Shown here in pieces: positions 1-64,000 of a stretch of DNA of 64,000 nucleotides. The DNA comes from Thiogranum sp. (lineage in GTDB: Bacteria > Pseudomonadota > Gammaproteobacteria > DSM-19610). Where the stretch lies: contig JASBSS010000001.1 in NCBI GenBank assembly GCA_030148805.1, forward strand, positions 248,001 through 312,000. The letters are read 5' to 3'. Below the pieces are notes generated by a model. The model did no database searches. It was not told the DNA's origin and saw only the letters and a program-made list of their open reading frames with translations. The position numbers were made by a program, and so were the translations under genes. The stretch's first letter is position 1; every line of letters starts with the position of its first letter.

Positions 1-311
1 GGAAAGTCACCACCCATATCGTCTATCGGGCGGCCAGACCGGGCATTCTCACCGGCATTCTGCTGGCGATCGCGCGCGTCAGTGGCGAGACGGCACCGCT
101 TTTGTTTACCGCGCTGAACAACCAGTTCTGGAGCACGCGCCTGGACCAGCCGATCGCGAATCTGCCGGTCGTCATCTTTCAATTCGCGATGAGCCCCTAC
201 GATGATTGGCAGCACCTCGCATGGGCCGGCGCGCTGATCATCACCTTCAGCATTCTGATCCTCAATATCGTGGCCCGCAGTTTTCTGCGCGCGCGCGTAC
301 CCCGTTACTGA
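1..311 (+). CDS. pstA: Phosphate ABC transporter permease PstA, C-terminal part
   Basis: The open frame enters from the left edge and stops at 309-311, so only about the last 102 residues are present. The segment [19 protein letters not shown] is the conserved cytoplasmic-loop region of PstA, followed by a last hydrophobic helix ([20 protein letters not shown]) and a short basic tail. PstA is one of the two inner-membrane permeases of the PstSCAB high-affinity phosphate importer. pstB follows after 8 bp, which fits the usual pstCAB order. Confidence 0.93.
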
Positions 312-319
312 GAGCGATT

Positions 320-1165
320 ATGGACACCCTATACCGCCCGATGACAGACCCGCAACAGTACTCGTCACCGACCGACCTGAGCGCGACCAGGACCAGGGCC
401 GCGGACAGACCTGCCGGCAAGGTCATTGTCCGCAACCTTGAATTCTTCTACGGACGCTTCCAGGCTTTGCACGACATCAGTCTGGAGATACCCGCGAATC
501 GGGTTACCGCCTTCATCGGCCCTTCCGGTTGTGGAAAATCCACGCTGCTGCGTACCTTCAACCGGATCTACGAGTTGTACCCCGACCAGACGGCGCGCGG
601 GGAAGTCTGGCTCGACGGGGAGAACATCCTGGAGCGTCGCTACAATCTCAACCGGTTGCGGGCCAAGATCGGCATGGTGTTCCAGAAGCCGACCCCCTTT
701 CCCATGTCCATCTACGACAATATCGCCTTTGGCGTGTCTCTCTACGAGAAACTGCCCCGCCGCAGAATGGATGAACGGGTGGAGTGGGCCCTGGACAAAG
801 CCGGGCTCTGGGGCGAGGTCAAAGACAAACTGCGCCAGGAGGGGACCCGGCTGTCCGGCGGGCAGCAACAGCGTCTGTGCATCGCGCGGGCGGTGGCGGT
901 GAAACCGGAGGTCCTGCTGCTCGATGAGCCCGCCTCCGCCCTGGACCCGATTTCCACCGCCATGATCGAGGAACTCATCGACGAACTCAAAGCCGATTAC
1001 ACCATCGCGATCGTGACCCACAACATGCAACAGGCCGCGCGCGTGTCCGACTTCACCGCGTTCCTCTATCTGGGCAAGCTGATCGAATTCGACACCAGCG
1101 AGAACATCTTCACCAAACCCCGGGAAACGGCCACCGAGGAATACATTACCGGGCGTTACGGCTGA
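320..1165 (+). CDS. pstB: Phosphate import ATP-binding protein PstB
   Basis: ATPase subunit of the Pst phosphate importer, 281 residues from ATG 320. An open frame continues upstream to 206, but that part overlaps pstA in another frame, so the ATG at 320 just after the pstA stop is preferred. Walker [10 protein letters not shown] is at about residues 67-75, followed by the ABC signature LSGGQQQR, Walker [13 protein letters not shown] and the switch histidine in [10 protein letters not shown]. The N-terminal 30 residues are longer than in Escherichia coli PstB and are low-complexity. No phoU follows: the next gene lies on the other strand, so the pst operon ends here. Confidence 0.95.
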
Positions 1166-1292
1166 GAGCGATCCCGCCGACGAATCTCCACGCCGATGCC
1201 GCCGGCATTGCCACGCACGCACGGGCGGAAAGCCGCAACGCCGATTGCGCTCGCCGGGCGGTGCCGAGGCAGCCGAACAGGACAGACAAAGC

Positions 1293-3773
1293 TCAGGCGT
1301 CGCGCAACTGAAGCAACAGGCTGTTGAGTTGCGCTATGTCCAGCGGCTTGACGAAATGATGGTCGAATCCCGCGCGCTTGGACTTGCGGCGGTCTTCGCC
1401 CTGCCCCCAGCCACTGAGCGCAATCAGCAACAGCGTGTCCCCGTCGGGCAACTGCCGTATGCGTTGCGCGGCCTCGTGTCCGTTGATCCCAGGCAGACCG
1501 ATGTCCAGTATCACCACCCGCGGCCCCCAGCGCTGCGCCATGCGCACGGCCTCCAATCCATCGTTGGCCACCGCGGTCTCGTAACCCAGCAGCCGCAGCA
1601 CTTGCGCAAGACTGTCGGCGCTGTCGAGATTGTCGTCGACCACCAGCACCCGCGAGCCGTTGGCGCTCTCGCGTTGCATCAGCGGTACCTGGGAATCGGC
1701 CGCCGCGGATCGCTCCCGGCTGGCCACGTGCGGCAGCCGCACAGTGAAGCGACAGCCCCGGCCTTGACCGTCGCTATGGGCCTCCACCCGGCCACCGTGC
1801 ATCTCCACCAGACGTTTAACCAACGCCAGGCCGATCCCCAGGCCGCCCTGGGAACGATCCAGATTTCGATCCACCTGGGCGAACATGTCGAAAACGCGCG
1901 GCAGCATTTTCGGTGGAATGCCGATCCCCGAATCCTGCACGGAAATCACAGCGTCGTTCTCGTCGGCAACCGCCGTGATATCGATACTGCCTCCATCGGT
2001 GGTGTATTTGGCTGCGTTGTTCAACAAGTTGGCGACAATCTGCGTCAGACGGGTAACATCGGCGTTCACCATCAACTCGCCTTCCGCCGGCAGGCAGACG
2101 TTTACACTATGGCGACAGCTGTCTATCAACGGTCGACTGGTTTCGATCGCCGTCTGAATTGCCGTGGCGACATCGACCAACTCCTTACGCAGCTCGACTT
2201 TGCCACGACTGATACGGCTGACGTCCATGAGATCGTCGACCAGGTGCACCATCTGCGACAGCTGACGTTCGATGATGGTACGGGCGTTCTCCTGCACGTC
2301 GCCTTCGCGCGACAGACGCATGATCTGCAACGCGTTACGAATCGGCGCCAATGGATTGCGAAGTTCGTGGGCGAGGGTCGCCAGAAACTCGTCCTTGCGT
2401 CGATCGGCGTCCCGGAGCGCCTCTTCGGCCTCCTTTCTGGAAGTGGAATCGACAATGATGCCGAGCATGCGCTGCGCCTTGCCCGCTTCATTGAGAATAC
2501 TGGCGTGCGCCTCAATCCAGTGCAGCGTCTTGTCGGGCCAGATGACCCGGCACTCGAAATGCCAGTCGCTGCCGGTCTCCCGGCTGTGTTTGAACGAGCG
2601 CTCCACCCGCGGTCGGTCGTCCGGATGCACATGCGAGAGCATGACATCCAGGCTCCAGGGATGGACCGGCTGGGTGTAGCCGAAGCAGCGGTCATGGCGC
2701 AACGAATGGGTGGCCAGTCCGGTTTCAAGGTCCAGGTCCCAGTCACCGACCTGCGCCGAGTCGAGAGTGAACTGCAAACGCGCCTCGCTTTCGCGCAGCG
2801 CCGCGATGCTGCGCTCCTGCTCGGTCACATCGGAGGAGATACACAGTACCGACTCTATCGTCCCCTCGTCGGACAACTCGGGTACCAGTCTGGCATCGAA
2901 GACCCGGATTTCCTTGCTCGAGGCCGGCAGCTCGAACTTGATGCGGCGGATCTCGCCGGTGGCCAGGACTTCCCGCAGCGCGGTGGTCCATAACTGACGG
3001 TCGGCGGCCGGCAGTCCCAGATCATCCGGGGTCTTGCCGACGAATGCCTCCGGCTGCATGCCGGTGTATTGCTCGATCGCGGGGCTCAAATAGATATAGC
3101 GGGACTGGCGATCCAGGCGCGCGATAATGCCAGGGGAGTTCTCTACCAGGGTGGAGAACTGACGTTCGCGCCTGGCCAGCGCCACGGTCGCCGCGCTGAG
3201 CGTCGCTTCCGCCTGTATCCGTTCGCTGATATCGCGGATGACACTCAAATAACCCACGGGTTGACCGTCCGCGTCACGCAACTGGGAGACGGTCGCTTCC
3301 ACGTGCAACATGCTGCCGTCTTTACGGGTATGTATGGTGTGGGCTCTGTAACTGCCCGTTTCCGTCATTGAACGCCGGGATTGTTTCTGTTCACCATCCT
3401 CGGGCCAGCTCTCCTGATACAGCTCGCCGCGCGAGCGCCCCAGGGTGTCGGAGGAAGTACTCAAATACTGCCGCTCAGCGGCGGGATTCATGAAAATGAT
3501 GTGGTCATCCAGGTCGAAGGCCAGGACGGCGTCCTCCATTTGCGCCAGCACGTCGTTGCGTAAGCGGTTGTAGGCGGCGCTTGCGCTATCGAGCGTATAG
3601 ATGTCATCACCGACCACCAGCGCATCGACGTCCCCTCTGCGGATAGCGCTCAGGGTATCCTCGGCTTCCTCCAGGCGCAGACGGAGTTCGGCATTTTCTT
3701 GCTGCAACGCCTCGACCGCGCAGCCGGCATCCGCCTCGCCGCCCGTCTGGCGCGTGTTCGCTTCGTGCGTCAT
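1293..3773 (-). CDS. PAS hybrid sensor histidine kinase, last gene of kai operon
   Basis: Predicted cytoplasmic hybrid histidine kinase of 826 residues with no membrane segment. A short coiled coil at 20-45 precedes three PAS domains (about 72-188, 203-322 and 330-447). HisKA has phospho-acceptor His469 in LAHELRNP; HATPase has the N box LLNNAAKY and the G boxes DSGIGIP and GGLGIGLALVK. The C-terminal receiver (about 707-825) has acidic pair 713-714, phospho-acceptor Asp757 and Lys809. It starts inside the stop of the upstream kaiB-like gene (ATGA overlap), so it is probably translationally coupled to kaiC-kaiB-kaiB. That places it as a candidate input or output kinase of the KaiBC module. 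Unlike cyanobacterial SasA it has no KaiB-like sensor domain, and it has no DNA-binding output. Confidence 0.9.
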   Translation of the reverse strand: MTHEANTRQTGGEADAGCAVEALQQENAELRLRLEEAEDTLSAIRRGDVDALVVGDDIYTLDSASAAYNRLRNDVLAQMEDAVLAFDLDDHIIFMNPAAERQYLSTSSDTLGRSRGELYQESWPEDGEQKQSRRSMTETGSYRAHTIHTRKDGSMLHVEATVSQLRDADGQPVGYLSVIRDISERIQAEATLSAATVALARRERQFSTLVENSPGIIARLDRQSRYIYLSPAIEQYTGMQPEAFVGKTPDDLGLPAADRQLWTTALREVLATGEIRRIKFELPASSKEIRVFDARLVPELSDEGTIESVLCISSDVTEQERSIAALRESEARLQFTLDSAQVGDWDLDLETGLATHSLRHDRCFGYTQPVHPWSLDVMLSHVHPDDRPRVERSFKHSRETGSDWHFECRVIWPDKTLHWIEAHASILNEAGKAQRMLGIIVDSTSRKEAEEALRDADRRKDEFLATLAHELRNPLAPIRNALQIMRLSREGDVQENARTIIERQLSQMVHLVDDLMDVSRISRGKVELRKELVDVATAIQTAIETSRPLIDSCRHSVNVCLPAEGELMVNADVTRLTQIVANLLNNAAKYTTDGGSIDITAVADENDAVISVQDSGIGIPPKMLPRVFDMFAQVDRNLDRSQGGLGIGLALVKRLVEMHGGRVEAHSDGQGRGCRFTVRLPHVASRERSAAADSQVPLMQRESANGSRVLVVDDNLDSADSLAQVLRLLGYETAVANDGLEAVRMAQRWGPRVVILDIGLPGINGHEAAQRIRQLPDGDTLLLIALSGWGQGEDRRKSKRAGFDHHFVKPLDIAQLNSLLLQLRDA

Positions 3774-4120
3774 CCGGATTTTTCCGCCGCCGGCTCAAGA
3801 TTGAGGCTTAACAGCAACTGTTCCACGCTGGTAATATCGCCAATGAAACGGCGCAAGGGTTGGGGACAGACCTTGACCAGCGTAGGCGTGGCGACAATCT
3901 GATCCTGGCGCGCCATGGATACACATTCGGCGATATTGAGTATCTCCAGCTTGTAGCGACCCTTCAGATAGCGCTCGAACAGCTTTCTGGAATTCACCAC
4001 CGCGCGCAACGAGGAATGCGTGGCGCCGCTCACATACAACCGGAACACGAACTCGAACGGGTTTGACTCCGCATCTGTTGCAGCCTCGGTATTACGCGAA
4101 ACTGATTCGCCGGAGGTCAT
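3770..4120 (-). CDS. KaiB-family protein, second copy
   Basis: Thioredoxin-like KaiB-family protein of 116 residues. After a 22-residue acidic N-terminus the core reads [18 protein letters not shown], then the conserved KaiB block [14 protein letters not shown] with its VATPTL turn, and RRFIGDITS near the end. It is clearly related to the neighbouring kaiB copy but more divergent: it carries VCPQP where the neighbour has KFPEP, and LLLSLNL at the end instead of VLVGLDV. It overlaps both neighbours by 4 bp. In cyanobacteria KaiB switches fold and binds KaiC; whether both copies here bind the same KaiC is unknown. Confidence 0.88.
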
Positions 4121-4452
4121 ATCACGCCGGGACGCAGTGGCTGCACATCCAGCCCAACCAGTACTCGCTCCTCGTTGGAAAGATCACCGATGATTTTTCG
4201 TATGGGTTCCGGGAATTTTCTCACCAGGGTCGGCACCGCCAGAATCTGATCGCCGGCCGCAAGCTGGGGATTGACCAGCAGGTCGACGACCTCGATGGCA
4301 TAACGGCCCGCCAGATGGGTTTCGCACAGCTGTTTGAGGTTGTTGAGCGCGGCGATGGACTTCGCGGTCTGGCCGGCCACGTACAAGCGTAGCTGCCATT
4401 CCGCGGCGTCGGACGCGGAGCCTGCCTGGGATTTGATCGCTTTAGGCTTCAT
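4117..4452 (-). CDS. kaiB: KaiB-family protein, first copy
   Basis: KaiB homologue of 111 residues, directly downstream of kaiC with an ATGA overlap. The core [20 protein letters not shown], the block [16 protein letters not shown] and the end [16 protein letters not shown] match canonical KaiB closely, and this copy is nearer to cyanobacterial KaiB than the next one. An extension of about 18 polar residues precedes the first strand. Gene order kaiC-kaiB is inverted relative to cyanobacterial kaiABC, and no kaiA-like gene is seen in the window, as expected outside cyanobacteria. Confidence 0.92.
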
Positions 4453-6197
4453 CGATTGCGCTTCCGCGAATTTTTCGTGCGCTTGGATTCCGTCTTGGCC
4501 GCACCATGCCCGGGCCGCGATCTCGCGGCGACACTGTCGGCCTGGAAATTCTCCCGGGCAATGGAAAATTCCACTTCGTTGACCCGCCGGTCCAGATCGG
4601 CCTTCAAGGCGTTGATCTGGGCCTCGGTCGTCTGCCGGTAGCTGGCCAGCTCGGCAAGCTTGCGCTCATGGTCGCGCTTGCGCAATTCCTCGGCCGCCCG
4701 ATCCTGGACTTCCTGTAAGACACGGGCAGTGCCTGTCAATACCTGGTTGTTGACCAGATGCACCTCGATCAGATCCAGGCCATTGCCGGAAAAGACGAAT
4801 TCACGCACTTGGTTGGAATGCGCCATGCCCCTGGATTTCAAGACCTGCAATGTCCGGGTACGCTCGCCATTAGCCTGCAGATTCGTCACCAGGATCCAGG
4901 TGTCCATCAGCGAGGACACGCCCACCTCGCTGGTGGCGGGCGAGCCTTCCGTATCCGAGGTCAAGGTGGTGAACAACCCGGTGATATCACTGCACTTGAG
5001 ATAGTCGATCAAACGCATCAGCGTGGGTTTGAGCAGGGTGCCGTCAGGGTTCATGCTCAGATTGCTGATCGGGTCCACCACCACGACCGAGGGCTTCACC
5101 TGGGCGATCAGCTCGTGCATGAGCACCAGGTGCTGCTCCAGGCCATGGAGCGTGGGCCTGGAAGCGTGGATTTCCAGCAGCCCTTTCTCCTGCCAACGCG
5201 CCAGGTCGATACCGACCGAGCGCATGTTGCGTATCAGTTGGCTGGGCGACTCCTCGTAAGCCATCAGCAGCACTCTTTCGCCGCGTTGACACGCCGCGTT
5301 GGCGAAACTCGCGCCGATGCTGCTCTTCCCGGTGCCCGGCGAGCCGGAAACCAGCACGCTGGTCCCGCGGTAGACGCCCTTGCCTCCCAGCATCTCGTCC
5401 AGCCCCGGAATTCCGGTCGAGACACGCTGCTGATGCGCTTTGTGACTCAACCCCAAGGAGGTGATGGGCAGCACGGAGACGCCGCGATCACCGATGAGAA
5501 AGGGATACTCGTTCGTGCCGTGCGAGGAACCGCGATACTTCAGCACCCGCAGCCGGCGCGTCGAAATCTCATCCTTGATGCGGTGATCGAGCACGATGAC
5601 GCAATCGGCGACATATTCCTCCAGGCCGTAGCGCGTCAGGCTCTCGTCGCCGCGCTCGGCGGTGATGATGGCCGTCATGCCGCGCTCCTTGAGCCAGCGG
5701 AACAGTCGCCGCAGCTCGGCGCGCAGCACCGCGTGGTTCGGCAAGCCGGAAAACAGGGCCTCGAGCGTATCGATGACGACGCGCTTGGCGCCAATGCCAT
5801 CGATCGCATGGGCCAGGCGGATGAACAGCCCCTCCAGATCGTAGTCGCCGGTCTCCTCGATTTCGCTGCGCTCGATATGGACATAGTCCAGCGCGATCTT
5901 TTTCTGTTTCTGCAGCTTGTCGAGATCGAACCCCATCGACCGCATGTTCTGGGTGAGTTCGGGCGCACTTTCCTCGAACATCATGAACACGCCCGGCTCG
6001 CCCGACTCGGTCGCGCCGCGCACCAGGAATTCGGCGGCCAGCAGCGTTTTTCCGCAGCCCGCCCCACCGCATACCAGTGTTGGCCGGCCTCTGGGAAGAC
6101 CACCGGACGTGATTTCATCCAGCCCTTGGATACCGGTCGACGCTTTCGGCAGCTCGCGGTCTTTTTCCTTATTCGGGCGTTTTTGCCTCGGCGGCAT
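4449..6197 (-). CDS. kaiC: KaiC-family double-domain RecA-like ATPase/kinase
   Basis: KaiC homologue of 582 residues with two RecA-like domains. CI (about 18-245) has Walker A GGAGCGKT at 44-51 and the glutamate pair 75-76. CII (about 256-495) has Walker A GSPGTGKS at 285-292 and glutamates 315-316. In CII the phospho-site region reads [11 protein letters not shown], so a Ser-Ser pair (428-429) sits where Synechococcus KaiC has Ser431-Thr432; autokinase activity is therefore plausible. A predicted coiled coil (about 493-545) and a Lys/Arg-rich tail replace the KaiA-binding C-terminus. The start at 6197 is chosen over an upstream in-frame start at 6323 because AAGGAG precedes it by about 10 bp. 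Confidence 0.93.
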
Positions 6198-6329
6198 CGG
6201 TGTTGCACTCCTTTTTCCAAGCCAAATAGGAAGTTGCTCCAGTATATAGCGCCTGTATGAGCAACACCACAGCGTGGAAGGAAGCGCGCGCGCGCGCCGG
6301 GAGTGGGGAGAAAGCCGGCGCAATCCGGC

Positions 6330-7193
6330 TCAGGTATTGATGATTTCGCCGCCGTTGGGGTGAAGCACCTGCCCCGATATGTAGGACGAGTCCTGCGTGG
6401 CGAGGAAGACGTAGCTCGGCGCCACCTCGTTTGGCTGTCCGGCCCGCTGCATGGGCGTTTTGGCGCCAAATCGACTCACATGCTCGGCGTCGAAGCTCGC
6501 GGGAATCAATGGCGTCCAGATAGGCCCGGGGGCCACAGCGTTGACCCGAATGCCCTTCTCCACCAACGCCAACGACAACGAGCGGGTGAACGCCACGATG
6601 GCGCCCTTGGTCGCGGAGTAGTCCAACAGACCAGGGCTTCCCCGATAGGCCGTCACCGACGTGGTATTGACGATTCGGGCACCAGCCTGCAGATGCGGCA
6701 AAGCCGCCTGCACCATGAAAAACATCGAATACACATTGGAGCGGAAGGTACGCTCAAGCTGCTCGACCGAGATGTCAGCGATGTCGGACTGGGGATGCTG
6801 TTCCGCGGCGTTGTTCACCAGGACATCCAGGCGCGAGAACCGCTCCAGCGTTTTCGCCACCGCCTGGCGGCAGAAATTCGCGTCGCCGATGTCGCCGGCC
6901 AATAAGAGACAGGAGCGGCCCGTGGCCTCCACGTCGTCTTTGGTACGCTCGGCATCGCCGTGCTCATCGAGATAGACAATGGCCACATCGGCCCCTTCCT
7001 TGGCGAAGGCGATCGCCACCGCTCGCCCGATCCCGCTGTCCCCACCGGTCACCAGGGCAACCTCGCCCTCCATCTTGCCGCTGCCGACATAACCTTCCAT
7101 GCCGGACTCGGGCTCGGGATGCATTCGGGTTTCCACACCCGGCTGCTTGCTTTGATGCTGGGGTGGCTGCTGTTTCACGTCGCTGTCTGTCAT
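6330..7193 (-). CDS. SDR-family oxidoreductase (YhdG/general-stress type)
   Basis: Short-chain dehydrogenase/reductase of 287 residues, expected to use NAD(P)H on an unknown substrate. The cofactor motif TGGDSGIG lies near residue 50, then DVLVNNAAEQ, the catalytic Ser in NTTSVTAYRG and the YSATK Tyr-Lys pair, and the PG motif NAVAPGPIWTPL. The N-terminal ~35-residue Gln/Pro-rich extension before the Rossmann core is typical of stress-linked bacterial SDRs annotated as glucose/alcohol dehydrogenase-like. It lies 52 bp after a PRC-barrel gene on the same strand and probably shares its sigma-54 promoter. The kaiC start is 132 bp further on. Confidence 0.9.
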   Translation of the reverse strand: MTDSDVKQQPPQHQSKQPGVETRMHPEPESGMEGYVGSGKMEGEVALVTGGDSGIGRAVAIAFAKEGADVAIVYLDEHGDAERTKDDVEATGRSCLLLAGDIGDANFCRQAVAKTLERFSRLDVLVNNAAEQHPQSDIADISVEQLERTFRSNVYSMFFMVQAALPHLQAGARIVNTTSVTAYRGSPGLLDYSATKGAIVAFTRSLSLALVEKGIRVNAVAPGPIWTPLIPASFDAEHVSRFGAKTPMQRAGQPNEVAPSYVFLATQDSSYISGQVLHPNGGEIINT

Positions 7194-7245
7194 CGCGCAA
7201 GTCCGTGCGCGAGCGGAGACACCCAGGTCTCCGCCCGGCGTTCTC

Positions 7246-7668
7246 TCAATGCTCCCAGTAGGGCCGGGAGTTGTAGTAGGCGTGGACCTCGCTGGCCCAC
7301 TGCGCGTCGCCCATCGCTGGCCAATGGTCCTTGTCGAAACCCGGGGCGTCTTTCAGGCGTTCCTTGTCGATGTCCAGTACGAAGCGTTCGTTCTCGGCAT
7401 CGAGGGTCAGGGACTCCCACGGAATGGCGAACAGTTTCTCGCCCATCCCCAGCAACCCACCGAAAGAAAGCACCGCGTAGGCGATTCTTCCGTTTGGCAC
7501 GTCGAGCATGATGGTTTCAATCTTACCCAGATTCTCACCGGCCGAATTGACCACCTTGTCACCTTGCAGGGTGTCAGACGACATGATATTCGGTCCGGGA
7601 CCGGGGTTGTCCGCGTACGGTTTACCGCCGCCGACGACGCCCGCGCCTTGCTGATGTTGCGAACCCAT
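7246..7668 (-). CDS. PRC-barrel domain protein
   Basis: Protein of 140 residues with one PRC-barrel domain (about 25-110): GDKVVNSAGENLGKIETIMLDVPNGRIAYAVLSFGG, then LGMGEKLFAIPWESL. PRC barrels occur in RimM, photosynthetic reaction-centre H subunits and many small stress proteins of unknown function. The tail YYNSRPYWEH is aromatic and polar. No signal peptide is seen, so it is probably cytoplasmic. A clear AGGAG site precedes ATG 7668. A close relative with two PRC barrels lies at 15286-16479, and both have a sigma-54-type promoter and a TTACA/TGTAA palindrome upstream. Confidence 0.88.
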   Translation of the reverse strand: MGSQHQQGAGVVGGGKPYADNPGPGPNIMSSDTLQGDKVVNSAGENLGKIETIMLDVPNGRIAYAVLSFGGLLGMGEKLFAIPWESLTLDAENERFVLDIDKERLKDAPGFDKDHWPAMGDAQWASEVHAYYNSRPYWEH

Positions 7669-7755
7669 AGTTCAACTCCTTCGGGCCTCTTGCCCGGTAT
7701 CTGTGTCCAGTATTTCCACCGCGGGTGTGTGTACCCGCAGGCGTGTGCACTGTTG

Positions 7756-7771
7756 AGCAAACATCGTGCCA
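7756..7771 (-). promoter_or_regulatory. Sigma-54 promoter of the PRC-barrel/SDR genes
   Basis: On the minus strand the bases read TGGCACGATGTTTGCT, matching the sigma-54 consensus TGGCACG-N4-TTGCW with the strict GG-N10-GC spacing. Transcription should start near 7745, about 77 bp before ATG 7668. An inverted repeat lies 108 bp upstream of the -24 element, in the usual enhancer position. Confidence 0.8.
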
Positions 7772-7878
7772 CGGACCGGGAAGGCAGAAAGACGGAGAGA
7801 TCCCCTCAGGTTACCAGCGCCTGCCGTTCAGCGGGCGAGGAGGAAACGACAGCGCACTGGTAAATAGTTCCGTCCCGC

Positions 7879-7891
7879 TGTAAATCTTACA
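7879..7891. promoter_or_regulatory. Inverted repeat TGTAA-ATC-TTACA, candidate activator site
   Basis: Perfect palindrome of two 5-bp arms with a 3-bp spacer, about 140 bp upstream of the predicted sigma-54 start site. Similar TTACA/TGTAA arms occur upstream of the sigma-54 promoters at 16565 and 12256. Two NtrC-type activators are encoded nearby (13934 and 16843) and are the obvious candidate binders; this is inference. Confidence 0.55.
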
Positions 7892-7940
7892 TGCGCTCGG
7901 GGCACCGGCGCCTGCTGGACGCCGAGCGAGCGACGCGGGG

Positions 7941-10406
7941 TTAACCGTGCGTCACGCTGTGGCGCTCGAGCAGATCGCTCAATTGCTCGAAACCCAGCGG
8001 CTTGAGGACATAGTCATCGAAACACTCGCGACCGGCATGGGGTTGGGCGTGCTCAGGCGCGTAACCGGTCAGCGCGATCAGCGTCGTTTCCTCGCCGCAA
8101 CGCTCACGCAGCTTCAGCGCCACTTCGTAGCCATCCATGACGGGCAAGCCGATATCGAGGAAAACCAGATCAGGCCGGCTCTTGGCGACTTGCCGCAACG
8201 CCTCCGGACCGGAATACGCGGTGCTGACCCGGTGCCCCAGGGTTTCAAGCAGCAAGGCCATGGCGTCGACGGATATTGCATTGTCATCGACCAGCAACAC
8301 ATTCAGCTCTACGTGGCTGGCATCGAGCACGCCGGAGCGCGAATCCGGGGCCGTAGCGCTCTGTGGTGGGGCCGTCAGCGGGATGCGCAGCGTGAACTCG
8401 CTCCCCTGCCCCGGGCCGCCGCTGGAGGCGCAAACGCTCCCCGCGTGCATCTCCACCAGCTTCTTCACCACCGAAAGCCCCAGTCCCAATCCGCCCTGGC
8501 GGCGGTCGAGCGAGCAATCTTCCTGCGTGAAAGGCAAAAAGACGTGCGCCAGGACCTCGCTCGGGATCCCCACCCCATTGTCACTGACCACCAGTACCGC
8601 CTGCCCCTGATCGCAATGCAGGTCCAAGCCGATCTCGCCCTGTTCGCCGGTGAACTTCGAGGCGTTGTTGAGCAGATTGGACACCACCTGGATCATCCGC
8701 GCCGGATCGGCGCAGACCGGCACGGGGCCTTCGCACAGCTGCATGCGGACACGCTGCCCTTTCGCGCTGAACCAGACCTCGGCCGCCTCCATCGCCTGGC
8801 GGGCGATATCGACCATATCGATGTGTTGACACTGCAACTCGATAAGTCCGCGGGTAAAGCGGGCGATGTCCAACAGATCGTCCACCAGCCGGGATATCTG
8901 CCTGACCTGCCGGTCGATGACGTCCACCGCCCAGGGCAGCGTCCGGTCGGCCTGCAGCGGATTCTGGAGCTTCAACAACTGCACCGCGTTGGAGATCGGC
9001 GCCAACGGATTGCGCAGTTCATGCGCCAGCATGGCCAGAAACTCGTCTTTCTGACGATGCGCGGTGGCCAGCTCCTCGGCCTGTGCGCGTAGCTTGCGCT
9101 CGCTGACCTTCATCGCCTCCTCGGCTCGTTTTCGCCGGGTGATATCCCTGACGATGGCGACGAAGCCTTCGCGTTCCTCATTACCTTGTTCGACCGCGGA
9201 CACCGAGACCTCCACGATCTTGCGCTCCGCCGGCGGCGTGCCGATCTCCACCGAACCTTGCCACAGGCCGGACTCACGCGCCTGGCTCAGCCCTTGGGAC
9301 AGGTCGAGCACCTCGTGCACCGGCCGGCCCTGGATCTCCCCCGCACGATGGCACATCAGCTTTTCCGCGCCGCGCCCCCAGTAGCGGATCCGTTCACCCG
9401 CGTCGATGGCGACCACCGCCTCCCTGACACTGTCGAGCAATGCCGCCTGAAAGCGGATTTCGCTTTCACTGCGTAGATCCCGAATCGCCATCGCGGCCAT
9501 GTGGGCGGCCAACTCCATCAAGGTCAAGTCGGCCTGGCTGGGTTCGCAGGGATACTCCCGGTACATCGCCAAGGTGCCCAACACCTTCGCCCCCGCGCCC
9601 AACACCGGCTGCGACCAGCAGGCACGCAAGCCCGCCCGCAACGCCGCCGCCCGGAAGTCCTTCCAGAGCTCATCGGTCTCGATGTCGGTGACCACCACCG
9701 GCTTGCCGGTGTACGCCGCCGTCCCACAGGAACCGACCCGCGGCCCGATGCGCACCCCATCGATGGCGGTAACGTATTCCACGGGAAGCGTAGGGCTGGC
9801 AACGTGGCGCAGATGAATGCCATCGGACTGCAACCAGAGTATCGAAGCATGCGTGCCGGGTGCCGAGCAGGCCTCGACTTGTCGGGCCAGGGCTGCGAAT
9901 ATCGTCGCGGTAACGTCCTGGCGCCCCAGGCCGCCCATCACGATGCGCTGCGCTTGAATGAGAAACCGCTGGAAATGTTCGGCCGAAACGTCGCGGTAGG
10001 TGAGCAGGGCGTTATCGCGCAGTACGGGAAGGCGCCTCAGCGTGCGCCGCAACCAGTGCCCTTCGCGCGTCACCAGGTCGCGTGAAGGCGGCTCGAGGCC
10101 GCGGAACACATCCGCCAGGTCCCGCTCCAGCCGGGCATCGGGAATCTGCCGGCAGATCATCGCGACATCGCCGTGCGGCCCGTCCTCCTGGGCACTCCTC
10201 GAGAACGGCTCGCCCAGCCCCGAGAGGACACGCCGTTGGGGCGTCACTATTGCTGCTGACCCGCCGATGTGATGGGTGATTGCGTGAAGAAAATCCGGCA
10301 AGCTCGCGGATTCCGGCCACAAACCCACACTATCCCCAGTGGGGGAACCCTCACGCTGATTCCTCTGATCGACTGGCATGGCATCTCTCTGGATGTATCT
10401 CGCCAT
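7941..10406 (-). CDS. GAF-PAS hybrid sensor histidine kinase
   Basis: Hybrid histidine kinase of 821 residues without membrane segments. The N-terminal ~150 residues look like a divergent sensor region. A GAF domain follows (about 158-312, with GSCGTAAYTGKPVVV), then PAS (about 318-428), HisKA with His462 in LAHELRNP, HATPase (SNLLNNASKF, DNGVGIP, GGLGLGLSVVKKL) and a C-terminal receiver (LLVDDNAISVD, phospho-Asp in VFLDIGLP, Lys in YVLKPL). Kinase core and receiver resemble the kai-linked kinase at 1293. A second ATG at 10379 has a better purine-rich leader, so the start is uncertain by nine codons. It is 96 bp downstream of a receiver gene and may belong to the 12133-7941 transcription unit. 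Confidence 0.9.
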   Translation of the reverse strand: MARYIQRDAMPVDQRNQREGSPTGDSVGLWPESASLPDFLHAITHHIGGSAAIVTPQRRVLSGLGEPFSRSAQEDGPHGDVAMICRQIPDARLERDLADVFRGLEPPSRDLVTREGHWLRRTLRRLPVLRDNALLTYRDVSAEHFQRFLIQAQRIVMGGLGRQDVTATIFAALARQVEACSAPGTHASILWLQSDGIHLRHVASPTLPVEYVTAIDGVRIGPRVGSCGTAAYTGKPVVVTDIETDELWKDFRAAALRAGLRACWSQPVLGAGAKVLGTLAMYREYPCEPSQADLTLMELAAHMAAMAIRDLRSESEIRFQAALLDSVREAVVAIDAGERIRYWGRGAEKLMCHRAGEIQGRPVHEVLDLSQGLSQARESGLWQGSVEIGTPPAERKIVEVSVSAVEQGNEEREGFVAIVRDITRRKRAEEAMKVSERKLRAQAEELATAHRQKDEFLAMLAHELRNPLAPISNAVQLLKLQNPLQADRTLPWAVDVIDRQVRQISRLVDDLLDIARFTRGLIELQCQHIDMVDIARQAMEAAEVWFSAKGQRVRMQLCEGPVPVCADPARMIQVVSNLLNNASKFTGEQGEIGLDLHCDQGQAVLVVSDNGVGIPSEVLAHVFLPFTQEDCSLDRRQGGLGLGLSVVKKLVEMHAGSVCASSGGPGQGSEFTLRIPLTAPPQSATAPDSRSGVLDASHVELNVLLVDDNAISVDAMALLLETLGHRVSTAYSGPEALRQVAKSRPDLVFLDIGLPVMDGYEVALKLRERCGEETTLIALTGYAPEHAQPHAGRECFDDYVLKPLGFEQLSDLLERHSVTHG

Positions 10407-10502
10407 ATTGGCTACGGAGCTGCGGGACGTGCTCGTCGACCGCCAATGGAACCCAGGCGGTGCGGCGGCTAGTGTAGCGCTTCGAGCGCGCCCGAGGCAA
10501 TC

Positions 10503-11009
10503 TCAGCGCGATTGCCGGCGGGCGAGAATCGCTTGCAGACGGGAAAAATCGATCGGCTTGATCAGATGGTAGTCGAATCCGACTTCGCGCGAACGGCGAT
10601 AATCGCTGGCCTGGCTGTATCCGGTGGCGGCGATTAACGTCAACTCGCGGTGACGGAAGTCCTGGCGCAGTCGGCGCGCCACTTCATAACCGTCGATACC
10701 GGGCAGACCAATATCCAGAATCGCCACCCCTGGGGCGAAGTCCGCTGCCTTGCGCAGCGCCTCCTGGCCCTCGTAGGCGCAATCGACCCGATAACCCAGC
10801 GCCTCCAACAACAACTTCAGTGAAACCGCCAGGTCGGTGTTGTCGTCCACCACCAGGATTCGCAGAGGGCCGGCGTTGTCAGCCTGAAGGCGGGGCCGGT
10901 GGACACTCGACTGTCCGGGGGCGTCGGTATGGCGATCCTCACCGCTGCCGTAACCGGGGACGCAGGCGACGCCCGATTCCGCCGTCGCGGCGCGACTACG
11001 CAAATCCAT
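10503..11009 (-). CDS. Single-domain response regulator
   Basis: Protein of 168 residues: a disordered ~48-residue leader, then a receiver domain beginning LRILVVDDNTDLAVS, with phospho-Asp in VAILDIGLPGIDGYE and the conserved Lys in YHLIKPIDF. No output domain is present, so it probably works in a phosphorelay or by protein contact. It starts 8 bp after the stop of the diguanylate cyclase gene, so the two are co-transcribed. The leader could be untranslated if an internal start is used, since the receiver alone begins near residue 48. Sequence around the phospho-site is very close to the receivers of the two hybrid kinases at 1293 and 7941. Confidence 0.85.
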   Translation of the reverse strand: MDLRSRAATAESGVACVPGYGSGEDRHTDAPGQSSVHRPRLQADNAGPLRILVVDDNTDLAVSLKLLLEALGYRVDCAYEGQEALRKAADFAPGVAILDIGLPGIDGYEVARRLRQDFRHRELTLIAATGYSQASDYRRSREVGFDYHLIKPIDFSRLQAILARRQSR

Positions 11010-11017
11010 GGATGGAC

Positions 11018-12133
11018 TCAGGCGACGCGGGGCACGTCCCTGCGAATATCCCGCGTGCGTCCCAAGCGTCCATCCCTGCTGCTGTGCGGGTCCTCGGGCG
11101 CCCCACCACAGCGCTCGACGACCTGCCCGCCAGCGGCCGATGTCTCGGCCTGGCGGAAGAACATCACGCGCTCGCCCCCGTCGCTCTTGGCCCGGTAGCA
11201 GGCCTCGTCGGCCCGCTGCAGGGCTTGTGAGACCTCCTCGATCCCCGCATCGAGCAGCACGCCACCCACGCTCGCGGTCACCCGGTGCTCGCCGCTGGCG
11301 TGCTGGTAACGATACTCGGAGATGTCATCACAGACAGCTTGCAGAATCTTGGTCGCTTCGCGCCTGCCGCTGCCCACCAGCAGCAAGACGAACTCGTCAC
11401 CGCCCAACCTGGCGACGATGTCGGCCTTGCGCGTGTTGGCTTGCAGTATGCCCGCTATATCACACAGGACCGCATCACCCGCCAGGTGCCCGCAGCTGTC
11501 GTTCACCCGTTTGAAACCATCCAGATCCAGAATGGCGAGGACACTTTCGGCGCCGGGTTCGGGCTCCCACTGCAGAGTCTGGGACAAACGCTCGCTCAAC
11601 GCGCGCCGGTTGGCAAGGCCGGTGAGTGGATCATGGGTCGCTTCATAGATCAGCTGTCGGGTACGCTGCTGGGCCACGGAGACATCGCGCAGCTCATACA
11701 GCTCGCCGTTGATGCCATCGCTGGATTGCGACAACAGGGCGACCTTCAGCTCCAGCGCTCGACGTTCCACACCCTGCGACTCCAACTGGATGGTGAACTG
11801 TCCGTCACGCCTGGAGGCCGTCTTGAAAGCCTCGTCACCCGAAAGATCATAACCCGCCGCCACCAGCGTATCGACAATGGAACAGGACAGCAGTTCGGTA
11901 CTGCCCGCACCCAGTATCGTCTGCGCGCTGGCGTTGCAATAGACGATCTTCCCGCTGGCGTCGGTAATCACGATGCCATGCGAGAGACGACCGACGATCT
12001 GGGCGAGCTGCAGCCCTGGCGGAATTCCCTGTCCGCCTAATGCCGGTCTGGGGCTACTGGAGCGCGGACGGGTCGCGACACTGCAGTAGCGCCGCACGCG
12101 TCGGTGTGCGAGTGAAGACTGTTCCGTATTCAT
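11018..12133 (-). CDS. PAS-GGDEF diguanylate cyclase
   Basis: Predicted cytoplasmic diguanylate cyclase of 371 residues making cyclic di-GMP from two GTP. A PAS domain (about 45-155) precedes GGDEF (about 163-325, from HDPLTGLANRRAL). The active-site motif is intact in ARLGGDEFVLL, and RKAD five residues before it matches the inhibitory RxxD I-site, so product feedback is expected. The last ~45 residues are low-complexity. A sigma-54-type promoter lies about 110 bp upstream of ATG 12133. The receiver gene follows at 8 bp, suggesting they act in the same pathway. Confidence 0.92.
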   Translation of the reverse strand: MNTEQSSLAHRRVRRYCSVATRPRSSSPRPALGGQGIPPGLQLAQIVGRLSHGIVITDASGKIVYCNASAQTILGAGSTELLSCSIVDTLVAAGYDLSGDEAFKTASRRDGQFTIQLESQGVERRALELKVALLSQSSDGINGELYELRDVSVAQQRTRQLIYEATHDPLTGLANRRALSERLSQTLQWEPEPGAESVLAILDLDGFKRVNDSCGHLAGDAVLCDIAGILQANTRKADIVARLGGDEFVLLLVGSGRREATKILQAVCDDISEYRYQHASGEHRVTASVGGVLLDAGIEEVSQALQRADEACYRAKSDGGERVMFFRQAETSAAGGQVVERCGGAPEDPHSSRDGRLGRTRDIRRDVPRVA

Positions 12134-12255
12134 AAACTGCTGGCCCCCGGTTGAAGCGTTCGCTGACGTTTGGTTTCAAATTGGGGATTGGTCGCAAGTG
12201 GATGCTTCGCGCCAATCCTGCCCGGTCCTTTTCAGGACCCACGCCAACCCCTTTC

Positions 12256-12271
12256 AGCAGTTATCGTGCCA
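12256..12271 (-). promoter_or_regulatory. Sigma-54 promoter of the diguanylate cyclase gene
   Basis: Minus-strand bases TGGCACGATAACTGCT match TGGCACG-N4-TTGCW with one mismatch (CTGC) and keep GG-N10-GC spacing. The start site would be near 12245, leaving a leader of about 110 bp. Confidence 0.7.
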
Positions 12272-12447
12272 GCCACGAAAATTCGATCGAAGGCAGGCCC
12301 GACTATGGAAACCCGCTCCAGCGATACGCTAACTCCTAAGTCTAAGCAACAGCGATAACTGAGTTTTTATCTTGAGCACGGACAATACAGAGGGCTGTGC
12401 AGAACCCGGAGGAGACAGCGGCAGACACAGCGACCGCTACAACAGTT

Positions 12448-12474
12448 GTGTAGCTTTTACACTGAGCCTGTAAA
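12448..12474. promoter_or_regulatory. Overlapping inverted repeats, candidate activator sites
   Basis: Two nested palindromes share bases: GTGTA-N5-TACAC (12448-12462) and TTTACA-N7-TGTAAA (12456-12474). A further ACAAC-A-GTTGT lies just outside (about 12440-12450). They are about 180-205 bp upstream of the -24 element at 12270 and resemble the arms at 7879 and 16666. The rest of this 363-bp gap, between 12134 and 12496, shows no gene. Confidence 0.45.
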
Positions 12475-12496
12475 TCGTGCCTATTACCTTAGTCGT

Positions 12497-13669
12497 TCAG
12501 ACGTTTTCTCGCGGCTCGTCAGGGTAGGACAAAGCCGACGAACTGGCGGATTGCGCGGCGGGCAAAGTGATCCGCAAACAGGTTTCCCCCGGTTGCTCGC
12601 GCGCTACCGTGATCGTGCCCCCAAGGCTATCGATCGTAGCCCGCGCGACATAAAGGCCAAGCCCGGTAGCTGCCGGCTTGGTGCCGAAATGCAGGGTGAA
12701 CACCCGCTCCTCTATCGCCTCGGGTATGCCGCTTCCCGTATCGCAGACATCGATCACCAGCCTGCCGTCGTGGTGCGATAACTCCAGCCGCAACTTGCCG
12801 CCGTCGGGCATCGCCTCGAGCGCGTTGATCACAACGTTCAACAATGCCTGCCTCAGTTGACCGCGCCGACAACGGACCAGCGCCGGCTGGGACGGTTCGC
12901 ACTCCTCGATATCGACCTGCTGCAAGCGGGCTTTGCCCCGCACCAGGTGCGCGACGTCCTGCAAGATCCGGGCAACGTCGAACTCCCCTTCCCCATCGGG
13001 CGTCGGCGGATCGGCCAGATCGAGCAGCGCCTGAACGTGTTGATTGAGCCGCTTCACCTCGCCTTGCACGCGCTGGAAGTACTCCTGCTGGCGCTGAATC
13101 GACCCGGGCGCGTCCGACTTGCCCGCGCTGTGTTTCAGCAGTTCCAATATCACCGCGATATTGTTCAGCGGACCTCGCAGATCGTGCGCGGCGCCGACAT
13201 ATAAAGTGGGCAGCGTTTTGAAACAGCTGGCGCAGTACAAGTCGTCGGCCAGCGCCGCGGCCTCTTTGCCGTCACGCACCAAGGCCAGATAAGCCGGCTG
13301 GCCATCGCTTCCCCCGGCACGCATTTCCATCTGCATACGGCGGGGCGCGGCGGCGGTGGCGAGTTCAAAGTCGAGCTTCACCGACCCGGAACCCGACCGC
13401 CGCAATTGTTCGACCGCCGCACTGATGGTGGCCTGCAACACGCTGCGGCTGTCGAACCCCCATTTTCCGTCTCCGCTCAGCAGCTCTCGCAGCTCCCCAC
13501 TGGCGAACTCCACCTCGCCGTCACCGTTGAGGGCCATCAGACCGACGCCCTGGGCCTCGGCGAGCGCATCGAGAATCCGTCTCTCGCTGCAACCGCTCAC
13601 ACGCGTCCACCCCTCGACACCCACGGGGCTACAGAACGTAGCACGGTCGCCGCGCGCCATGTCGGCCAC
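12497..13669 (-). CDS. NtrB-like sensor histidine kinase
   Basis: Histidine kinase of 390 residues without membrane segments. A PAS-like sensor (about 30-135) is followed by HisKA with His162 in GAAHDLRGPLNN and HATPase (NVVINALEAMPDGG, CDTGSGIPE, TGLGLYVARATID). The short PAS-kinase layout and the N box NALEAM are those of NtrB-type kinases that partner sigma-54 activators. It is divergently transcribed from the NtrC-type regulator at 13934 (264-bp gap), so they are likely a pair. Cys146 and Cys149 in YCASCF form a CxxC just before the kinase, a possible metal or redox site. The start is GTG 13669; ATG 13660 is an alternative. Confidence 0.88.
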   Translation of the reverse strand: MADMARGDRATFCSPVGVEGWTRVSGCSERRILDALAEAQGVGLMALNGDGEVEFASGELRELLSGDGKWGFDSRSVLQATISAAVEQLRRSGSGSVKLDFELATAAAPRRMQMEMRAGGSDGQPAYLALVRDGKEAAALADDLYCASCFKTLPTLYVGAAHDLRGPLNNIAVILELLKHSAGKSDAPGSIQRQQEYFQRVQGEVKRLNQHVQALLDLADPPTPDGEGEFDVARILQDVAHLVRGKARLQQVDIEECEPSQPALVRCRRGQLRQALLNVVINALEAMPDGGKLRLELSHHDGRLVIDVCDTGSGIPEAIEERVFTLHFGTKPAATGLGLYVARATIDSLGGTITVAREQPGETCLRITLPAAQSASSSALSYPDEPRENV

Positions 13670-13933
13670 GCATCACCTTTCCCGTCAGCGGTGACCGGTC
13701 CCTTCCCTCTTGTCATCATACGCGACCTCCCTCTGTAGGCATGCACCGACAGCTCTCCACATCGCCCACCGCACTTCATTATTACGGCGAGAAAGCAGAG
13801 TGCGAACTTCTAGGCGGGCATTATACCGGGCGGATGACAAGGATTGAATTTTGGACTAGGCTGTTGTTCGTCAAAACAAAGACGTTAACCCCGGCGAATG
13901 CCTTGCACGCACGCGCACACAGGACCGTATTGA

Positions 13934-15274
13934 ATGCCCACAGCACTGCTGGTTGATGATGATCTTGTCTATGCTTCGGCGTTAGCGGAACTGATCGAAC
14001 AGGAAGACTACGAAGTACGAACCTGCGCCAATGTGCGCGAAGCCCTGGAGCACCTGGCGGACAACGTACCGGATGTGGTGTTGGTCGATCTGCTGCTTCC
14101 CGACGGCAGCGGCATGGAGTTGGTTCACAAGGTCGAGTCCCAGGCCCTGCACACTCGGGTCTTCGTGATCACCGCCCACGCGGAACTGGATTCCACGGTC
14201 GCAGCGCTAAGGGCCGGCGTGGAGGACTACCTGACCAAGCCTCTGGATCTGCAACACCTGCGCCAATGCCTGCGGGCGGCCAAGGCCGAAACCTCCCCCC
14301 CGAGCGGGCCACTCGCGTGTCCGCCGGCGAGCCTCGATGGGCTGGGCCCCCTGATCGGTTCTTCTGCGGCCATGCGGGAACTCTATGCGGCGATACAGAA
14401 AGCCGCGCCCACCAATATGTCCGTCTTCCTTTCCGGCGAGAGTGGCACCGGCAAGGAACTCGCGGCCAGCGCCATCCACGCCTGCAGCGACCGCAGCGAC
14501 AACCCGTTTCTGGCCATCAACTGCGGGGCGGTTCCGGCCAATCTGATCGCCACCGAATTGTTCGGCCACGAGCGCGGCGCGTTCACCGACGCCCGCAGTC
14601 AGCACAAAGGCTATTTCGAACGCGCTGACGGCGGAACGCTGTTTCTCGACGAAATCACCGAAATGCCCCTGGAGCTGCAGGTACAGCTGCTGCGGGTGCT
14701 GGAGAATCGCTGCGTCACCCGGGTGGGCGGCTTGCGCGAGATTCCGGTGAACGTACGTATCATCGCCGCCACCAATCGCAACCCGCGCACCGCCGTGTCC
14801 CAGGGCCACCTGCGCGAAGACCTGCTGTTTCGTCTCATGGCGTTTCCGATCACCATCGCCCCGCTAAGACGCCGCTTGGGCGATATCGCCATTCTGGCGG
14901 AGAGATTTCTGCGCCAACACAACGAGGAAAACGGCACCCGGAAAACCCTGGCGCCAGAGGCCTTGCGCTTTCTCGAAAGCTACAGCTGGCCGGGAAACGT
15001 CCGCGAGCTCAAAAACGCCATCGGCCACGCCTACATTCTGGCCGACGATAGCTTGCAGCCCGCGCACTTTCCCCAGGGGGTCGAGCCTATCATCGAGGAA
15101 GAAGGCAGCTCGCTGCAGTGCTTGCCGGGCACGCCGATCGACCAGTTCGAGAAACGTTTCATCCTGGCGACCCTCGACCATCACAACGGCAACAAACGAC
15201 GGACGGCGGAAACCCTGGGCATCAGCCTGAAGACCCTCTACAACCGTTTGAACGAATATCGCGCCGAGTCCTGA
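13934..15274 (+). CDS. NtrC-family sigma-54 response regulator
   Basis: Sigma-54 enhancer-binding protein of 446 residues. The receiver (1-118) has Asp8-10 and phospho-acceptor Asp52; the AAA+ domain (about 136-365) has Walker A GESGTGKE and Walker [10 protein letters not shown]; the Fis-type HTH is at the C-terminus ([20 protein letters not shown]). The loop that contacts sigma-54, normally GAFTGA, reads GAFTDA here. The variant occurs in some functional family members, so activity is likely but not certain. It is probably partnered by the kinase at 12497. Start ATG 13934 has AGGA about 12 bp upstream. Confidence 0.93.
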
Positions 15275-15285
15275 GCGGCCCGCCC

Positions 15286-16479
15286 TCAGCGTGGCGGGGC
15301 GTGCTGTTGTTCGATGGGTCCCTTCCAGTCGGCGGATCCGGCCGGATCGACCACCGGCCTGCCCTCTCCCTGAGACGGGGGCTCCGGTCCCGGCCGTCCG
15401 GGGGAAGTTTCGGGCATCCGCAACACTTCAAAAGGCGCGAATTCCACCTTGTCCAACCGCCCGTCGTGATTGCGATCGAGCGAGTCGTAGCGGTTCTCCA
15501 GACCGGGCGCCTTTGCCGCCTCGGACTTGCTCAGATAGCCGTCCGCGTCACGGTCCAGCTCGCCGAACGTCCGCTCGGTCGCGGCATCCGCGCGGGCGCC
15601 GCTGGCCGAGCGGGGCTGACCGCTCGCGGCGGGGACCACGCTGCTCGCGGTCGCCGGCCAGCTGTCGTCGGAAAAGCTCGGTGCCTTGGCCAGCGCCGCG
15701 GCGCTGGCGCGCAGCACCAGCTTGTCGTCCTCCTCTCCCTGGGACAGATCGGTCGCGGGGACCGCCACCAGTTTTTCGCCTATACCCAACAGGCCTCCGT
15801 GCTCGATCACCACATAGTCGATACGGCCGGACGGGAGATCAACCGCCAGATCCTCGATTTCGCCGAGCTCCTTGCCGTCCGCGCTGGTCACTTCCCGATC
15901 GAGGAAGCCGGAAGCCTTGACCACCGCCCCGGCGTGACCGCCGGTGCCCTCCATGGCCTGCTGGGTCGTGGCGCCCGGCCATTTCTCGGCCCGCCGGGGC
16001 CAGTGCTCGTCGTCGAACCCCGGCATCGATTCCAACTGCTGCTCGGAAACGTTGAGGACCCATTGGTCGCGGTCGCGGGTGAAGGCGTTCAGCGGCACGG
16101 CAAAACGCCTGTCGCCGACGCCGAGCACTCCGCCAAAGGAGAGCACCGCGTAGTTGACTCGCGCGTCGGCAGGCGACAGCGCCATATCGGTGATCTCACC
16201 AATGGCCTCGCCGCGTTGATTCTTCACTTTCTGCCCGAGCAACGCCGAGGCCTTGTAACGCCCACTGGGCATGCCCGCGCTTTGCCGCGAGGAAGAACCG
16301 GCCTCCGTCGCCGTCGCGGAGCCGACCTCCGCCACCTGTATCGCGCGCTCGGAAATCCCGGCCGCAACCGCGGTGCCCACGGGTGACAGACTGACCAGGA
16401 GGGCGGTGAAACCGACCCCGATCGCGCCGCCTTTGCGAGCGCCGCCACAACTCTTGCCGGAACACTCAGATCTGCTCAT
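15286..16479 (-). CDS. Two PRC-barrel domains plus EF-hand pair, exported
   Basis: Protein of 397 residues. An N-terminal hydrophobic segment (GGAIGVGFTALLVSLSPVGTAVAAG, split by polar ends) suggests a signal peptide or anchor. PRC barrel 1 (about 75-160, KASALLGQKVKNQRGEAIGE) and PRC barrel 2 (about 185-265, KASGFLDREVTSADGKELGE) are followed by an EF-hand pair: DRDADGYLSKSEA and DRNHDGRLDKVEF. The C-terminus is Pro/Gly-rich. A calcium-responsive envelope stress role is possible but unproven. The start at 16479 is chosen over 16575 because AGGGAG lies just upstream. It sits between two sigma-54 activators and has its own sigma-54-type promoter. Confidence 0.87.
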   Translation of the reverse strand: MSRSECSGKSCGGARKGGAIGVGFTALLVSLSPVGTAVAAGISERAIQVAEVGSATATEAGSSSRQSAGMPSGRYKASALLGQKVKNQRGEAIGEITDMALSPADARVNYAVLSFGGVLGVGDRRFAVPLNAFTRDRDQWVLNVSEQQLESMPGFDDEHWPRRAEKWPGATTQQAMEGTGGHAGAVVKASGFLDREVTSADGKELGEIEDLAVDLPSGRIDYVVIEHGGLLGIGEKLVAVPATDLSQGEEDDKLVLRASAAALAKAPSFSDDSWPATASSVVPAASGQPRSASGARADAATERTFGELDRDADGYLSKSEAAKAPGLENRYDSLDRNHDGRLDKVEFAPFEVLRMPETSPGRPGPEPPSQGEGRPVVDPAGSADWKGPIEQQHAPPR

Positions 16480-16564
16480 CGCTTCATCTCCCTGTCTCGC
16501 GTGGATGGCAACCGACACCCTTTGTGTCCGCTGCCGCAACGATCGATTGACACCCGGACAAGTC

Positions 16565-16580
16565 GCAATCCACATGCCAA
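16565..16580 (-). promoter_or_regulatory. Sigma-54 promoter of the double PRC-barrel gene
   Basis: Minus-strand bases TTGGCATGTGGATTGC match TGGCACG-N4-TTGC with one mismatch (T for C) and exact GG-N10-GC spacing. The predicted start is near 16553, about 75 bp before ATG 16479. Confidence 0.72.
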
Positions 16581-16665
16581 TTCCATCCGCGCGGCTAAGC
16601 GGACGTTTTCAAGCGATTTTCGGAATCCGCGCCCAGTGATCCAGGGGTCCGACCCGGCTTAAAAT

Positions 16666-16690
16666 TTACAATCCCTTGTAAGTCGTACAA
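16666..16690. promoter_or_regulatory. Tandem inverted repeats, candidate activator site
   Basis: TTACAA-TCCC-TTGTAA (16666-16681) is a perfect palindrome. Its right arm also forms TTGTA-N5-TACAA (16676-16690), giving three half-sites in a row. It lies about 88-112 bp upstream of the -24 element. Apart from this site and the promoter, the stretch 16480-16842 shows no gene. Confidence 0.6.
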
Positions 16691-16842
16691 AGGGGCGCAG
16701 GAAGTTTGACCGCTCTAGACCGTCTCACCTTGTCGTGTGACACAGCTACAGCTGCCGCTCCTGGCGCATCGGAGACCCACGTGCCCCGTGACGCAGGACG
16801 CCGGGCCGCCCCCGGCGCACCGACCCAGGTCACGCCTAGCGG

Positions 16843-18195
16843 TCAACCGCAATCGCTTTCGTTCTTGTATTGATTCAACCGGTTGTAAACGGTTTTCAGA
16901 CTGATGCCGAGACTCTGCGCGGTCCGGCGTTTGCTGCCCTGGAAATAGTCCAGCGTGGCCTCGATCAAGCGCCGTTCGACGTCCTCCAGCGTATCGCCGA
17001 TGGCGAACGCGGTGGCCGAATCACCGTCGCGGTACCCGCTATCGCCGAATGCGGGCAGGCTGGCCGGTGAAATTTCCTCTGCGTCGCTCAAGAGATAAGC
17101 GCGGGCGATAAAGTTTTTCAGCTCACGAACATTCCCGGGCCAGTGATACTCGTTCAGCCTGTCGATCGTCGGCGTCGGCAGTATGCGCCGCGTGCCCTGC
17201 TCTCGGTTGTGTTGACTCAGAAAATAGCGCGCCAGCAGCTCCGTATCGCCCCGGCGCTCCCGCAGCGGGGGCACGTTGAGGGGGAAACCGGACAAGCGGA
17301 AAAAAAGATCCTTGCGAAAACCGCCCTGCGCCAACACGGTCTGCGGTTTGCGGTTGGTCGCCGCGATCACCCGGACGTCGACGTCTATCTCGCCCGTACC
17401 CCCCAGCCGGACCAGTTTCCCGGTCTCCAGGACGCGTAACAGATTGACCTGCAACTCCGCGGGCATTTCTGTGACTTCGTCCAGAAAAAGCGTGCCGCCG
17501 GCGGCTCTTTCGAAATAGCCGATATGCCGCCGGTTGGCACCGGTGAAACTTCCCTTTTCGTGTCCGAACAGTTCCGAGCCGACCAGGGAAGGAGCCAGGG
17601 CACCACAGTTGAGCGCCAGGTAGGGGCGGTCGCGCCGATGGCTCAACTCGTGCACGGCGCGACCGACCAGATCCTTGCCGGTACCGCTTTCGCCACAGAC
17701 CAGTACCGACGTCTCGGTGGGCGCGACTTTTTCTATCAGGGTATAGAGCTCGCGCATGGCCGGCGAGGCCCCGACCAGCGGACCGAACGCCGCGGGATTG
17801 CCCGCATCGTCGATCATGCGGATCGCCTCCGGGTGCGAGGCCTGCAGCCGCACGCGCGTGAGCAGACGCCGCAAATGCCCCAGATCCAGCGGCTTGGTCA
17901 GATAATCGATGGTCCGCATGCGCAGCGCCTCGATGGCGGTATCGACACTCGCGTAGCCGGTTATCAGTATCACCTGGGTGTTCAGGGTCGCGGTGACCTC
18001 GCGGATCAACTCCAGGCCGGTGCCGTCGGGCAACGCCAGGTCCACCAACAGCAGATCGGGCTCGCACGCGCGCAGGGCGTCCCGCGCCTGCGCCAGCGAT
18101 CCGGTGACGGTCACCTCAAAGCCTTCCTGTCGCACGATCTCCGCCACCGCCGGGGCAAGGATCTCGTCGTCGTCCACCAATAGAGTGCGTAACAT
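16843..18195 (-). CDS. NtrC-family sigma-54 response regulator, second copy
   Basis: Paralogue of the regulator at 13934, 450 residues from ATG 18195 (a TTG four codons earlier is possible). The receiver has Asp8-10 and phospho-acceptor Asp52 in LLLVDLALPDG. The AAA+ domain has Walker A GESGTGKD and GGTLFLDEV, with the sigma-54 loop GSFTGA. The Fis-type HTH SKRRTAQSLGISLKTVYNRL is nearly the same as in the first copy. The two recognition helices are so alike that they may bind the same palindromes. No dedicated kinase gene is adjacent. Confidence 0.93.
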   Translation of the reverse strand: MLRTLLVDDDEILAPAVAEIVRQEGFEVTVTGSLAQARDALRACEPDLLLVDLALPDGTGLELIREVTATLNTQVILITGYASVDTAIEALRMRTIDYLTKPLDLGHLRRLLTRVRLQASHPEAIRMIDDAGNPAAFGPLVGASPAMRELYTLIEKVAPTETSVLVCGESGTGKDLVGRAVHELSHRRDRPYLALNCGALAPSLVGSELFGHEKGSFTGANRRHIGYFERAAGGTLFLDEVTEMPAELQVNLLRVLETGKLVRLGGTGEIDVDVRVIAATNRKPQTVLAQGGFRKDLFFRLSGFPLNVPPLRERRGDTELLARYFLSQHNREQGTRRILPTPTIDRLNEYHWPGNVRELKNFIARAYLLSDAEEISPASLPAFGDSGYRDGDSATAFAIGDTLEDVERRLIEATLDYFQGSKRRTAQSLGISLKTVYNRLNQYKNESDCG

Positions 18196-18572
18196 CAAGC
18201 GTCCCAATATTGCCCAGCGAATAGCATCACATACCCGTTGTCGAGGCTGTTTGCCAAATGAGGTTGCGCCCCTGCCGGCCCCCCCAGCCCGGGGGCGCCC
18301 CCTGCACCGTAGGTATTCGAATATTTATAGCAAAATCATATAATAATGGAACCCCTCCCCGGTCGGAGGAAGGTCTATAATTTTTACGTCGGCGCATCTT
18401 CAATCACCACTGGCGCAACCGTGCAAAACGGCGCCGGAGAACACAGGATATTGTGATTTATCAATGCACCGATTGCGCCGACTTGCGCAAATAGGGTTAG
18501 CAGACACCCACGACGCCCGCGGGCGACGCGCCCCTCGGGCCGTGACGGAACCCATGCAAGGAGAATCCGACC
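18196..18572. other. Gap upstream of cfa with AT-rich promoter-like segment
   Basis: No gene is seen. The middle part (about 18310-18385) is AT-rich within a GC-rich background. It holds two TATAAT hexamers, at 18339-18344 and 18376-18381, neither with a convincing -35. ATTGTGATTTATCAAT (about 18450-18465) is an imperfect palindrome with one good FNR-like half-site (ATCAA). A good AAGGAG ribosome site precedes ATG 18573. Confidence 0.35.
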
Positions 18573-19766
18573 ATGACCAACGCCGACAGTTTTGGCGACA
18601 TCGGTAGCCCCGATCGCATCCGTCAACCCGAAACGCGGCCCCCGGCCCTGCTCACCGAGCTGCTGGAAGGCACCGGGGTGCGCTTCAACGGTGACGCACC
18701 CTGGGACATTCAGGTTCGGGATGCGCAAACCTATCAGCGGATTCTTACCCGCGGCTCGCTGGGCTTCGGCGAGGCGTACATGGACGAACTCTGGGACTGT
18801 CCTCAACTCGACGTCATGCTCACCCGCCTGTTGCGCGCCGACATCAATGGAAAAGTCCGCAGTCTTCCGCGGCTGAGATTGTGGCTCGGCGTCGCGGCGG
18901 CCGCCGCCAGCCGGCAGCTTATCAATCCGCAATCCCTGCGCCGCGCCTTCGCCGTCGGCGAGCGGCACTACGATATCGGCAACGATCTGTTCGAGGCGAT
19001 GCTCGACCCCAGCCTGTCCTACAGCTGTGGCTACTGGGCGCACGCCGGTGACCTGGAGCAGGCTCAGCGCCACAAGCTGGACATGATCTGCCGCAAACTC
19101 GAACTCAAGGCCGGAGAAAAGCTGCTGGACATCGGCTGCGGGTGGGGTGGCCTGGCGCGACACGCGGCCGCGCATTTTGGCGTCGAGGTCTTCGGCATCA
19201 CGGTCTCGCGCGAGCAGCTGAAGCTGGCGCGGGAGCGCTGCGACGGCCTCGCGGCAAGCTTCGCGTTGAAGGACTACCGCGAATTGGACGGTCGGTTCGA
19301 CAAGATCGTTTCCGTGGGCATGTTCGAGCACGTGGGGCCGAAGAACTACGGTGTGTTCTTCGAGCGTATCAAAGAGCTGCTAGAGCCCGAGGGCTTGTTC
19401 CTGCTGCACACCATCGGCGACAGTGAAACCAGCGGCAATACCGACCCCTGGATCGAAAAGTATATTTTCCCCAACGGCAACCTGCCCTCCGCCCAGCAGA
19501 TCGCGCGGGCGCTGGAGCCCGGCCTGCTGATCCGGGACTGGCACGAGTTCGGCACCGATTACGATCGCACCCTGATGGCCTGGTGGTCGAACTTCGAGCG
19601 CGCGTGGCCGGAGTTGCGCCATCACTACAGCCAAAGGTTCTACCGGATGTGGAAGTATTATCTGCACGCCTGCGCGGCCAGTTTCCGCTCGGGCCAGTCA
19701 CAATTGTGGCAGATCGTGCTGTCGCATCGCGGCCGGCGGTTGCAATACCGTTCGCTGCGGCCCTGA
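18573..19766 (+). CDS. cfa: Cyclopropane-fatty-acyl-phospholipid synthase
   Basis: SAM-dependent methyltransferase of 397 residues that adds a methylene bridge to unsaturated acyl chains of membrane phospholipids. The N-terminal domain (GVRFNGDAPWDIQVRDAQTY, SLGFGEAYMDELWD) is the Cfa lipid-binding part. The catalytic domain has ERHYDIGNDLFEAMLDP, SAM motif LLDIGCGWGGLARHAA, GITVSREQLKLA and SVGMFEHVGPKNY. Length and motif order match E. coli Cfa. It is a single gene with its own promoter region, and is typical of stationary-phase or acid-stress membranes. Confidence 0.95.
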   Translation: MTNADSFGDIGSPDRIRQPETRPPALLTELLEGTGVRFNGDAPWDIQVRDAQTYQRILTRGSLGFGEAYMDELWDCPQLDVMLTRLLRADINGKVRSLPRLRLWLGVAAAAASRQLINPQSLRRAFAVGERHYDIGNDLFEAMLDPSLSYSCGYWAHAGDLEQAQRHKLDMICRKLELKAGEKLLDIGCGWGGLARHAAAHFGVEVFGITVSREQLKLARERCDGLAASFALKDYRELDGRFDKIVSVGMFEHVGPKNYGVFFERIKELLEPEGLFLLHTIGDSETSGNTDPWIEKYIFPNGNLPSAQQIARALEPGLLIRDWHEFGTDYDRTLMAWWSNFERAWPELRHHYSQRFYRMWKYYLHACAASFRSGQSQLWQIVLSHRGRRLQYRSLRP

Positions 19767-19785
19767 GACCTTGAAGCTGGCACCC

Positions 19786-20097
19786 ATGTCCCCTCCAGGC
19801 CCTGAACCCGAGATCCAACCAGGATCGCCGCCCGAGGCGCCGCCGACGGAACGCCCGCTCGGGGTTCCTCCGGACAACCCCACGGAGGTACCTCAGCCCC
19901 CTGAGGAAACCCCGTCCGAGGCGCCCCCGGAACTTCCGCCGCAAACGCCCGCCGAGGTCCCGCCCCCGCGCGCCGCGGGTCAGCCAGCCCCCGGCCAGGG
20001 AATCGCCACGACCTCGGCCAGCGCCTGCCCGCCGTATCGGCCACTCCCTGATTTCCACGCCAGCTGCGGCTGCGCTGCGCCATCTCGGCGGGGGTGA
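19786..20097 (+). CDS. Short Pro/Glu-rich protein, doubtful
   Basis: Open frame of 103 residues starting 19 bp after cfa. The first 65 residues are built of short PPE/PPP units (PPEAPPTERPLGVPP, PPEETPSEAPPELPP), and the rest is unlike the start. Short proline-rich hypothetical proteins of this style occur in other proteobacteria, and the codon pattern of the repeat part is regular. There is no strong ribosome site at ATG 19786. The opposite strand also carries open frames here, so coding is not certain. No function can be given. Confidence 0.4.
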   Translation: MSPPGPEPEIQPGSPPEAPPTERPLGVPPDNPTEVPQPPEETPSEAPPELPPQTPAEVPPPRAAGQPAPGQGIATTSASACPPYRPLPDFHASCGCAAPSRRG

Positions 20098-20156
20098 CCC
20101 CATCACCGGCTTGGCGGACCCAAGCCCCCACCCACGGTACCCTGGCCCGTCGCTGC

Positions 20157-21950
20157 TCAGTCCTTGTGCGGCAGCAACTCGGCGGCGAACTGGCGAATGG
20201 AGTTGGCCACAACGCCTTTGGCCTCGGCGTCGCCCTTCAACAAGGCGCCCAAATAGGCTTTGGCCTGCTTCAGCGAAATGTGCGGTGGCAGCGGCGGCAC
20301 GCTGGGATCGGTGTAGACCTCGAGCACCACGGGCCGGTCGGCGCGCAGCGCTTCGTCCCAGGCGGCGCCAATCTGCTCCGGCCGGTCCACCCGCAGGCCC
20401 CGCAAGCCAAGCATCTCGGCATACTCGGCGTAGGGAAAGTCGGGAAGCGCCTGGGAGCTTTCCCATTTCGGGTCGCCACCGAGCACCCGCTGTTCCCAGG
20501 TGACCTGATTGAGATCGCGATTGTTGAGCACGGCGATGATCAGATGGGGCCGATCCCATTGCTGCCAGTACTTGGCGATGGTGATCAGCTCACTGTTGCC
20601 GTTCATCTGCATGGCGCCGTCACCCACCAGGGCGATGACCGGCCTTTCGGGAAAGGCGAACTTGGCGGCGATGGCGTAGGGAACGCCGGGCCCCATGCTG
20701 GCCAGATTCCCCGACAGCGAGGCCATCATGCCCCGGCGCAGCCGCAGATCGCGGGCGTACCAGTTGGCGGCGGAGCCTGAATCCGAGGCCAGAATGCATC
20801 GCTCCGGCAGCCGCTGGGACAATTCCCAGAACAAGCGCTGCGGATTGATCGGGTCGGCCGGCTGATGGGCGCGCTCTTCCAGCGTGCGCCACCAACGGGC
20901 CACCTTGTTCTCGATCCGCTCGACCCAGTCACGCTGGGACTTGCGCTTGAGCTTCGGAATCAGGGCGCGCAGCGTCAGCGCGCTGTCGCCCACCAGGGCG
21001 AGTTCCATCGGATAGCGAAGACTGAGCATGCGGCCGTCGATGTCGATCTGGACCCCGCGCGCCTGCCCTTCCTCGGGGAGAAACTCTGAATAGGGAAAGC
21101 CCGAGCCCACCATCAACAAGGTATCGCACTGGGTCATGAGGTCGTAGCTCGGCTCGGTCCCGAGCAGCCCGATGGAGCCGGTCACGAACGGCAGGTCATC
21201 GGGCACCGCGGCCTTGCCCAGCAGCGCCTTCGCCACGCCCGCGCCGAGCAGCTGCGCCACCTCGATGACCTCGTCGGTGGCGTTCAACGCGCCAGCACCG
21301 ACCAGTATCGCCACCCGCTCGCCCGCGTTCAGGATCTCGGCGGCCCGCTCGAGGTCGGCCTCGGCGGGCAGCACCTGCGGCACGCAATAACCGGTACCGG
21401 AATGGACCGAGCCGTGGACCCGCGGCGGCTGGGTAACCGCCGCCGCCTCCTGCACGTCGTTGGGGATGATCACACAGGTGACCGTACGCATGACCCGGGC
21501 GGTGCGCACGGCGCGATCGATGACATGGCGCATCTGCGCCGGTGAGCTGACCATTTGCACATACTCGTGGGCGACATCCTTGAACAGCGCCGGCAGGTCG
21601 ACTTCCTGCAGATAGTTGCTACCCAGCGCACTGCGTGGCTGCTGGCCGACGATGGCCACCACCGGTTGGTGATCGAGCTTGGCATCATACAGGCCGTTGA
21701 GCAGATGAATGGCGCCGGGACCGGAGGTCGCCAGGCAGACCCCCACTTCACCGCTGAACTTGGCGTGGGCGCAGGCCATGAACGCGGCCATTTCCTCGTG
21801 ACGCGACTGCACGAAACGCAGCTTCCGGCCTTCGGCCCGTTCGAACGCCCCCATAATGCCGTTGATGCCATCCCCCGGATAGCCGTATATCTGGCTGATG
21901 CCCCACTCCTGCAGTCTGTTCAGAAGAAAATCCGCCGTTGTGTCGCTCAT
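20157..21950 (-). CDS. Thiamine diphosphate-dependent enzyme (pyruvate oxidase/acetolactate synthase type)
   Basis: ThDP enzyme of 597 residues. The PYR domain (about 1-170) has the cofactor-activating Glu in SRHEEMAAFM and ATSGPGAIHLLNG. A central domain (about 190-335) follows, then the PP domain with the ThDP motif GDGAMQMNGNSELI ending in LNNRDLN. It most resembles proteins annotated as thiamine pyrophosphate-requiring or pyruvate dehydrogenase (quinone)-like; the substrate cannot be fixed from sequence. The C-terminal ~60 residues (QAKAYLGALLKGDAEAKGVV) do not clearly form the membrane helix of E. coli PoxB. The start at 21950 has GGAGG upstream and is preferred to 22073. Confidence 0.88.
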   Translation of the reverse strand: MSDTTADFLLNRLQEWGISQIYGYPGDGINGIMGAFERAEGRKLRFVQSRHEEMAAFMACAHAKFSGEVGVCLATSGPGAIHLLNGLYDAKLDHQPVVAIVGQQPRSALGSNYLQEVDLPALFKDVAHEYVQMVSSPAQMRHVIDRAVRTARVMRTVTCVIIPNDVQEAAAVTQPPRVHGSVHSGTGYCVPQVLPAEADLERAAEILNAGERVAILVGAGALNATDEVIEVAQLLGAGVAKALLGKAAVPDDLPFVTGSIGLLGTEPSYDLMTQCDTLLMVGSGFPYSEFLPEEGQARGVQIDIDGRMLSLRYPMELALVGDSALTLRALIPKLKRKSQRDWVERIENKVARWWRTLEERAHQPADPINPQRLFWELSQRLPERCILASDSGSAANWYARDLRLRRGMMASLSGNLASMGPGVPYAIAAKFAFPERPVIALVGDGAMQMNGNSELITIAKYWQQWDRPHLIIAVLNNRDLNQVTWEQRVLGGDPKWESSQALPDFPYAEYAEMLGLRGLRVDRPEQIGAAWDEALRADRPVVLEVYTDPSVPPLPPHISLKQAKAYLGALLKGDAEAKGVVANSIRQFAAELLPHKD

Positions 21951-22180
21951 CAGAAGTGCCTCCGTTTCCCGTGTGCCCCGCGCGGGCGCCGGGCTTCGAT
22001 ATGTCGTTTCTTCACCGCCTGAGCCGCCGCGCCATGGGACGGATACACAGACCCCTGAGGGTAGTGGGACCACTCGGGTAGGCGCGGTTCCACGTGCGCT
22101 GCCCCTTTTCCGGCACCGGCCGCCAAATATACTGGTAAAAAAAAGCTGAAGTTGGCTGCTTGAGTCTGGCTACCAGGTCC

Positions 22181-22708
22181 TTACACCGTCCCTACCGCAT
22201 CGCGACTGCTTCTTTGCAGTATTTCGAGCACTCGCTGGGCCTCGCGGTGAGTGCGCGCATAGACCAGGACGAACCAACGATTGCATCGTAGGGCATCCAT
22301 GGCATGCAGCACGACCCGGTCGTGATCCGGCCGTAGCGTGATCAGGCCGGCGACGAACAGCCCCGCGAGCGTTCCGAGGAAGGCCAGCGCCAAGGCGGTA
22401 TAGAACGGATTGTCGGCAAAAGGCGGCACGCCTGTCAGGGTGAAAATACCCGCCGCCAGAAAACCGGTGACCAGACCGGCGGCACCCAGGATGATATGGG
22501 TTCTCGCCAGCGTAGTGGCAATACCCCTGGTTTCGGGTTCCAGCTTTTTCTCCACATGGCGCGCGTGGGGTGCGAGCACGCTGATTTGCTCGGCGCTGAT
22601 ATTCAGACTGGCGATGAGCGAGCTGACGGCCGCCTGCGCCTGTGCGGCGTCGTCAAACGCGGCGCCGGCACGCGACGGATAGGTCTCGCCGGTGAGTTTG
22701 GATTTCAT
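22181..22708 (-). CDS. Small membrane protein, general-stress 17M-like N-terminus
   Basis: Protein of 175 residues. The N-terminus (YPSRAGAAFDDAAQAQAAVSSLIASLNISAEQISVLAP) has the pattern of the short soluble domain of Bacillus YflT/GsiB-linked stress proteins, in which a residue pair is followed by a helix. Two membrane helices follow (about 70-93 and 103-125), then a C-terminal cytoplasmic domain (HDRVVLHAMDAL...FVLVYARTHREAQRVLEIL) resembling the same fold repeated. The start at 22708 has AGAGG eight bases upstream. It lies 32 bp after another small membrane protein gene and is probably co-transcribed. No specific function is known to me. Confidence 0.75.
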   Translation of the reverse strand: MKSKLTGETYPSRAGAAFDDAAQAQAAVSSLIASLNISAEQISVLAPHARHVEKKLEPETRGIATTLARTHIILGAAGLVTGFLAAGIFTLTGVPPFADNPFYTALALAFLGTLAGLFVAGLITLRPDHDRVVLHAMDALRCNRWFVLVYARTHREAQRVLEILQRSSRDAVGTV

Positions 22709-22740
22709 CTTACGGGCCTCTTTCAACATGGGAACTTCCG

Positions 22741-23028
22741 CTACGCAGCGAGGCGGGAGGCGCGGTGCGGCTGCTTCCAGTACAACAGGAATCCCGCGGG
22801 AATGTGAACCAGGCCGAAACCGAGCACCAGGCCGAGCAGCCAGTCGAGCGGCTTGTCCGGTTGCGCGATGACAACGAGCAGCACCGCGGCTGCGAGTCCG
22901 GCGAGGACGAAAAACCGTCGAATCGCCTTCGACCGGTCCCGCAGATGGCAAAAGAGATAAGCATGGGTATACGCGGTGGCCAGCACCACAACCGCAAGTA
23001 TCACCCATTCCTGAGCCAGGTACGTCAT
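22741..23028 (-). CDS. Small three-helix membrane protein
   Basis: Protein of 95 residues with three hydrophobic stretches: residues 8-26 (WVILAVVVLATAYTHAYLF), 38-54 (FFVLAGLAAAVLLVVIA) and 62-82 (WLLGLVLGFGLVHIPAGFLLY). HLRDRSKAIRR forms a basic loop between the first two. I do not recognise the family. The start ATG 23028 has GGTGG about 6 bp upstream; a longer frame to 23085 lacks a comparable site. It precedes the stress-like membrane protein at 22181 on the same strand. Confidence 0.7.
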   Translation of the reverse strand: MTYLAQEWVILAVVVLATAYTHAYLFCHLRDRSKAIRRFFVLAGLAAAVLLVVIAQPDKPLDWLLGLVLGFGLVHIPAGFLLYWKQPHRASRLAA

Positions 23029-23173
23029 CGGCTTGCCACCCTGGTACTGAGGGGATCTCTTCCCCTCGCTGCAACTGGGATGCAAAAATTTAACTCCCTG
23101 CGCGCCCCAGTCCTATCGGAAGGGCCTGAGACCCCTGTAGTCAGCGGACTACACAAGCCCGCCGGCTCCCCGG

Positions 23174-23434
23174 TCAGTGGTTTCGCAAAGCGTCGATCAG
23201 CTCGCCTTTGGTCATTTTCGAACGGCCGCTGATACCGACCTTGCGCGCCTGGTGGTACAATTGCGCCTTGTCCCACTCCTCATAGCGCTGAGCGTGTCCG
23301 CCTTTACGAGCGCTCTGCGATCGATCCGAATTGGCGATGCGGGCGGCTTTCTCCTTGCTCAGCCCCTTGCGCCGCAATGCCTCATACTGCTCGTCGTCTT
23401 TGATTTGAGAGCCGTGTTTGTGTCCGGGAACCAT
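23174..23434 (-). CDS. Small basic protein with Rho_N/SAP-like C-terminus
   Basis: Protein of 86 residues. The N-terminal half, HKHGSQIKDDEQYEALRRKG then SKEKAARIANS, matches small conserved hypothetical proteins often annotated as Rho termination factor-like. The C-terminal ~35 residues (LYHQARKVGISGRSKMTKGE and LIDAL) form a Rho_N/SAP-like helix-extended loop-helix, a nucleic-acid-binding fold. The C-terminus of the first Ku protein (24583-25560) ends with nearly the same motif. The start ATG 23434 has AGGAG upstream. A sigma-54-like promoter lies 40 bp upstream. Confidence 0.8.
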   Translation of the reverse strand: MVPGHKHGSQIKDDEQYEALRRKGLSKEKAARIANSDRSQSARKGGHAQRYEEWDKAQLYHQARKVGISGRSKMTKGELIDALRNH

Positions 23435-23475
23435 GGCGTTTCTCCTCTGGATTGAGTTCGGTCCCCTGGGCTTAC

Positions 23476-23489
23476 GCATAATCCGTGCC
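23476..23489 (-). promoter_or_regulatory. Possible sigma-54 promoter of the Rho_N-like gene
   Basis: Minus-strand CGGCACGGATTATGCG has GG-N10-GC spacing and GGCACG intact, but ATGC instead of TTGC and C for the first T. The start site would be near 23464, 30 bp before the ATG. No TTACA/TGTAA palindrome is seen upstream. Confidence 0.45.
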
Positions 23490-23659
23490 GCGAGGCTTAG
23501 TTAACTGATCCCGCTCGCGATTACCTTGCTCAGCCATACTCAGCCGCGGTTTCATTGCGCGGTATCGGGGTAATAGGCGCCAACGCCGGTGGAAATGACC
23601 CTCTCCCGGGCCCGCCTCAGGAGCCTGCTATTATCGATGGGGAGCAGGAAGGAGGCCCC

Positions 23660-24556
23660 ATGCAGTCCCGGAAACCGGTCTACGTCGGCGTCAGCGGGTG
23701 GAGCTATGCGCACTGGCGCGGCGGCCGCTTCTATCCGCAGGACCTGCCGCGGACGCGCGAGCTCGAGTACATCACCCGCCGCTTTCCGTCCTTGGAGATC
23801 AATGCGTCGTTCTACTCGCTGCTACGACCGGCCACCTACCGCAAATACCACCGACTGTCGCCCGAGGGTTTCGTCTACGCGGTGAAGGGAGGCCGTTTCA
23901 TCACTCACAACAAGAAGCTCACCGAGATCACCACACCCTTGGCGAATTTCTTTGCCTCCGGTGTTCTGCGCCTGGAGGAGAAACTCGGCCCGATTCTCTG
24001 GCAGTTGCCCGACCAGCGCATCGCGCCCGAAGCCATAGCCGCCTTTCTCGAACTGTTACCCAAGTCGACCAATGCCGCCTCGAAACTCGCCAGACGGCAC
24101 GATCGGCGGGTAAGCGGGCGGTCGTCCATGGTGGTGCACAGCGACCGCCCACTTCGCCACGTGCTGGAGGTACGCCACCGCGATTCGCTCGACGACGAGC
24201 TCGTGCGGCGCTGCCGGGAGCAGGCGGTCGCACTGGTGTTCTCCCATAGCGGCGACTGGCCTTATATCGAAGAGCTGACCAGCGACCTGGTCTATCTGCG
24301 CCTGCACGGTGCCCCGCGCACCTATGCCAGCGCTTACACCCGCGACCAACTGAGGGGCTGGGCCGCGCGGATTCGTACTTGGAACGATGGCGGGCAACCC
24401 ACGGGCGCCCCCAAGATCAGCCGACGGAAACGGCCGCCGGCGGACCAGCGGACGGTGTACGTCTACTTTGATAACGACAGTCGGGCACACGCACCCCGCA
24501 ACGCCGGGACACTCATGCAGCTGCTGGGCATCGGCACTGCGTCGGACGAGCCCTAG
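23660..24556 (+). CDS. DUF72 family protein (YecE-like)
   Basis: Protein of 298 residues of the DUF72 family, a TIM-barrel-like fold of unknown activity. The typical features are YVGVSGWSYAHWRGGRFYP at the start, EINASFYSLLRPATYRKYH, FVYAVKGGRFITH, PILWQLP, and the C-terminal YVYFDNDSRAHAPRNAGTLMQLL. The start at 23660 has a strong AAGGAGG; the frame further upstream is ignored. It converges on the ku gene with a 26-bp gap. DUF72 genes often lie near DNA-repair genes, but no role is established. Confidence 0.92.
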   Translation: MQSRKPVYVGVSGWSYAHWRGGRFYPQDLPRTRELEYITRRFPSLEINASFYSLLRPATYRKYHRLSPEGFVYAVKGGRFITHNKKLTEITTPLANFFASGVLRLEEKLGPILWQLPDQRIAPEAIAAFLELLPKSTNAASKLARRHDRRVSGRSSMVVHSDRPLRHVLEVRHRDSLDDELVRRCREQAVALVFSHSGDWPYIEELTSDLVYLRLHGAPRTYASAYTRDQLRGWAARIRTWNDGGQPTGAPKISRRKRPPADQRTVYVYFDNDSRAHAPRNAGTLMQLLGIGTASDEP

Positions 24557-24582
24557 CGTTAGCGGAGACCCGCGACGGTCTG

Positions 24583-25560
24583 TCACAGGCGCTTACTGAT
24601 CTCCTCGATCAACTGTCGCTTTGACATTTTGCTGCGACCTTGGATCCGCAGGCGTTTCGCCTGCTCGTACAGGGCCGCTTTCGGCTGATCACCCAGCCGC
24701 GGCGCCGACCGGCCGGCGGCGCGGACATCCTTGTCTGCCGACACAGTCCGCTTGCCCACCTTACCCTCAAGCCGTTGCTTGAGCACTTGCATCAGGTCGA
24801 TCACCTCCGCGCCGCCGCTGTCATCATGCCACGACTCTGGCGCGGCGTAGATGTCTTCACCGGCACTGAGTTTGCTTTCGACAAGTCGCAACAGGCGCGC
24901 CCGATAAGGGTTGCGCAAACTGTTCTTTGGCGGCCTTTCCGCCGCCAGGTCGGCGATCGCCGCGCGCAGCGACTTCTCCAGCCTGCTGTCGGCCTTGGCC
25001 GGCTCAGGCAGCCCGACTTCCCGAGGCGTGCGCAGTTCGTCGAGGAAGCGCAGGGTTTCAGCCCGTAGCAGGCCCTGGTGCGCACTGATGGCCACCAGGT
25101 GCTCCTTGTCCCGCAATACAAACGTCGCGATGCCGCTGCGGCCCAGCGCCCGCAGTGCCTCGGCCAGCAGGCGATAGGCTTTGAGCGCACCCTTGTCGGG
25201 CAGCAACAGATATTCCTTTTCGAAATGAATCGGCGCGATCTGATCGGCCGGCACGAAGAGCTTGAGGTCGATCTCGCGCGATTTGGCCGGCGCGACGGAC
25301 TCCAGTTCTTCGTCACTGAGCGTCACGTAATCGTTCTCGACGGGAAAACCCCGGATAATTTCGTCGTCCCCGATCGGTACGTCTTCCTCGCTGCACAAAT
25401 AGCGGCGCTCCAGCGGCACGCCGGCGGGCGAGACCAGCCGCAACGCCACATCCCGGGCGCGGTTGGCGATATACAACTTCACCGGAATGTTCACCAGGCC
25501 GAAGACGATGGAACCCCACCAAAACGGCCGCGGCAAAGAGTTGCTGGTCCTCTCAGGCAC
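24583..25560 (-). CDS. ku: Non-homologous end-joining protein Ku, with C-terminal SAP/Rho_N-like domain
   Basis: Bacterial Ku of 325 residues that would bind broken double-stranded DNA ends and recruit LigD. The beta-barrel core begins PFWWGSIVFGLVNIPVKLY, then RYLCSEEDVPIGDDEIIRGF and HFEKEYLLLPDKGALKAYRLL. After the core a basic linker leads to a 32-residue SAP/Rho_N-like end (LYEQAKRLRIQGRSKMSKRQ). It is the last gene of the ligD-zinc finger-ku-ku operon. It starts at GTG 25560, overlapping the preceding ku by 8 bp. The extended tail should strengthen DNA binding, by analogy with lysine-rich tails of other bacterial Ku proteins. Confidence 0.94.
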   Translation of the reverse strand: MPERTSNSLPRPFWWGSIVFGLVNIPVKLYIANRARDVALRLVSPAGVPLERRYLCSEEDVPIGDDEIIRGFPVENDYVTLSDEELESVAPAKSREIDLKLFVPADQIAPIHFEKEYLLLPDKGALKAYRLLAEALRALGRSGIATFVLRDKEHLVAISAHQGLLRAETLRFLDELRTPREVGLPEPAKADSRLEKSLRAAIADLAAERPPKNSLRNPYRARLLRLVESKLSAGEDIYAAPESWHDDSGGAEVIDLMQVLKQRLEGKVGKRTVSADKDVRAAGRSAPRLGDQPKAALYEQAKRLRIQGRSKMSKRQLIEEISKRL

Positions 25561-26329
25561 TTTTCTCGATCTTCTCCACGCTCTTGCGCAACGACGACCG
25601 TAGATCCGTGCTGCCGGCTCGCCGGCGGGGGCGCAGCGACCTGAGTTTTCCGCCCTGGCGTTTCGTCTCGATCAACTCGCGCAATCGCAGCCGGTACTCA
25701 TCCCGAAACGTCCGCGGATCAAAGTCGGACGACAGCATCGAGACCAGCTGCTGGGCCAGTTTCAGCTCGGCGCTATCCAGCGCCGGGCCGGGAGGCGCTT
25801 CGAATTGCGCCAGGGAAACCATCTCCTCCTGGTAACGCAGGGTGAACAACAGCGGATACCCGTCGTGCAGGCGCAGGACTCCCGTATAGTCCTTGTTGCG
25901 CATCACCCAGCGTGCCAGGCCGACGCTGTCGCGACGCCCCAGGCTGGCCACCAATGCCCGATAAGCGGCGAGGTCGGAATCCGGACCGAGATAGTAAGGC
26001 CGCAGATACCAACGGTGATCGATCGTGTTGGGGGGCAAAAACCGCAGCAACTCGATCTTTCGCGAGGGTTTCGGCTGGATTCCCTCGAGCTCGCGCGGCG
26101 TGAGCATGACCAGATCCTTCTGCGCCGTGAGGTAGGCACGGCGGGCTTCGGCCAACGCCAGCGGTGTGCCTGATTCAGGCTCCACCAACACCTGGCGTAC
26201 CGGTGCCCGGTCCTTCTTGTGCAACAGACGGAAATGGATATTCCGATCGACGGCGGCGGCATACAGTTTGACCGGCACGCCTATTTCGCCGAACGACAAT
26301 ACCGCTTTCCATAGGGCCCTTGCGCTCAT
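25553..26329 (-). CDS. ku: Non-homologous end-joining protein Ku, second paralogue
   Basis: Ku core protein of 258 residues: MSARALWKAVLSFGEIGVPV, RLLHKKDRAPVRQVLVEPES, the PSRKIELLRFLPPNTIDHRW segment, and a basic C-terminus (KLRSLRPRRRAGS). It lacks the C-terminal SAP-like domain of its neighbour and is quite divergent from it, so this is not a recent tandem copy. The pair may form a heterodimer, as proposed for bacteria with several Ku proteins. ATG 26329 overlaps the zinc-finger gene stop (ATGA). An upstream extension to 26419 would run through that gene and is rejected. Confidence 0.92.
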   Translation of the reverse strand: MSARALWKAVLSFGEIGVPVKLYAAAVDRNIHFRLLHKKDRAPVRQVLVEPESGTPLALAEARRAYLTAQKDLVMLTPRELEGIQPKPSRKIELLRFLPPNTIDHRWYLRPYYLGPDSDLAAYRALVASLGRRDSVGLARWVMRNKDYTGVLRLHDGYPLLFTLRYQEEMVSLAQFEAPPGPALDSAELKLAQQLVSMLSSDFDPRTFRDEYRLRLRELIETKRQGGKLRSLRPRRRAGSTDLRSSLRKSVEKIEKSA

Positions 26330-26538
26330 GGACCCGTCTCTTCGCGACAGTCCGGGCAAAGCACTTCGTGGGATTGCCCCCCGAGAACCAGACATAGCGG
26401 GCACACAGGCGAGTCGCAACGTACGCAGAAGGCGAAGGCCTCGGCGTGGTAGGGTGAAGCACAGAAACCGCAGCGCTGAATCCCCACCTCAAGACACCAC
26501 ATCGGGGCACCGGCGCCGTTGCGCACCTCCTCGCTCAT
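26326..26538 (-). CDS. Small cysteine-rich zinc-finger-like protein in NHEJ operon
   Basis: Protein of 70 residues with nine cysteines (15, 23, 26, 38, 41, 46, 49, 61, 64) and two histidines (31, 57). They form four CxxC pairs: CGFC, CVRC, CPLC and CPDC, resembling a cross-braced B-box or zinc-ribbon fold that could bind two zinc ions. It sits 6 bp after ligD and overlaps ku by 4 bp, so it is part of the NHEJ operon. The conserved placement suggests a DNA-end or protein-bridging role, but that is inference. No similar characterised NHEJ protein is known to me. Confidence 0.82.
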   Translation of the reverse strand: MSEEVRNGAGAPMWCLEVGIQRCGFCASPYHAEAFAFCVRCDSPVCPLCLVLGGQSHEVLCPDCREETGP

Positions 26539-26544
26539 CTCGAC

Positions 26545-29052
26545 TCAGTCCCCGCCCGGCGCCGATCGGCGCAGCAACGTCCTGGTCAGCGGCCGCCTGG
26601 CGGCCTCGAAATCCTGCCAGGGGTCGGAACGCAACGCCGCCAGCCGCCGCGGCAAGTTGACCACGCTATAGCGATCATTGCGCAGGCGCGGCCCAAGCTC
26701 GCTCCAGCGCAGCGGCACCGCCACCGGTGCACCCGCTCGCGCCCGGGTGGAATAAGAGGCGATTGCGGTCGCGCCACGGGAGTTGCGCAAATAGTCGATA
26801 AAGATGCGACCGTCGCGCTGACGCATGGAGGGGTTGACGGTGAAGTGTTGTTCGTCGTCGTGGGCATGCGCGGCCGCCACCGCTCGGGCAAAAGCTTTGG
26901 CCGTGGCCCAATCCGCACTCGGCTGGAGCGGAACCACCAGGTGCAGCCCTTTCCCCCCGGTGGTTCGCACGAAGCTCTCGAACCCGAACGAGCGCAAGCG
27001 CTCGCGTAACGACAGTGCCGCCTCCCGCACCGCCGCCCAGGCGACATCCACCGCCGGGTCCAGATCGAAGACCAGCAGATCCGGGCGCTCCAGATCGTCG
27101 ACGCGGCTGCCCCAGACATGCAGCTCGAGGGTGCCGGCTTGCACCAGGGCGATGAGATCCGCCGGCTGGTCGATATAGAGATAAGTCGCCGGCCCCGCTT
27201 TCTCTTCGATTGCCACCTGGGGCACGTCCGGCGCCAGGCTCTGCTGCGGGTGTTTCTGGAAAAAGCATTGCTTCCCCCGTCCCTGGGGACAGCGTAACAA
27301 CGACAAGGGACGATGCCGCAACTGCGGCAGGATCCAATCGGATACGGCGGCATAATACTCCGCCAGCCCCAGTTTGGTGATCCCCTGGTGGGGGTACAGG
27401 ACGCGCTCGGGGTGAGTGAGCGCGACGCCCTCCACCCTGACGCGGTTTGGGGACGCGGCGGCCCGACGGGCACCGGCTCCGCGTCCGGTACGAGACTCTG
27501 GCATGCTGATGTCCTCCGGGTCACGATCCTCGCGCAGCCCGCGGAATACCGGGTGGCGCAGTCTGCCCTCGCGCGTCCATTGCGTGTAGCGGATGTCGAC
27601 GACCAGTCGGGGCCGCACCCAGCGAACGCCGGTAGCCGCAGGCGGATCGTGGAAGGGCGATTGCGGCTGCTCGAGCCGGGCCAGTTTTCCGCCCAACAGT
27701 TGCAGTTGCGCTTCGCTGAAACCCGTTCCCACCTTGCCGGAATAGATCAGCCGACCTTCGCGGAACGCACCCAGCAGCAAGGCACCGAACGCACTGCGCC
27801 CGCCCTTGGGCGCCGTATAGCCGCCAACCACCATCTCCTGGTGTTTGACGCACTTCACCTTCAGCCAATCGGCGCTGCGCTTTTCCCGGTAAAGGGAATC
27901 CACCCGCTTGCAAACGACTCCCTCCAGTCCCAGCTCACAGCTATGGGCGTGGAACTCACGACCCGAGCCGGCGACGTGATCTGTATAGCGCACAAGCGAC
28001 AGCGCCGATTTCTCCAACAAGTGATGGAGTATCCGTTTGCGCTCGCCGAGCGGCGTCGCCCTCAGATCGAAACCATCGAGATAGAGCAGGTCGAACACCT
28101 GGTAGGTCAAATCCCCGGTGCGACCGGTCTTCAAGGACTCCTGCAGCAGCGGGAAACGGCTGACACCGTCGCTGGCGAAGGCGACCACCTCGCCATCGAG
28201 AATCATTTCGTGTTCGGTGATGGCGGCCAGTTCGTCGCCGATTGGCGCGAAACGCGCCCGCCAGTCGAGGCCGTTTCGCGTGATAAGCTTGACCTCGCCG
28301 GCCTTTACCCACGCCAACACCCGATAGCCGTCGAACTTGATTTCGTGGATCCAGCCCTCGCCTTGCGGCGCCTCGCTCACCAGCGTCGCCAGTTGCGGTC
28401 GCGGCGAGACGGGCATGCGCGAACGGCGAGCGCCTTGGGCGTTACGCAGCAAGCTCGACAGCGACGCTCCGCGGCCCCGGCTTTCGCCAGAGCTCAGGCC
28501 GCGTTCGATTTCCTCCATGGTCCGGCCGGTCACCACGCTGCGGTCGTCGTCGGGTTGCCCGGCGCCGTCCGCCGTCGCGCTCGCGTCGCTGCGTTTGATC
28601 AACAACCAGTTCTTCCCGCCCTCCCCGGCCTTCCCACCCATGCGCACCAGCGACCAGTTTCCGCGCAGCTTGGCCCCTTCGAGCACAAAATCCAGTCGCC
28701 CGGCGGCGCGCCGCAGTTCGCGCCAATGGCCTTGATCCCAGAGCATCACGGTACCGGCGCCGTATTCGCCGGCCGGGATCACGCCTTCGAACGCTCCATA
28801 CTCCAGCGGATGATCCTCGACCTGAACCGCCAGACGTTTCTCGCCCGGGCGCATGCTGGGCCCTTTGGGCACCGCCCAGCTTCTCAGCACGCCTTCGTCC
28901 TCAAGTCGCAGGTCATAGTGCAGCCGGCGGGCCGCGTGCTTGTGGATCACAAAGCGGCGCTTGCCGCCGCGCGCATCCGCGCCCACGCCGCCGTCCGGCT
29001 CCGGTGTACGACCGAAATTCCTTTTCCTGCGATAGGTCTCAAGTTGTGCCAT
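26545..29052 (-). CDS. ligD: ATP-dependent DNA ligase LigD (PE-ligase-polymerase)
   Basis: Multifunctional NHEJ ligase of 835 residues. The 3'-phosphoesterase domain (about 30-155) has HKHAARRLHYDLRLE with His37, His45 and Asp47. The ligase domain (about 215-520) has the nucleotidyl-acceptor Lys239 in HEIKFDGYR. The primase-like polymerase domain (about 545-815) has LLVFDLDPAVD and TTGGKGLHLVVPL. The order PE-LIG-POL is that of Pseudomonas LigD and differs from POL-PE-LIG in mycobacteria. The start at 29052 is taken rather than 29166, as the homology begins just after it. It is the first gene of the operon with the zinc finger and both ku genes. Confidence 0.95.
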   Translation of the reverse strand: MAQLETYRRKRNFGRTPEPDGGVGADARGGKRRFVIHKHAARRLHYDLRLEDEGVLRSWAVPKGPSMRPGEKRLAVQVEDHPLEYGAFEGVIPAGEYGAGTVMLWDQGHWRELRRAAGRLDFVLEGAKLRGNWSLVRMGGKAGEGGKNWLLIKRSDASATADGAGQPDDDRSVVTGRTMEEIERGLSSGESRGRGASLSSLLRNAQGARRSRMPVSPRPQLATLVSEAPQGEGWIHEIKFDGYRVLAWVKAGEVKLITRNGLDWRARFAPIGDELAAITEHEMILDGEVVAFASDGVSRFPLLQESLKTGRTGDLTYQVFDLLYLDGFDLRATPLGERKRILHHLLEKSALSLVRYTDHVAGSGREFHAHSCELGLEGVVCKRVDSLYREKRSADWLKVKCVKHQEMVVGGYTAPKGGRSAFGALLLGAFREGRLIYSGKVGTGFSEAQLQLLGGKLARLEQPQSPFHDPPAATGVRWVRPRLVVDIRYTQWTREGRLRHPVFRGLREDRDPEDISMPESRTGRGAGARRAAASPNRVRVEGVALTHPERVLYPHQGITKLGLAEYYAAVSDWILPQLRHRPLSLLRCPQGRGKQCFFQKHPQQSLAPDVPQVAIEEKAGPATYLYIDQPADLIALVQAGTLELHVWGSRVDDLERPDLLVFDLDPAVDVAWAAVREAALSLRERLRSFGFESFVRTTGGKGLHLVVPLQPSADWATAKAFARAVAAAHAHDDEQHFTVNPSMRQRDGRIFIDYLRNSRGATAIASYSTRARAGAPVAVPLRWSELGPRLRNDRYSVVNLPRRLAALRSDPWQDFEAARRPLTRTLLRRSAPGGD

Positions 29053-29537
29053 CAGCCGCCACAGGGGGTAGCTACGCCTACCGTTTAGGTTTAGCAAAAT
29101 CCGCACCGCCCGCCGCAAGGGCCAGGCGAAGGCCTGAGGCCGGACAGACTGGGTATAACCCCCCACGCGGGCGGTGAAATCCCCCGCAGGCGAGGGGCAC
29201 TTTCGTTCCCGCCCGGCGCCGCCGGGCGCTCTATATCCGCTGCGATCTGCGCTGTGGCCCCCGACGGGATGGCGGGCTCAGTCAGCGTAGGCGATTGGAG
29301 CTCCTTCGCCGGGCCCCATGGCGTGCCCTTAGCCGGCGCCTAAGCACATGTCAAGCAAGAGAAAAGCTAAAGTTTCCAAAACTACCGCCGATGGGGTCTC
29401 GTGAAGGAGCTTCCCAGCGCGGCGAAATGGCGTGGGCCTGACGCCTCATCTGCCTTCGGCCGCTGTCGTTATATAAGGATGTCAACGATCGTAAACGACT
29501 CACAGCGTCGCTAGACGGTGCCAACGGGTAGGTGTAA
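29053..29537. other. Divergent promoter region between ligD and lipoprotein gene
   Basis: 485 bp with no supported gene. The half near ligD is GC-rich with short GC-hairpin potential; the half near 29350-29510 is less GC-rich and contains TTATATAAGG (about 29469-29478), a possible -10 region for the rightward genes. No clear operator palindrome was found. Confidence 0.3.
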
Positions 29538-30575
29538 GTGTCGAGGCCAATGTCCTTTTTCGCGTTGTCTGCAGTGACAGGGCCGCGCTCGCTGCGCGCG
29601 TGCTGGAACCTCCCCAGGGGGGCGCTCCGCGTCGGCCTGATGACCCTAGCCCTACTTGGAGGTTGTTCGCTGAATCCGGGCCCGAGGCTGCCGAGCGCGA
29701 AGCCGCCTGCGCCAGCGCAACCGTCCCCGGCCCCGCAAGCTGCGGTCAAACCGGTTGCGCGCGTCGCCATCCTGTACGCCAAGGACGTGGCTGTCTATCG
29801 ACAATTGGCCACGCGGCTGGCAAAGGATATCGGCGCACGGAGCGAAGTATTTCCGCTCACGTTCTCCCCAGAGGGTCAACCGGCCATCCTCGATTCCGAC
29901 TTGTCCGAGTATGGGGATATTGTCGCCATTGGGGCGGCGGCCGCGCGTCACGCCTCCCGTCTTCCCGACAAGCGCCTGGTATTCTGCCAGGTCTTCAACT
30001 ACGACGATTATGGCCTGGCGAAACCCAATACGCTGGGCGTCAGTATGCTCGCCCCGCCGGCGCGGCAATTCGAGGCCTGGCACCGGCTCGACCCGGGCGT
30101 GAAAAAAATCGCGGTACTCACCGGTCCCGGCCACGCCGGGCTGATCGCGCAGGCACGCGCGGCCGCGGCGCGCGCGGACCTCCAACTGGTCCACCGCGTA
30201 GCCCTGACCGACAAGGACATGTTGTACGAGTTCAAACGCATGGTGCCCGAGATCGACGGCGTCTGGCTGCTGCCGGACGAGCGTATTCTCAGTCACCGGG
30301 TGCTGCGCGAACTGATGCGCTACAGCGCACGGCACAAAAAACAGGTTGCGGTGTTCGCCCCCCAGCTGCTGCAACTCGGGGCGCTACTCAGCGCGAGCAG
30401 CACCGAGGCGGATATCGCCGACCAGGTAGTAGCCGCCTTGCGCCACCTCGACCAGGATCCACCTCCCCTGGCGTTCCGCCTGCTGCCCCTGACCCAGGCG
30501 GACATCAAGATCAATTCGACGCTGGCGCAAGGGCTCGGTTTGAGGACCCTGGCGAAGCAGAAACGGAGCCCCTAG
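29538..30575 (+). CDS. Periplasmic-binding-protein-like lipoprotein
   Basis: Protein of 345 residues with a hydrophobic N-terminal segment and lipobox LLGGC (Cys43), then a Pro/Ala linker and a type-1 periplasmic-binding fold: VARVAILYAKDVAVYRQLA, DIVAIGAAAARHAS, RLVFCQVFNYDDYGL, KKIAVLTGPGHAGLIAQARA, GVWLLPDERIL. This resembles the ABC substrate-binding (TsaR/YcjN-like, ABC_sub_bind) group, but no permease or ATPase is near. It ends 1 bp before a membrane GGDEF-EAL gene, which suggests that it senses a ligand and controls that protein. Start GTG 29538 or ATG 29550. Confidence 0.8.
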   Translation: MSRPMSFFALSAVTGPRSLRACWNLPRGALRVGLMTLALLGGCSLNPGPRLPSAKPPAPAQPSPAPQAAVKPVARVAILYAKDVAVYRQLATRLAKDIGARSEVFPLTFSPEGQPAILDSDLSEYGDIVAIGAAAARHASRLPDKRLVFCQVFNYDDYGLAKPNTLGVSMLAPPARQFEAWHRLDPGVKKIAVLTGPGHAGLIAQARAAAARADLQLVHRVALTDKDMLYEFKRMVPEIDGVWLLPDERILSHRVLRELMRYSARHKKQVAVFAPQLLQLGALLSASSTEADIADQVVAALRHLDQDPPPLAFRLLPLTQADIKINSTLAQGLGLRTLAKQKRSP

Positions 30576-30576
30576 C

Positions 30577-33324
30577 GTGCGCCTTGAAATTCCTTACATA
30601 GAACCTCTAGGACGGCGCCTGCGGTTGCTCCTGGCCCGCTTGCGGCGTCGCGCGATGGGCGCGTGGGAAAAGGCACGTTCGAACGCGACCCGGACACGGC
30701 CGCCGGATCTGCACGCGGCGTCGACCCGGTTGCGCCAAACCCTGGTCAAGCTCAACTCGGCGGCGAAACTCGATCAGGCGCTCCCCACCCTGCGCTTGCT
30801 GGCGATGGCGATAAAGCTTCGCGTTGCCCGGATCACGCGCATTCCGCCGCGACCCAAGCGCAGTCTGGTCGACGATATTCTGTTCTCCCAGCTATTTCTC
30901 GCCACCGCCCTGGGGATGCTGGCGATAGCCGGGTTGTGGGCCATATCCAACGCCGTGATCGAGGACAATCTACGCAAATGGGCGGTCGCTTGGATCAGCG
31001 AGCTGGAAGACCTGGGAGCGCCGCTCTATCGCCCCCACAGTGACGACGGCGAACGTTTCGTGCGGATCGAGAACTACATCGCCAACTTCCCGGAAATCAT
31101 GCTGGTGCGCTACTACTCGGCCGACGGGGCGGTGTTGTTCGAGCAAAAGCGCAACGAGGCGATCTCGGACAAGAACATGCCGACGCTTTCGGCCACGCAG
31201 CTGCGACCGCTGAGCGATATGAAGAGTCGGGAGAAGCCCTACCGACTGGATACCACGCAGGAGAGCCGCGCCCTGTTCCGCATCAGCGCGCCGGTGTGGA
31301 TCGAGTCGATGCGACCGGCGCAGCTGCTGGAGCTCGACCTGAGCGCGGAGCCTGACGACAAGGTCAAGCTGGCCGGCTTCATCGAACTCGGGTTGGACTT
31401 TGGCGGCTACCAGCAACGGCTGTTGACCAGCATCATCTTCGGCAGCCTGGTGCTGGCATTGATCCTCACGCTGCTGGCCGTGATCGGCCGCTATGTCCTC
31501 AAGCGCACGCTCAAGCCGCTGAGCGAACTCGAAGCCTCGCTTTCCCGTCTCGCTTCCGGCGACACCGAGCTGAAGCTGTTGACCACGGGGCACAAGGAGA
31601 TCTGCGCCATCCAGAATGCACTGAGAAACAGCATGCGGGCGCTGAGCGACAGGGACAAACGCCTGCGTCGCCTGGCCGACTACGACCCGTTGACCGGGCT
31701 GCTGAATCGCCGCTCGTTCACCCACAAGCTGGAAGCCGAAATCAAACGCGTCGGCGGACGCCGCCAAACCAGCAGTGCCCTGCTGTTCGTGGACCTGGAT
31801 CAGTTTAAATATGTCAACGATACCCTGGGACATGCCGCCGGCGACCGGGTGCTGATCCAGGCTGCGACCTACCTGAAGAACTGCCTGCGGGCGCAGGATC
31901 TGGTGGCCCGCTTCGGCGGCGATGAGTTCGCCATCCTGTTGAAGACGGTCGATTTCGATGAAGCGCGTCGCATCGCGGCGCAGCTGGTGCAGGTGATGCG
32001 CGATGCCCTGTTCGTCGAAGACGGTCAGGCGCTCAACGTATTGTGCAGCGTGGGAATGACCATGATCGGCGTGGAGCCGTTCAGCGCCGACGAGCTGCTC
32101 TCCCAGGCGGACATGGCTTGCCATGAGTCGAAGTCGAGAGGGCGCAACCGCTACCACTGCTACGAAGTCTCGGGGAGCGAGAAACAGCGCATGGAAGCCG
32201 ATATCGGCTGGTCACAGAAAATCAAGGACGCCCTGAAAAACGACAAATTCGTGCTTCACTACCAACCGATCGTCGACCTGACAAACCACCAGACCCCCAT
32301 CTACGAGGTGCTCCTGCGCATGCGCGATGACGAGCACGCCGCCATCCCCCCCGCGGCGTTCATGCCCGCGGCCAACCGCTTCGGTCTGATGGTGGAGATC
32401 GACCGCATGGTCATCGGCAAGGCCTTGCAGGCGTTGGCGCGTTTTCACGCGAATGGCCAGGAAATAAAATTCTCGCTGAACTTGTCCGGCTATGTTTTCG
32501 ACGATCCGGACCTGGTGGCACTGATCAAGGCCTGCCTGGCGGAGAACGCCATCGATCCTAGCATGGTCATTTTCGAGATCACCGAGCAGGTGGCGGTAAG
32601 ACACCTGACCCAGGCGCGCAGCCTGATCCAGGACATCATGCGACTGGGGTGCCGTTTCGCGCTGGACGATTTCGGCGCCGGTTTCAGTTCCTTCAATTAC
32701 CTGAAAAACCTGCCATCCGATTTCATCAAGATCGACGGCGGGTTCATCAAGAATATCGCCAAGGAGCCGGTCGACCAGGCGATGGTCAAGTCGATCATCC
32801 AGGTCGCCAACGCGCTGGGCAAGCAGACCATCGCGGAATACGTCCAGGACGCGGAAACGCTGACGATTCTGCGCCAACTCGGGGTCGACTATGCGCAAGG
32901 CTACTATATCGGTAAGCCGGCCGAGTCTCTCCTGCCCCCGCCATTGGCCTGTATCGAGGCCGTCAACGAGATGCGGGAGTGGCGGGATTTTCGCCGCGAG
33001 ATCGCGCACACCGCCGCCAACTGGTATCGCGACAGATCCCTCAGTCGGCGCGAGCTTCTGGAGGAAATCAACAAGCGCGGCCTGCCCCTGAGCCTGAGCA
33101 CCCTCTCCCGGTGGATACAACGCGACCCCGGGAGTCCGAGGCAGGCGGAAACCAGCGGCGGAAACGCCGGATCCGCGATCGAAGAAGTCGCGCTCACCAT
33201 CCGGGGCGAGAAGCGGTTTCTTTATCGGTCCGTCGACGAAAAGAACCGTCTGCTTGATTTTGTGATGCTCGAGCAGCCGGACGGTGAGTTGGCGCGACGC
33301 CGCCTGCGTCAGCTGGCGGACTAG
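30577..33324 (+). CDS. Membrane GGDEF-EAL protein with IS6-transposase-like C-terminal extension
   Basis: Cyclic di-GMP enzyme of 915 residues. Helices at about 102-126 and 284-304 bound a periplasmic sensor (130-280), followed by HAMP (305-357). GGDEF (365-530) has GGDEF at 447-451 with I-site RAQD before it. EAL (545-785) has EVLLR at 577-581, DDFGAG, IKIDGGF and QGYYIGKP; Val replaces Ala in EAL, but the metal-binding Glu is kept. Residues 805-915 do not belong to EAL. FRREIAHTAANWYRDRSLSR, STLSRWIQRD and FLYRSVDEKNRLLDF follow the N-terminal HTH and the start of the catalytic core of IS6/IS26-type transposases, with Glu in place of the first catalytic Asp. The frame is open throughout. 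It probably works with the lipoprotein gene 1 bp upstream. Confidence 0.92.
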   Translation: MRLEIPYIEPLGRRLRLLLARLRRRAMGAWEKARSNATRTRPPDLHAASTRLRQTLVKLNSAAKLDQALPTLRLLAMAIKLRVARITRIPPRPKRSLVDDILFSQLFLATALGMLAIAGLWAISNAVIEDNLRKWAVAWISELEDLGAPLYRPHSDDGERFVRIENYIANFPEIMLVRYYSADGAVLFEQKRNEAISDKNMPTLSATQLRPLSDMKSREKPYRLDTTQESRALFRISAPVWIESMRPAQLLELDLSAEPDDKVKLAGFIELGLDFGGYQQRLLTSIIFGSLVLALILTLLAVIGRYVLKRTLKPLSELEASLSRLASGDTELKLLTTGHKEICAIQNALRNSMRALSDRDKRLRRLADYDPLTGLLNRRSFTHKLEAEIKRVGGRRQTSSALLFVDLDQFKYVNDTLGHAAGDRVLIQAATYLKNCLRAQDLVARFGGDEFAILLKTVDFDEARRIAAQLVQVMRDALFVEDGQALNVLCSVGMTMIGVEPFSADELLSQADMACHESKSRGRNRYHCYEVSGSEKQRMEADIGWSQKIKDALKNDKFVLHYQPIVDLTNHQTPIYEVLLRMRDDEHAAIPPAAFMPAANRFGLMVEIDRMVIGKALQALARFHANGQEIKFSLNLSGYVFDDPDLVALIKACLAENAIDPSMVIFEITEQVAVRHLTQARSLIQDIMRLGCRFALDDFGAGFSSFNYLKNLPSDFIKIDGGFIKNIAKEPVDQAMVKSIIQVANALGKQTIAEYVQDAETLTILRQLGVDYAQGYYIGKPAESLLPPPLACIEAVNEMREWRDFRREIAHTAANWYRDRSLSRRELLEEINKRGLPLSLSTLSRWIQRDPGSPRQAETSGGNAGSAIEEVALTIRGEKRFLYRSVDEKNRLLDFVMLEQPDGELARRRLRQLAD

Positions 33325-33355
33325 GGGCCGCGTCGGCTTCGACCTTTTCCCACGG

Positions 33356-34960
33356 TCAGAAAAACGAACTGACCCCGGGGAGCAAGTCCGCGGTTTGCAA
33401 GGCCTTGCGCAACACCTCCAATTTTTTCATGTCGTCCAGATCCACGTGGTCCTCGGGACCGAAGGCGACCACGGGTTCCCCATCTTCGTCCAGGCGCGGA
33501 CTCCCATCCGGGTTGCGCTCGATGGCGTAGCGATAGACCTTCGGCTTGCCTGCCGCGAGGCGGCGGCGCGGCTCGCGCGTGAGTTCATCGGCAAGCTCCC
33601 GCGACCATATCGCCAGCACCACTTCGCTGTTGGTGGCCATGCTCAGGGGGGAAAGATTGTAGGTTCCCACCAGGCTGAGGACGTGGTCGAAGCTTGCCAA
33701 CTTGGAATGGATCATCTGCTGTTCGGCGTTGGCATAAAGCTTAAGACTGGATACCCCCGCGAGCAGTTTCGGCCATTGCTCAAGAAAAAACGCCTGGCTG
33801 ACGACGCTGTCGGCGGACGCCGGGCTGTTGGTAAACAGAATCACCGGCACCTCGTGTTGCGCCGCCGATCGCAGCACGTCGATCGCCTCGTCCGGAATGA
33901 CTACGTAGGGATTCTGAATGAAGATCTCCTCACGCGCGCTTTTCACCAGCCGGGTCACGGCCTGGGTGATAACGTCATCCGGCGCCTTGAAGCGCGTGGT
34001 GCTGTCGAGTACGCGGGTTTCGGCCTTGAAATAGGGCGTCGGCGGTCGCTCCAAAGCGCCTTTCAGGGACGCGGTGCGGCGCAGGCTCTGCAACAATTTT
34101 TCGTCCTCGCCCCCCGCCTCTTCGCCCGCAGTCTGAGGTAACCGCCCTTGGCGAACCCATGCGTCCATGGCGCGATAGGCGCGTTGGAGGATGCGCCGCT
34201 GAGAGGCCAGGTTCAGTCGCTCTCGGGTCACGGACTGGGCACTGTCGGACAGGTACTGGGTTTCGAAAGCCGCGCGCAGTGCCGCGACCACGGTGGCATT
34301 GTCGATCTCCACCCCCAGGTCGGTGAACACCATCTCGGCCTCGTCGGGCTGGGCGAAATACTCGGTGGCGATATTCCTGCCGCCGGTGATCGCCCGCTCG
34401 CCGTCGACCACCAGAATCTTGTCGTGCTCGCTGGCCACGGTCACCGCCAGACTCAGATTCAGCAGCCCTTCCAGGGCCCGGGTATAGAGCGGACGGAACA
34501 TGCGCACGTCGACATTGCCGGTGTTGACCAGGGTATCGATCAGGTCGTTCCCCTCGGGGCGCCGGGAGAGTTTCGACCCGTAGGCATCGAGCAGAATTCT
34601 CACTTTTACGCCCTGCTCGGCCTTGTGCAGCAGATGTCCCAGAAAGGCCATGCCGAACACGTCCTGCTTGAGGATGAAATAGCTCACGTCGATGCTGTGC
34701 TTCGCCCCCGCCAGCAGCTCCCAGCGCGCGCTCCACGCCAGTGTATTGTCCTGCAACAGCCGCAACCGCGTCTGTTGCGCGCCATTGTCGGGAAAGCTCT
34801 CGTAGATCTGGCGCAGACTCATGCCCGGATGATAGGGGGCCAATTGCATTTCCGGATCGAAGGCGGCAGGACGGTGTAGGTAGTGCTGCCGAGCGACCAG
34901 AACAACGACCGCCACTACCAGCACCGCCAGGCTCCACAGTGCTATGCGCTTCTTTGTCAT
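33356..34960 (-). CDS. Phospholipase D / cardiolipin synthase-like protein
   Basis: Protein of 534 residues with an N-terminal membrane anchor (about 5-24) and two PLD motifs: HDKILVVD within HDKILVVDGERAITGGRN and HSKLASFD within MIHSKLASFDHVLSLVGTYN. Both catalytic HxKxxxxD sets are complete, so phosphatidyl-transfer or phospholipase activity is expected. An inserted segment between the halves (about 245-335) includes ERLNLASQRRILQRAYRAMD. Close relatives are annotated as phospholipase D family proteins or cardiolipin synthase C-like; lipid synthesis cannot be told from hydrolysis. The start at 34960 has AAGGAAG upstream. It converges on the GGDEF-EAL gene. Confidence 0.88.
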   Translation of the reverse strand: MTKKRIALWSLAVLVVAVVVLVARQHYLHRPAAFDPEMQLAPYHPGMSLRQIYESFPDNGAQQTRLRLLQDNTLAWSARWELLAGAKHSIDVSYFILKQDVFGMAFLGHLLHKAEQGVKVRILLDAYGSKLSRRPEGNDLIDTLVNTGNVDVRMFRPLYTRALEGLLNLSLAVTVASEHDKILVVDGERAITGGRNIATEYFAQPDEAEMVFTDLGVEIDNATVVAALRAAFETQYLSDSAQSVTRERLNLASQRRILQRAYRAMDAWVRQGRLPQTAGEEAGGEDEKLLQSLRRTASLKGALERPPTPYFKAETRVLDSTTRFKAPDDVITQAVTRLVKSAREEIFIQNPYVVIPDEAIDVLRSAAQHEVPVILFTNSPASADSVVSQAFFLEQWPKLLAGVSSLKLYANAEQQMIHSKLASFDHVLSLVGTYNLSPLSMATNSEVVLAIWSRELADELTREPRRRLAAGKPKVYRYAIERNPDGSPRLDEDGEPVVAFGPEDHVDLDDMKKLEVLRKALQTADLLPGVSSFF

Positions 34961-35261
34961 GGGATTATTCTTCCTTAATGGATTGCGCCTACCGGTTGAT
35001 TTAGACACAGCAAACGGCTCGCGGCATTAACAATAAGCATGCCGCGGATGCCAGAGCTCTGCCACGCCAAAAATATGCCGCCGACATCCTTGTAGGACGG
35101 AAGTTGACGCCTTCGGTGGGTGAACTAACTTAGTATCTAGGTCCGTGGCCCGATCGAACTGAAGCATCAATCCAGGATCTAGGGATCGATTGACCGTACT
35201 TCCCACGGCCGCCAGGCATGAGAATCACTCTTTCTTTTCAGTACTCACGGAGGGTACACGC
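34961..35261. other. Divergent region between PLD and EF-hand genes
   Basis: No gene is supported. The sequence includes TTGTAGGACGG (about 35090) and TTGACG (about 35102), but no -10 at suitable spacing. A clear GGAGGG ribosome site lies ahead of ATG 35262. Confidence 0.25.
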
Positions 35262-35657
35262 ATGCAAAACACAACACTGATCACACTCGTAGTCGCAGGT
35301 CTGTTCTCGGGAGCGGTTCTGGCCGCCGGCGGCGGCCAGACCCCCGGCAGTGGGGGAGGAATGAAAGGGCAAATGGGCATGGACTCCAAAAACCCCGGGG
35401 AAATGGGCATGGACTCCAATCAACCCGGGGGAATGGGCTCGCGTAGCAGCGAACAGATGCCGATGCACAACAGCTCCAAAGAGCGGTTCAGTGCGATGGA
35501 CGCCAACCAGGACGGTACGATCAGCCGTGAGGAGGCGCGCAACCACCGAGGGCTGGAGAACAACTGGAGCCAGGCGGACAAGAATTCGGACGGCACTATC
35601 GACGCGGCTGAATTCAGCGCCTTCGAAACCAGTATGCCTCCAGGTTCAGAGCGTTGA
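35262..35657 (+). CDS. Small exported EF-hand protein
   Basis: Protein of 131 residues with signal peptide MQNTTLITLVVAGLFSGAVLAAG. A Gly/Met-rich stretch with a near-repeated unit (GQMGMDSKNPGEMGMDSNQPGGMGS, an 8-10 residue period) follows. An EF-hand pair ends the protein: DANQDGTISREEA and DKNSDGTIDAAEF. It should bind two calcium ions in the periplasm. The Met-rich linker could also bind copper, but that is a guess. The EF-hand pair resembles the C-terminal pair of the PRC-barrel protein at 15286. Confidence 0.88.
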   Translation: MQNTTLITLVVAGLFSGAVLAAGGGQTPGSGGGMKGQMGMDSKNPGEMGMDSNQPGGMGSRSSEQMPMHNSSKERFSAMDANQDGTISREEARNHRGLENNWSQADKNSDGTIDAAEFSAFETSMPPGSER

Positions 35658-35883
35658 AGTCCTTCTGATTTCAATTTCTGCCACCGCCTTGGCGGATCGA
35701 TCCGTCGCGGGACGGTCCGCCAAGACCCGGTTGACTGAACAGACCCGACAGGCGTCGCGTCTCTCCCTTGCAGCCAACCCTCGCCGGCGCACGTAGGACG
35801 CCGCTTACCTGCAAACCCGTGCGTCACTGCATAGCGAAGACTAGTATAGGAAAACACGGTTTTCACTTTGAGAAGGAGCGTGC

Positions 35884-36840
35884 ATGTCAAAGGAGGAACA
35901 GGCTCGGGGACGTTCAGCACATCGGCCAAAACACTTTCCGAAAGCCGGTTGGCGCGATATCCTGCTGCGTACCAAGCGGGAAATCGGCGCGGACAATCTC
36001 TCTTTGATCGCGGCGGGGGTGGCCTTCTACGCCCTTCTGGCGATCTTCCCGGCACTCGCCTCCACGGTTTCTCTATATGGGCTGTTCGCCGATCCCGGCC
36101 AGATCGAGAGCCATTATGAAAGCCTGGCGGTACTGATGCCACCCGACGCCCGCCCGCTGCTGCTCGATCAGGTTCGCGCCTTGAGCGCAAGCTCGGAGAC
36201 CGCGCTCGGTGCAGCCGTTGTCGGCGGATTCCTGCTGGCCCTGTTGAGCGCGATGAAGGGTGCCAAGGCCGTCATCATGGCATTGAATATCGCCTACAAC
36301 GAATCCGAGAAGCGCGGGTTTCTACGCCTGAACCTGCTCACCTTTCTGTTTACGCTCGCATCGGTCGTCTTCGTAGTCATCATGCTCGCGCTGCTGGTCG
36401 CGGTACCAGCGGCCGTCAATTTACTCAATCTGCAGCCGCCATTGGCCGCTTTGCTTTCGCTGCTGCGCTGGCCGATCCTCCTGATCATGGTGCTGCTGGC
36501 GCTGGCCTGCGTCTACCACTTCGCCCCCAGTCGGCGCGCGGCGCGCTGGCACTGGGTGAGTTGGGGCGCTACGCTGGCGACCGCGCTGTGGCTCCTGGCA
36601 TCGATCGGCTTCTCTGTCTATGTCGAGAACTTCGGTAACTACAATAAAGTCTACGGTTCGCTCGGCGCCTTGATCGTGTTGTTGATGTGGCTATATCTGT
36701 CGGCCTACGCGTTACTGTTGGGCGCTGAATTAAACGCCGAGATGGAGCACCAGACCTGCATCGACACTACCGTGGGCGAGCCGCGTCCGCTAGGCAAGCG
36801 CGAGGCCTATGTAGCGGATACAGTGGGAGAGGTTCCCTGA
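35884..36840 (+). CDS. YihY/BrkB family inner-membrane protein
   Basis: Integral membrane protein of 318 residues with about six hydrophobic segments. Typical features are NLSLIAAGVAFYALLAIFPAL, RSALSA-type loop residues, an amphipathic stretch NIAYNESEKRGFLRLNLLTF, YHFAPSRRAARWHW, and YGSLGALIVLLMWLYLSAYALLLGAELNAE near the end. Family members were once called ribonuclease BN in error; their transport or other role is unsettled. The start ATG 35884 has a nearby GAAGGAG (about 35871). Confidence 0.9.
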   Translation: MSKEEQARGRSAHRPKHFPKAGWRDILLRTKREIGADNLSLIAAGVAFYALLAIFPALASTVSLYGLFADPGQIESHYESLAVLMPPDARPLLLDQVRALSASSETALGAAVVGGFLLALLSAMKGAKAVIMALNIAYNESEKRGFLRLNLLTFLFTLASVVFVVIMLALLVAVPAAVNLLNLQPPLAALLSLLRWPILLIMVLLALACVYHFAPSRRAARWHWVSWGATLATALWLLASIGFSVYVENFGNYNKVYGSLGALIVLLMWLYLSAYALLLGAELNAEMEHQTCIDTTVGEPRPLGKREAYVADTVGEVP

Positions 36841-37204
36841 CTGACTTCTCGTCTCTCCGTGTTTCCCCGGCCTGGGTTCCCGCGCACTGTTTCCCACGGA
36901 CGCCGGGCATAGCCGACAAAGCGGTGAATTTTTGCCGCACCGTGGACCAGCGCGGATTCAGGATGGGATCCGAGGAATTCTGGGTTGCAACACCCGCTCG
37001 TTTCCGGGGCATATCCCCGCCTTTGGTCCATATCACCCAGCCCCGCCAGATGATTCGCCTCCCCCGCCAGGCGGGCACCGCCCACGCGCCTGTCGAGCGG
37101 GCGGCAAATCTTTCCAATCCAGGCGCAAAAAGGTTTTTATAACATAGGCCTAACGCCTGTCGGGAACCCGCCGCCCGATTCCCGCCGTATTCACCGACGC
37201 CACA
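36841..37204. other. Gap between yihY-like and SYLF genes
   Basis: No gene is supported; short open frames on both strands look like shadows. There is an A/T-rich run GCAAAAAGGTTTTTATAAC (about 37125-37143) flanked by GC-rich sequence. Confidence 0.3.
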
Positions 37205-37220
37205 TGGCATAACGGTTGCA
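37205..37220 (+). promoter_or_regulatory. Sigma-54 promoter of the SYLF gene
   Basis: TGGCATAACGGTTGCA matches TGGCACG-N4-TTGCA with two mismatches in the -24 box and exact GG-N10-GC spacing. Transcription would start near 37231, about 92 bp before ATG 37323. No TTACA/TGTAA palindrome is obvious upstream. Confidence 0.65.
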
Positions 37221-37322
37221 ACAGCTAATGCCTGAAACCGAAGTCAGACGCTGGGCCGCCCCCGGCGGTTCACGGCTGAGGGTGCGAAAAGTATCTAACT
37301 TACAAATATGCGGAGGTAGACA

Positions 37323-38057
37323 ATGAAACGGATCTATACACTTATTTCCACCAGCGCACTGGCGCTCGCTCTGGGCGGGCCTGTCCTGGCGGAAACCTCG
37401 CCGGAAAGCTCAGCCGCCACGCCGGCCAACGCGGAGAAAACGGCCGAGGAGCAAAAGAACGCCAGGGAAACGGTAGCCGAAGCCGCGCAGGTCCTGGAAC
37501 AGATGCGCAAGCAGGACTCCGCCGGGTTGCTCAGCAAAGCCAAGGCTGTTTTCATCGTGCCTGACTACGGCCGCGCTTCGCTGGGTATCGGTGGCGCCGG
37601 CGGACAGGGCGTTCTCGTGGTCAACAACGGCGGCCAGTGGACCGGCCCCGCGTTCTATAATATCGGCTCGGTCAACATCGGCCTGGAAGCCGGCGTGGAA
37701 GCCGGGTCCATCGCCTTCCTGATGATGACCGACAAAGGGATCCAGGGCTTCGAGGACGGGCATAACTTCTCCCTGAACGCCGACGCGGGATTGACCATCA
37801 TCGACTGGTCGAAGCGCGGCCAGCTGTCCGCCGGCAAGGGCGCCGACGTCATCGCCTGGGCCGACACGGAAGGTCTCTACGGCAATATCGCCGTCAACGT
37901 CACTGATATTTTCTGGGATGACGAGGCCAATCGCTCGTACTACCAGAAGAAAGTCGCCGCGAACGACATTTTCTCCGGTTCCGTGCAGGACCCCTCGCCG
38001 TCAAGCCCGCTGAAGTCGGAGTTCAGCGCAATGGAGGCCGGCTCGATCAGCAAGTAA
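37323..38057 (+). CDS. Exported SYLF-domain lipid-binding protein
   Basis: Protein of 244 residues with signal peptide (MKRIYTLISTSALALALGGPVLA). A helical Glu/Lys/Ala-rich segment (residues 24-75) precedes the SYLF (YSC84/DUF500) domain: KAKAVFIVPDYGRASLGIGG, GPAFYNIGSVNIGLEAG, AGLTIIDWSKRGQLSAGKGA, EGLYGNIAVNVTDIFWDDEAN. Eukaryotic and bacterial SYLF domains bind phosphoinositides or other lipids. GGAGG precedes the start. The sigma-54-type promoter links it to the PRC-barrel regulon. Confidence 0.93.
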   Translation: MKRIYTLISTSALALALGGPVLAETSPESSAATPANAEKTAEEQKNARETVAEAAQVLEQMRKQDSAGLLSKAKAVFIVPDYGRASLGIGGAGGQGVLVVNNGGQWTGPAFYNIGSVNIGLEAGVEAGSIAFLMMTDKGIQGFEDGHNFSLNADAGLTIIDWSKRGQLSAGKGADVIAWADTEGLYGNIAVNVTDIFWDDEANRSYYQKKVAANDIFSGSVQDPSPSSPLKSEFSAMEAGSISK

Positions 38058-38078
38058 AATCGCTACGACGCACCGGTT

Positions 38079-38108
38079 CGGCCCCGTCCCCGCCAGGGAG
38101 CGGGGCCG
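38079..38108. terminator. GC-rich hairpin between convergent genes
   Basis: CGGCCCCG-TCCC pairs with GGGA-G-CGGGGCCG around a 5-base loop, giving a stem of about 12 bp with one bulge. It lies in the 61-bp gap between the SYLF gene and the convergent DUF3859-like gene. There is no T-run, so it is a likely but not classic two-way terminator. Confidence 0.5.
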
Positions 38109-38118
38109 CCGGCGTTTG

Positions 38119-38817
38119 TCAGCGGGCCGCGCTCGGTCCGCGATCGGGATAAGTCACCACGCCGGTCTCCACGCTCGGCCAGCGGAACCGCGACCAAGGC
38201 TGGTCCGGGAACGGCGTCGGCTTCAGGCCGGCGGCCAACGCCGCCGCCTCTTGCGCTTCGGGCCGGTAAGTGGTGAAGGTCTTGGACACCAGTTTCCGGT
38301 CCTCATGCCAGATCTCAAACGTCCAGTCGCCTTCGACCAGTTCATAGTCCTCATCGAATCCGTAGCCGGCGTAGGCGATAACCTGTCCGGCGCTGACCTT
38401 GCGCCGAATCATGAAATCCGAACCGGTCGCGACCGAACCGTCGGGCAGTCGCATTGGCGGGTGTTTCAACACGCGTCGCAATGGCACGTGCGCCGGCTGT
38501 TCGGGCAGATACCAGAGGCGGTACTGAAAATACATCTGAGCACCTTTGATCAGCGGAATGCGGTCGGTGCGTTTCACTAACTGGATGACCGGCTTGGAGA
38601 CCGCCTTGCCGGTACTGGTGACCGAGCTATCGACCAGCCCGCCGCTGCGTACCAGGCGATAAAGGCCGTGCTGGGTGACCGCCCCTTGAACAACGGCCGC
38701 CTGCTCCTGGGCCCCCTCCGGTATCGAAGGGGTGTTCGTCTCAGCGCCGCCTCTATCGCACGCCACCAGCACGAGGCACACTCCCAAGCCGAGCAGCCGT
38801 TGACGATTCCCGTTCAC
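38119..38817 (-). CDS. Lipoprotein, DUF3859-like
   Basis: Predicted lipoprotein of 232 residues starting at GTG 38817: signal MNGNRQRLLGLGVCLVLVAC with lipobox LVAC (Cys20). The mature part begins near VVQGAVTQHGLYRLVRSGGL, includes KPVIQLVKRTDRIPLIKGAQ and KVSAGQVIAYAGYGFDEDYE, and ends with WTFEIWHEDRKLVSKTFTTY. This arrangement, a beta-rich domain with a GxYR start, TxxIP and FEIWH, fits the DUF3859 family as I know it. Function is unknown. It lies downstream of the secreted protein at 38898 with an 80-bp gap on the same strand. Confidence 0.7.
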   Translation of the reverse strand: MNGNRQRLLGLGVCLVLVACDRGGAETNTPSIPEGAQEQAAVVQGAVTQHGLYRLVRSGGLVDSSVTSTGKAVSKPVIQLVKRTDRIPLIKGAQMYFQYRLWYLPEQPAHVPLRRVLKHPPMRLPDGSVATGSDFMIRRKVSAGQVIAYAGYGFDEDYELVEGDWTFEIWHEDRKLVSKTFTTYRPEAQEAAALAAGLKPTPFPDQPWSRFRWPSVETGVVTYPDRGPSAAR

Positions 38818-38897
38818 CCTAGCCTCGCGCCTATTTCTGGCCCGCCCGCCACCACCGAACGGGCCACCCGAACGACGCCCACCTCAAGCGCCACCCG

Positions 38898-40568
38898 TCA
38901 TTGATTGAACGCTTCGTGAATGTGCATCAACATCCGCGGATCGATGGCCTCCACGGCGCCTACCGGCAGGCTGCTGGTAGTACCGTCGGAAAGCAGCTTG
39001 AACTCGGCGATCGGCAATGCGCACCCGGCGTTGCTGCCTCCCGGCAGAAAACTCGCCGCCCCCTGACTGGGATCGCCGTCGCAATTGCCCGAACCGTCAC
39101 CGGCCAGCGCTCCCCCGTCCCGGTGCTGCTCGTCGATTCGGTATTCATACACAGTACCCCCACCACCGGCGGCGCCATTGGGCGTGAAACACGGGTTGGC
39201 CGGATGGCCAGGCGCGCCGTTGTTGCAACCGGCGTTGCCCGCCGAAACCGCGAAGGTGACGGTTTCGATATCGCATTCGTCACCGGTGAGCGTACCCCCG
39301 TTGTTGATGACCTCCTGTTGCACGAACGCGCAACCCGGTCCCGAAATCCGATTGATACTGGTACCGGCGATCACGTTCACGCCGGGATCGAGGGCAATGG
39401 TTCCGGATTTGTGATCGGCCCCGGGTTCGGCGACAAAGAGGTGCTGGCGGAATACCGCCGGCGTGCACGGATCGGGATTCCCGGTGCCGGGCGCCTCGCC
39501 GCGCACACAGCCGCGCGAACGCCCCCGGTTGGTGCCGAACAAGGTCCCGTCCTCAGCCATGCGGATGGCGCGCAGGTTGTCGCGGCGAAACGGCGAATCG
39601 TAATAAGGCGCATCCGGTGCGCCGTTACCGGTGGTATCGAGCAGATCGATGACGCGGATGACCTTGGCTTCGTTCTTCTTCTTTCCCAGCTTGAAGCCGT
39701 TGGACTTGTTGCTGCCCACGCCGGCGCTGCGCTGGTTGTCGATACCCGCCTTCCAGTCGATGACGAAGACTGCGTTGCCGTGGAACATGCTCACGAACAG
39801 ACCTTCCGAGGTCACCACCACGCCGGCCGGACAGTTCCAACGCGGATCGTTGGCATAAGGGCCCTTGGTCGGCTTGCTGTATTCGTCGACCACTTCGAGC
39901 GTCGTCTGGTCGATCACCAGGACACGACCGTTGTAGGATCGCGCCTCGGTGCCGTACACGGGTGGAAAATACAGGTTGGATGAATTGCCGTCGCCGGCGG
40001 GATCCGGCTCGCCCGGGAGAATCGGATCGGAGTTGCCGGCGTTGAAGAAATTGGCGTCGCACACGGTCTGCGCAATGTTACCGTTCGGCATGAAGCCGTT
40101 ACCCAACAGCCGTGGCACCCAGCCGAAGTTCCCCCCGTGGGGCGAGGGCGAGGTCGGCCATACGGGACTGGTGCGGATGGCGGTGCCGTCGCGGTGATGC
40201 TCGATCAACGCGTGCTGGGCGGCGCTGACCAGGTAGGCGTGACCGTTCTCGCCGCCCGACACGATGCCCGTGGGCTTGAAGGGGCCGGGACAGGACACAT
40301 GTCCGGGACAAAGCGGGGTGATCGCCGGATCCTGGAACGGACTCTCCACGGTGATGCCGCGCTCGCCGGTCAATGTGTTCATTTCGATCACCCGGCCGGC
40401 GCCGGGGATGTTGGAGAACGGCGCGTTCATGGCATCGGCCATCATGTAGTTGCCTTCGAGACATACCGGCGTGCCGGCCGGGGAGTCGCCGGAGTGGCCA
40501 AGCGCGTCGCTGGCCAGCAGTGCCAGAGCGACGGTCAGGAGAAATACTGGCGTGTTGCGACTTTTCAT
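38898..40568 (-). CDS. Large secreted protein, possible beta-propeller, function unknown
   Basis: Protein of 556 residues with signal peptide (FLLTVALALLASDALGH, near the N-terminus). The mature part is Gly/Asn/Pro-rich with repeated blade-like strands: GRVIEMNTLTGERGITVES, GHAYLVSAAQHALIEHHRDG, GRVLVIDQTTLEVVDEYSKP, GLFVSMFHGNAVFVIDWKAG, LRAIRMAEDGTLFGTNRG. That suggests an NHL/YVTN-like propeller. Ten or more cysteines (for example CPGHVSCPG) imply disulfides. No C-terminal sorting signal is seen. The start at 40568 has GGAGG upstream. I do not recognise a characterised family. Confidence 0.78.
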   Translation of the reverse strand: MKSRNTPVFLLTVALALLASDALGHSGDSPAGTPVCLEGNYMMADAMNAPFSNIPGAGRVIEMNTLTGERGITVESPFQDPAITPLCPGHVSCPGPFKPTGIVSGGENGHAYLVSAAQHALIEHHRDGTAIRTSPVWPTSPSPHGGNFGWVPRLLGNGFMPNGNIAQTVCDANFFNAGNSDPILPGEPDPAGDGNSSNLYFPPVYGTEARSYNGRVLVIDQTTLEVVDEYSKPTKGPYANDPRWNCPAGVVVTSEGLFVSMFHGNAVFVIDWKAGIDNQRSAGVGSNKSNGFKLGKKKNEAKVIRVIDLLDTTGNGAPDAPYYDSPFRRDNLRAIRMAEDGTLFGTNRGRSRGCVRGEAPGTGNPDPCTPAVFRQHLFVAEPGADHKSGTIALDPGVNVIAGTSINRISGPGCAFVQQEVINNGGTLTGDECDIETVTFAVSAGNAGCNNGAPGHPANPCFTPNGAAGGGGTVYEYRIDEQHRDGGALAGDGSGNCDGDPSQGAASFLPGGSNAGCALPIAEFKLLSDGTTSSLPVGAVEAIDPRMLMHIHEAFNQ

Positions 40569-41166
40569 GGGGCTGCCTCCTGCGCGAGCCGCGGAGGTGA
40601 ACACCCCAGGGGTCGCCGCGCGTCTGGTTTATGAGACTGCTTCGTGGTAGGGACTAAGAGATCGTAAGGCGCCAGAATATTCGATACGTTCCTGGGCCAG
40701 GCCAGTAAGGGTCCTTGCGCCGATCGCCTAAAACCACCGGAGCCCGAAGACAACCCCCGGTTTTGCTTGATGTTGCCATGTCGTCTCCGTTCCGGCCGCC
40801 ACCCCGACGGACGTCGCTCCGGGGGCGCCCGCGGGCGTGGGGGGATGGGGAAACTCAGGCGAATCTGCGGTTGCGAATATAGGGCGCCCCGCGGGCGCTG
40901 GGGGCATGGGCCCGCGCCCAGCGTGCCTTTTTGGGCGTAGAGGGCGCGCCGCCGCGAGCGCGGGGAATAGATTTGAAGGTCGAAACATCCCTCCACTAGG
41001 GGGAAACATTTCCACTCTTGAGCCGGTCCGCGCGTGACGGGCCACGCCACGACGAAAAGTTAATTTTAATAATTTAATTCAACGAGTTATAGTATTAATC
41101 CAGGAGACTTACAGTTTCACCGCAGCCTTAGGGGTGGGCGTTCGTCGTATAAACCGGGGTAAAACA
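40569..41166. other. Long gap with GC hairpins and AT-rich promoter segment
   Basis: 598 bp with no supported gene. 40820-40990 carries imperfect copies of a GC-rich unit (GGGCGCC-type, ending GGGGATGGGG or GGGGCATGGG). 41060-41100 is strongly AT-rich. TATAGT at 41088-41093 could be a -10 element of the LuxR-type regulator gene at 41167. Confidence 0.35.
40896..40932 (+). terminator. Orphan hairpin with T-run
   Basis: CGCTGGG (40896-40902) pairs exactly with CCCAGCG (40917-40923) and is followed by TGCCTTTTT. The shape is that of a rho-independent terminator reading rightward, yet no rightward gene ends here. It might end a small RNA transcript. Confidence 0.4.
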
Positions 41167-41805
41167 ATGAAAATTCTCTTGATCGACGACCATGTATTGC
41201 TTCTCGAAGGGCTGGCGCTGGTCCTGCAGCGGGCCTTCCCAACGGCCGACATTCGCATCCTCGGCTCTTCGGAACAGGCCTTGGAGCGGCTGGCGGAAGA
41301 CCCCCAAGCCGACCTGGCGATCGTCGATCTGGCCATGCCGGGGATCAGCGGCGTGACCTTCATCAAGGCGCTTGAGGAACGCCGGCTGTTCATCCCCACC
41401 GTGGTGATCTCCGCGAGCGAAAAAATCACCGACGTCAGCGAAGTGATGCAAGCCGGCGCACGCGGCTTCATCCCCAAGACCCATGATGTGAACGGCATGC
41501 TCGACGGCATCCGCCGGGTGCTGGAGGGGGAAGTCTATCTGCCGCCCGAGACACGCCGGCGACTCGAGCGCCTGGAACAATCCCGTGCCGTCGACGCGAC
41601 CACCGGGCGTTCCCTGCCCATCAGTAAGCGTCAGCTGGAAGTCCTTCGTCTGGTGAAAGACGGACTGTCCAACAAACAAATCGCCCGCGTCTTGAATATC
41701 TCCGAAAGTACGATCAAATCCCATATGGGTGCGCTGCTCGACGTCACTGGCGCCAAAAACCGCACGGAGTGTATCGTGCGGGCGGAAGCTCTAGGGATTT
41801 TCTGA
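41167..41805 (+). CDS. LuxR/NarL-family response regulator
   Basis: Response regulator of 212 residues. The receiver has KILLIDDHVLLLEGL and phospho-acceptor Asp54 in IVDLAMPGISG. The C-terminal HTH (about 150-212) reads KRQLEVLRLVKDGLSNKQIA then STIKSHMGALL. The start at 41167 fits the receiver beginning; the frame to 41134 is extra. It converges with the hybrid kinase at 41791 and their 3' ends overlap by 15 bp, so antisense effects are possible. This kinase, or the paralogue at 55481, is the natural partner. Confidence 0.92.
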   Translation: MKILLIDDHVLLLEGLALVLQRAFPTADIRILGSSEQALERLAEDPQADLAIVDLAMPGISGVTFIKALEERRLFIPTVVISASEKITDVSEVMQAGARGFIPKTHDVNGMLDGIRRVLEGEVYLPPETRRRLERLEQSRAVDATTGRSLPISKRQLEVLRLVKDGLSNKQIARVLNISESTIKSHMGALLDVTGAKNRTECIVRAEALGIF

Positions 41806-43560
41806 ACCTGCCCCCGTCAACGCGCGCTCCAGGGCCATGCGCAGTTGCGCGGCCCGAACCGGCTTGTAGAGATGCAGGTACTGGCTGCGCGAGGCATGGC
41901 GGATACGCGTTTGGGTGGTATCGCCGGTGATCAAAATAGCGGGTATCGCGCGGGCCAGCCGCCGCCGTATCTCGCCGATGGCCTCCTCGCCGGTCACGCC
42001 ACCGCGCAGATGGAAGTCGAACACCAGAATATCGGGCGGACTTGATTGCTGTCTCAGCAGCCGTTGCGCGGCCGCAAGAGAGTCGGCGGCCCACACCTGG
42101 GCTCCCCAGTTGCGCAACAGCGCCTCCATCGCGGCCAGGATTTCCGGCTCGTCGTCGACCACCAGGACACATTTCCCCTCCAGCCTGTTGACCCACTGCG
42201 AACTCCAGGGTTTTGGCACCGCGGGAACGCTGGCCGGGTCCCCCAACGGCACCTTCAGGCTGAACCGCGACCCCGTGCCAGGCTGCGAGTCCAGCTGCAG
42301 TTCCAGTTGCAGCAAGGTCGCCAAGCGTTTCACGATCGACAAGCCCAAACCCAGCCCCGGACTACCGTCGCGCTTGGCATCCTCCAGACGGCTGAACTCT
42401 TCGAAAATCTTTTCGTGCGCACTAGGCGGAATGCCGCTGCCACTGTCGCTCACCGTCAACAAGGCATGTCTTCCCTGCCTTAGCAGCTCCACCTCCACCA
42501 CCCCACCCGAGGCGGTGTATTTGATCGCGTTGGACAGCAGATTGCGCACAATGCGCTCCAACAGCATCGGATCACTATATAGGGTGAGAGAGGTATCCGG
42601 AATTCTCAGTCTCAGACCTTTTTGCTCGGCCAGCGGCGCGAACACAGTGTGCAACAGTTGCAGCAGATTTTGCGACGAAAACGACTGTTTATCGATCTCG
42701 ATGACCCCGGCGTCCAGCTTGGAGACATCGAGCAGCGAATCGAACAACGTGCGCAGACTGGACAAGCACGCCAGAATGCTGCCGAGTATCGACTTTCTCT
42801 TGTCCTCGCCCTGTTCCTGCTCCAACCCGGCAACCAGAAGCCCGAGCGCATGCAGCGGTTGTCTCAAGTCATGGCTGGCGGTGGCGAAAAAGCGCGATTT
42901 TGCCTCGCCTGCCTGCACCAGCGCATTCTTCTGCTGAGTCAGATCGCTGACCAATGCGAGATTTTCAAAACGCAAGCGGAAGGAGTCCAGGAACGCCCTG
43001 TTGATCAGTCGCGAGTAGATGCACAGATAGAGCATGAACAGCAATCCCATGACGCCAAGCGTCAGGTGGACATCATCGCTCTGACTGAGAAAACGCAGCA
43101 CGATCGGGGTCATCAACGAAATGAAGAACAGCATAAACGCACCCAGATGCACGGAATAAGTGGCGATGGACCCGGCCCCCATGCCGACCAGGACCGTCGC
43201 CATAAAGACATCGTGGATAATGGTATTCGGGCTCTGTAGCAGCACGCCCGCCGCACCCCAGCTGATGCCTCCCAGAAACACCCCGATGAGGAAGTCCCGT
43301 TCGCTGCGGCGAAATTCCGCGCTATACGCGCTGCACCGCCGGTAGCGGACCAGCCAGGCACCACGCAGCAGGATCACGCTGAGCATCGCCCCGCCCCAGA
43401 CGAGAAGCGACTGCCTGTCTGCCACGGATCGCATCACCAGGAACACCAACAGCCCGTTGAGGGCGGTGGCGACCAGCGCCACGGGCATGTGCGCCACCAG
43501 CGTATCGAGCTGCATCGCCTTGATACGATCGTCTATCGGTTGTTTTTCTTCCGGACCCAC
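41791..43560 (-). CDS. Membrane hybrid sensor histidine kinase
   Basis: Kinase of 589 residues. The N-terminal half carries about five or six membrane helices (residues 25-185, such as LVATALNGLLVFLVM, FLIGVFLGGISWGAAGVLL and LGVMGLLFMLYLCIYS) without a large sensor loop. A coiled coil leads to HisKA with ATASHDLRQPLHALGL, then HATPase (NLLSNAIKYTASGG, DSGSGIPP, PGLGLGLSIVKRLA), then a C-terminal receiver (CVLVVDDEPEI, ILVFDFHLRGGVTGEE, LHLYKPV). The motif SHDLRQPLH and the layout match the kinase at 55481. It follows apbE by 116 bp on the same strand. Start GTG 43560. Confidence 0.9.
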   Translation of the reverse strand: MGPEEKQPIDDRIKAMQLDTLVAHMPVALVATALNGLLVFLVMRSVADRQSLLVWGGAMLSVILLRGAWLVRYRRCSAYSAEFRRSERDFLIGVFLGGISWGAAGVLLQSPNTIIHDVFMATVLVGMGAGSIATYSVHLGAFMLFFISLMTPIVLRFLSQSDDVHLTLGVMGLLFMLYLCIYSRLINRAFLDSFRLRFENLALVSDLTQQKNALVQAGEAKSRFFATASHDLRQPLHALGLLVAGLEQEQGEDKRKSILGSILACLSSLRTLFDSLLDVSKLDAGVIEIDKQSFSSQNLLQLLHTVFAPLAEQKGLRLRIPDTSLTLYSDPMLLERIVRNLLSNAIKYTASGGVVEVELLRQGRHALLTVSDSGSGIPPSAHEKIFEEFSRLEDAKRDGSPGLGLGLSIVKRLATLLQLELQLDSQPGTGSRFSLKVPLGDPASVPAVPKPWSSQWVNRLEGKCVLVVDDEPEILAAMEALLRNWGAQVWAADSLAAAQRLLRQQSSPPDILVFDFHLRGGVTGEEAIGEIRRRLARAIPAILITGDTTQTRIRHASRSQYLHLYKPVRAAQLRMALERALTGAGSENP

Positions 43561-43675
43561 AGCCCACTCTCAGTGTCGCTGACACGACGCAAAACACCTG
43601 GGCACGGGGCCGGGCCCAGGCTCGCTTCGTTCCCCGATCAGAGGCCCCGTCCAGGCCACCGATGTCTTGCGGTTC

Positions 43676-44662
43676 TCAGCGCAAATGTGACTGCGGCTGC
43701 GCCGTGTCGATACCCGCCCCCTCGGGGCGGCCGGCCTCTCCCCTGAGCGGTGGCAACGAACCGCCGACTTGCCCCTCGCGGTCCATCCATACGTGCGGCA
43801 AACCCAGGCCTTCGAGCCATTCCGGGCCCGCCCCCTCCTTGAGGATGCTGATAGTGGTCGCGCTGCCGGCGACCACGCATTGCTCGGCCACGACGCTCAC
43901 GCCGCGCATGCCCAGCACCGGCCAACCGGTCTCGGGCGAGAGGATATGGTTATAACGCTGCCCCTCGATTTCGACATAGCGTTCATAATCGCCACTGCTG
44001 GCGACCGCGCCCGAGTGGAGCTCGACCACCGCCAGCAGTTCGTCGGCGAGGCGTGGGTGCTGCACCCCGACCCGCCAGGCCCGGCCATCCGGATGCGGGC
44101 CAATGATCTTGATGTCACCGCCCAGGTCCACCAGACCGCTGTCGACACCCAGCTCCCGGCAGATGGTGGCGGCGCGATCGACGGCGTATTCCTTACCAAG
44201 ACCACCGAAGTCCAATTCCATGCCCCGGCGGGCGAAACGCAACTGGTTCTTGTCCCAGTCCACGTAAGGCCAGCCGATTCGTCGCTTCAGCTCCAGGATA
44301 TCGCCTTTCTCGGGGAGACCTGCACTGTCGAAGTTCCACAGCTGGCGCAACACACCGGAGGTGATATCGAACAACCCGTCGCTCTGTTCGTAGCAAACCT
44401 GAGCGTAGTTCAACAGGGCGAAAGTCTCGCTGTCTATCTCCACCACTCCGCCCTCGGCTCCGGCTCGATTGATGGCGCTGGTGACACTGTCGTCGCGATA
44501 GCGGGAATACTTGCGCTCGATGCGCCGCACGTCGGCAATGGCAGCCTGGGCGGCACGGGTCGCGACGGACCTGTCCGCGTACAAATACACCGCGCAAGGC
44601 GAGCCCATGGCCTTGAAACGCCGCACCAAAGTCCGCGCCCGCCCGGGCACTAGAACTTCCAT
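43676..44662 (-). CDS. apbE: ApbE-family FAD:protein FMN transferase
   Basis: Flavin transferase of 328 residues that moves FMN from FAD to Thr/Ser of target proteins. Characteristic motifs are RRFKAMGSPCAVYLY, YSRYRDDSVTSAINRA, DGLFDITSGVLRQLW, ELDFGGLGKEYAVDRA, LVDLGGDIKIIGPHPDGRAW and HILSPETGWPV; the metal-site Asp/Thr region near the end is present (VVAGSATTISILK). No signal peptide or lipobox is visible, unlike many ApbE proteins, so its compartment is unclear. It overlaps the DUF3570 gene by 13 bp. Confidence 0.94.
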   Translation of the reverse strand: MEVLVPGRARTLVRRFKAMGSPCAVYLYADRSVATRAAQAAIADVRRIERKYSRYRDDSVTSAINRAGAEGGVVEIDSETFALLNYAQVCYEQSDGLFDITSGVLRQLWNFDSAGLPEKGDILELKRRIGWPYVDWDKNQLRFARRGMELDFGGLGKEYAVDRAATICRELGVDSGLVDLGGDIKIIGPHPDGRAWRVGVQHPRLADELLAVVELHSGAVASSGDYERYVEIEGQRYNHILSPETGWPVLGMRGVSVVAEQCVVAGSATTISILKEGAGPEWLEGLGLPHVWMDREGQVGGSLPPLRGEAGRPEGAGIDTAQPQSHLR

Positions 44663-45825
44663 TCAAGGGTTATGCGATAGACGACAAATTGATAATTCTC
44701 GATGCTCGCTCCGCGACCGCCGTTGAGTCTGCGACTGTACTTTCTGTCGTAGTATTCCACTCCGGCGTCCACCACCCCTGAGGATCCGAAGCTCTTGCCA
44801 ACCGTCAGATCCCAACTCAGGGCGCCGAAGGCGGCCAGTCGGTAGTCGCTGGACTGCAAACCGTCTCCCGGCGCGGCGTTGAAGTAGATGCGATAGAAAT
44901 CCGCATCGCTCTGACTGTAGTAGCGCACCCGCGGTTTGACGTGCCAACCTCTTCCCAGCGCCTTGTCGAGGGAGGTTTCAAAGGTATGGGCCTGGATTCC
45001 CCAATCATCGGTGCTGTAGCGGTAGTCGAACTGAAAAGCCGCGGACAGGTTTCTCAGATAGCGTTTGTAACGCCCCAGCATCGCCCACTGGTCACGGTCC
45101 TCGGGCCGCGCATCGGCGCGCACGCCCGTGCCGCTGATAAACACCCGCTTGTAGGGGTCGGAGAGAAACCCTTCGCTTTTCGTATAACCGAGGTTGACCT
45201 GCAACAGACTGGTGGCATCCAGGACCTGGGTCCACCCCAGCAGATACTCCTGGCGGCGTTTCTTGCCGCCGACGTCGCTACGCAACGCGCTGCCCACGTC
45301 GTCGTCGGAATAACTGAATCCGGCCTCCAACGTCGAGTTCCTGTTGTTCAGATCCTGACGCACGTTCAGACTGAAATAATTCGAATCGTAGTCGTCCTCG
45401 TCCGACGTACCGACGCGCGCGCCCACGGTGGTATCGCCAAGGTAGTAGTTCAGCCCCCCCGCCAGCGCCTTGCGCGTGTCGTGGATGGTGGTCGCCCGGG
45501 TGATTACCTGCACCGGATTACCGTCGGCGTCCGGTCGATTGAAAACCGGAGTCGCGCCGGTCATGATATCGCGGGTGGCGTCGATGCGGGCATCGAAGCG
45601 GCTACCCAACGGAAACGCCAGCGACAGCTGGTCCACCTGCACCCGCATGCGATTGTCGCTTTCGTCATAACGGGCGTGACTGTACTGGAAGTCGTACTCC
45701 TGAAGGGGCGTGGCCGCCGATACCGGAGTGGAGACCCCAGGCAAGGCCAGGGCGGCGCCGACGAACGCGCTCAAACGGTCGCGATTTCGCTCAGTTGCAG
45801 CCACAACCACCCCCTCCCACGCCAT
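44650..45825 (-). CDS. DUF3570 outer-membrane beta-barrel protein
   Basis: Protein of 391 residues with a signal peptide (LSAFVGAALALPGVSTPVSA) and alternating amphipathic strands to the C-terminal Phe (YRITLEWKF), typical of an outer-membrane barrel. The DUF3570 features are QYSHARYDESDNRMRVQVDQ and TIHDTRKALAGGLNYYL. Residues 86-92 read DIMTGAT, identical in pattern to the DxxTGAT/DxxSGAT acceptor motif of ApbE. Its neighbours are apbE, a DUF4266 gene and a thioredoxin, a known conserved neighbourhood whose role is undefined. ATG 45825 overlaps the DUF4266 gene; a GTG a few codons later is possible. Confidence 0.9.
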   Translation of the reverse strand: MAWEGVVVAATERNRDRLSAFVGAALALPGVSTPVSAATPLQEYDFQYSHARYDESDNRMRVQVDQLSLAFPLGSRFDARIDATRDIMTGATPVFNRPDADGNPVQVITRATTIHDTRKALAGGLNYYLGDTTVGARVGTSDEDDYDSNYFSLNVRQDLNNRNSTLEAGFSYSDDDVGSALRSDVGGKKRRQEYLLGWTQVLDATSLLQVNLGYTKSEGFLSDPYKRVFISGTGVRADARPEDRDQWAMLGRYKRYLRNLSAAFQFDYRYSTDDWGIQAHTFETSLDKALGRGWHVKPRVRYYSQSDADFYRIYFNAAPGDGLQSSDYRLAAFGALSWDLTVGKSFGSSGVVDAGVEYYDRKYSRRLNGGRGASIENYQFVVYRITLEWKF

Positions 45826-46021
45826 AGCCGCCCGAGGCGGCCTCCTTCGAGAAATAGGTATGTTGCTTCAGCGCCGCTTCGTGCGCGTTCGGCTCTAGCG
45901 CCATGCCGCGTTTGGCCAGATAACCGCGCTCCCAGGGCTTCACCCCCGTAGTGCTGCAACCGTACTGCAACGGGATCAGCAGGCACAGCGCCGCTGCCGC
46001 CGCAAGGCGTAATCCTCTCAT
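45791..46021 (-). CDS. DUF4266 small lipoprotein with CGC end
   Basis: Protein of 76 residues with a signal and lipobox LQYGC (Cys22). The mature domain reads GVKPWERGYLAKRGMALEPN, then HTYFSKEAASGGYGVGGGGC, ending Cys-Gly-Cys-Asn. This is the DUF4266 pattern, with invariant PWERG, Lys/Arg-rich centre and the Gly-rich CGC end. The exposed Cys73/Cys75 pair could bind a metal or be a substrate of the TlpA-like thioredoxin next to it. A strong GGGAGG ribosome site precedes the start. Confidence 0.9.
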   Translation of the reverse strand: MRGLRLAAAAALCLLIPLQYGCSTTGVKPWERGYLAKRGMALEPNAHEAALKQHTYFSKEAASGGYGVGGGGCGCN

Positions 46022-46045
46022 TGACTCCCTCCCTGCTCCTGTTTT

Positions 46046-46570
46046 CTAAGATTCTTCAATCAAGCTTCGTATGATCTGCCTGAGGCGCCCTTCCTCGCCC
46101 CGCTGAAAACCGCTGTGCCGCCAGCGCACCGTGCCGTCTTTGTCGATAAGATAGGAGGTCGGCATGGCCTGCACCCCGAAGGCCTGCGGACATGCGCCGC
46201 TGTTGTCATGGGTGACGCTGAACGCCACCGGATTGGTTTTTAGAAAACGCCGTGCCTGGGACACCTCCTGATCCAGGTTGACCGCGACGATCTCGAACCC
46301 GGAGGCACTGAACTCGGCATAGAGTCTCTGCATCACCGGGAAAGAGTGCCGGCACGGCGGGCACCAGGACGCCCAGAAGTCCACATACACCACCTTGCCG
46401 CGCAAGCTCTCGAGCGTGAGTTCGTCCTGGCCATCCAGCAATGCGCCCAGGCAGTCGGGCGCCGGCGCGGCGAGCGGCTTGGCGGCCGCCGTGCCGACAA
46501 ACGAGCTGGCCAACAGGCTGATGATCAACCCCGCGAGTAAACGCGGTTGACGCAGCCGTCGTGAGACCAT
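46046..46570 (-). CDS. TlpA-like thioredoxin, exported
   Basis: Protein of 174 residues with signal peptide (LLAGLIISLLASSFVGTAAA) and thioredoxin fold. The active site WCPPC is at Cys70/Cys73, in VYVDFWASWCPPCRHSFPVM, and the cis-Pro is in VQAMPTSYLIDKDG. It resembles TlpA/ResA reductants. It would act in the periplasm, perhaps reducing the DUF4266 cysteines or assisting maturation of the DUF3570 barrel. The start at 46570 overlaps the stop of the 2140-residue gene (TGATG), so translation is coupled; the frame to 46633 is rejected. Confidence 0.92.
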   Translation of the reverse strand: MVSRRLRQPRLLAGLIISLLASSFVGTAAAKPLAAPAPDCLGALLDGQDELTLESLRGKVVYVDFWASWCPPCRHSFPVMQRLYAEFSASGFEIVAVNLDQEVSQARRFLKTNPVAFSVTHDNSGACPQAFGVQAMPTSYLIDKDGTVRWRHSGFQRGEEGRLRQIIRSLIEES

Positions 46571-49500
46571 CAGCCTCCCCGCCGCCGACGCGCGACCGTG
46601 GCCAGTCCGATGATGCCCGAGGCGAACAACCACACCGCCGCCGGCACCGGTACCGCCGAGACCACACTCAAGCGCAGCACGTCGGTGCTGCCGAATTCAT
46701 CCAGCAGGTAGTTCACCTGCCACTGCAATCCGCCGGCCAGCAGGGCCAGGTCCAGGGTATCGAACTGACCAGACAGCGTATTGGCGGTCAGCACGTCGAA
46801 AGAATCGCCCGCCGCAGGCGAGAACGGACCGCTGCCGCTGTCGAACCAGTCGACCTTCAGCAGACCGGCGAGGCTGGCCTGACCGCTGACGTTGAGCACA
46901 TCGTATTCGCTGCCCGCCTGCAACCCGCCGATTTCCACCGAGAAGATGCCCGCGGCCGATTGCGTATAGTCGCCGCTGAGGTTGGTCGCGCCCGGCGAGT
47001 TGCCCGGGGCCAGGTCCCCGCCCTGGTTGATGAGATCGCCGATCACCGTATCGGCCGAGAGCGTGCCGCCGGTGAAGTCGAACTGATTGCCCGCCGTGCG
47101 CAGCGTGGCGGTACGCAAACGGCCCCCGCTGAGCACGAAGCTGTCGACGTCGGTTTCATTGGCCACGCTGAGCGAACCATCGGCCAGCGTCACCGCAGCG
47201 TTACCGCTTCCCTGGCGTAGACTGTCGCCAATTGTGACCGCGCCACCGTTGTCTATCCCCAGCGTGGCGCTGGCTCCGGTCCCTTCACCCAAGACCATCG
47301 ATCCCGTGGCCGACAGTGCCGATCCGGCACCGTCGACCGTCACGCCGGCCGTGGCGTTCGTCGCTCGGGCGACAGAAAATGCGCTCGCGTCAACCTGGCC
47401 GCCCGCGCTCGCGCCCAAGCTACCGTTGTTGATCTCCAGCGTGCCCAACGACCAATTCGAACCGACGCCTTCGACGCTCACCGTGCCGGTACCGTTGCCG
47501 TCAGCCCCTCCCAGGCGAGTGCTAAAACTCGTGGCCTGCGCGCCGTTGCTCAGCCGCAGGCTGCCGGACCCGGCGAGCCCGACCGCAAGCTTGCCCTCGA
47601 CGGTAAAATCAGAACCCACGCCGGCGACACTGACCGATCCGCCACTACCGTTCACGCGCCCCAGCGTAGCGCCCGAGGTGGTGACCGAGGAGCGGCTATT
47701 GATGGCCAGGACCCCCGTACCGCTACCCCCGACCACCAGCCTGTTGCTGCTCCAGCGCGAGCCGTCGTTCAGCGTGACACTGCCGTCGGTCGCCGTCGAG
47801 GCGCTCACAGCCGCCGGGTCGTCGCCGATATAGCCATTGACGCTGGACAAGTCGACGCCGCTGTTCGCCGTGAGGCGGCCGCGCCGGGATTTGGCAACGG
47901 ACAGATCGCCATTAACCTGCGCGCTGCCCCCGTTCAGCACCAGACTGGGAGCCGCCGCGGCGTCTTTGCCGTCGATGATCAAATCCGTGTTGCTGATCAA
48001 TCCACCGCTGCCAACGGTCATCAACCCGTCGCCGAAGTTGAATTGACCGCTATTGTCGAAAGCCCGGGTGGTCAAGGTGCCGCCGGCGAGATTCAGGGTG
48101 CCGCCGGCATAGATCTTCAGTCCGTTGCGCATATTGGCGGTACCACCGGACATGTTGAAGCTGGCCGAGCCACCGGCCGAGAATAGATCGCCGCCCACGT
48201 TCGTGAAGGCATTGCTGAGGAATGAATCCGCCCCCGTCAGGCTCAGTGTCGCCTGTGCGCCAGCAACACCGGCGAGGTTGGTGTACAGGTTGGACACACT
48301 GCCGCCGTTGAGGATGCTCAGACTGCCGCTGCCGCCGGCGCCTACATCCAATCGGGTATCGAGGTTCCACGCAGAACCGGCGCCGTCGACGGTCACGGTG
48401 CCGCTCGCGCCCGCCAAAGCGGCGATCTGCGCGGCATTGCCGGTGGCCTGAGCACCGCTTCTGATTCTCAACTCACCGTTGCCGGCGCGCCCCACATATA
48501 AGTCATAACCATTGGTGGCCAGTCGCGTTCCGGAGCCGCTGAGACTGATCAGACCGCGGCCGCCTGCGGCATTGCCTATGGCGGTGTCACCGTCAGCGTT
48601 CACCGTGGCACCGCTGCTGGCACTCAGGCTGCCGGTGCCGGCGTCGCCCACCGTCCAGCCGCTGCTGGTGGCGGTAGTGGTCGGTCCGCTGAGACTCAGC
48701 GTACCGATACTGCCGGCATCGTAGCCCAGGTTGACGAGATTGCTGCTCAGACTGGAGCCGGAACTGGCCACAATTCGACCGACGCCACCCGAGGTTCCCG
48801 CGTACAGGTCGCCGCTTATCGTGGCGGCAGTATTGGCCAGTGTCAGAGTTGGGTTGTTGCCCCGCACCAGACCGGCAATCACCAGGGCGCTGTTGGCGGT
48901 GTCGAACACACCGCCGCTAGTCGTTCCACCACCCGAGCCAAAGCTGCCGTTGGTCACAAACAGGTTGCCATTGTGCAATCGCAGTTTGCCGGCGTTGTCC
49001 ACCGTCTGCGCCCGGATGTTGCCGCCGGACAAGTTCACCTCACCGGCGTCCCAGATTTTCAGCATCTGCGCGATGTCGGCTTCGGCACCGTTGCTCACGG
49101 CGAGACTGGCGGAACCACTGGCGCCGCTGACATAGCCACCCACATAGGCGTTGTCACTGGCGAACACCGACCCCCCGCCGTCGACACTCGCAACACTACC
49201 CCCGCCCAGGTTGATCGTGGGGCTCGACAGACGTGCGCCTCCGGTCACGTTCAGCCCACCGTTCGAAAGGCTCCATGCGCCGCTGTTGAGCCAACGCGAT
49301 GCCGTACCGCTGATGGATAGCGTCGTGGCCTTCAATCCCACAGCGAAGTTCGTGCTACGCACCAGCCCGCCGTTGGTCACCTGGACGTCGACTTGACCCG
49401 TGTACCTGCCCGATTGGATATCGCCGGTCGTCCAGTCGGCGTTGTCGACCAGCACCTTGGCCTGAGTCTTGTTGCCATTGCTCAGGTAGACCTTCCCGCT

Positions 49501-52500
49501 GGTGACAGCGGCACCATTGGTGATGCTGAGGCTACCCGAGGTGAGCGTATCCGACGCGGACGGACTGGTGTCGCGGCGGCCGATAGACAAATTTCCGCTC
49601 TCCCAGCTTGAACCAGCGCCGTCCACGTTGACGCGCGCATCGGCGCTCAAATAAACCGTTCGCGTCGGCAGCACCAGCGTGGCGACCTGGCCGATGCTGG
49701 CCGACCCGGTGGTCAGGGTGGCGCCGGCGCTGAGATCGACGTCGGATAGTCCATAAAGCGTCAGATTGGCGGCCCTACCGGTCGCGCCCCTCAGCGCCAG
49801 CGTCGCGAGCGAACCGCCAGCGCGCGGATTGAGCTGTATCGATCCCGCGTTAAGGTTGCCACTGTCGACGGCCAACAGCCCTTTGTAGATTTCCAAGGCA
49901 CCGGAGGTACTGTCCAGGCTGTCGGTGGTCAAGGTACCGCCGTCGATGATCAGACGGCCATCTGTGTACAGCTTGGTCAGCCCGCCGACGGTGGTACTGC
50001 CGCCCGGCAGATAGACCATGCCGTTACCACCGGCGCCCGTCGCGCTGCCGCCGATGTACAAACCGGCGTTGCTGTTCAGCGCGCCCGAATACACCGTCAG
50101 CTCGCCCCACCCCCCGGAGTCGCGCCCCAGATCGACGTTGCTGGTGGAGAGGCTGCCACCGTCTATGGTCAGCTTGCCGAAGCCTCCGCGCCCGACAACC
50201 AAGTTATTCGCGTTCAGACTGGAACCCGTGCCACTGAGGGCAAGCGTACCCGCGGAACCGGCCAGCGTACCCAAGGTGCTGTCCGTGGCGCTCACCGCTG
50301 CCCCGTTGCCGATATTCAATGTCCCGTTGCCGCTACGGCCGACGAACAGATTGCCGCTCAGGTTCCAGCTAGAGCCCGCGCCATCTACGGACACGTTGCC
50401 GTTCGCGCCGCTACCCAGCGCAACAAAACCGCTGGTGCTGTTCAGCACGGAGCCATTGCGCAGATTGAGGTTCGCCTGCCGGTCAAAGCCAACATAAGCG
50501 GTGCCGGTTGGCGAGGCCGTGCTGTTGTCCAGGGTCAGCGTCGGCGCGTCGCCGGCGGCCGCGCCGTCGACGATCAGCCTGCTGTCCGGTGTGTTATAGC
50601 TGCCGTTGACGATCTGCAGCAGACCATCGTTGAAGTTGAAGGTGCCGGCATTATCAAACAGACGCGTGGTCACGCTGCCACCGGCCAGGTTCAGCGTGCC
50701 GCCGTTCCAGATTTTCAGCGAGGTGCCCGCCGTCACCGCGGCAGCGTCGTTGACGCTCAGCGTGGCCGCGCCGCCGGCAGCCGACGACCCGCCTCCCAGA
50801 TACAAGCCGCCGCTGGCGTTCAAACTGCCACCGCTCAGTGAAACGTTCGCCGTCGCCCCCGGCTTGAACGCCAGTAAGACATTGCCGGCATCCAGGCTGC
50901 CGCCGTTGTCGATACTCGCCGTGGCGTCGCCTTCGTAGCCGAAGTAGAGGGTGTTGTCGATGGCAAACCGCGAACCGGCGCCGCTGACGTTCAGCCCGCC
51001 GCTGGAACCGGCGAAGCGGCCCAGGTAGCCGACCAGGCCCGTGACCACCCCGCCGTTGCGCACTTGCAGCGAAGCGCCACCGTTATAGCCCAGATAAAGC
51101 GAGCCGCTGTTGGTCCAAGCCGCGTTGTCCACGGTGACGTTGCCGACGCCGGTCGACTGGTTGCCGACAAACGCGCTGCGGCTGTTCATCTGCGCGCCGT
51201 CGCTCAAGTCGACCGTCGCGCTACCGCCGTTGCCCACGTACAGCGTCGAGCTGTTGTCCCAGCGCGAACCGGCGCCGCTGACAGCGACGTTGCCGGTGGC
51301 GGCGGCACCGCTGGCGACGTAGCCGGTGGCGTTGCTGACCTGGCCGCCGTTGCTGATCGTCAGCGCTCCGTTGCCCAGGCTGCCGACGAACAGACTGCTG
51401 CTGTTGCTCCAGTGCGAACCGGCACCGTCGACCGTCGCCGTACCCGCGGCGCTGCTACCACGCCCGATGTACCCCGAGGTGTCGCTCAAGGTCGCGCCAT
51501 TGCTCAAGCGCAGGCCGCCCTGGCTGGATTGGCCAACATTCACGGTGGCGATTGCGGCGCTACTGTTGTCCAGGGCGAGCGTCGGCGTGTCGCCAGCGGC
51601 TGCGCCATTGAGACTGAAGGTACTGCCGGTGGTGCTGAATCTACCGTCGATCACCTGCAACAGTCCGTCGCTGAAATTAAAGCCGCCCGCGTTGTCGAAT
51701 ACGCTCGTGGTCAGCGTGCCGCCGGCCAGGTTCAGCGTGCCACCACTCCAGATCTTCAGCGTCGAGCCAGACGCCACGTTAGCGCCGGGATTTACAGTCA
51801 GGGTACCGGAGCCACCGGCGGCGAGCGGATCGCCACCCAGGTAGATCTGCGCCGCGCTCAAACGTCCATCGCCAACCGTGACCTGCCCGCTGCCTCCGTT
51901 TTGCTGGCCTACAAACATTGAGTTGTTTATGACAACTGATCCGGTGTCGGCGACGGACAGCGCACCGGTCCCTCTGGCGCCTACACTCAAATAGCTACCC
52001 ATCAAGGTACCGCCGCTGGAGACATCCACAGTGCCACGGCCGCCGGTGAAAACACCAATGCTGACTTGACCGCCGGAGACCGTGCCTTCGGAAATCGAGA
52101 GGGTGCCGGTCCCCCCCCGACCGACGTCGAGGCCATCGCTGGTAAAACTGCCACCACCGGTTGAGAACCTGACGTCGCCATTGCCGCCTGCGCGCGCTCC
52201 GACAGCGACCCCACCGTTGACCGTGGCCGACGCGCCGTAGCTGATTTCGAAAAGACCGGTGCCGGCATCACCAACTATCAAGGCTTTGCTGACGAAACCT
52301 CCCCCGCTTCCAGCCACAAGCAGTTCGCCTCGAGATCCCGAATCCTCGCCGAGATCCGCGACTCCCGCGTTCACAACGGCGTTAGCTGTCTCGTCGCCCA
52401 CGACAACCATCTGTGCAGTGCCCTGACGGCCAAGCGTTAGGAAATTGCCTACCGATAAACTACCGCCTGAACGCACCGAGTAGGAACCTTCCGAACCGGC

Positions 52501-52992
52501 AGCGTTACCCACGATCAGGGTATCGCTGACCCGGTGCTCGGGCCTGGCCCCGGCGTAAGCTCGCCCACCTTCCACCCGAACGCTCCCACGGCCGGCGTCG
52601 CCAACGATTTCATTAATCGCCGTGAATACGTTAGTCGCCTGATCAAAAAGAGTCGAGAAACCGAAGCGGGAGGTCGAGTCGACAGACAAACTGTTCAGGC
52701 TGATCGAAAAGGGGTCTCCGGAAGAAAACGAATATTGCACATTAACACCGGAGGAGCTGCCCTGGTCGTGCAAAAAAACGTCATCGCCGTTCCGCGGCTG
52801 CAAGGTGGTGCTGGCGGCACCACCCGGCGTAGCGGTCCAGCAAGCAGTAGTCCAGTCGATATACTGAGAGCTACTGCAGTCGGCGTCCGACCAATAAATG
52901 TTGGTGGCTTGTACCGGAAACCAGGGAGCCAATAAGAGAACAGCCCCCGCACAGCCACACCGGTACTGTCGTTCTTTACGTTTATTATGCAT
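46570..52992 (-). CDS. Giant surface repeat protein with VPLPA/PEP-CTERM-type sorting signal
   Basis: Protein of 2140 residues with N-terminal signal (CAGAVLLLAPWFPVQA). It contains dozens of short beta-strand repeats of autotransporter type, e.g. LSISNGGTVS..., GNVSVDGAGSSWNLSGNLFV and similar VDGAGS units. A longer unit with LKIW-GGTLNLAGGTLTT, FDNAG-FNF-DGLL recurs five times, about every 0.9-1.05 kb (near 48.07, 49.02, 49.93, 50.67 and 51.71 kb). There is no autotransporter barrel. The C-terminus VPVPAAVWLFASGIIGLATV plus ARRRRGG is a VPLPA/PEP-CTERM-like signal, removed by an exosortase-type enzyme and anchored via the envelope. An adhesin or biofilm role is likely. It is the first gene of the TlpA-DUF4266-DUF3570-ApbE operon. 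Confidence 0.88.
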   Translation of the reverse strand: MHNKRKERQYRCGCAGAVLLLAPWFPVQATNIYWSDADCSSSQYIDWTTACWTATPGGAASTTLQPRNGDDVFLHDQGSSSGVNVQYSFSSGDPFSISLNSLSVDSTSRFGFSTLFDQATNVFTAINEIVGDAGRGSVRVEGGRAYAGARPEHRVSDTLIVGNAAGSEGSYSVRSGGSLSVGNFLTLGRQGTAQMVVVGDETANAVVNAGVADLGEDSGSRGELLVAGSGGGFVSKALIVGDAGTGLFEISYGASATVNGGVAVGARAGGNGDVRFSTGGGSFTSDGLDVGRGGTGTLSISEGTVSGGQVSIGVFTGGRGTVDVSSGGTLMGSYLSVGARGTGALSVADTGSVVINNSMFVGQQNGGSGQVTVGDGRLSAAQIYLGGDPLAAGGSGTLTVNPGANVASGSTLKIWSGGTLNLAGGTLTTSVFDNAGGFNFSDGLLQVIDGRFSTTGSTFSLNGAAAGDTPTLALDNSSAAIATVNVGQSSQGGLRLSNGATLSDTSGYIGRGSSAAGTATVDGAGSHWSNSSSLFVGSLGNGALTISNGGQVSNATGYVASGAAATGNVAVSGAGSRWDNSSTLYVGNGGSATVDLSDGAQMNSRSAFVGNQSTGVGNVTVDNAAWTNSGSLYLGYNGGASLQVRNGGVVTGLVGYLGRFAGSSGGLNVSGAGSRFAIDNTLYFGYEGDATASIDNGGSLDAGNVLLAFKPGATANVSLSGGSLNASGGLYLGGGSSAAGGAATLSVNDAAAVTAGTSLKIWNGGTLNLAGGSVTTRLFDNAGTFNFNDGLLQIVNGSYNTPDSRLIVDGAAAGDAPTLTLDNSTASPTGTAYVGFDRQANLNLRNGSVLNSTSGFVALGSGANGNVSVDGAGSSWNLSGNLFVGRSGNGTLNIGNGAAVSATDSTLGTLAGSAGTLALSGTGSSLNANNLVVGRGGFGKLTIDGGSLSTSNVDLGRDSGGWGELTVYSGALNSNAGLYIGGSATGAGGNGMVYLPGGSTTVGGLTKLYTDGRLIIDGGTLTTDSLDSTSGALEIYKGLLAVDSGNLNAGSIQLNPRAGGSLATLALRGATGRAANLTLYGLSDVDLSAGATLTTGSASIGQVATLVLPTRTVYLSADARVNVDGAGSSWESGNLSIGRRDTSPSASDTLTSGSLSITNGAAVTSGKVYLSNGNKTQAKVLVDNADWTTGDIQSGRYTGQVDVQVTNGGLVRSTNFAVGLKATTLSISGTASRWLNSGAWSLSNGGLNVTGGARLSSPTINLGGGSVASVDGGGSVFASDNAYVGGYVSGASGSASLAVSNGAEADIAQMLKIWDAGEVNLSGGNIRAQTVDNAGKLRLHNGNLFVTNGSFGSGGGTTSGGVFDTANSALVIAGLVRGNNPTLTLANTAATISGDLYAGTSGGVGRIVASSGSSLSSNLVNLGYDAGSIGTLSLSGPTTTATSSGWTVGDAGTGSLSASSGATVNADGDTAIGNAAGGRGLISLSGSGTRLATNGYDLYVGRAGNGELRIRSGAQATGNAAQIAALAGASGTVTVDGAGSAWNLDTRLDVGAGGSGSLSILNGGSVSNLYTNLAGVAGAQATLSLTGADSFLSNAFTNVGGDLFSAGGSASFNMSGGTANMRNGLKIYAGGTLNLAGGTLTTRAFDNSGQFNFGDGLMTVGSGGLISNTDLIIDGKDAAAAPSLVLNGGSAQVNGDLSVAKSRRGRLTANSGVDLSSVNGYIGDDPAAVSASTATDGSVTLNDGSRWSSNRLVVGGSGTGVLAINSRSSVTTSGATLGRVNGSGGSVSVAGVGSDFTVEGKLAVGLAGSGSLRLSNGAQATSFSTRLGGADGNGTGTVSVEGVGSNWSLGTLEINNGSLGASAGGQVDASAFSVARATNATAGVTVDGAGSALSATGSMVLGEGTGASATLGIDNGGAVTIGDSLRQGSGNAAVTLADGSLSVANETDVDSFVLSGGRLRTATLRTAGNQFDFTGGTLSADTVIGDLINQGGDLAPGNSPGATNLSGDYTQSAAGIFSVEIGGLQAGSEYDVLNVSGQASLAGLLKVDWFDSGSGPFSPAAGDSFDVLTANTLSGQFDTLDLALLAGGLQWQVNYLLDEFGSTDVLRLSVVSAVPVPAAVWLFASGIIGLATVARRRRGG
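48010..51765 (-). repeat. Five long internal repeats in the giant surface gene
   Basis: The conserved core (protein LKIW...GGTLNLAGG...TT...FDNAG) recurs near 51660-51760, 50615-50730, 49870-49985, 48965-49075 and 48015-48120. Spacing is about 0.75-1.05 kb. Copies 3 and 4 are the most diverged (LYTDGRLIIDGGTLTT, LKIWDAGEVNLSGGN). The regions between hold shorter VDGAGS-type units. They arose by internal duplication and could support length variation. Confidence 0.75.
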
Positions 52993-53311
52993 GTGCGCAC
53001 CTTGCCGAAGCTTCTTTATTTTTCATTTTCCCTGGCAACGCAACGCTTGTTGCATTCCGGCGGTTCCTCTTGACATCGCTGGCCGGATACACCTCTAAAC
53101 AGGGGCAAAAACTCCCCCTCCTCGTGATGACTGATGCTACACATCCCGCAAACCGGACGGTATTGAACTAAAGTACCAATTTGGCGGCGCCAACCCCTTT
53201 CCCGTGCGCTACAGGACTGTTAAGGTGGGATCCAAGGAATCGAGGACAGACCAGATGGTTTGTCGGGGCTGCACAATAACGAAGATTCCATCCGTATTTT
53301 TAATTGAAAAC
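52993..53311. other. Divergent promoter region, surface gene and TonB receptor
   Basis: No gene is supported. AAAGTACCAATTT at 53170-53182 recurs at 57649-57661 ahead of the decayed receptor copy, in a longer 22-bp near-match. It may be a promoter or operator of the receptor. GCAAC-N9-GTTGC (about 53037-53055) is a short inverted repeat. No strong ribosome site precedes the receptor. Confidence 0.4.
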
Positions 53312-55471
53312 ATGTCGCTCATGCTAAGACGGCTGACTGGTCTGTGGTTCCTGTTGTTGCTATCGCAGCCGTTACTGGCCGACACCCCGCGGCAGGAGGA
53401 TGCCTTCTCCTTGCCCACAATTATGATTTCGCCGCAATGGCGGGAGGCGCAGTTGCAGCGCGAACCGGCCACGGTTCAGTCGTTGAGCGGCGAACAATTG
53501 CAAGCAGCGGGCATCGCGCGCAGCCAAGGCTTGGTCGATGAAATACCCGGCCTGGTGTTCACATCCAGCGCGGGCGTGGGCGATCCTTACCTGCGCGGGG
53601 TGGGCGGCACAGTCTCCCCGGTGGGCGGCTCCAGCGTGGCGACTTTCGTCGACGGCGTGTATCTGACCCGTCCGGTGCAATCGCTACAGGATTACTACGA
53701 TCTCGAGCGCGTCGAGGTGATCAAAGGGCCGCAAGGTGTGCACCTGGGGCGCAATGTGGTCGGCGGCGCCATTCGGATTTTCACCCGCGACCCGGTACCC
53801 TACCGCGAAGGCCAGGCCGATCTATTGCTCGGCAGCTATAACCAACGACAGGCTAACGCCGCTTTCAATGCGCCGCTCAGCGCCCGGTCATCTTTTCGCC
53901 TTGCCGGCACAGTACGCCGACGTGACGGCTATTCCCGCAACGTTTTTCGCGGCGAGGATATAGACACCCAGGACTACTACGCCTGGCGCGCCAAGCTGCG
54001 CTACCGCCCCACGCCGGCGATGAACGTAGTGTTCACCGCCGAGCAGAGCAAACAAGACGACAGCCGCGATCTCGCCAAGGAGCCGAATCCCGCGGCGGGT
54101 GTCAACGGCGGCATCGCGCTGGGCGGCGTGGTACCGGGCAATCCACGCAAGGTCACCGCCAATGTCGATCAGCGCCAGAACATCAACAACCGACTCTACC
54201 ATGTACGCCTGAACGCGAACATGGGCGCCCTGAAGCTTGAGTCCTTAACCGCCTATCAAAAGATCAATCTCGACCTGGCGCTCGATCTGGATAGTACCAA
54301 TGTCGACTTTTCCTCGAATTTCCCGTCATCCTCCAGCAGCGCATTCAGTCAGGAAGTTCGCCTGGGCTCGCGCACCGACCAGCCGCTCACCTGGGTGACC
54401 GGGCTGTATTTTCTGCATCAGGACGCCGGCCAGCGCCTCGACGTGCGTTTTCCCCTGAGTGGCTTGCGCAACCAACCGGACAGCGACATCGAGAGCAACG
54501 GTTACGCGGTATTCGGTGGCGTGGCCTACCGCTTCGCCTCCGCCTGGCGGGCGCGCGCGGGTCTGCGCTACAGCTACGACGAACGCCGCATCGACTTGCT
54601 GCAGACCATCACCGATCCGTTGGGGCTGAGCGGCACACCCGGCACTTACACGCTGCCATTGCAGGCACAGGCGCATTGGGATGCCGTCACGCCTGAATTC
54701 GACCTCAGCTACCGTCGCGACGACGATACGCTCTACTACGCCCGCGTCGCCCAGGGCTTCAAACCGGGTGGCTACAATGCCTACGCCCTGCAGCCGGCCT
54801 ATGCCCCGGAATACCTCTGGGCCTACGAGGTAGGTAGCAAGCGCTACCTGCCCGCGCAGCGCCTGCGCTTAAACACGGCGCTGTTTTATTACCGTTACAA
54901 CGACATCCAGATATTGACGCTGCCCCCGGCAGCGCCCGCGGGCACGCTGCCGATTATCGACAATGCCGCCCGGGCGACAATTCGGGGCATCGATCTGCGC
55001 CTTCGCTACCGCCCGCGCCCGCGCCTGGGTGTCAGCCTCGGCCTAACGTTGCTCGATGCCCGTTTCAATCAATTCACCTCTATTGATCCCAATAATCCCA
55101 CCGAAGACGCCGACCGCGCCGGCGACCCCCTGCCCCAGGCGCCGAAGGTTTCCTTGCTCTTGGGCGGCGAATACCGCTGGTCGCCGGCAGGCGTCGGCGC
55201 CATCAAATTATCAGTCGACTACCGCTATCAATCCTCGGTCTATTTTAATCCGTATAAGGATCGTGCCGTGCGCCAGGAAGCCTATGGAGTATTCAACGCC
55301 AGTCTCGAGTATGAAAGCCGCAAGCATCGTTGGTATGTCCAGTTGTATGGCCACAACCTCGGTGACAAACGGTATGCGCAGAATATTATCCGTCTCGACC
55401 CCGTGGTGGGTACGGCGCGCTTTTGGGCTGAACCCCGCACCCTCGGCCTAAGGCTGGGATACCGACTCTAG
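53312..55471 (+). CDS. TonB-dependent outer-membrane receptor
   Basis: Receptor of 719 residues from ATG 53312, with signal peptide (LTGLWFLLLLSQPLLA). The plug domain includes LVDEIPGLVFTSSAGVGDPY, SVATFVDGVYLTRPVQSLQD, ERVEVIKGPQGVHLGRNVVG and GAIRIFTRDP. The barrel ends with RTLGLRLGYRL, with YARVAQGFKPGGYNAYAL near the middle. The relatives are receptors for siderophores or other iron, vitamin or carbohydrate ligands, and I cannot choose among them. The hybrid kinase starts 9 bp after its stop, an uncommon receptor-kinase pairing. A decayed copy of the pair is at 57649-58112. Confidence 0.93.
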   Translation: MSLMLRRLTGLWFLLLLSQPLLADTPRQEDAFSLPTIMISPQWREAQLQREPATVQSLSGEQLQAAGIARSQGLVDEIPGLVFTSSAGVGDPYLRGVGGTVSPVGGSSVATFVDGVYLTRPVQSLQDYYDLERVEVIKGPQGVHLGRNVVGGAIRIFTRDPVPYREGQADLLLGSYNQRQANAAFNAPLSARSSFRLAGTVRRRDGYSRNVFRGEDIDTQDYYAWRAKLRYRPTPAMNVVFTAEQSKQDDSRDLAKEPNPAAGVNGGIALGGVVPGNPRKVTANVDQRQNINNRLYHVRLNANMGALKLESLTAYQKINLDLALDLDSTNVDFSSNFPSSSSSAFSQEVRLGSRTDQPLTWVTGLYFLHQDAGQRLDVRFPLSGLRNQPDSDIESNGYAVFGGVAYRFASAWRARAGLRYSYDERRIDLLQTITDPLGLSGTPGTYTLPLQAQAHWDAVTPEFDLSYRRDDDTLYYARVAQGFKPGGYNAYALQPAYAPEYLWAYEVGSKRYLPAQRLRLNTALFYYRYNDIQILTLPPAAPAGTLPIIDNAARATIRGIDLRLRYRPRPRLGVSLGLTLLDARFNQFTSIDPNNPTEDADRAGDPLPQAPKVSLLLGGEYRWSPAGVGAIKLSVDYRYQSSVYFNPYKDRAVRQEAYGVFNASLEYESRKHRWYVQLYGHNLGDKRYAQNIIRLDPVVGTARFWAEPRTLGLRLGYRL

Positions 55472-55480
55472 GCGCGGATC

Positions 55481-57265
55481 ATGGACCAGACCTCCTCTAC
55501 GACAACCGTCCCGGAACTGAACGAAGAAGAACTCCAACAGCGCATCACTCACGATTCGCTGGAAGACTTATTCAGGAAAATTGCGGCGACCTCTTATTGG
55601 CAGGTGCTGCTCTTGCCGCTGATAATGGTGCTGATCATGTGGTCCAAGTTCGACGCAGGGCTGCTCATCGGCTGGGCCTTGTTAGTGTTGAGCAGCATCC
55701 TGCTGCGCCACCGGCTGGCTGTGACGTTTCTGCGGCGCAGGCCGCCGGTAGCCGAAGCGCCGCAGTGGGGGCGCTATTTGTCCTGGGTTTCACTCTATTC
55801 CGCCACGCTATGGGCGGCGGCCATTCTTTGTTTCTATGTACCCGATTCCGTGGAGCATCAGGTATTCGTCTTCACCCTGACGTTGACGCTGAGCATCGGC
55901 TCGCTCATCGCCGGCACCTTCTGGCTCCCCGCCTCTTACGTCTTCGCCGTGCCGGTTATGGGCGCCATGGGTGTGCAGCTCTTGTTGACCGGTCACCTTG
56001 CCTCTATCGCGCTGGCGTTCTTCTTGCTCAGCTACTTATTATTGGTGATCAAAATGGCGCGCAGCCTGCACAGCACGGTGCGCTCGGAGATCGTGCAGCG
56101 CCACAAGAGCGAAGCGCTGGCCGAGGCGCTGAACAAAAAAACCGAGGAGGCCCAGCAGGCGGTGCTGGCCAAGTCGCGTTTGCTGACCGGCGCCAGTCAT
56201 GACTTGCGCCAGCCCCTGCACACACTCTCGCTGTTCATGGATGTCCTTAAGGATGCAAAAGACGATGCCGAGCGCGCCTGCATAATTTCTCGCCTGGATT
56301 TATCTTTGCAGGCGCTGCAAAGACTGTTTGAAGCCCTGCTCGACGTCTCGCGGCTGGACGCAGGCGTTATAACCCCTGAAATGGAGCATTTTGACTTATC
56401 GGAGCTAATGAGAAAACTGGCTGAAGAGTTCCGCCCTGCCGCCGGCGAAAAACACCTTAAACTGAAATTGCACGCGACCTCCGCTGTCGTTCGTTCCGAT
56501 CCGCTACTAGTGGAACGCATCTTGCGCAATCTGATCGGCAACGCGATTCGCTATACGGAAAAAGGTGGTGTGCTATTGTCCGCTCGCAGGCGCGGTGGCG
56601 AGGTGCTGTTACAGGTGTGGGATACCGGCATCGGAATCCCTGTAGAGCACCAAGAGGAAGTTTTCGCAGAGTTTCTGCAATTGCACGGCGATCACCGCAA
56701 GCGTTCCGAAGGCCTGGGGCTGGGCCTGGCGTTGGTGCGGCGTTTATGCCTGTTGCTGGATCTTGCGCTTCAACTACGTTCTGAACCCGGAAAGGGCTCG
56801 GTTTTCAGCATCCGCTTACCGGTCGGGGATGTCTCGCGGATGTTCGATACGCGCATAGAACCGGCCATCCACGATCTGGATTTAACCGGCCGCGTCATGC
56901 TGGTCATCGATGACGATACCGAGAGTCTGGAGGCCACGCAAAAGCTGCTGGCAAAATGGGGCTGCCGGGTAATCGTTGCCGATACGGTCGAGGCCGCCGC
57001 GCGACAGGCGGCATCGCAGAATCTGATCCCTGAGCTTTTATTATGTGACCTGGGCCTGAGCGATGGAGTATCCGGTGTCGATGCAATCGACACCCTGCGA
57101 CACCGCTTTGGTGAGACCATACCCGGCCTGCTGATCACCGGAGAGACCGCGGCCGAGCCCCTGAACAGAGCCAAAGAGAGCGGTCATCACGTCTTACAAA
57201 AACCCATCCGTCCGGCGCTATTGCGCACTGTCATCAACCGGCTACTGTCGTATCCGCCTGGCTGA
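55481..57265 (+). CDS. Membrane hybrid sensor histidine kinase paired with TonB receptor
   Basis: Kinase of 594 residues. A 35-residue cytoplasmic N-terminus (PELNEEELQQRITHDSLEDL) is followed by about five to six membrane helices (residues 40-190), a coiled coil, HisKA with His240 in GASHDLRQPLHTLSL, HATPase (NLIGNAIRYTEKGG, DTGIGIP, LGLGLALVRRLC) and a C-terminal receiver (VMLVIDDDTES, LLLCDLGLSDGVSGVD, VLQKPIRPALL). It is a paralogue of the kinase at 41791. It has no DNA-binding part, so it must signal to another regulator; the LuxR-type protein at 41167 is one candidate. Confidence 0.92.
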   Translation: MDQTSSTTTVPELNEEELQQRITHDSLEDLFRKIAATSYWQVLLLPLIMVLIMWSKFDAGLLIGWALLVLSSILLRHRLAVTFLRRRPPVAEAPQWGRYLSWVSLYSATLWAAAILCFYVPDSVEHQVFVFTLTLTLSIGSLIAGTFWLPASYVFAVPVMGAMGVQLLLTGHLASIALAFFLLSYLLLVIKMARSLHSTVRSEIVQRHKSEALAEALNKKTEEAQQAVLAKSRLLTGASHDLRQPLHTLSLFMDVLKDAKDDAERACIISRLDLSLQALQRLFEALLDVSRLDAGVITPEMEHFDLSELMRKLAEEFRPAAGEKHLKLKLHATSAVVRSDPLLVERILRNLIGNAIRYTEKGGVLLSARRRGGEVLLQVWDTGIGIPVEHQEEVFAEFLQLHGDHRKRSEGLGLGLALVRRLCLLLDLALQLRSEPGKGSVFSIRLPVGDVSRMFDTRIEPAIHDLDLTGRVMLVIDDDTESLEATQKLLAKWGCRVIVADTVEAAARQAASQNLIPELLLCDLGLSDGVSGVDAIDTLRHRFGETIPGLLITGETAAEPLNRAKESGHHVLQKPIRPALLRTVINRLLSYPPG

Positions 57266-57355
57266 ACCTTGCCAGGCTACGCCACGGGGCGGCCGGTTCT
57301 GACCAGCTGAGCCCCACCCGCCGCCCGCTCCGGCGCGGACTGGGCTGCGCGAGGA

Positions 57356-57598
57356 CTATTTATTGCGCCGCGGCGGCCGCGCGGAGGCAAAGCCAATGCG
57401 CATCCATTCCTTGGCCCGGCGCAGGCTTTCGACACGCTCCGCCAAGGCCTTGTCATGACGGATAGCCGCCACAATGGCATCCCGCTGGATAGGGCCGAGT
57501 TCGTCGTCTATATAAGCGCTCAGCATCTCGTCGCCAAAGCTTCCATTCTCTATCGCATTCACGTTTTGCAGCGTCGCTCTTCGGCCATTTTTAACCAA
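57356..57598 (-). CDS. Short anti-sigma-factor-like protein
   Basis: Open frame of 80 residues. The segment GDEMLSAYIDDELGPIQRDA resembles the start of anti-sigma-factor cytoplasmic domains (ExxSAYxDGEL), and an Arg-rich tail follows. No transmembrane helix or sigma factor gene is adjacent. The frame starts at TTG 57598 and the true start is unclear. It lies between the intact receptor-kinase pair and its relic. It may be a real regulator or a remnant. Confidence 0.5.
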   Translation of the reverse strand: MVKNGRRATLQNVNAIENGSFGDEMLSAYIDDELGPIQRDAIVAAIRHDKALAERVESLRRAKEWMRIGFASARPPRRNK

Positions 57599-57648
57599 TT
57601 ACGGTGATCGTTAGGATAGGGCGAGACAGTACCCTCTACTATTAGACA

Positions 57649-58112
57649 AAAGTACCAATTTAACCGCTCGCCGCCCTATATCCGTGGCGAGTGGCACCCG
57701 CAATAGATCGATTAAGGTTTATTTCGGCGGTGTATTCAACGCCAGCCTCGATTATGAAAGTCGCGAACATCGCTGGTATGTACCGGCAACGACCGTTTTC
57801 CCCGAGCTAGGCGAAGAAGCTATCGATCATTGCATCACGCATGACTGGCGCAAGGACTTGTTCAGGAAAATCTCGGTATCGCCTCGCATCCGCAAAAGAC
57901 GGTGTTTGACGAATGTGACCAGCTGCACTTGCGCGGAGACGCATCGGGCGTTGATAATATCCGCTGGCGCCGTGCCCGCGCTGCTGATCGCCGGGGAAAC
58001 GGTCGCTGTGCAATTAGGCCGGGCAACGAGCAGCGGTCTGACCCTGTTGCAGAAACCGCTTCGCCCGACGCTACCGCGTAGCGCAGTCGGCCGGCTATTG
58101 AATCGTGGGGGT
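57649..58112 (+). pseudogene. Decayed partial copy of the TonB receptor-kinase pair
   Basis: A collapsed duplicate in four pieces. First, AAAGTACCAATTT at 57649-57661 matches the region upstream of the intact receptor. Second, VYF then GVFNASLDYESREHRWYV (57717-57782) matches the receptor near its end (GVFNASLEYESRKHRWYV). Third, PELGEEAIDHCITHDWRKDL then FRKI (57795-57875) matches the kinase N-terminus PELNEEELQQRITHDSLEDL. Fourth, after a large deletion, CDQLHLRGDASGVDNIR (about 57914-57964, another frame) and PALLIAGETVAVQLGRATSS then LQKPLRPTLPRSAVGRLLN (about 57972-58103) match the kinase receiver end. Frameshifts and internal deletions make it non-functional as either protein. Confidence 0.85.
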
Positions 58113-58218
58113 TGTCCCCTTCGCCGGCGCAGACAACCGGCTTGGGGGAATAGAACCCCGTGCAGCTGCATCCAATCCATATAGCAAACCACGATCATGA
58201 CTCCAAAAAATTCCGCCC

Positions 58219-59076
58219 GTGCGTTCTAAGCCAATAAATGCCTTAGTTTTATTTTTTCTTCTCTCTACCATTTCGGGCGCCGTGGACGCCACCCAGGAGC
58301 CGGGCGCGGGGCCCGAGCGTCTGGTATTCGGCTTTCTGCCCATCCTCAGCAGCGAACGTCTGGTCGAGCGCTTTCTGCCGTTGGTGCAATACCTTTCGAC
58401 CCGGGGCGGGATGGATATCCGCATGGAGACGGCCGCGGATTTCGCGACCTTCATCCGGCGCACCCAGGAGCGCCGCCGTTATGACATCCTGTTCACCGCG
58501 CCGCATCTTTTCTATCTGGCGCAGCAGCGGGGTTACCGCGCCCTGGCACGGGTCGATCTGGCGGCGATGCGCGCGGTCATCGTGGTGCCACGAGACAGTC
58601 CCATCCAGTCGTTGCCGCAGTTGCGCGGACATTCCGTGGCCACGACCGGTCCGCTGGCCCTCTCCACACTGCTGATCCGGGAACGACTGGCGCCGGCGGG
58701 ACTGAACGGCGAGGGCGAGTTGCATTGGGTCCCCACGCCGAGTCACATCGCGGCGCTGCTTTCGGCCTACCGCGGCAAGACCGATGCGGCCGCGGTGATG
58801 CAGCCGGTATTTCGGCGGGTGAAGCCCGAGATCCGGCACGATATGCGCATCATCGCCAGCAGTGCCGGGGTGCCGCACATTCCGCTGGCGGTGGCGCCCT
58901 GGGTGGACCCCATCATCGCCCGACGCTTGCGCGAGATCCTGTTACAGATGCGCGGCGACGACGAAGGGCGTCGGGTTCTCACCCACCTGGACTGGCCAAG
59001 GTTCGTGCCCGTCCAGGCCCATGAATACGATCGGCTTCGCTCGCTGGCCGAACAGATCGATACGCCCTCCCCATGA
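58219..59076 (+). CDS. PhnD-like periplasmic binding protein
   Basis: Protein of 285 residues with signal peptide (INALVLFFLLSTISGAVDA) and a type-2 binding fold of the phosphate/phosphonate (PhnD-like) group: LVFGFLPILSSERLVERFLP, YDILFTAPHLFYLAQQRGY, ARVDLAAMRAVIVVPRDSPI, LPQLRGHSVATTGPLALSTL. There is no transporter partner. It overlaps the sensor kinase by 4 bp, so it is probably the ligand-binding part of a three-component system. The true ligand is unknown. Start GTG 58219. Confidence 0.88.
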   Translation: MRSKPINALVLFFLLSTISGAVDATQEPGAGPERLVFGFLPILSSERLVERFLPLVQYLSTRGGMDIRMETAADFATFIRRTQERRRYDILFTAPHLFYLAQQRGYRALARVDLAAMRAVIVVPRDSPIQSLPQLRGHSVATTGPLALSTLLIRERLAPAGLNGEGELHWVPTPSHIAALLSAYRGKTDAAAVMQPVFRRVKPEIRHDMRIIASSAGVPHIPLAVAPWVDPIIARRLREILLQMRGDDEGRRVLTHLDWPRFVPVQAHEYDRLRSLAEQIDTPSP

Positions 59077-60803
59077 TATCGCCCTTCAAGTCATTACGCG
59101 TGCGGCTGATCGGCAGCGTGGTGCTGATCGAGATCGTGATGCTATCGCTCCTGGTGTGGAGCAATGTCAGCGTGATCCGCGGGGCTTATGCCGAGCGTCT
59201 GTGGGAGAGTTCGACCGCGATGCTGGATCAGATCGCCACCACCTCCGCGAGCTATCTGCTGGAGGTAGATTACGCTTCCCTGGAGGACTATTTGCGCAAC
59301 TTCGTCCGTCGCGACGCATTGCTTTACCTGGTGGTACTGGACGCCGATCGGGTGCCGATCGTCAGTCTTGGACAGGTTCCGTCGACACTGGGGCCGGCGG
59401 CCGACGACAATCCGCTGCGCGCGGCTGATGGAACGCTGGATCTGGTACGCGATATTCGCATTGGCAGTCAGGCCATGGGGCAGGCGTACGCCGGCTTTTC
59501 CCTGGCACCGATGCGACGCGCCATCGACGCCGCCAAGCTGCGCAACATCGTGATCGCCGCGACGGAGATCCTGTTGTCGGCGCTGGCCACGATTTTCATC
59601 GGCGTGCACCTCACCCGGCGCATCGGCCGCCTGGCGCAGGCCGCCCAGCAGGTCGGCTCCGGTGACTACTCCGTCAAGGTGCCCGCGGAACTCGACGACG
59701 AGGTCGGCACCACGGCCAACGCCTTCAACCGGATGGTCAGCGAAATTTCGCAACGCACACGCCGCCTCGAAGCCGCACTGGCACGCGAACGCGTGGTCGA
59801 GCAAACCGCCATCGACGGCATGATCACCTACGATCAGTCGACCCGCATTCTTTCGGCCAACCCGGCCATGGGCGAGTTATTCGGCTTACCCCAGGAGCAG
59901 CTCATCGGCGCCAAGACTGAACTATTGCTCTCGCCGGCGGCCAGATGTGGCGCTAGCGGCAGCACGGGCATAGACTGGACCGCCACCACCGGCGGGCAGA
60001 TCGAGGTGCTGGGGCGGCGCGCGGACGGCGGTGATTTCCCACTCGAGTTGCACATCGGCCAAGTGGAAATCGACGGAACAGCGCTGTTCGCAGCCACGTT
60101 GCACGATATAACCGAGCGCAAGCGCGCCGAGCACGAGTGCCAAACGCTGCTTCGTGGCAATCGCTATCTGGTGCATAAGTCGCTGGCGGTCCAGGAAGAG
60201 GAACGCCGCCATCTGGCGCAGGAGCTGCATGACGAACTGGGGCAATGCATGACCGCCATTCAGGCCGACGCCGAGAACATCGCCACGCTTTCAGCCGGGC
60301 GCGACCGCAAGGTCTGCGACAGTGCGCGCGCCATCGTCGGCGTCTCTTCGCGCATGTACGATGTGGTGCACTCGATGATGCAGCGCCTGCGCCCGAGCGT
60401 GCTGGACAATTTCGGGCTGGTGGCCGCTATCAACGACGAACTGGCCGGCTGGCGCAGCCGCTACCCGACTATCGCCTGCAGTTTTGAAAAACACGGCGAG
60501 CTGGATAACCTCGGGGAACAGACCAACATATCGCTCTACCGGATCGTCCAGGAAAGCCTGACCAATATCGCCAAACACGCCGCGGCCAGCCAGGTATCGC
60601 TGCTGTTGTCGCGCAAGCAACATCAAATCCGACTTAGCATCAAGGACAACGGCTGTGGCTTGAAGCCCGGCAAGCCGGGTCACGGGCTTGGCCTGGTGGG
60701 GATGCGCGAGCGCGCCGAGGCGCTGCAGGGCAGCTTCGCCGTCATCTCCCGGCCTGGCGACGGCATGACCATCGATATCGTAATTCCGGTGGGGCAAGCA
60801 TGA
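59073..60803 (+). CDS. HAMP-PAS sensor histidine kinase (HisKA_3 type)
   Basis: Kinase of 576 residues with a helix at 10-30, a periplasmic segment (31-155), a second helix (158-180), HAMP (181-233), PAS (about 243-350) and a HisKA_3 domain with His386 in LAQELHDELGQ, followed by HATPase (NIAKHAAAS..., DNGCGLKPGKPGHGLGLVGM). HisKA_3 kinases pair with LuxR-type regulators, which matches the next gene (4-bp overlap). The periplasmic part likely binds the PhnD-like protein encoded just upstream. Confidence 0.92.
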   Translation: MISPFKSLRVRLIGSVVLIEIVMLSLLVWSNVSVIRGAYAERLWESSTAMLDQIATTSASYLLEVDYASLEDYLRNFVRRDALLYLVVLDADRVPIVSLGQVPSTLGPAADDNPLRAADGTLDLVRDIRIGSQAMGQAYAGFSLAPMRRAIDAAKLRNIVIAATEILLSALATIFIGVHLTRRIGRLAQAAQQVGSGDYSVKVPAELDDEVGTTANAFNRMVSEISQRTRRLEAALARERVVEQTAIDGMITYDQSTRILSANPAMGELFGLPQEQLIGAKTELLLSPAARCGASGSTGIDWTATTGGQIEVLGRRADGGDFPLELHIGQVEIDGTALFAATLHDITERKRAEHECQTLLRGNRYLVHKSLAVQEEERRHLAQELHDELGQCMTAIQADAENIATLSAGRDRKVCDSARAIVGVSSRMYDVVHSMMQRLRPSVLDNFGLVAAINDELAGWRSRYPTIACSFEKHGELDNLGEQTNISLYRIVQESLTNIAKHAAASQVSLLLSRKQHQIRLSIKDNGCGLKPGKPGHGLGLVGMRERAEALQGSFAVISRPGDGMTIDIVIPVGQA

Positions 60804-61438
60804 AGCGCATCAGTGTACTGCTGGCCGACGATCACGAAGTGGTACGCGGCGGTTTCCGCCGACTGTTCGAGAGCACCGCCGATATCGACGTGGTCGCCGA
60901 AGCGACCCGTGGAGAGGAAGCCTACAGCGCCTATCTCGAACACGCGCCGACCGTCGTGGTCATGGATATCAGCATGCCCGGCTGCGGAGGCCTGGATGCC
61001 AGCCGCAGAATCCTGGCGCGCGATAACAGCGCCAGAATCCTGGTGTTCAGCGTGCACGAGAACGAACTTTTTCTCAATCGCGCACTGGAGCTGGGCGTCC
61101 TGGGTTACATCTCGAAGCGCAGCGCTTCGCGCGTCATGGTCGAAGCCGTGCGCCAGGTCGCCGGCGGCATGCTGTTTGTCGGACAGGAGCTGTTACCGCT
61201 GTTGGTCAAACGCCGGTGTTCGGACGAGCAACAGCGGGTGGGCGAACTCACCGCGCGCGAATTCGAGGTCTTCCGGCTGCGGGCGGAAGGCAAGTCGGTG
61301 AACGACATCGCTCGCCTGCTCAACGTCAGCCCAAAAACCGTGGGCCACCACAATACCAGTGTAAAGCAGAAACTGGGGCTGGAGAACGCCGCTGAATTGA
61401 CCCGCCTGGCAATTCGACTGGGTTTGGTATCACCTTGA
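60800..61438 (+). CDS. LuxR/NarL-family response regulator
   Basis: Response regulator of 212 residues, cognate to the kinase at 59073 (4-bp overlap). The receiver has ISVLLADDHEVVRGG and phospho-acceptor Asp56 in VVVMDISMPGCGG; the C-terminal HTH (about 150-212) reads ELTAREFEVFRLRAEGKSVN then SPKTVGHHNTSVKQKLGL. Targets are unknown; the gene at 61616 is the nearest candidate. Confidence 0.94.
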   Translation: MKRISVLLADDHEVVRGGFRRLFESTADIDVVAEATRGEEAYSAYLEHAPTVVVMDISMPGCGGLDASRRILARDNSARILVFSVHENELFLNRALELGVLGYISKRSASRVMVEAVRQVAGGMLFVGQELLPLLVKRRCSDEQQRVGELTAREFEVFRLRAEGKSVNDIARLLNVSPKTVGHHNTSVKQKLGLENAAELTRLAIRLGLVSP

Positions 61439-61615
61439 AATCGTTTGAGTATCTTCAATAGTCCATAAACTGGCCTGGTATCGGCAACCGCGTCCGATCA
61501 GCCTTTGCCCTAGTGCGCTTAAGGATTTTCCCTATACCTCGTCGCCCCCCACCCCGCTAGGCTGAACCGGGCATTGTCCCTATACAACAATTAGACAGAC
61601 ACCAGAGGAGTCCCT

Positions 61616-63808
61616 ATGGCTACGCACACCCTGTTGCAACGGGTGGGGAAATGCGCAGTGGCCGCTGCGCTTTCTTCACTCCTTGGCGGCCTCGGCGCCG
61701 TCCATGCCGATGAGAAAATCATCACCCTGATCCAACTCCAGGACGTTCACGGCAATATCGCGCCACACGCGGGCATCATCCACAATCTCGACGGCAGCGA
61801 ACGCGCGGTCACCCGCGGCGGTGGCTTGGCGAAAACCAAAACCCTGATCAACCAGATACGCGCCGAAAACCCCAACAACCTGCTGCTGGCCGTCGGCGAC
61901 ACGGTACACGGTACCGCCGAAGTCCTGTTTACCGTGGGCGATGCGATCATGCCCACGCTCAACAGCTTCGGCATCGACGCCTACACTCCGGGCAACTGGG
62001 AATACGGCTATGGCCCGGCGGTGTTCCGCAACCGCTTCACCGCCGCCGGTCCCAAACCGCCGTTACCCGCCAATATCCAGGTGATGGCCGGCGCCGTCGA
62101 CTGTGGTGACGTACCGGTGATCGCTGGGGTGACCGACCAGCCCGGCTTCTGCGTCGAGATGCCCCCCAGCCCCAGCGCCCACCGCGTAATTCGCGCCAAC
62201 TTCCCCAGTCTGGCGGTGAACGTATACAACGACGCCGATACCGCGCCGTTGCCGGCAGCGCTGCATAACAAGCCCTTGCTGCCCGGTTATAAGATCTTTA
62301 CGGTCGACGGCGTGAAGGTGGCGGTCATAGGGATCACCGCCGCGATCGTTCCGCAGCAGGCCGACGTGTTCAATATCGGCTTGCGTTTCACCCAGGGTGT
62401 CGAGGAATTGCCCGGCGTGATCGAGCAGGTCAAGGCGCAAGGCGCGACGGTGATCGTGGTGCAGTCGGAACTCGGGCTTTCGCAGAACCTGGCCATCGCC
62501 CAGCGTTTCGACGACGTCGATGTGGTGTTGTCGGCGCACACGCACGAAACCACCTTGAACGCCCTGGTCGGCTCCAGGCACGGGATCGAGCGCAAAGCGC
62601 CAAATCAGGCCCACAAACTGAAGAAAGGCAGGACTGTGGTGGTGGAGACCACCGAGGACATGTACCTCGGCCGCCTGGACCTGGTCATCGACGACGGCAA
62701 GGCGGAGAAGTTCATCTGGCAGGCCGTTCCCGTCGACGACAGCGTGGCCGAGGATCCGACGACGAAGATTCTCGTCGACGCCGCGGAGGCACCGTTCAAC
62801 GGTTCGACCACGGTACGCCACACCTTCATGCCGGGCGGATTCTGTGCACCGGGTCCGGTTCCCGACCAGGCCACGCTGGATGCTAAGTGCGGCGACACCA
62901 CTCAGCGCGGGCTGCAGTTGACCGAGAGCCTGGACAAAGTGGTCGGCTATACCGAGGTCACCCTGCATCGCGACAATGTGCTTGAAGACGAGATCAACAA
63001 TTTCATCGCCGACGCGCTGTTCAACGTCACCAATCAGGTGACCGGCGGCGCGGTGGACCTGGCGATGACCAACGGTTTCCGCTTCGGCAATCCGATACTG
63101 CCCGGGCCAATCACCCTGGGAGACCTTTACACGCAGTTCCCGATATCGCCGGCGGTGGCGATGGCGGAGTTTTCAGGCCAAGTGATCCAGAACGACCTGG
63201 AGCGCGTGTTGACGGCGGTGTTCGACCGCAACCCGTTCCTGCAACGTGGCGGCTGGTACGTGGGTCTGGCCAATATGACGCAGAAAATCGACCTGCTGAA
63301 CCGTCCCTACAGCAGCTCCGACAGGCGGATTATCGAAACCACCGTCGGTGGCCTGAAGCTCGACCCCAGCAAGCGCTATACCTTCGCCTCCTGCTTCCCA
63401 CACGGCGACGCCCTCGATCGCATCTGTCGCACCAATGGGGGGACCAACCATCAGTTCTTCCAGCTCGCCGATGCCGACGACTATGACAGCGCAATCACGC
63501 TGACCGGTCCGTTGAACACCACCCATATCATCACCGGCCCGGTCGTCAAGCAGGTCGCGCCCGATCGTTACCTGCATCCGGTGCACGTGCTGCGACGGTA
63601 TCTGGACAGTCTGCCCGGCAATACGGTGACCGCGGCTTCTGTCGCCACCGGGCGGATCCAGACCGTGGACTCCACCCAGTTCGGCAATCCGCCGATTCCG
63701 GCGCCGGTATCCGCCATCGATCCGACCCTGATCCAGCCGCCGGAAGGCGCCGGTCCCGCCTTCTTCGGCGGTATCAGCGGCATCGGCGGACCCACGCACG
63801 ACGACTGA
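61616..63808 (+). CDS. 5'-nucleotidase / metallophosphatase family protein, SoxB-like active site
   Basis: Exported protein of 730 residues: signal peptide (AVAAALSSLLGGLGAVHA), calcineurin-like metallophosphoesterase domain (about 33-330) and a 5'-nucleotidase C-terminal domain (about 420-650). Metal-site motifs are QLQDVHGNIAPH, VGDTVHGTAE and SAHTHE. GNHEFD, which carries the catalytic His-Asp pair of UshA, is GNWEYGYG here, and the usual SHLG reads SELG. The GxWEY/F form recalls SoxB-type members. It may hydrolyse another phospho- or sulfur-ester, or be inactive. The ribosome site AGAGGAG precedes ATG 61616. A terminator follows the gene. Confidence 0.88.
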   Translation: MATHTLLQRVGKCAVAAALSSLLGGLGAVHADEKIITLIQLQDVHGNIAPHAGIIHNLDGSERAVTRGGGLAKTKTLINQIRAENPNNLLLAVGDTVHGTAEVLFTVGDAIMPTLNSFGIDAYTPGNWEYGYGPAVFRNRFTAAGPKPPLPANIQVMAGAVDCGDVPVIAGVTDQPGFCVEMPPSPSAHRVIRANFPSLAVNVYNDADTAPLPAALHNKPLLPGYKIFTVDGVKVAVIGITAAIVPQQADVFNIGLRFTQGVEELPGVIEQVKAQGATVIVVQSELGLSQNLAIAQRFDDVDVVLSAHTHETTLNALVGSRHGIERKAPNQAHKLKKGRTVVVETTEDMYLGRLDLVIDDGKAEKFIWQAVPVDDSVAEDPTTKILVDAAEAPFNGSTTVRHTFMPGGFCAPGPVPDQATLDAKCGDTTQRGLQLTESLDKVVGYTEVTLHRDNVLEDEINNFIADALFNVTNQVTGGAVDLAMTNGFRFGNPILPGPITLGDLYTQFPISPAVAMAEFSGQVIQNDLERVLTAVFDRNPFLQRGGWYVGLANMTQKIDLLNRPYSSSDRRIIETTVGGLKLDPSKRYTFASCFPHGDALDRICRTNGGTNHQFFQLADADDYDSAITLTGPLNTTHIITGPVVKQVAPDRYLHPVHVLRRYLDSLPGNTVTAASVATGRIQTVDSTQFGNPPIPAPVSAIDPTLIQPPEGAGPAFFGGISGIGGPTHDD

Positions 63809-63835
63809 AGCCGCTGATGTGAGCGGGTAGCACCT

Positions 63836-63862
63836 GGGGCGGCCGTGGCCGCCCCTTTTTTT
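63836..63862 (+). terminator. Rho-independent terminator after the 5'-nucleotidase-like gene
   Basis: GGGGCGG pairs with CCGCCCC around a short loop and is followed directly by seven Ts. It lies 28 bp after the stop codon. Confidence 0.9.
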
Positions 63863-63894
63863 CGCCTCTATGTCTGCCCCGCCCCTCGACGTGG

Positions 63895-64000
63895 CTACTC
63901 CTGTCCCGTTGCCAAGACATAGGCGGCAGGGCTGGCCTCGAAACGGCTAAGACATTCATGGGAGCAAAACACATAGTCCCGCCCTCGATAGCGGCTCTTT
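63895..64000 (-). CDS. YHS-domain protein, C-terminal end (partial)
   Basis: On the minus strand a frame enters from the right edge and stops at 63895-63897. The last 34 residues include YRGRDYVFCSHECLSRFEAS then PAAYVL, the second half of a YHS domain: aromatic YxF, CSxxC and a Phe before the PxxY end. YHS domains bind metals, often copper or other heavy metals. The start and any N-terminal part lie outside the window. It converges on the gene at 61616. Confidence 0.85.
   Translation of the reverse strand, partial: KSRYRGRDYVFCSHECLSRFEASPAAYVLATGQE

Follow-up and report, generated by a model that had tools for sequence, protein, structure and literature searches.

How a protein destined for the outer membrane would come by a covalently bound flavin, when the ApbE encoded beside it carries no signal peptide, is the question raised by an operon in the window analyzed here (64,000 nucleotides of a Thiogranum sp. 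genome). We read this operon as serving a covalently flavinylated outer-membrane protein of the DUF3570 family, with a cytosolic ApbE flavinylating the DUF3570 precursor before Sec export and the FMN coming to lie at the extracellular mouth of the barrel, a reading that we regard as evenly balanced between right and wrong. At the level of sequence and modeled structure it is supported by the conservation of the acceptor motif, the gene order, the barrel fold, the conserved residues on the outer half of the barrel, and a clade of leaderless, Cys-rich ApbE proteins with exchanged acidic residues.

The operon lies on the minus strand and is transcribed in the order T5SS/PEP-CTERM-repeat protein (46570..52992; 2140 residues, with a VPLPA-CTERM signal), TlpA/ResA-like thiol-disulfide protein (46046..46570; signal peptide, WCPPC), DUF4266 (PF14086, E 7e-23; 45791..46021), DUF3570 (PF12094; 44650..45825) and ApbE (PF02424; 43676..44662). 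The DUF4266 protein is small and lipoprotein-like, with the C-terminal end GGGGCGCN. Gene ends within the operon overlap or stand close together: the likelier TlpA start, ATG 46570, overlaps the stop of the upstream gene as TGATG, and apbE, starting at 44662, shares 13 nt with the end of DUF3570, an overlap that the initial annotation had pointed out. DUF3570 (391 aa as listed) more probably begins at GTG 45804, which corresponds to residue 8 of the listed reading frame, with GGGAGGGGG directly before it. That no other NqrC/RnfG-like acceptor is encoded in the operon had also been claimed, rightly: FMN_bind matches occur on contigs C5 and C11 and none on the window’s own contig (C38), which rules out such an acceptor here. 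Whether the T5SS/PEP-CTERM-repeat protein is part of the redox system is uncertain; it may be a surface protein tied to the redox operon. The same neighbor is present in the sister genome G003 (locus L035). Adjoining the operon, a LuxR-type response regulator (41134-41805, plus strand) and a hybrid histidine kinase (41791-43560, minus strand) are convergent with a 15 nt overlap and might regulate it.

DUF3570 as an ApbE substrate is already established for the family (PMC8238504), and the window protein is a further member, matching PF12094 with 276 bits against a cut-off of 25 (E 5e-82) over most of the profile. Meheust et al. (2021, PMC8238504) demonstrated flavinylation of the Chlorobium luteolum DUF3570 protein by its partner ApbE, and both of its [S/T]GA[S/T] motifs must be removed to abolish flavinylation (PMC8238504). 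The proposal that DIMTGAT at residues 86-92 (45550..45570, minus strand) is a flavinylation motif holds up in the family alignment: its first [S/T]GA[S/T] element, TGAT at residues 89-92, with Thr92 as the predicted acceptor, falls on a family-wide conserved site, and the column is kept in the DUF3570 proteins that stand beside apbE. Among 57 aligned DUF3570 proteins, D/E86 is present in 57, S/T89 in 55, A91 in 50 and S/T92 in 56. Shuffles of the window protein, which reflect composition alone, yield D..[ST]GA[ST] in 0.6% and [ST]GA[ST] in 6%; a chance origin of the motif is ruled out by the family-wide conservation of the column. Past an intervening loop, the protein retains a second acceptor position in TRAT (residues 109-112; 45490..45501, minus strand), aligned with the family’s second motif but not canonical, with Arg in place of Gly. 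S/T occupies position 112 in 53 of the 57 proteins and Gly is found in the second motif of only 14, the second motif described in PMC8238504 not being obligatory for every member. DUF3570 proteins of Methylococcales and a relative (L005-L009, L012, L016-L018, L069) run to about 900 residues; some are encoded in tandem, the first motif reads GGAT or SGAT, and the motif loop carries long insertions.

Covalent FMN on the window DUF3570 is thus a prediction from its sequence, and the initial annotation’s picture of a flavinylated outer-membrane redox protein with DUF4266 and TlpA partners stands insofar as flavinylation of the family and its partners are published (PMC8238504) and the motif is kept; it is weakened where it leans on the operon’s own ApbE, a putative transferase from a class that lacks both a leader and the canonical metal-ligand Asp. 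It had also missed both the second acceptor position and the predicted location of the site at the barrel’s outer end.

The motif might instead have been kept by descent in an operon that is decaying in the genus, its product no longer flavinylated. DUF3570 occurs in 29 of 398 genomes of the phylum and 24 of 56 relatives, and only the window’s genome (G000) and G003 carry the locus among the genus members searched; no plasmid homologue was found by DNA, and by protein only two Hymenobacter plasmids matched. In G003 the DUF3570 orthologue (L035 1441-2621, G003:C91) is frame-shifted and reads SGAM, with Met at position 92, beside an intact class I apbE, and both copies have TRAT instead of the canonical second motif. 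The sister copy, the shared TRAT and the restriction of the locus to G000 and G003 speak for decay, but the frame-shift may stem from faulty assembly of a draft genome, and in the window DUF3570 and ApbE are intact, their active-site and outer-rim residues are conserved and the operon overlaps are normal, so that we consider decay quite improbable here, while noting that DUF3570 function may vary within the genus.

Where the putative flavin would reside is indicated by the structural model. The AlphaFold model of DUF3570, built with 57 sequences, has a pLDDT of 86.5, a pTM of 0.84 and 16 long strands, and the best Foldseek matches are outer-membrane barrels such as PelB, BcsC, OprD-type proteins and FadL, that is, generic barrels; a sequence search for a DUF3570 relative of solved structure found none. 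The even strand number, the short turns on one side (2-5 residues on the periplasmic side, against outer loops of up to 52), the Sec-type signal peptide and the C-terminal Phe391 are those of an outer-membrane beta-barrel. Tat export was ruled out, no Tat core being present in 117 N-termini. In known outer-membrane barrels both chain ends lie in the periplasm. With the orientation set by this general rule, DIMTGAT would sit at the upper end of strand 3, and the second site would immediately precede strand 4, the two flanking extracellular loop 91-113, although this motif loop is modeled at low confidence. Conservation follows the same geometry at its extreme: 36 of the 40 most conserved positions fall on the extracellular half, compared with 177 of 328 overall (Fisher p=2.6e-7). 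Averaged across all positions, the relation between conservation and side is weak (Spearman 0.11), so it is the extreme positions rather than the average that cluster on the outer half. They include R118, E143, D145, R244, R269, D273, W275, R301 and Q305, and in the model we read these residues as a probable flavin pocket at the outer mouth. Because the site of an inserted barrel would be beyond the reach of a periplasmic enzyme, modification would be needed before assembly, whichever ApbE acts. Consistent with such timing, the C. luteolum pair was expressed in E. coli with both proteins lacking signal peptides, and DUF3570 was found mostly in the pellet (PMC8238504); that it was flavinylated nonetheless means that a membrane-inserted barrel is not required for the modification.

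Which enzyme would act, and in which compartment, depends on the window ApbE. It belongs to the ApbE family by sequence (252 bits against PF02424) and by fold, its model matching the T-fold structures 1vrm (Z 35.8) and FmnB 7esa (Z 34.7); these likenesses make it a putative transferase. The catalytic Ser223 and His239 are invariant and correspond to FmnB S257 and H273, and Thr270 is nearly always kept in class I, the class to which this protein belongs. The metal-ligand Asp is missing: Gly266 (codon 43865..43867, minus strand) occupies the place of FmnB Asp301 and E. coli Asp280, ligands of the catalytic metal, in the window and across class I. Alanine at metal-ligand residues greatly reduced or abolished FmnB activity (PMC8906456). 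A second exchange accompanies the first, Glu158 (KEYA; codon 44189..44191, minus strand) standing where the signal-peptide class has Gly (KGYA). By our own reading of the published numbering, Gly154, four residues before, appears to match the residue that binds the metal through its backbone oxygen (FmnB Ala187, E. coli Thr166), on which basis Glu158 could take over as a replacement ligand. The lack of a visible signal peptide, which the initial annotation had entered as a caution, turns out to be the interesting part. The reading frame offers no start codon upstream of 44662, the first T-fold strand of the model begins at residue 11, and neither a signal peptide nor a lipobox was found in the N-terminus.

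ApbE proteins near DUF3570 form two classes. With leaders judged from hydrophobicity and gene spacing rather than by SignalP, a signal peptide is present in none of the 54 distinct class I genes (Glu158/Gly266) of the extended set and in 37 of 38 ApbEs with Gly158/Asp266 (the own-genome paralogue, Bacteroidota and unrelated ones). DUF3570 lies within 1.5 kb of 50 of the 54; the data set holds 55 class I rows, 51 with a nearby DUF3570, the window’s gene having been entered twice. Class I, including one Lys158 variant, forms one side of a branch with support of 100/98 that recurs in 100% of bootstrap trees, in a bootstrap that has not fully settled, and, that variant apart, Glu158 for the Gly of KGYA goes with Gly266 for Asp. 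In 58% of class I loci the T-fold begins within 75 nt of the DUF3570 stop, and in the closest case after 19 nt, a spacing that often leaves no room for a leader. Cys content separates the classes as well, at a mean of 4.9 per domain in class I versus 0.86 in leader-bearing ApbEs beside DUF3570 and 0.56 in those elsewhere (p=1e-16). Absent leaders, short spacing and abundant Cys together point to a cytosolic location, and the same spacing and Cys content, with the consistency of the class, rule out an artefact of ORF calling.

The classes also differ in the motif beside them: class I loci have a Gly-containing motif in 46 of 51 rows, with most of the remaining rows having a DUF3570 gene that is cut off, changed or long, and Gly/Asp-class loci have only [ST]SA[ST] in 15 of 21, a pairing that may reflect descent, not specificity. 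On contig C9 of the window’s genome, the paralogous DUF3570 locus has an ApbE of the Gly158/Asp266 class. Five class I ApbEs, one of them the Lys158 variant, were initially without a nearby DUF3570, and four of these have one within about 9 kb. The complete genome G053 encodes a class I ApbE (L157 8515-9564, G053:C1) with DUF3570 nowhere in the genome. Relatives show the same gene set of DUF3570, ApbE, DUF4266 and a thioredoxin-like protein; at L160 (8533-9435, G594:C12) a class I ApbE with Lys158 and Gly266, hence neither acidic residue, is separated from DUF3570 by DsbD.

Could class I enzymes be active yet reach the periplasm by an unrecognized route, as the published model of periplasmic flavinylation would have it? 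ApbE-dependent flavinylation of exported proteins is indeed described as extracytosolic (review PMC12052999; PMC8238504), but no class I protein has a leader or a hydrophobic N-terminus, most have little room for one, and about five Cys per domain, compared with fewer than one in leader-bearing ApbEs, are ill suited to an oxidizing periplasm; we give this route little credence. The loss of the metal-ligand Asp, a residue needed in FmnB (PMC8906456), speaks for another explanation, that a different, leader-bearing ApbE flavinylates DUF3570 in the periplasm ahead of barrel assembly, the class I protein being a dedicated helper without transferase activity, for example an FAD/FMN donor or a regulator. 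The genome does encode two further leader-bearing ApbEs, both with the metal-ligand Asp. On the other hand, class I has kept Ser223, His239 and nearly always Thr270, and the replacement of Gly by Glu158 goes hand in hand with the loss of Asp266, a pairing to be expected where selection maintains a functioning site; the close association with DUF3570, seen in many families, likewise indicates direct action. On balance we find a helper role unlikely.

For flavinylation by the cytosolic ApbE before export, the following course is proposed. The leaderless enzyme would remain in the cytosol, the site of FAD synthesis, and would transfer FMN to Thr92, and perhaps Thr112 too, of the still unfolded DUF3570 precursor. 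Sec would then export the flavinylated chain, which would be assembled as a 16-strand barrel in the outer membrane, leaving the FMN in the conserved pocket at its extracellular mouth. Electrons would reach the FMN from periplasmic thiol partners, namely the TlpA-like protein, the CxC tail of DUF4266 and a DsbD whose gene lies elsewhere in the genome, and the FMN would reduce some cell-surface acceptor. Catalysis by class I, the cytosolic site of action, the FMN on the window DUF3570 and the direction and target of electron transfer are what we infer from the observations above. Counted against cytosolic flavinylation are the need of FmnB for its metal-ligand residues, the two leader-bearing ApbEs that could act in the periplasm, the sister’s frame-shifted SGAM orthologue with its intact ApbE and the class I ApbE of G053 without DUF3570. 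More broadly, we suggest tentatively, as a possibility, that a proteobacterial lineage has a cytosolic ApbE whose metal site has been remodeled by two exchanges (Asp266 to Gly, Gly158 to Glu), a barrel flavinylated before Sec export and a flavin serving as a haem-free redox center on the surface. If true, a bulky covalent cofactor would be attached in the cytosol to a protein that has yet to pass through the inner membrane and fold in the outer one, contradicting the usual picture of exported proteins being flavinylated outside the cytosol; the cell surface would carry a simple haem-free redox center; and ApbE would offer a natural rearrangement of its metal site, testable by a two-residue swap.

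Among the open-licence literature searched, Meheust 2021 is the only paper to name DUF3570 and DUF4266; its clusters of DUF3570 and ApbE, termed ‘DsbD systems’, include DUF4266 and thioredoxin-like proteins, whether or not DsbD is present, and 316 of them have no linked DsbD (PMC8238504). Term searches of the main text of PMC8238504 returned no mention of a cytosolic ApbE, of a barrel or of where the sites lie with respect to the outer membrane. The window shares the families and gene set of these systems and likewise lacks a linked DsbD, the genome’s DsbD genes lying elsewhere. It differs from the tested C. luteolum pair, whose ApbE bears a signal peptide (truncated for expression) and, judged from that peptide alone, is presumably of the Gly/Asp class, in that the window ApbE is leaderless. 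The metal-site change in class I ApbE is newly found here. With NqrC/RnfG and the periplasmic ApbE (PMC4767422), the window system has in common the [ST]GA[ST]-type acceptor motif, the ApbE T-fold and the catalytic residues, but NqrC and RnfG are not outer-membrane barrels and their ApbE is periplasmic, with the Asp metal ligand kept. The Klebsiella pneumoniae cytosolic ApbE, as cited in a review (PMC12052999), is likewise without a signal peptide and flavinylates a soluble fumarate reductase; its substrate remains in the cytosol, whereas that of the window ApbE would be an exported outer-membrane barrel.
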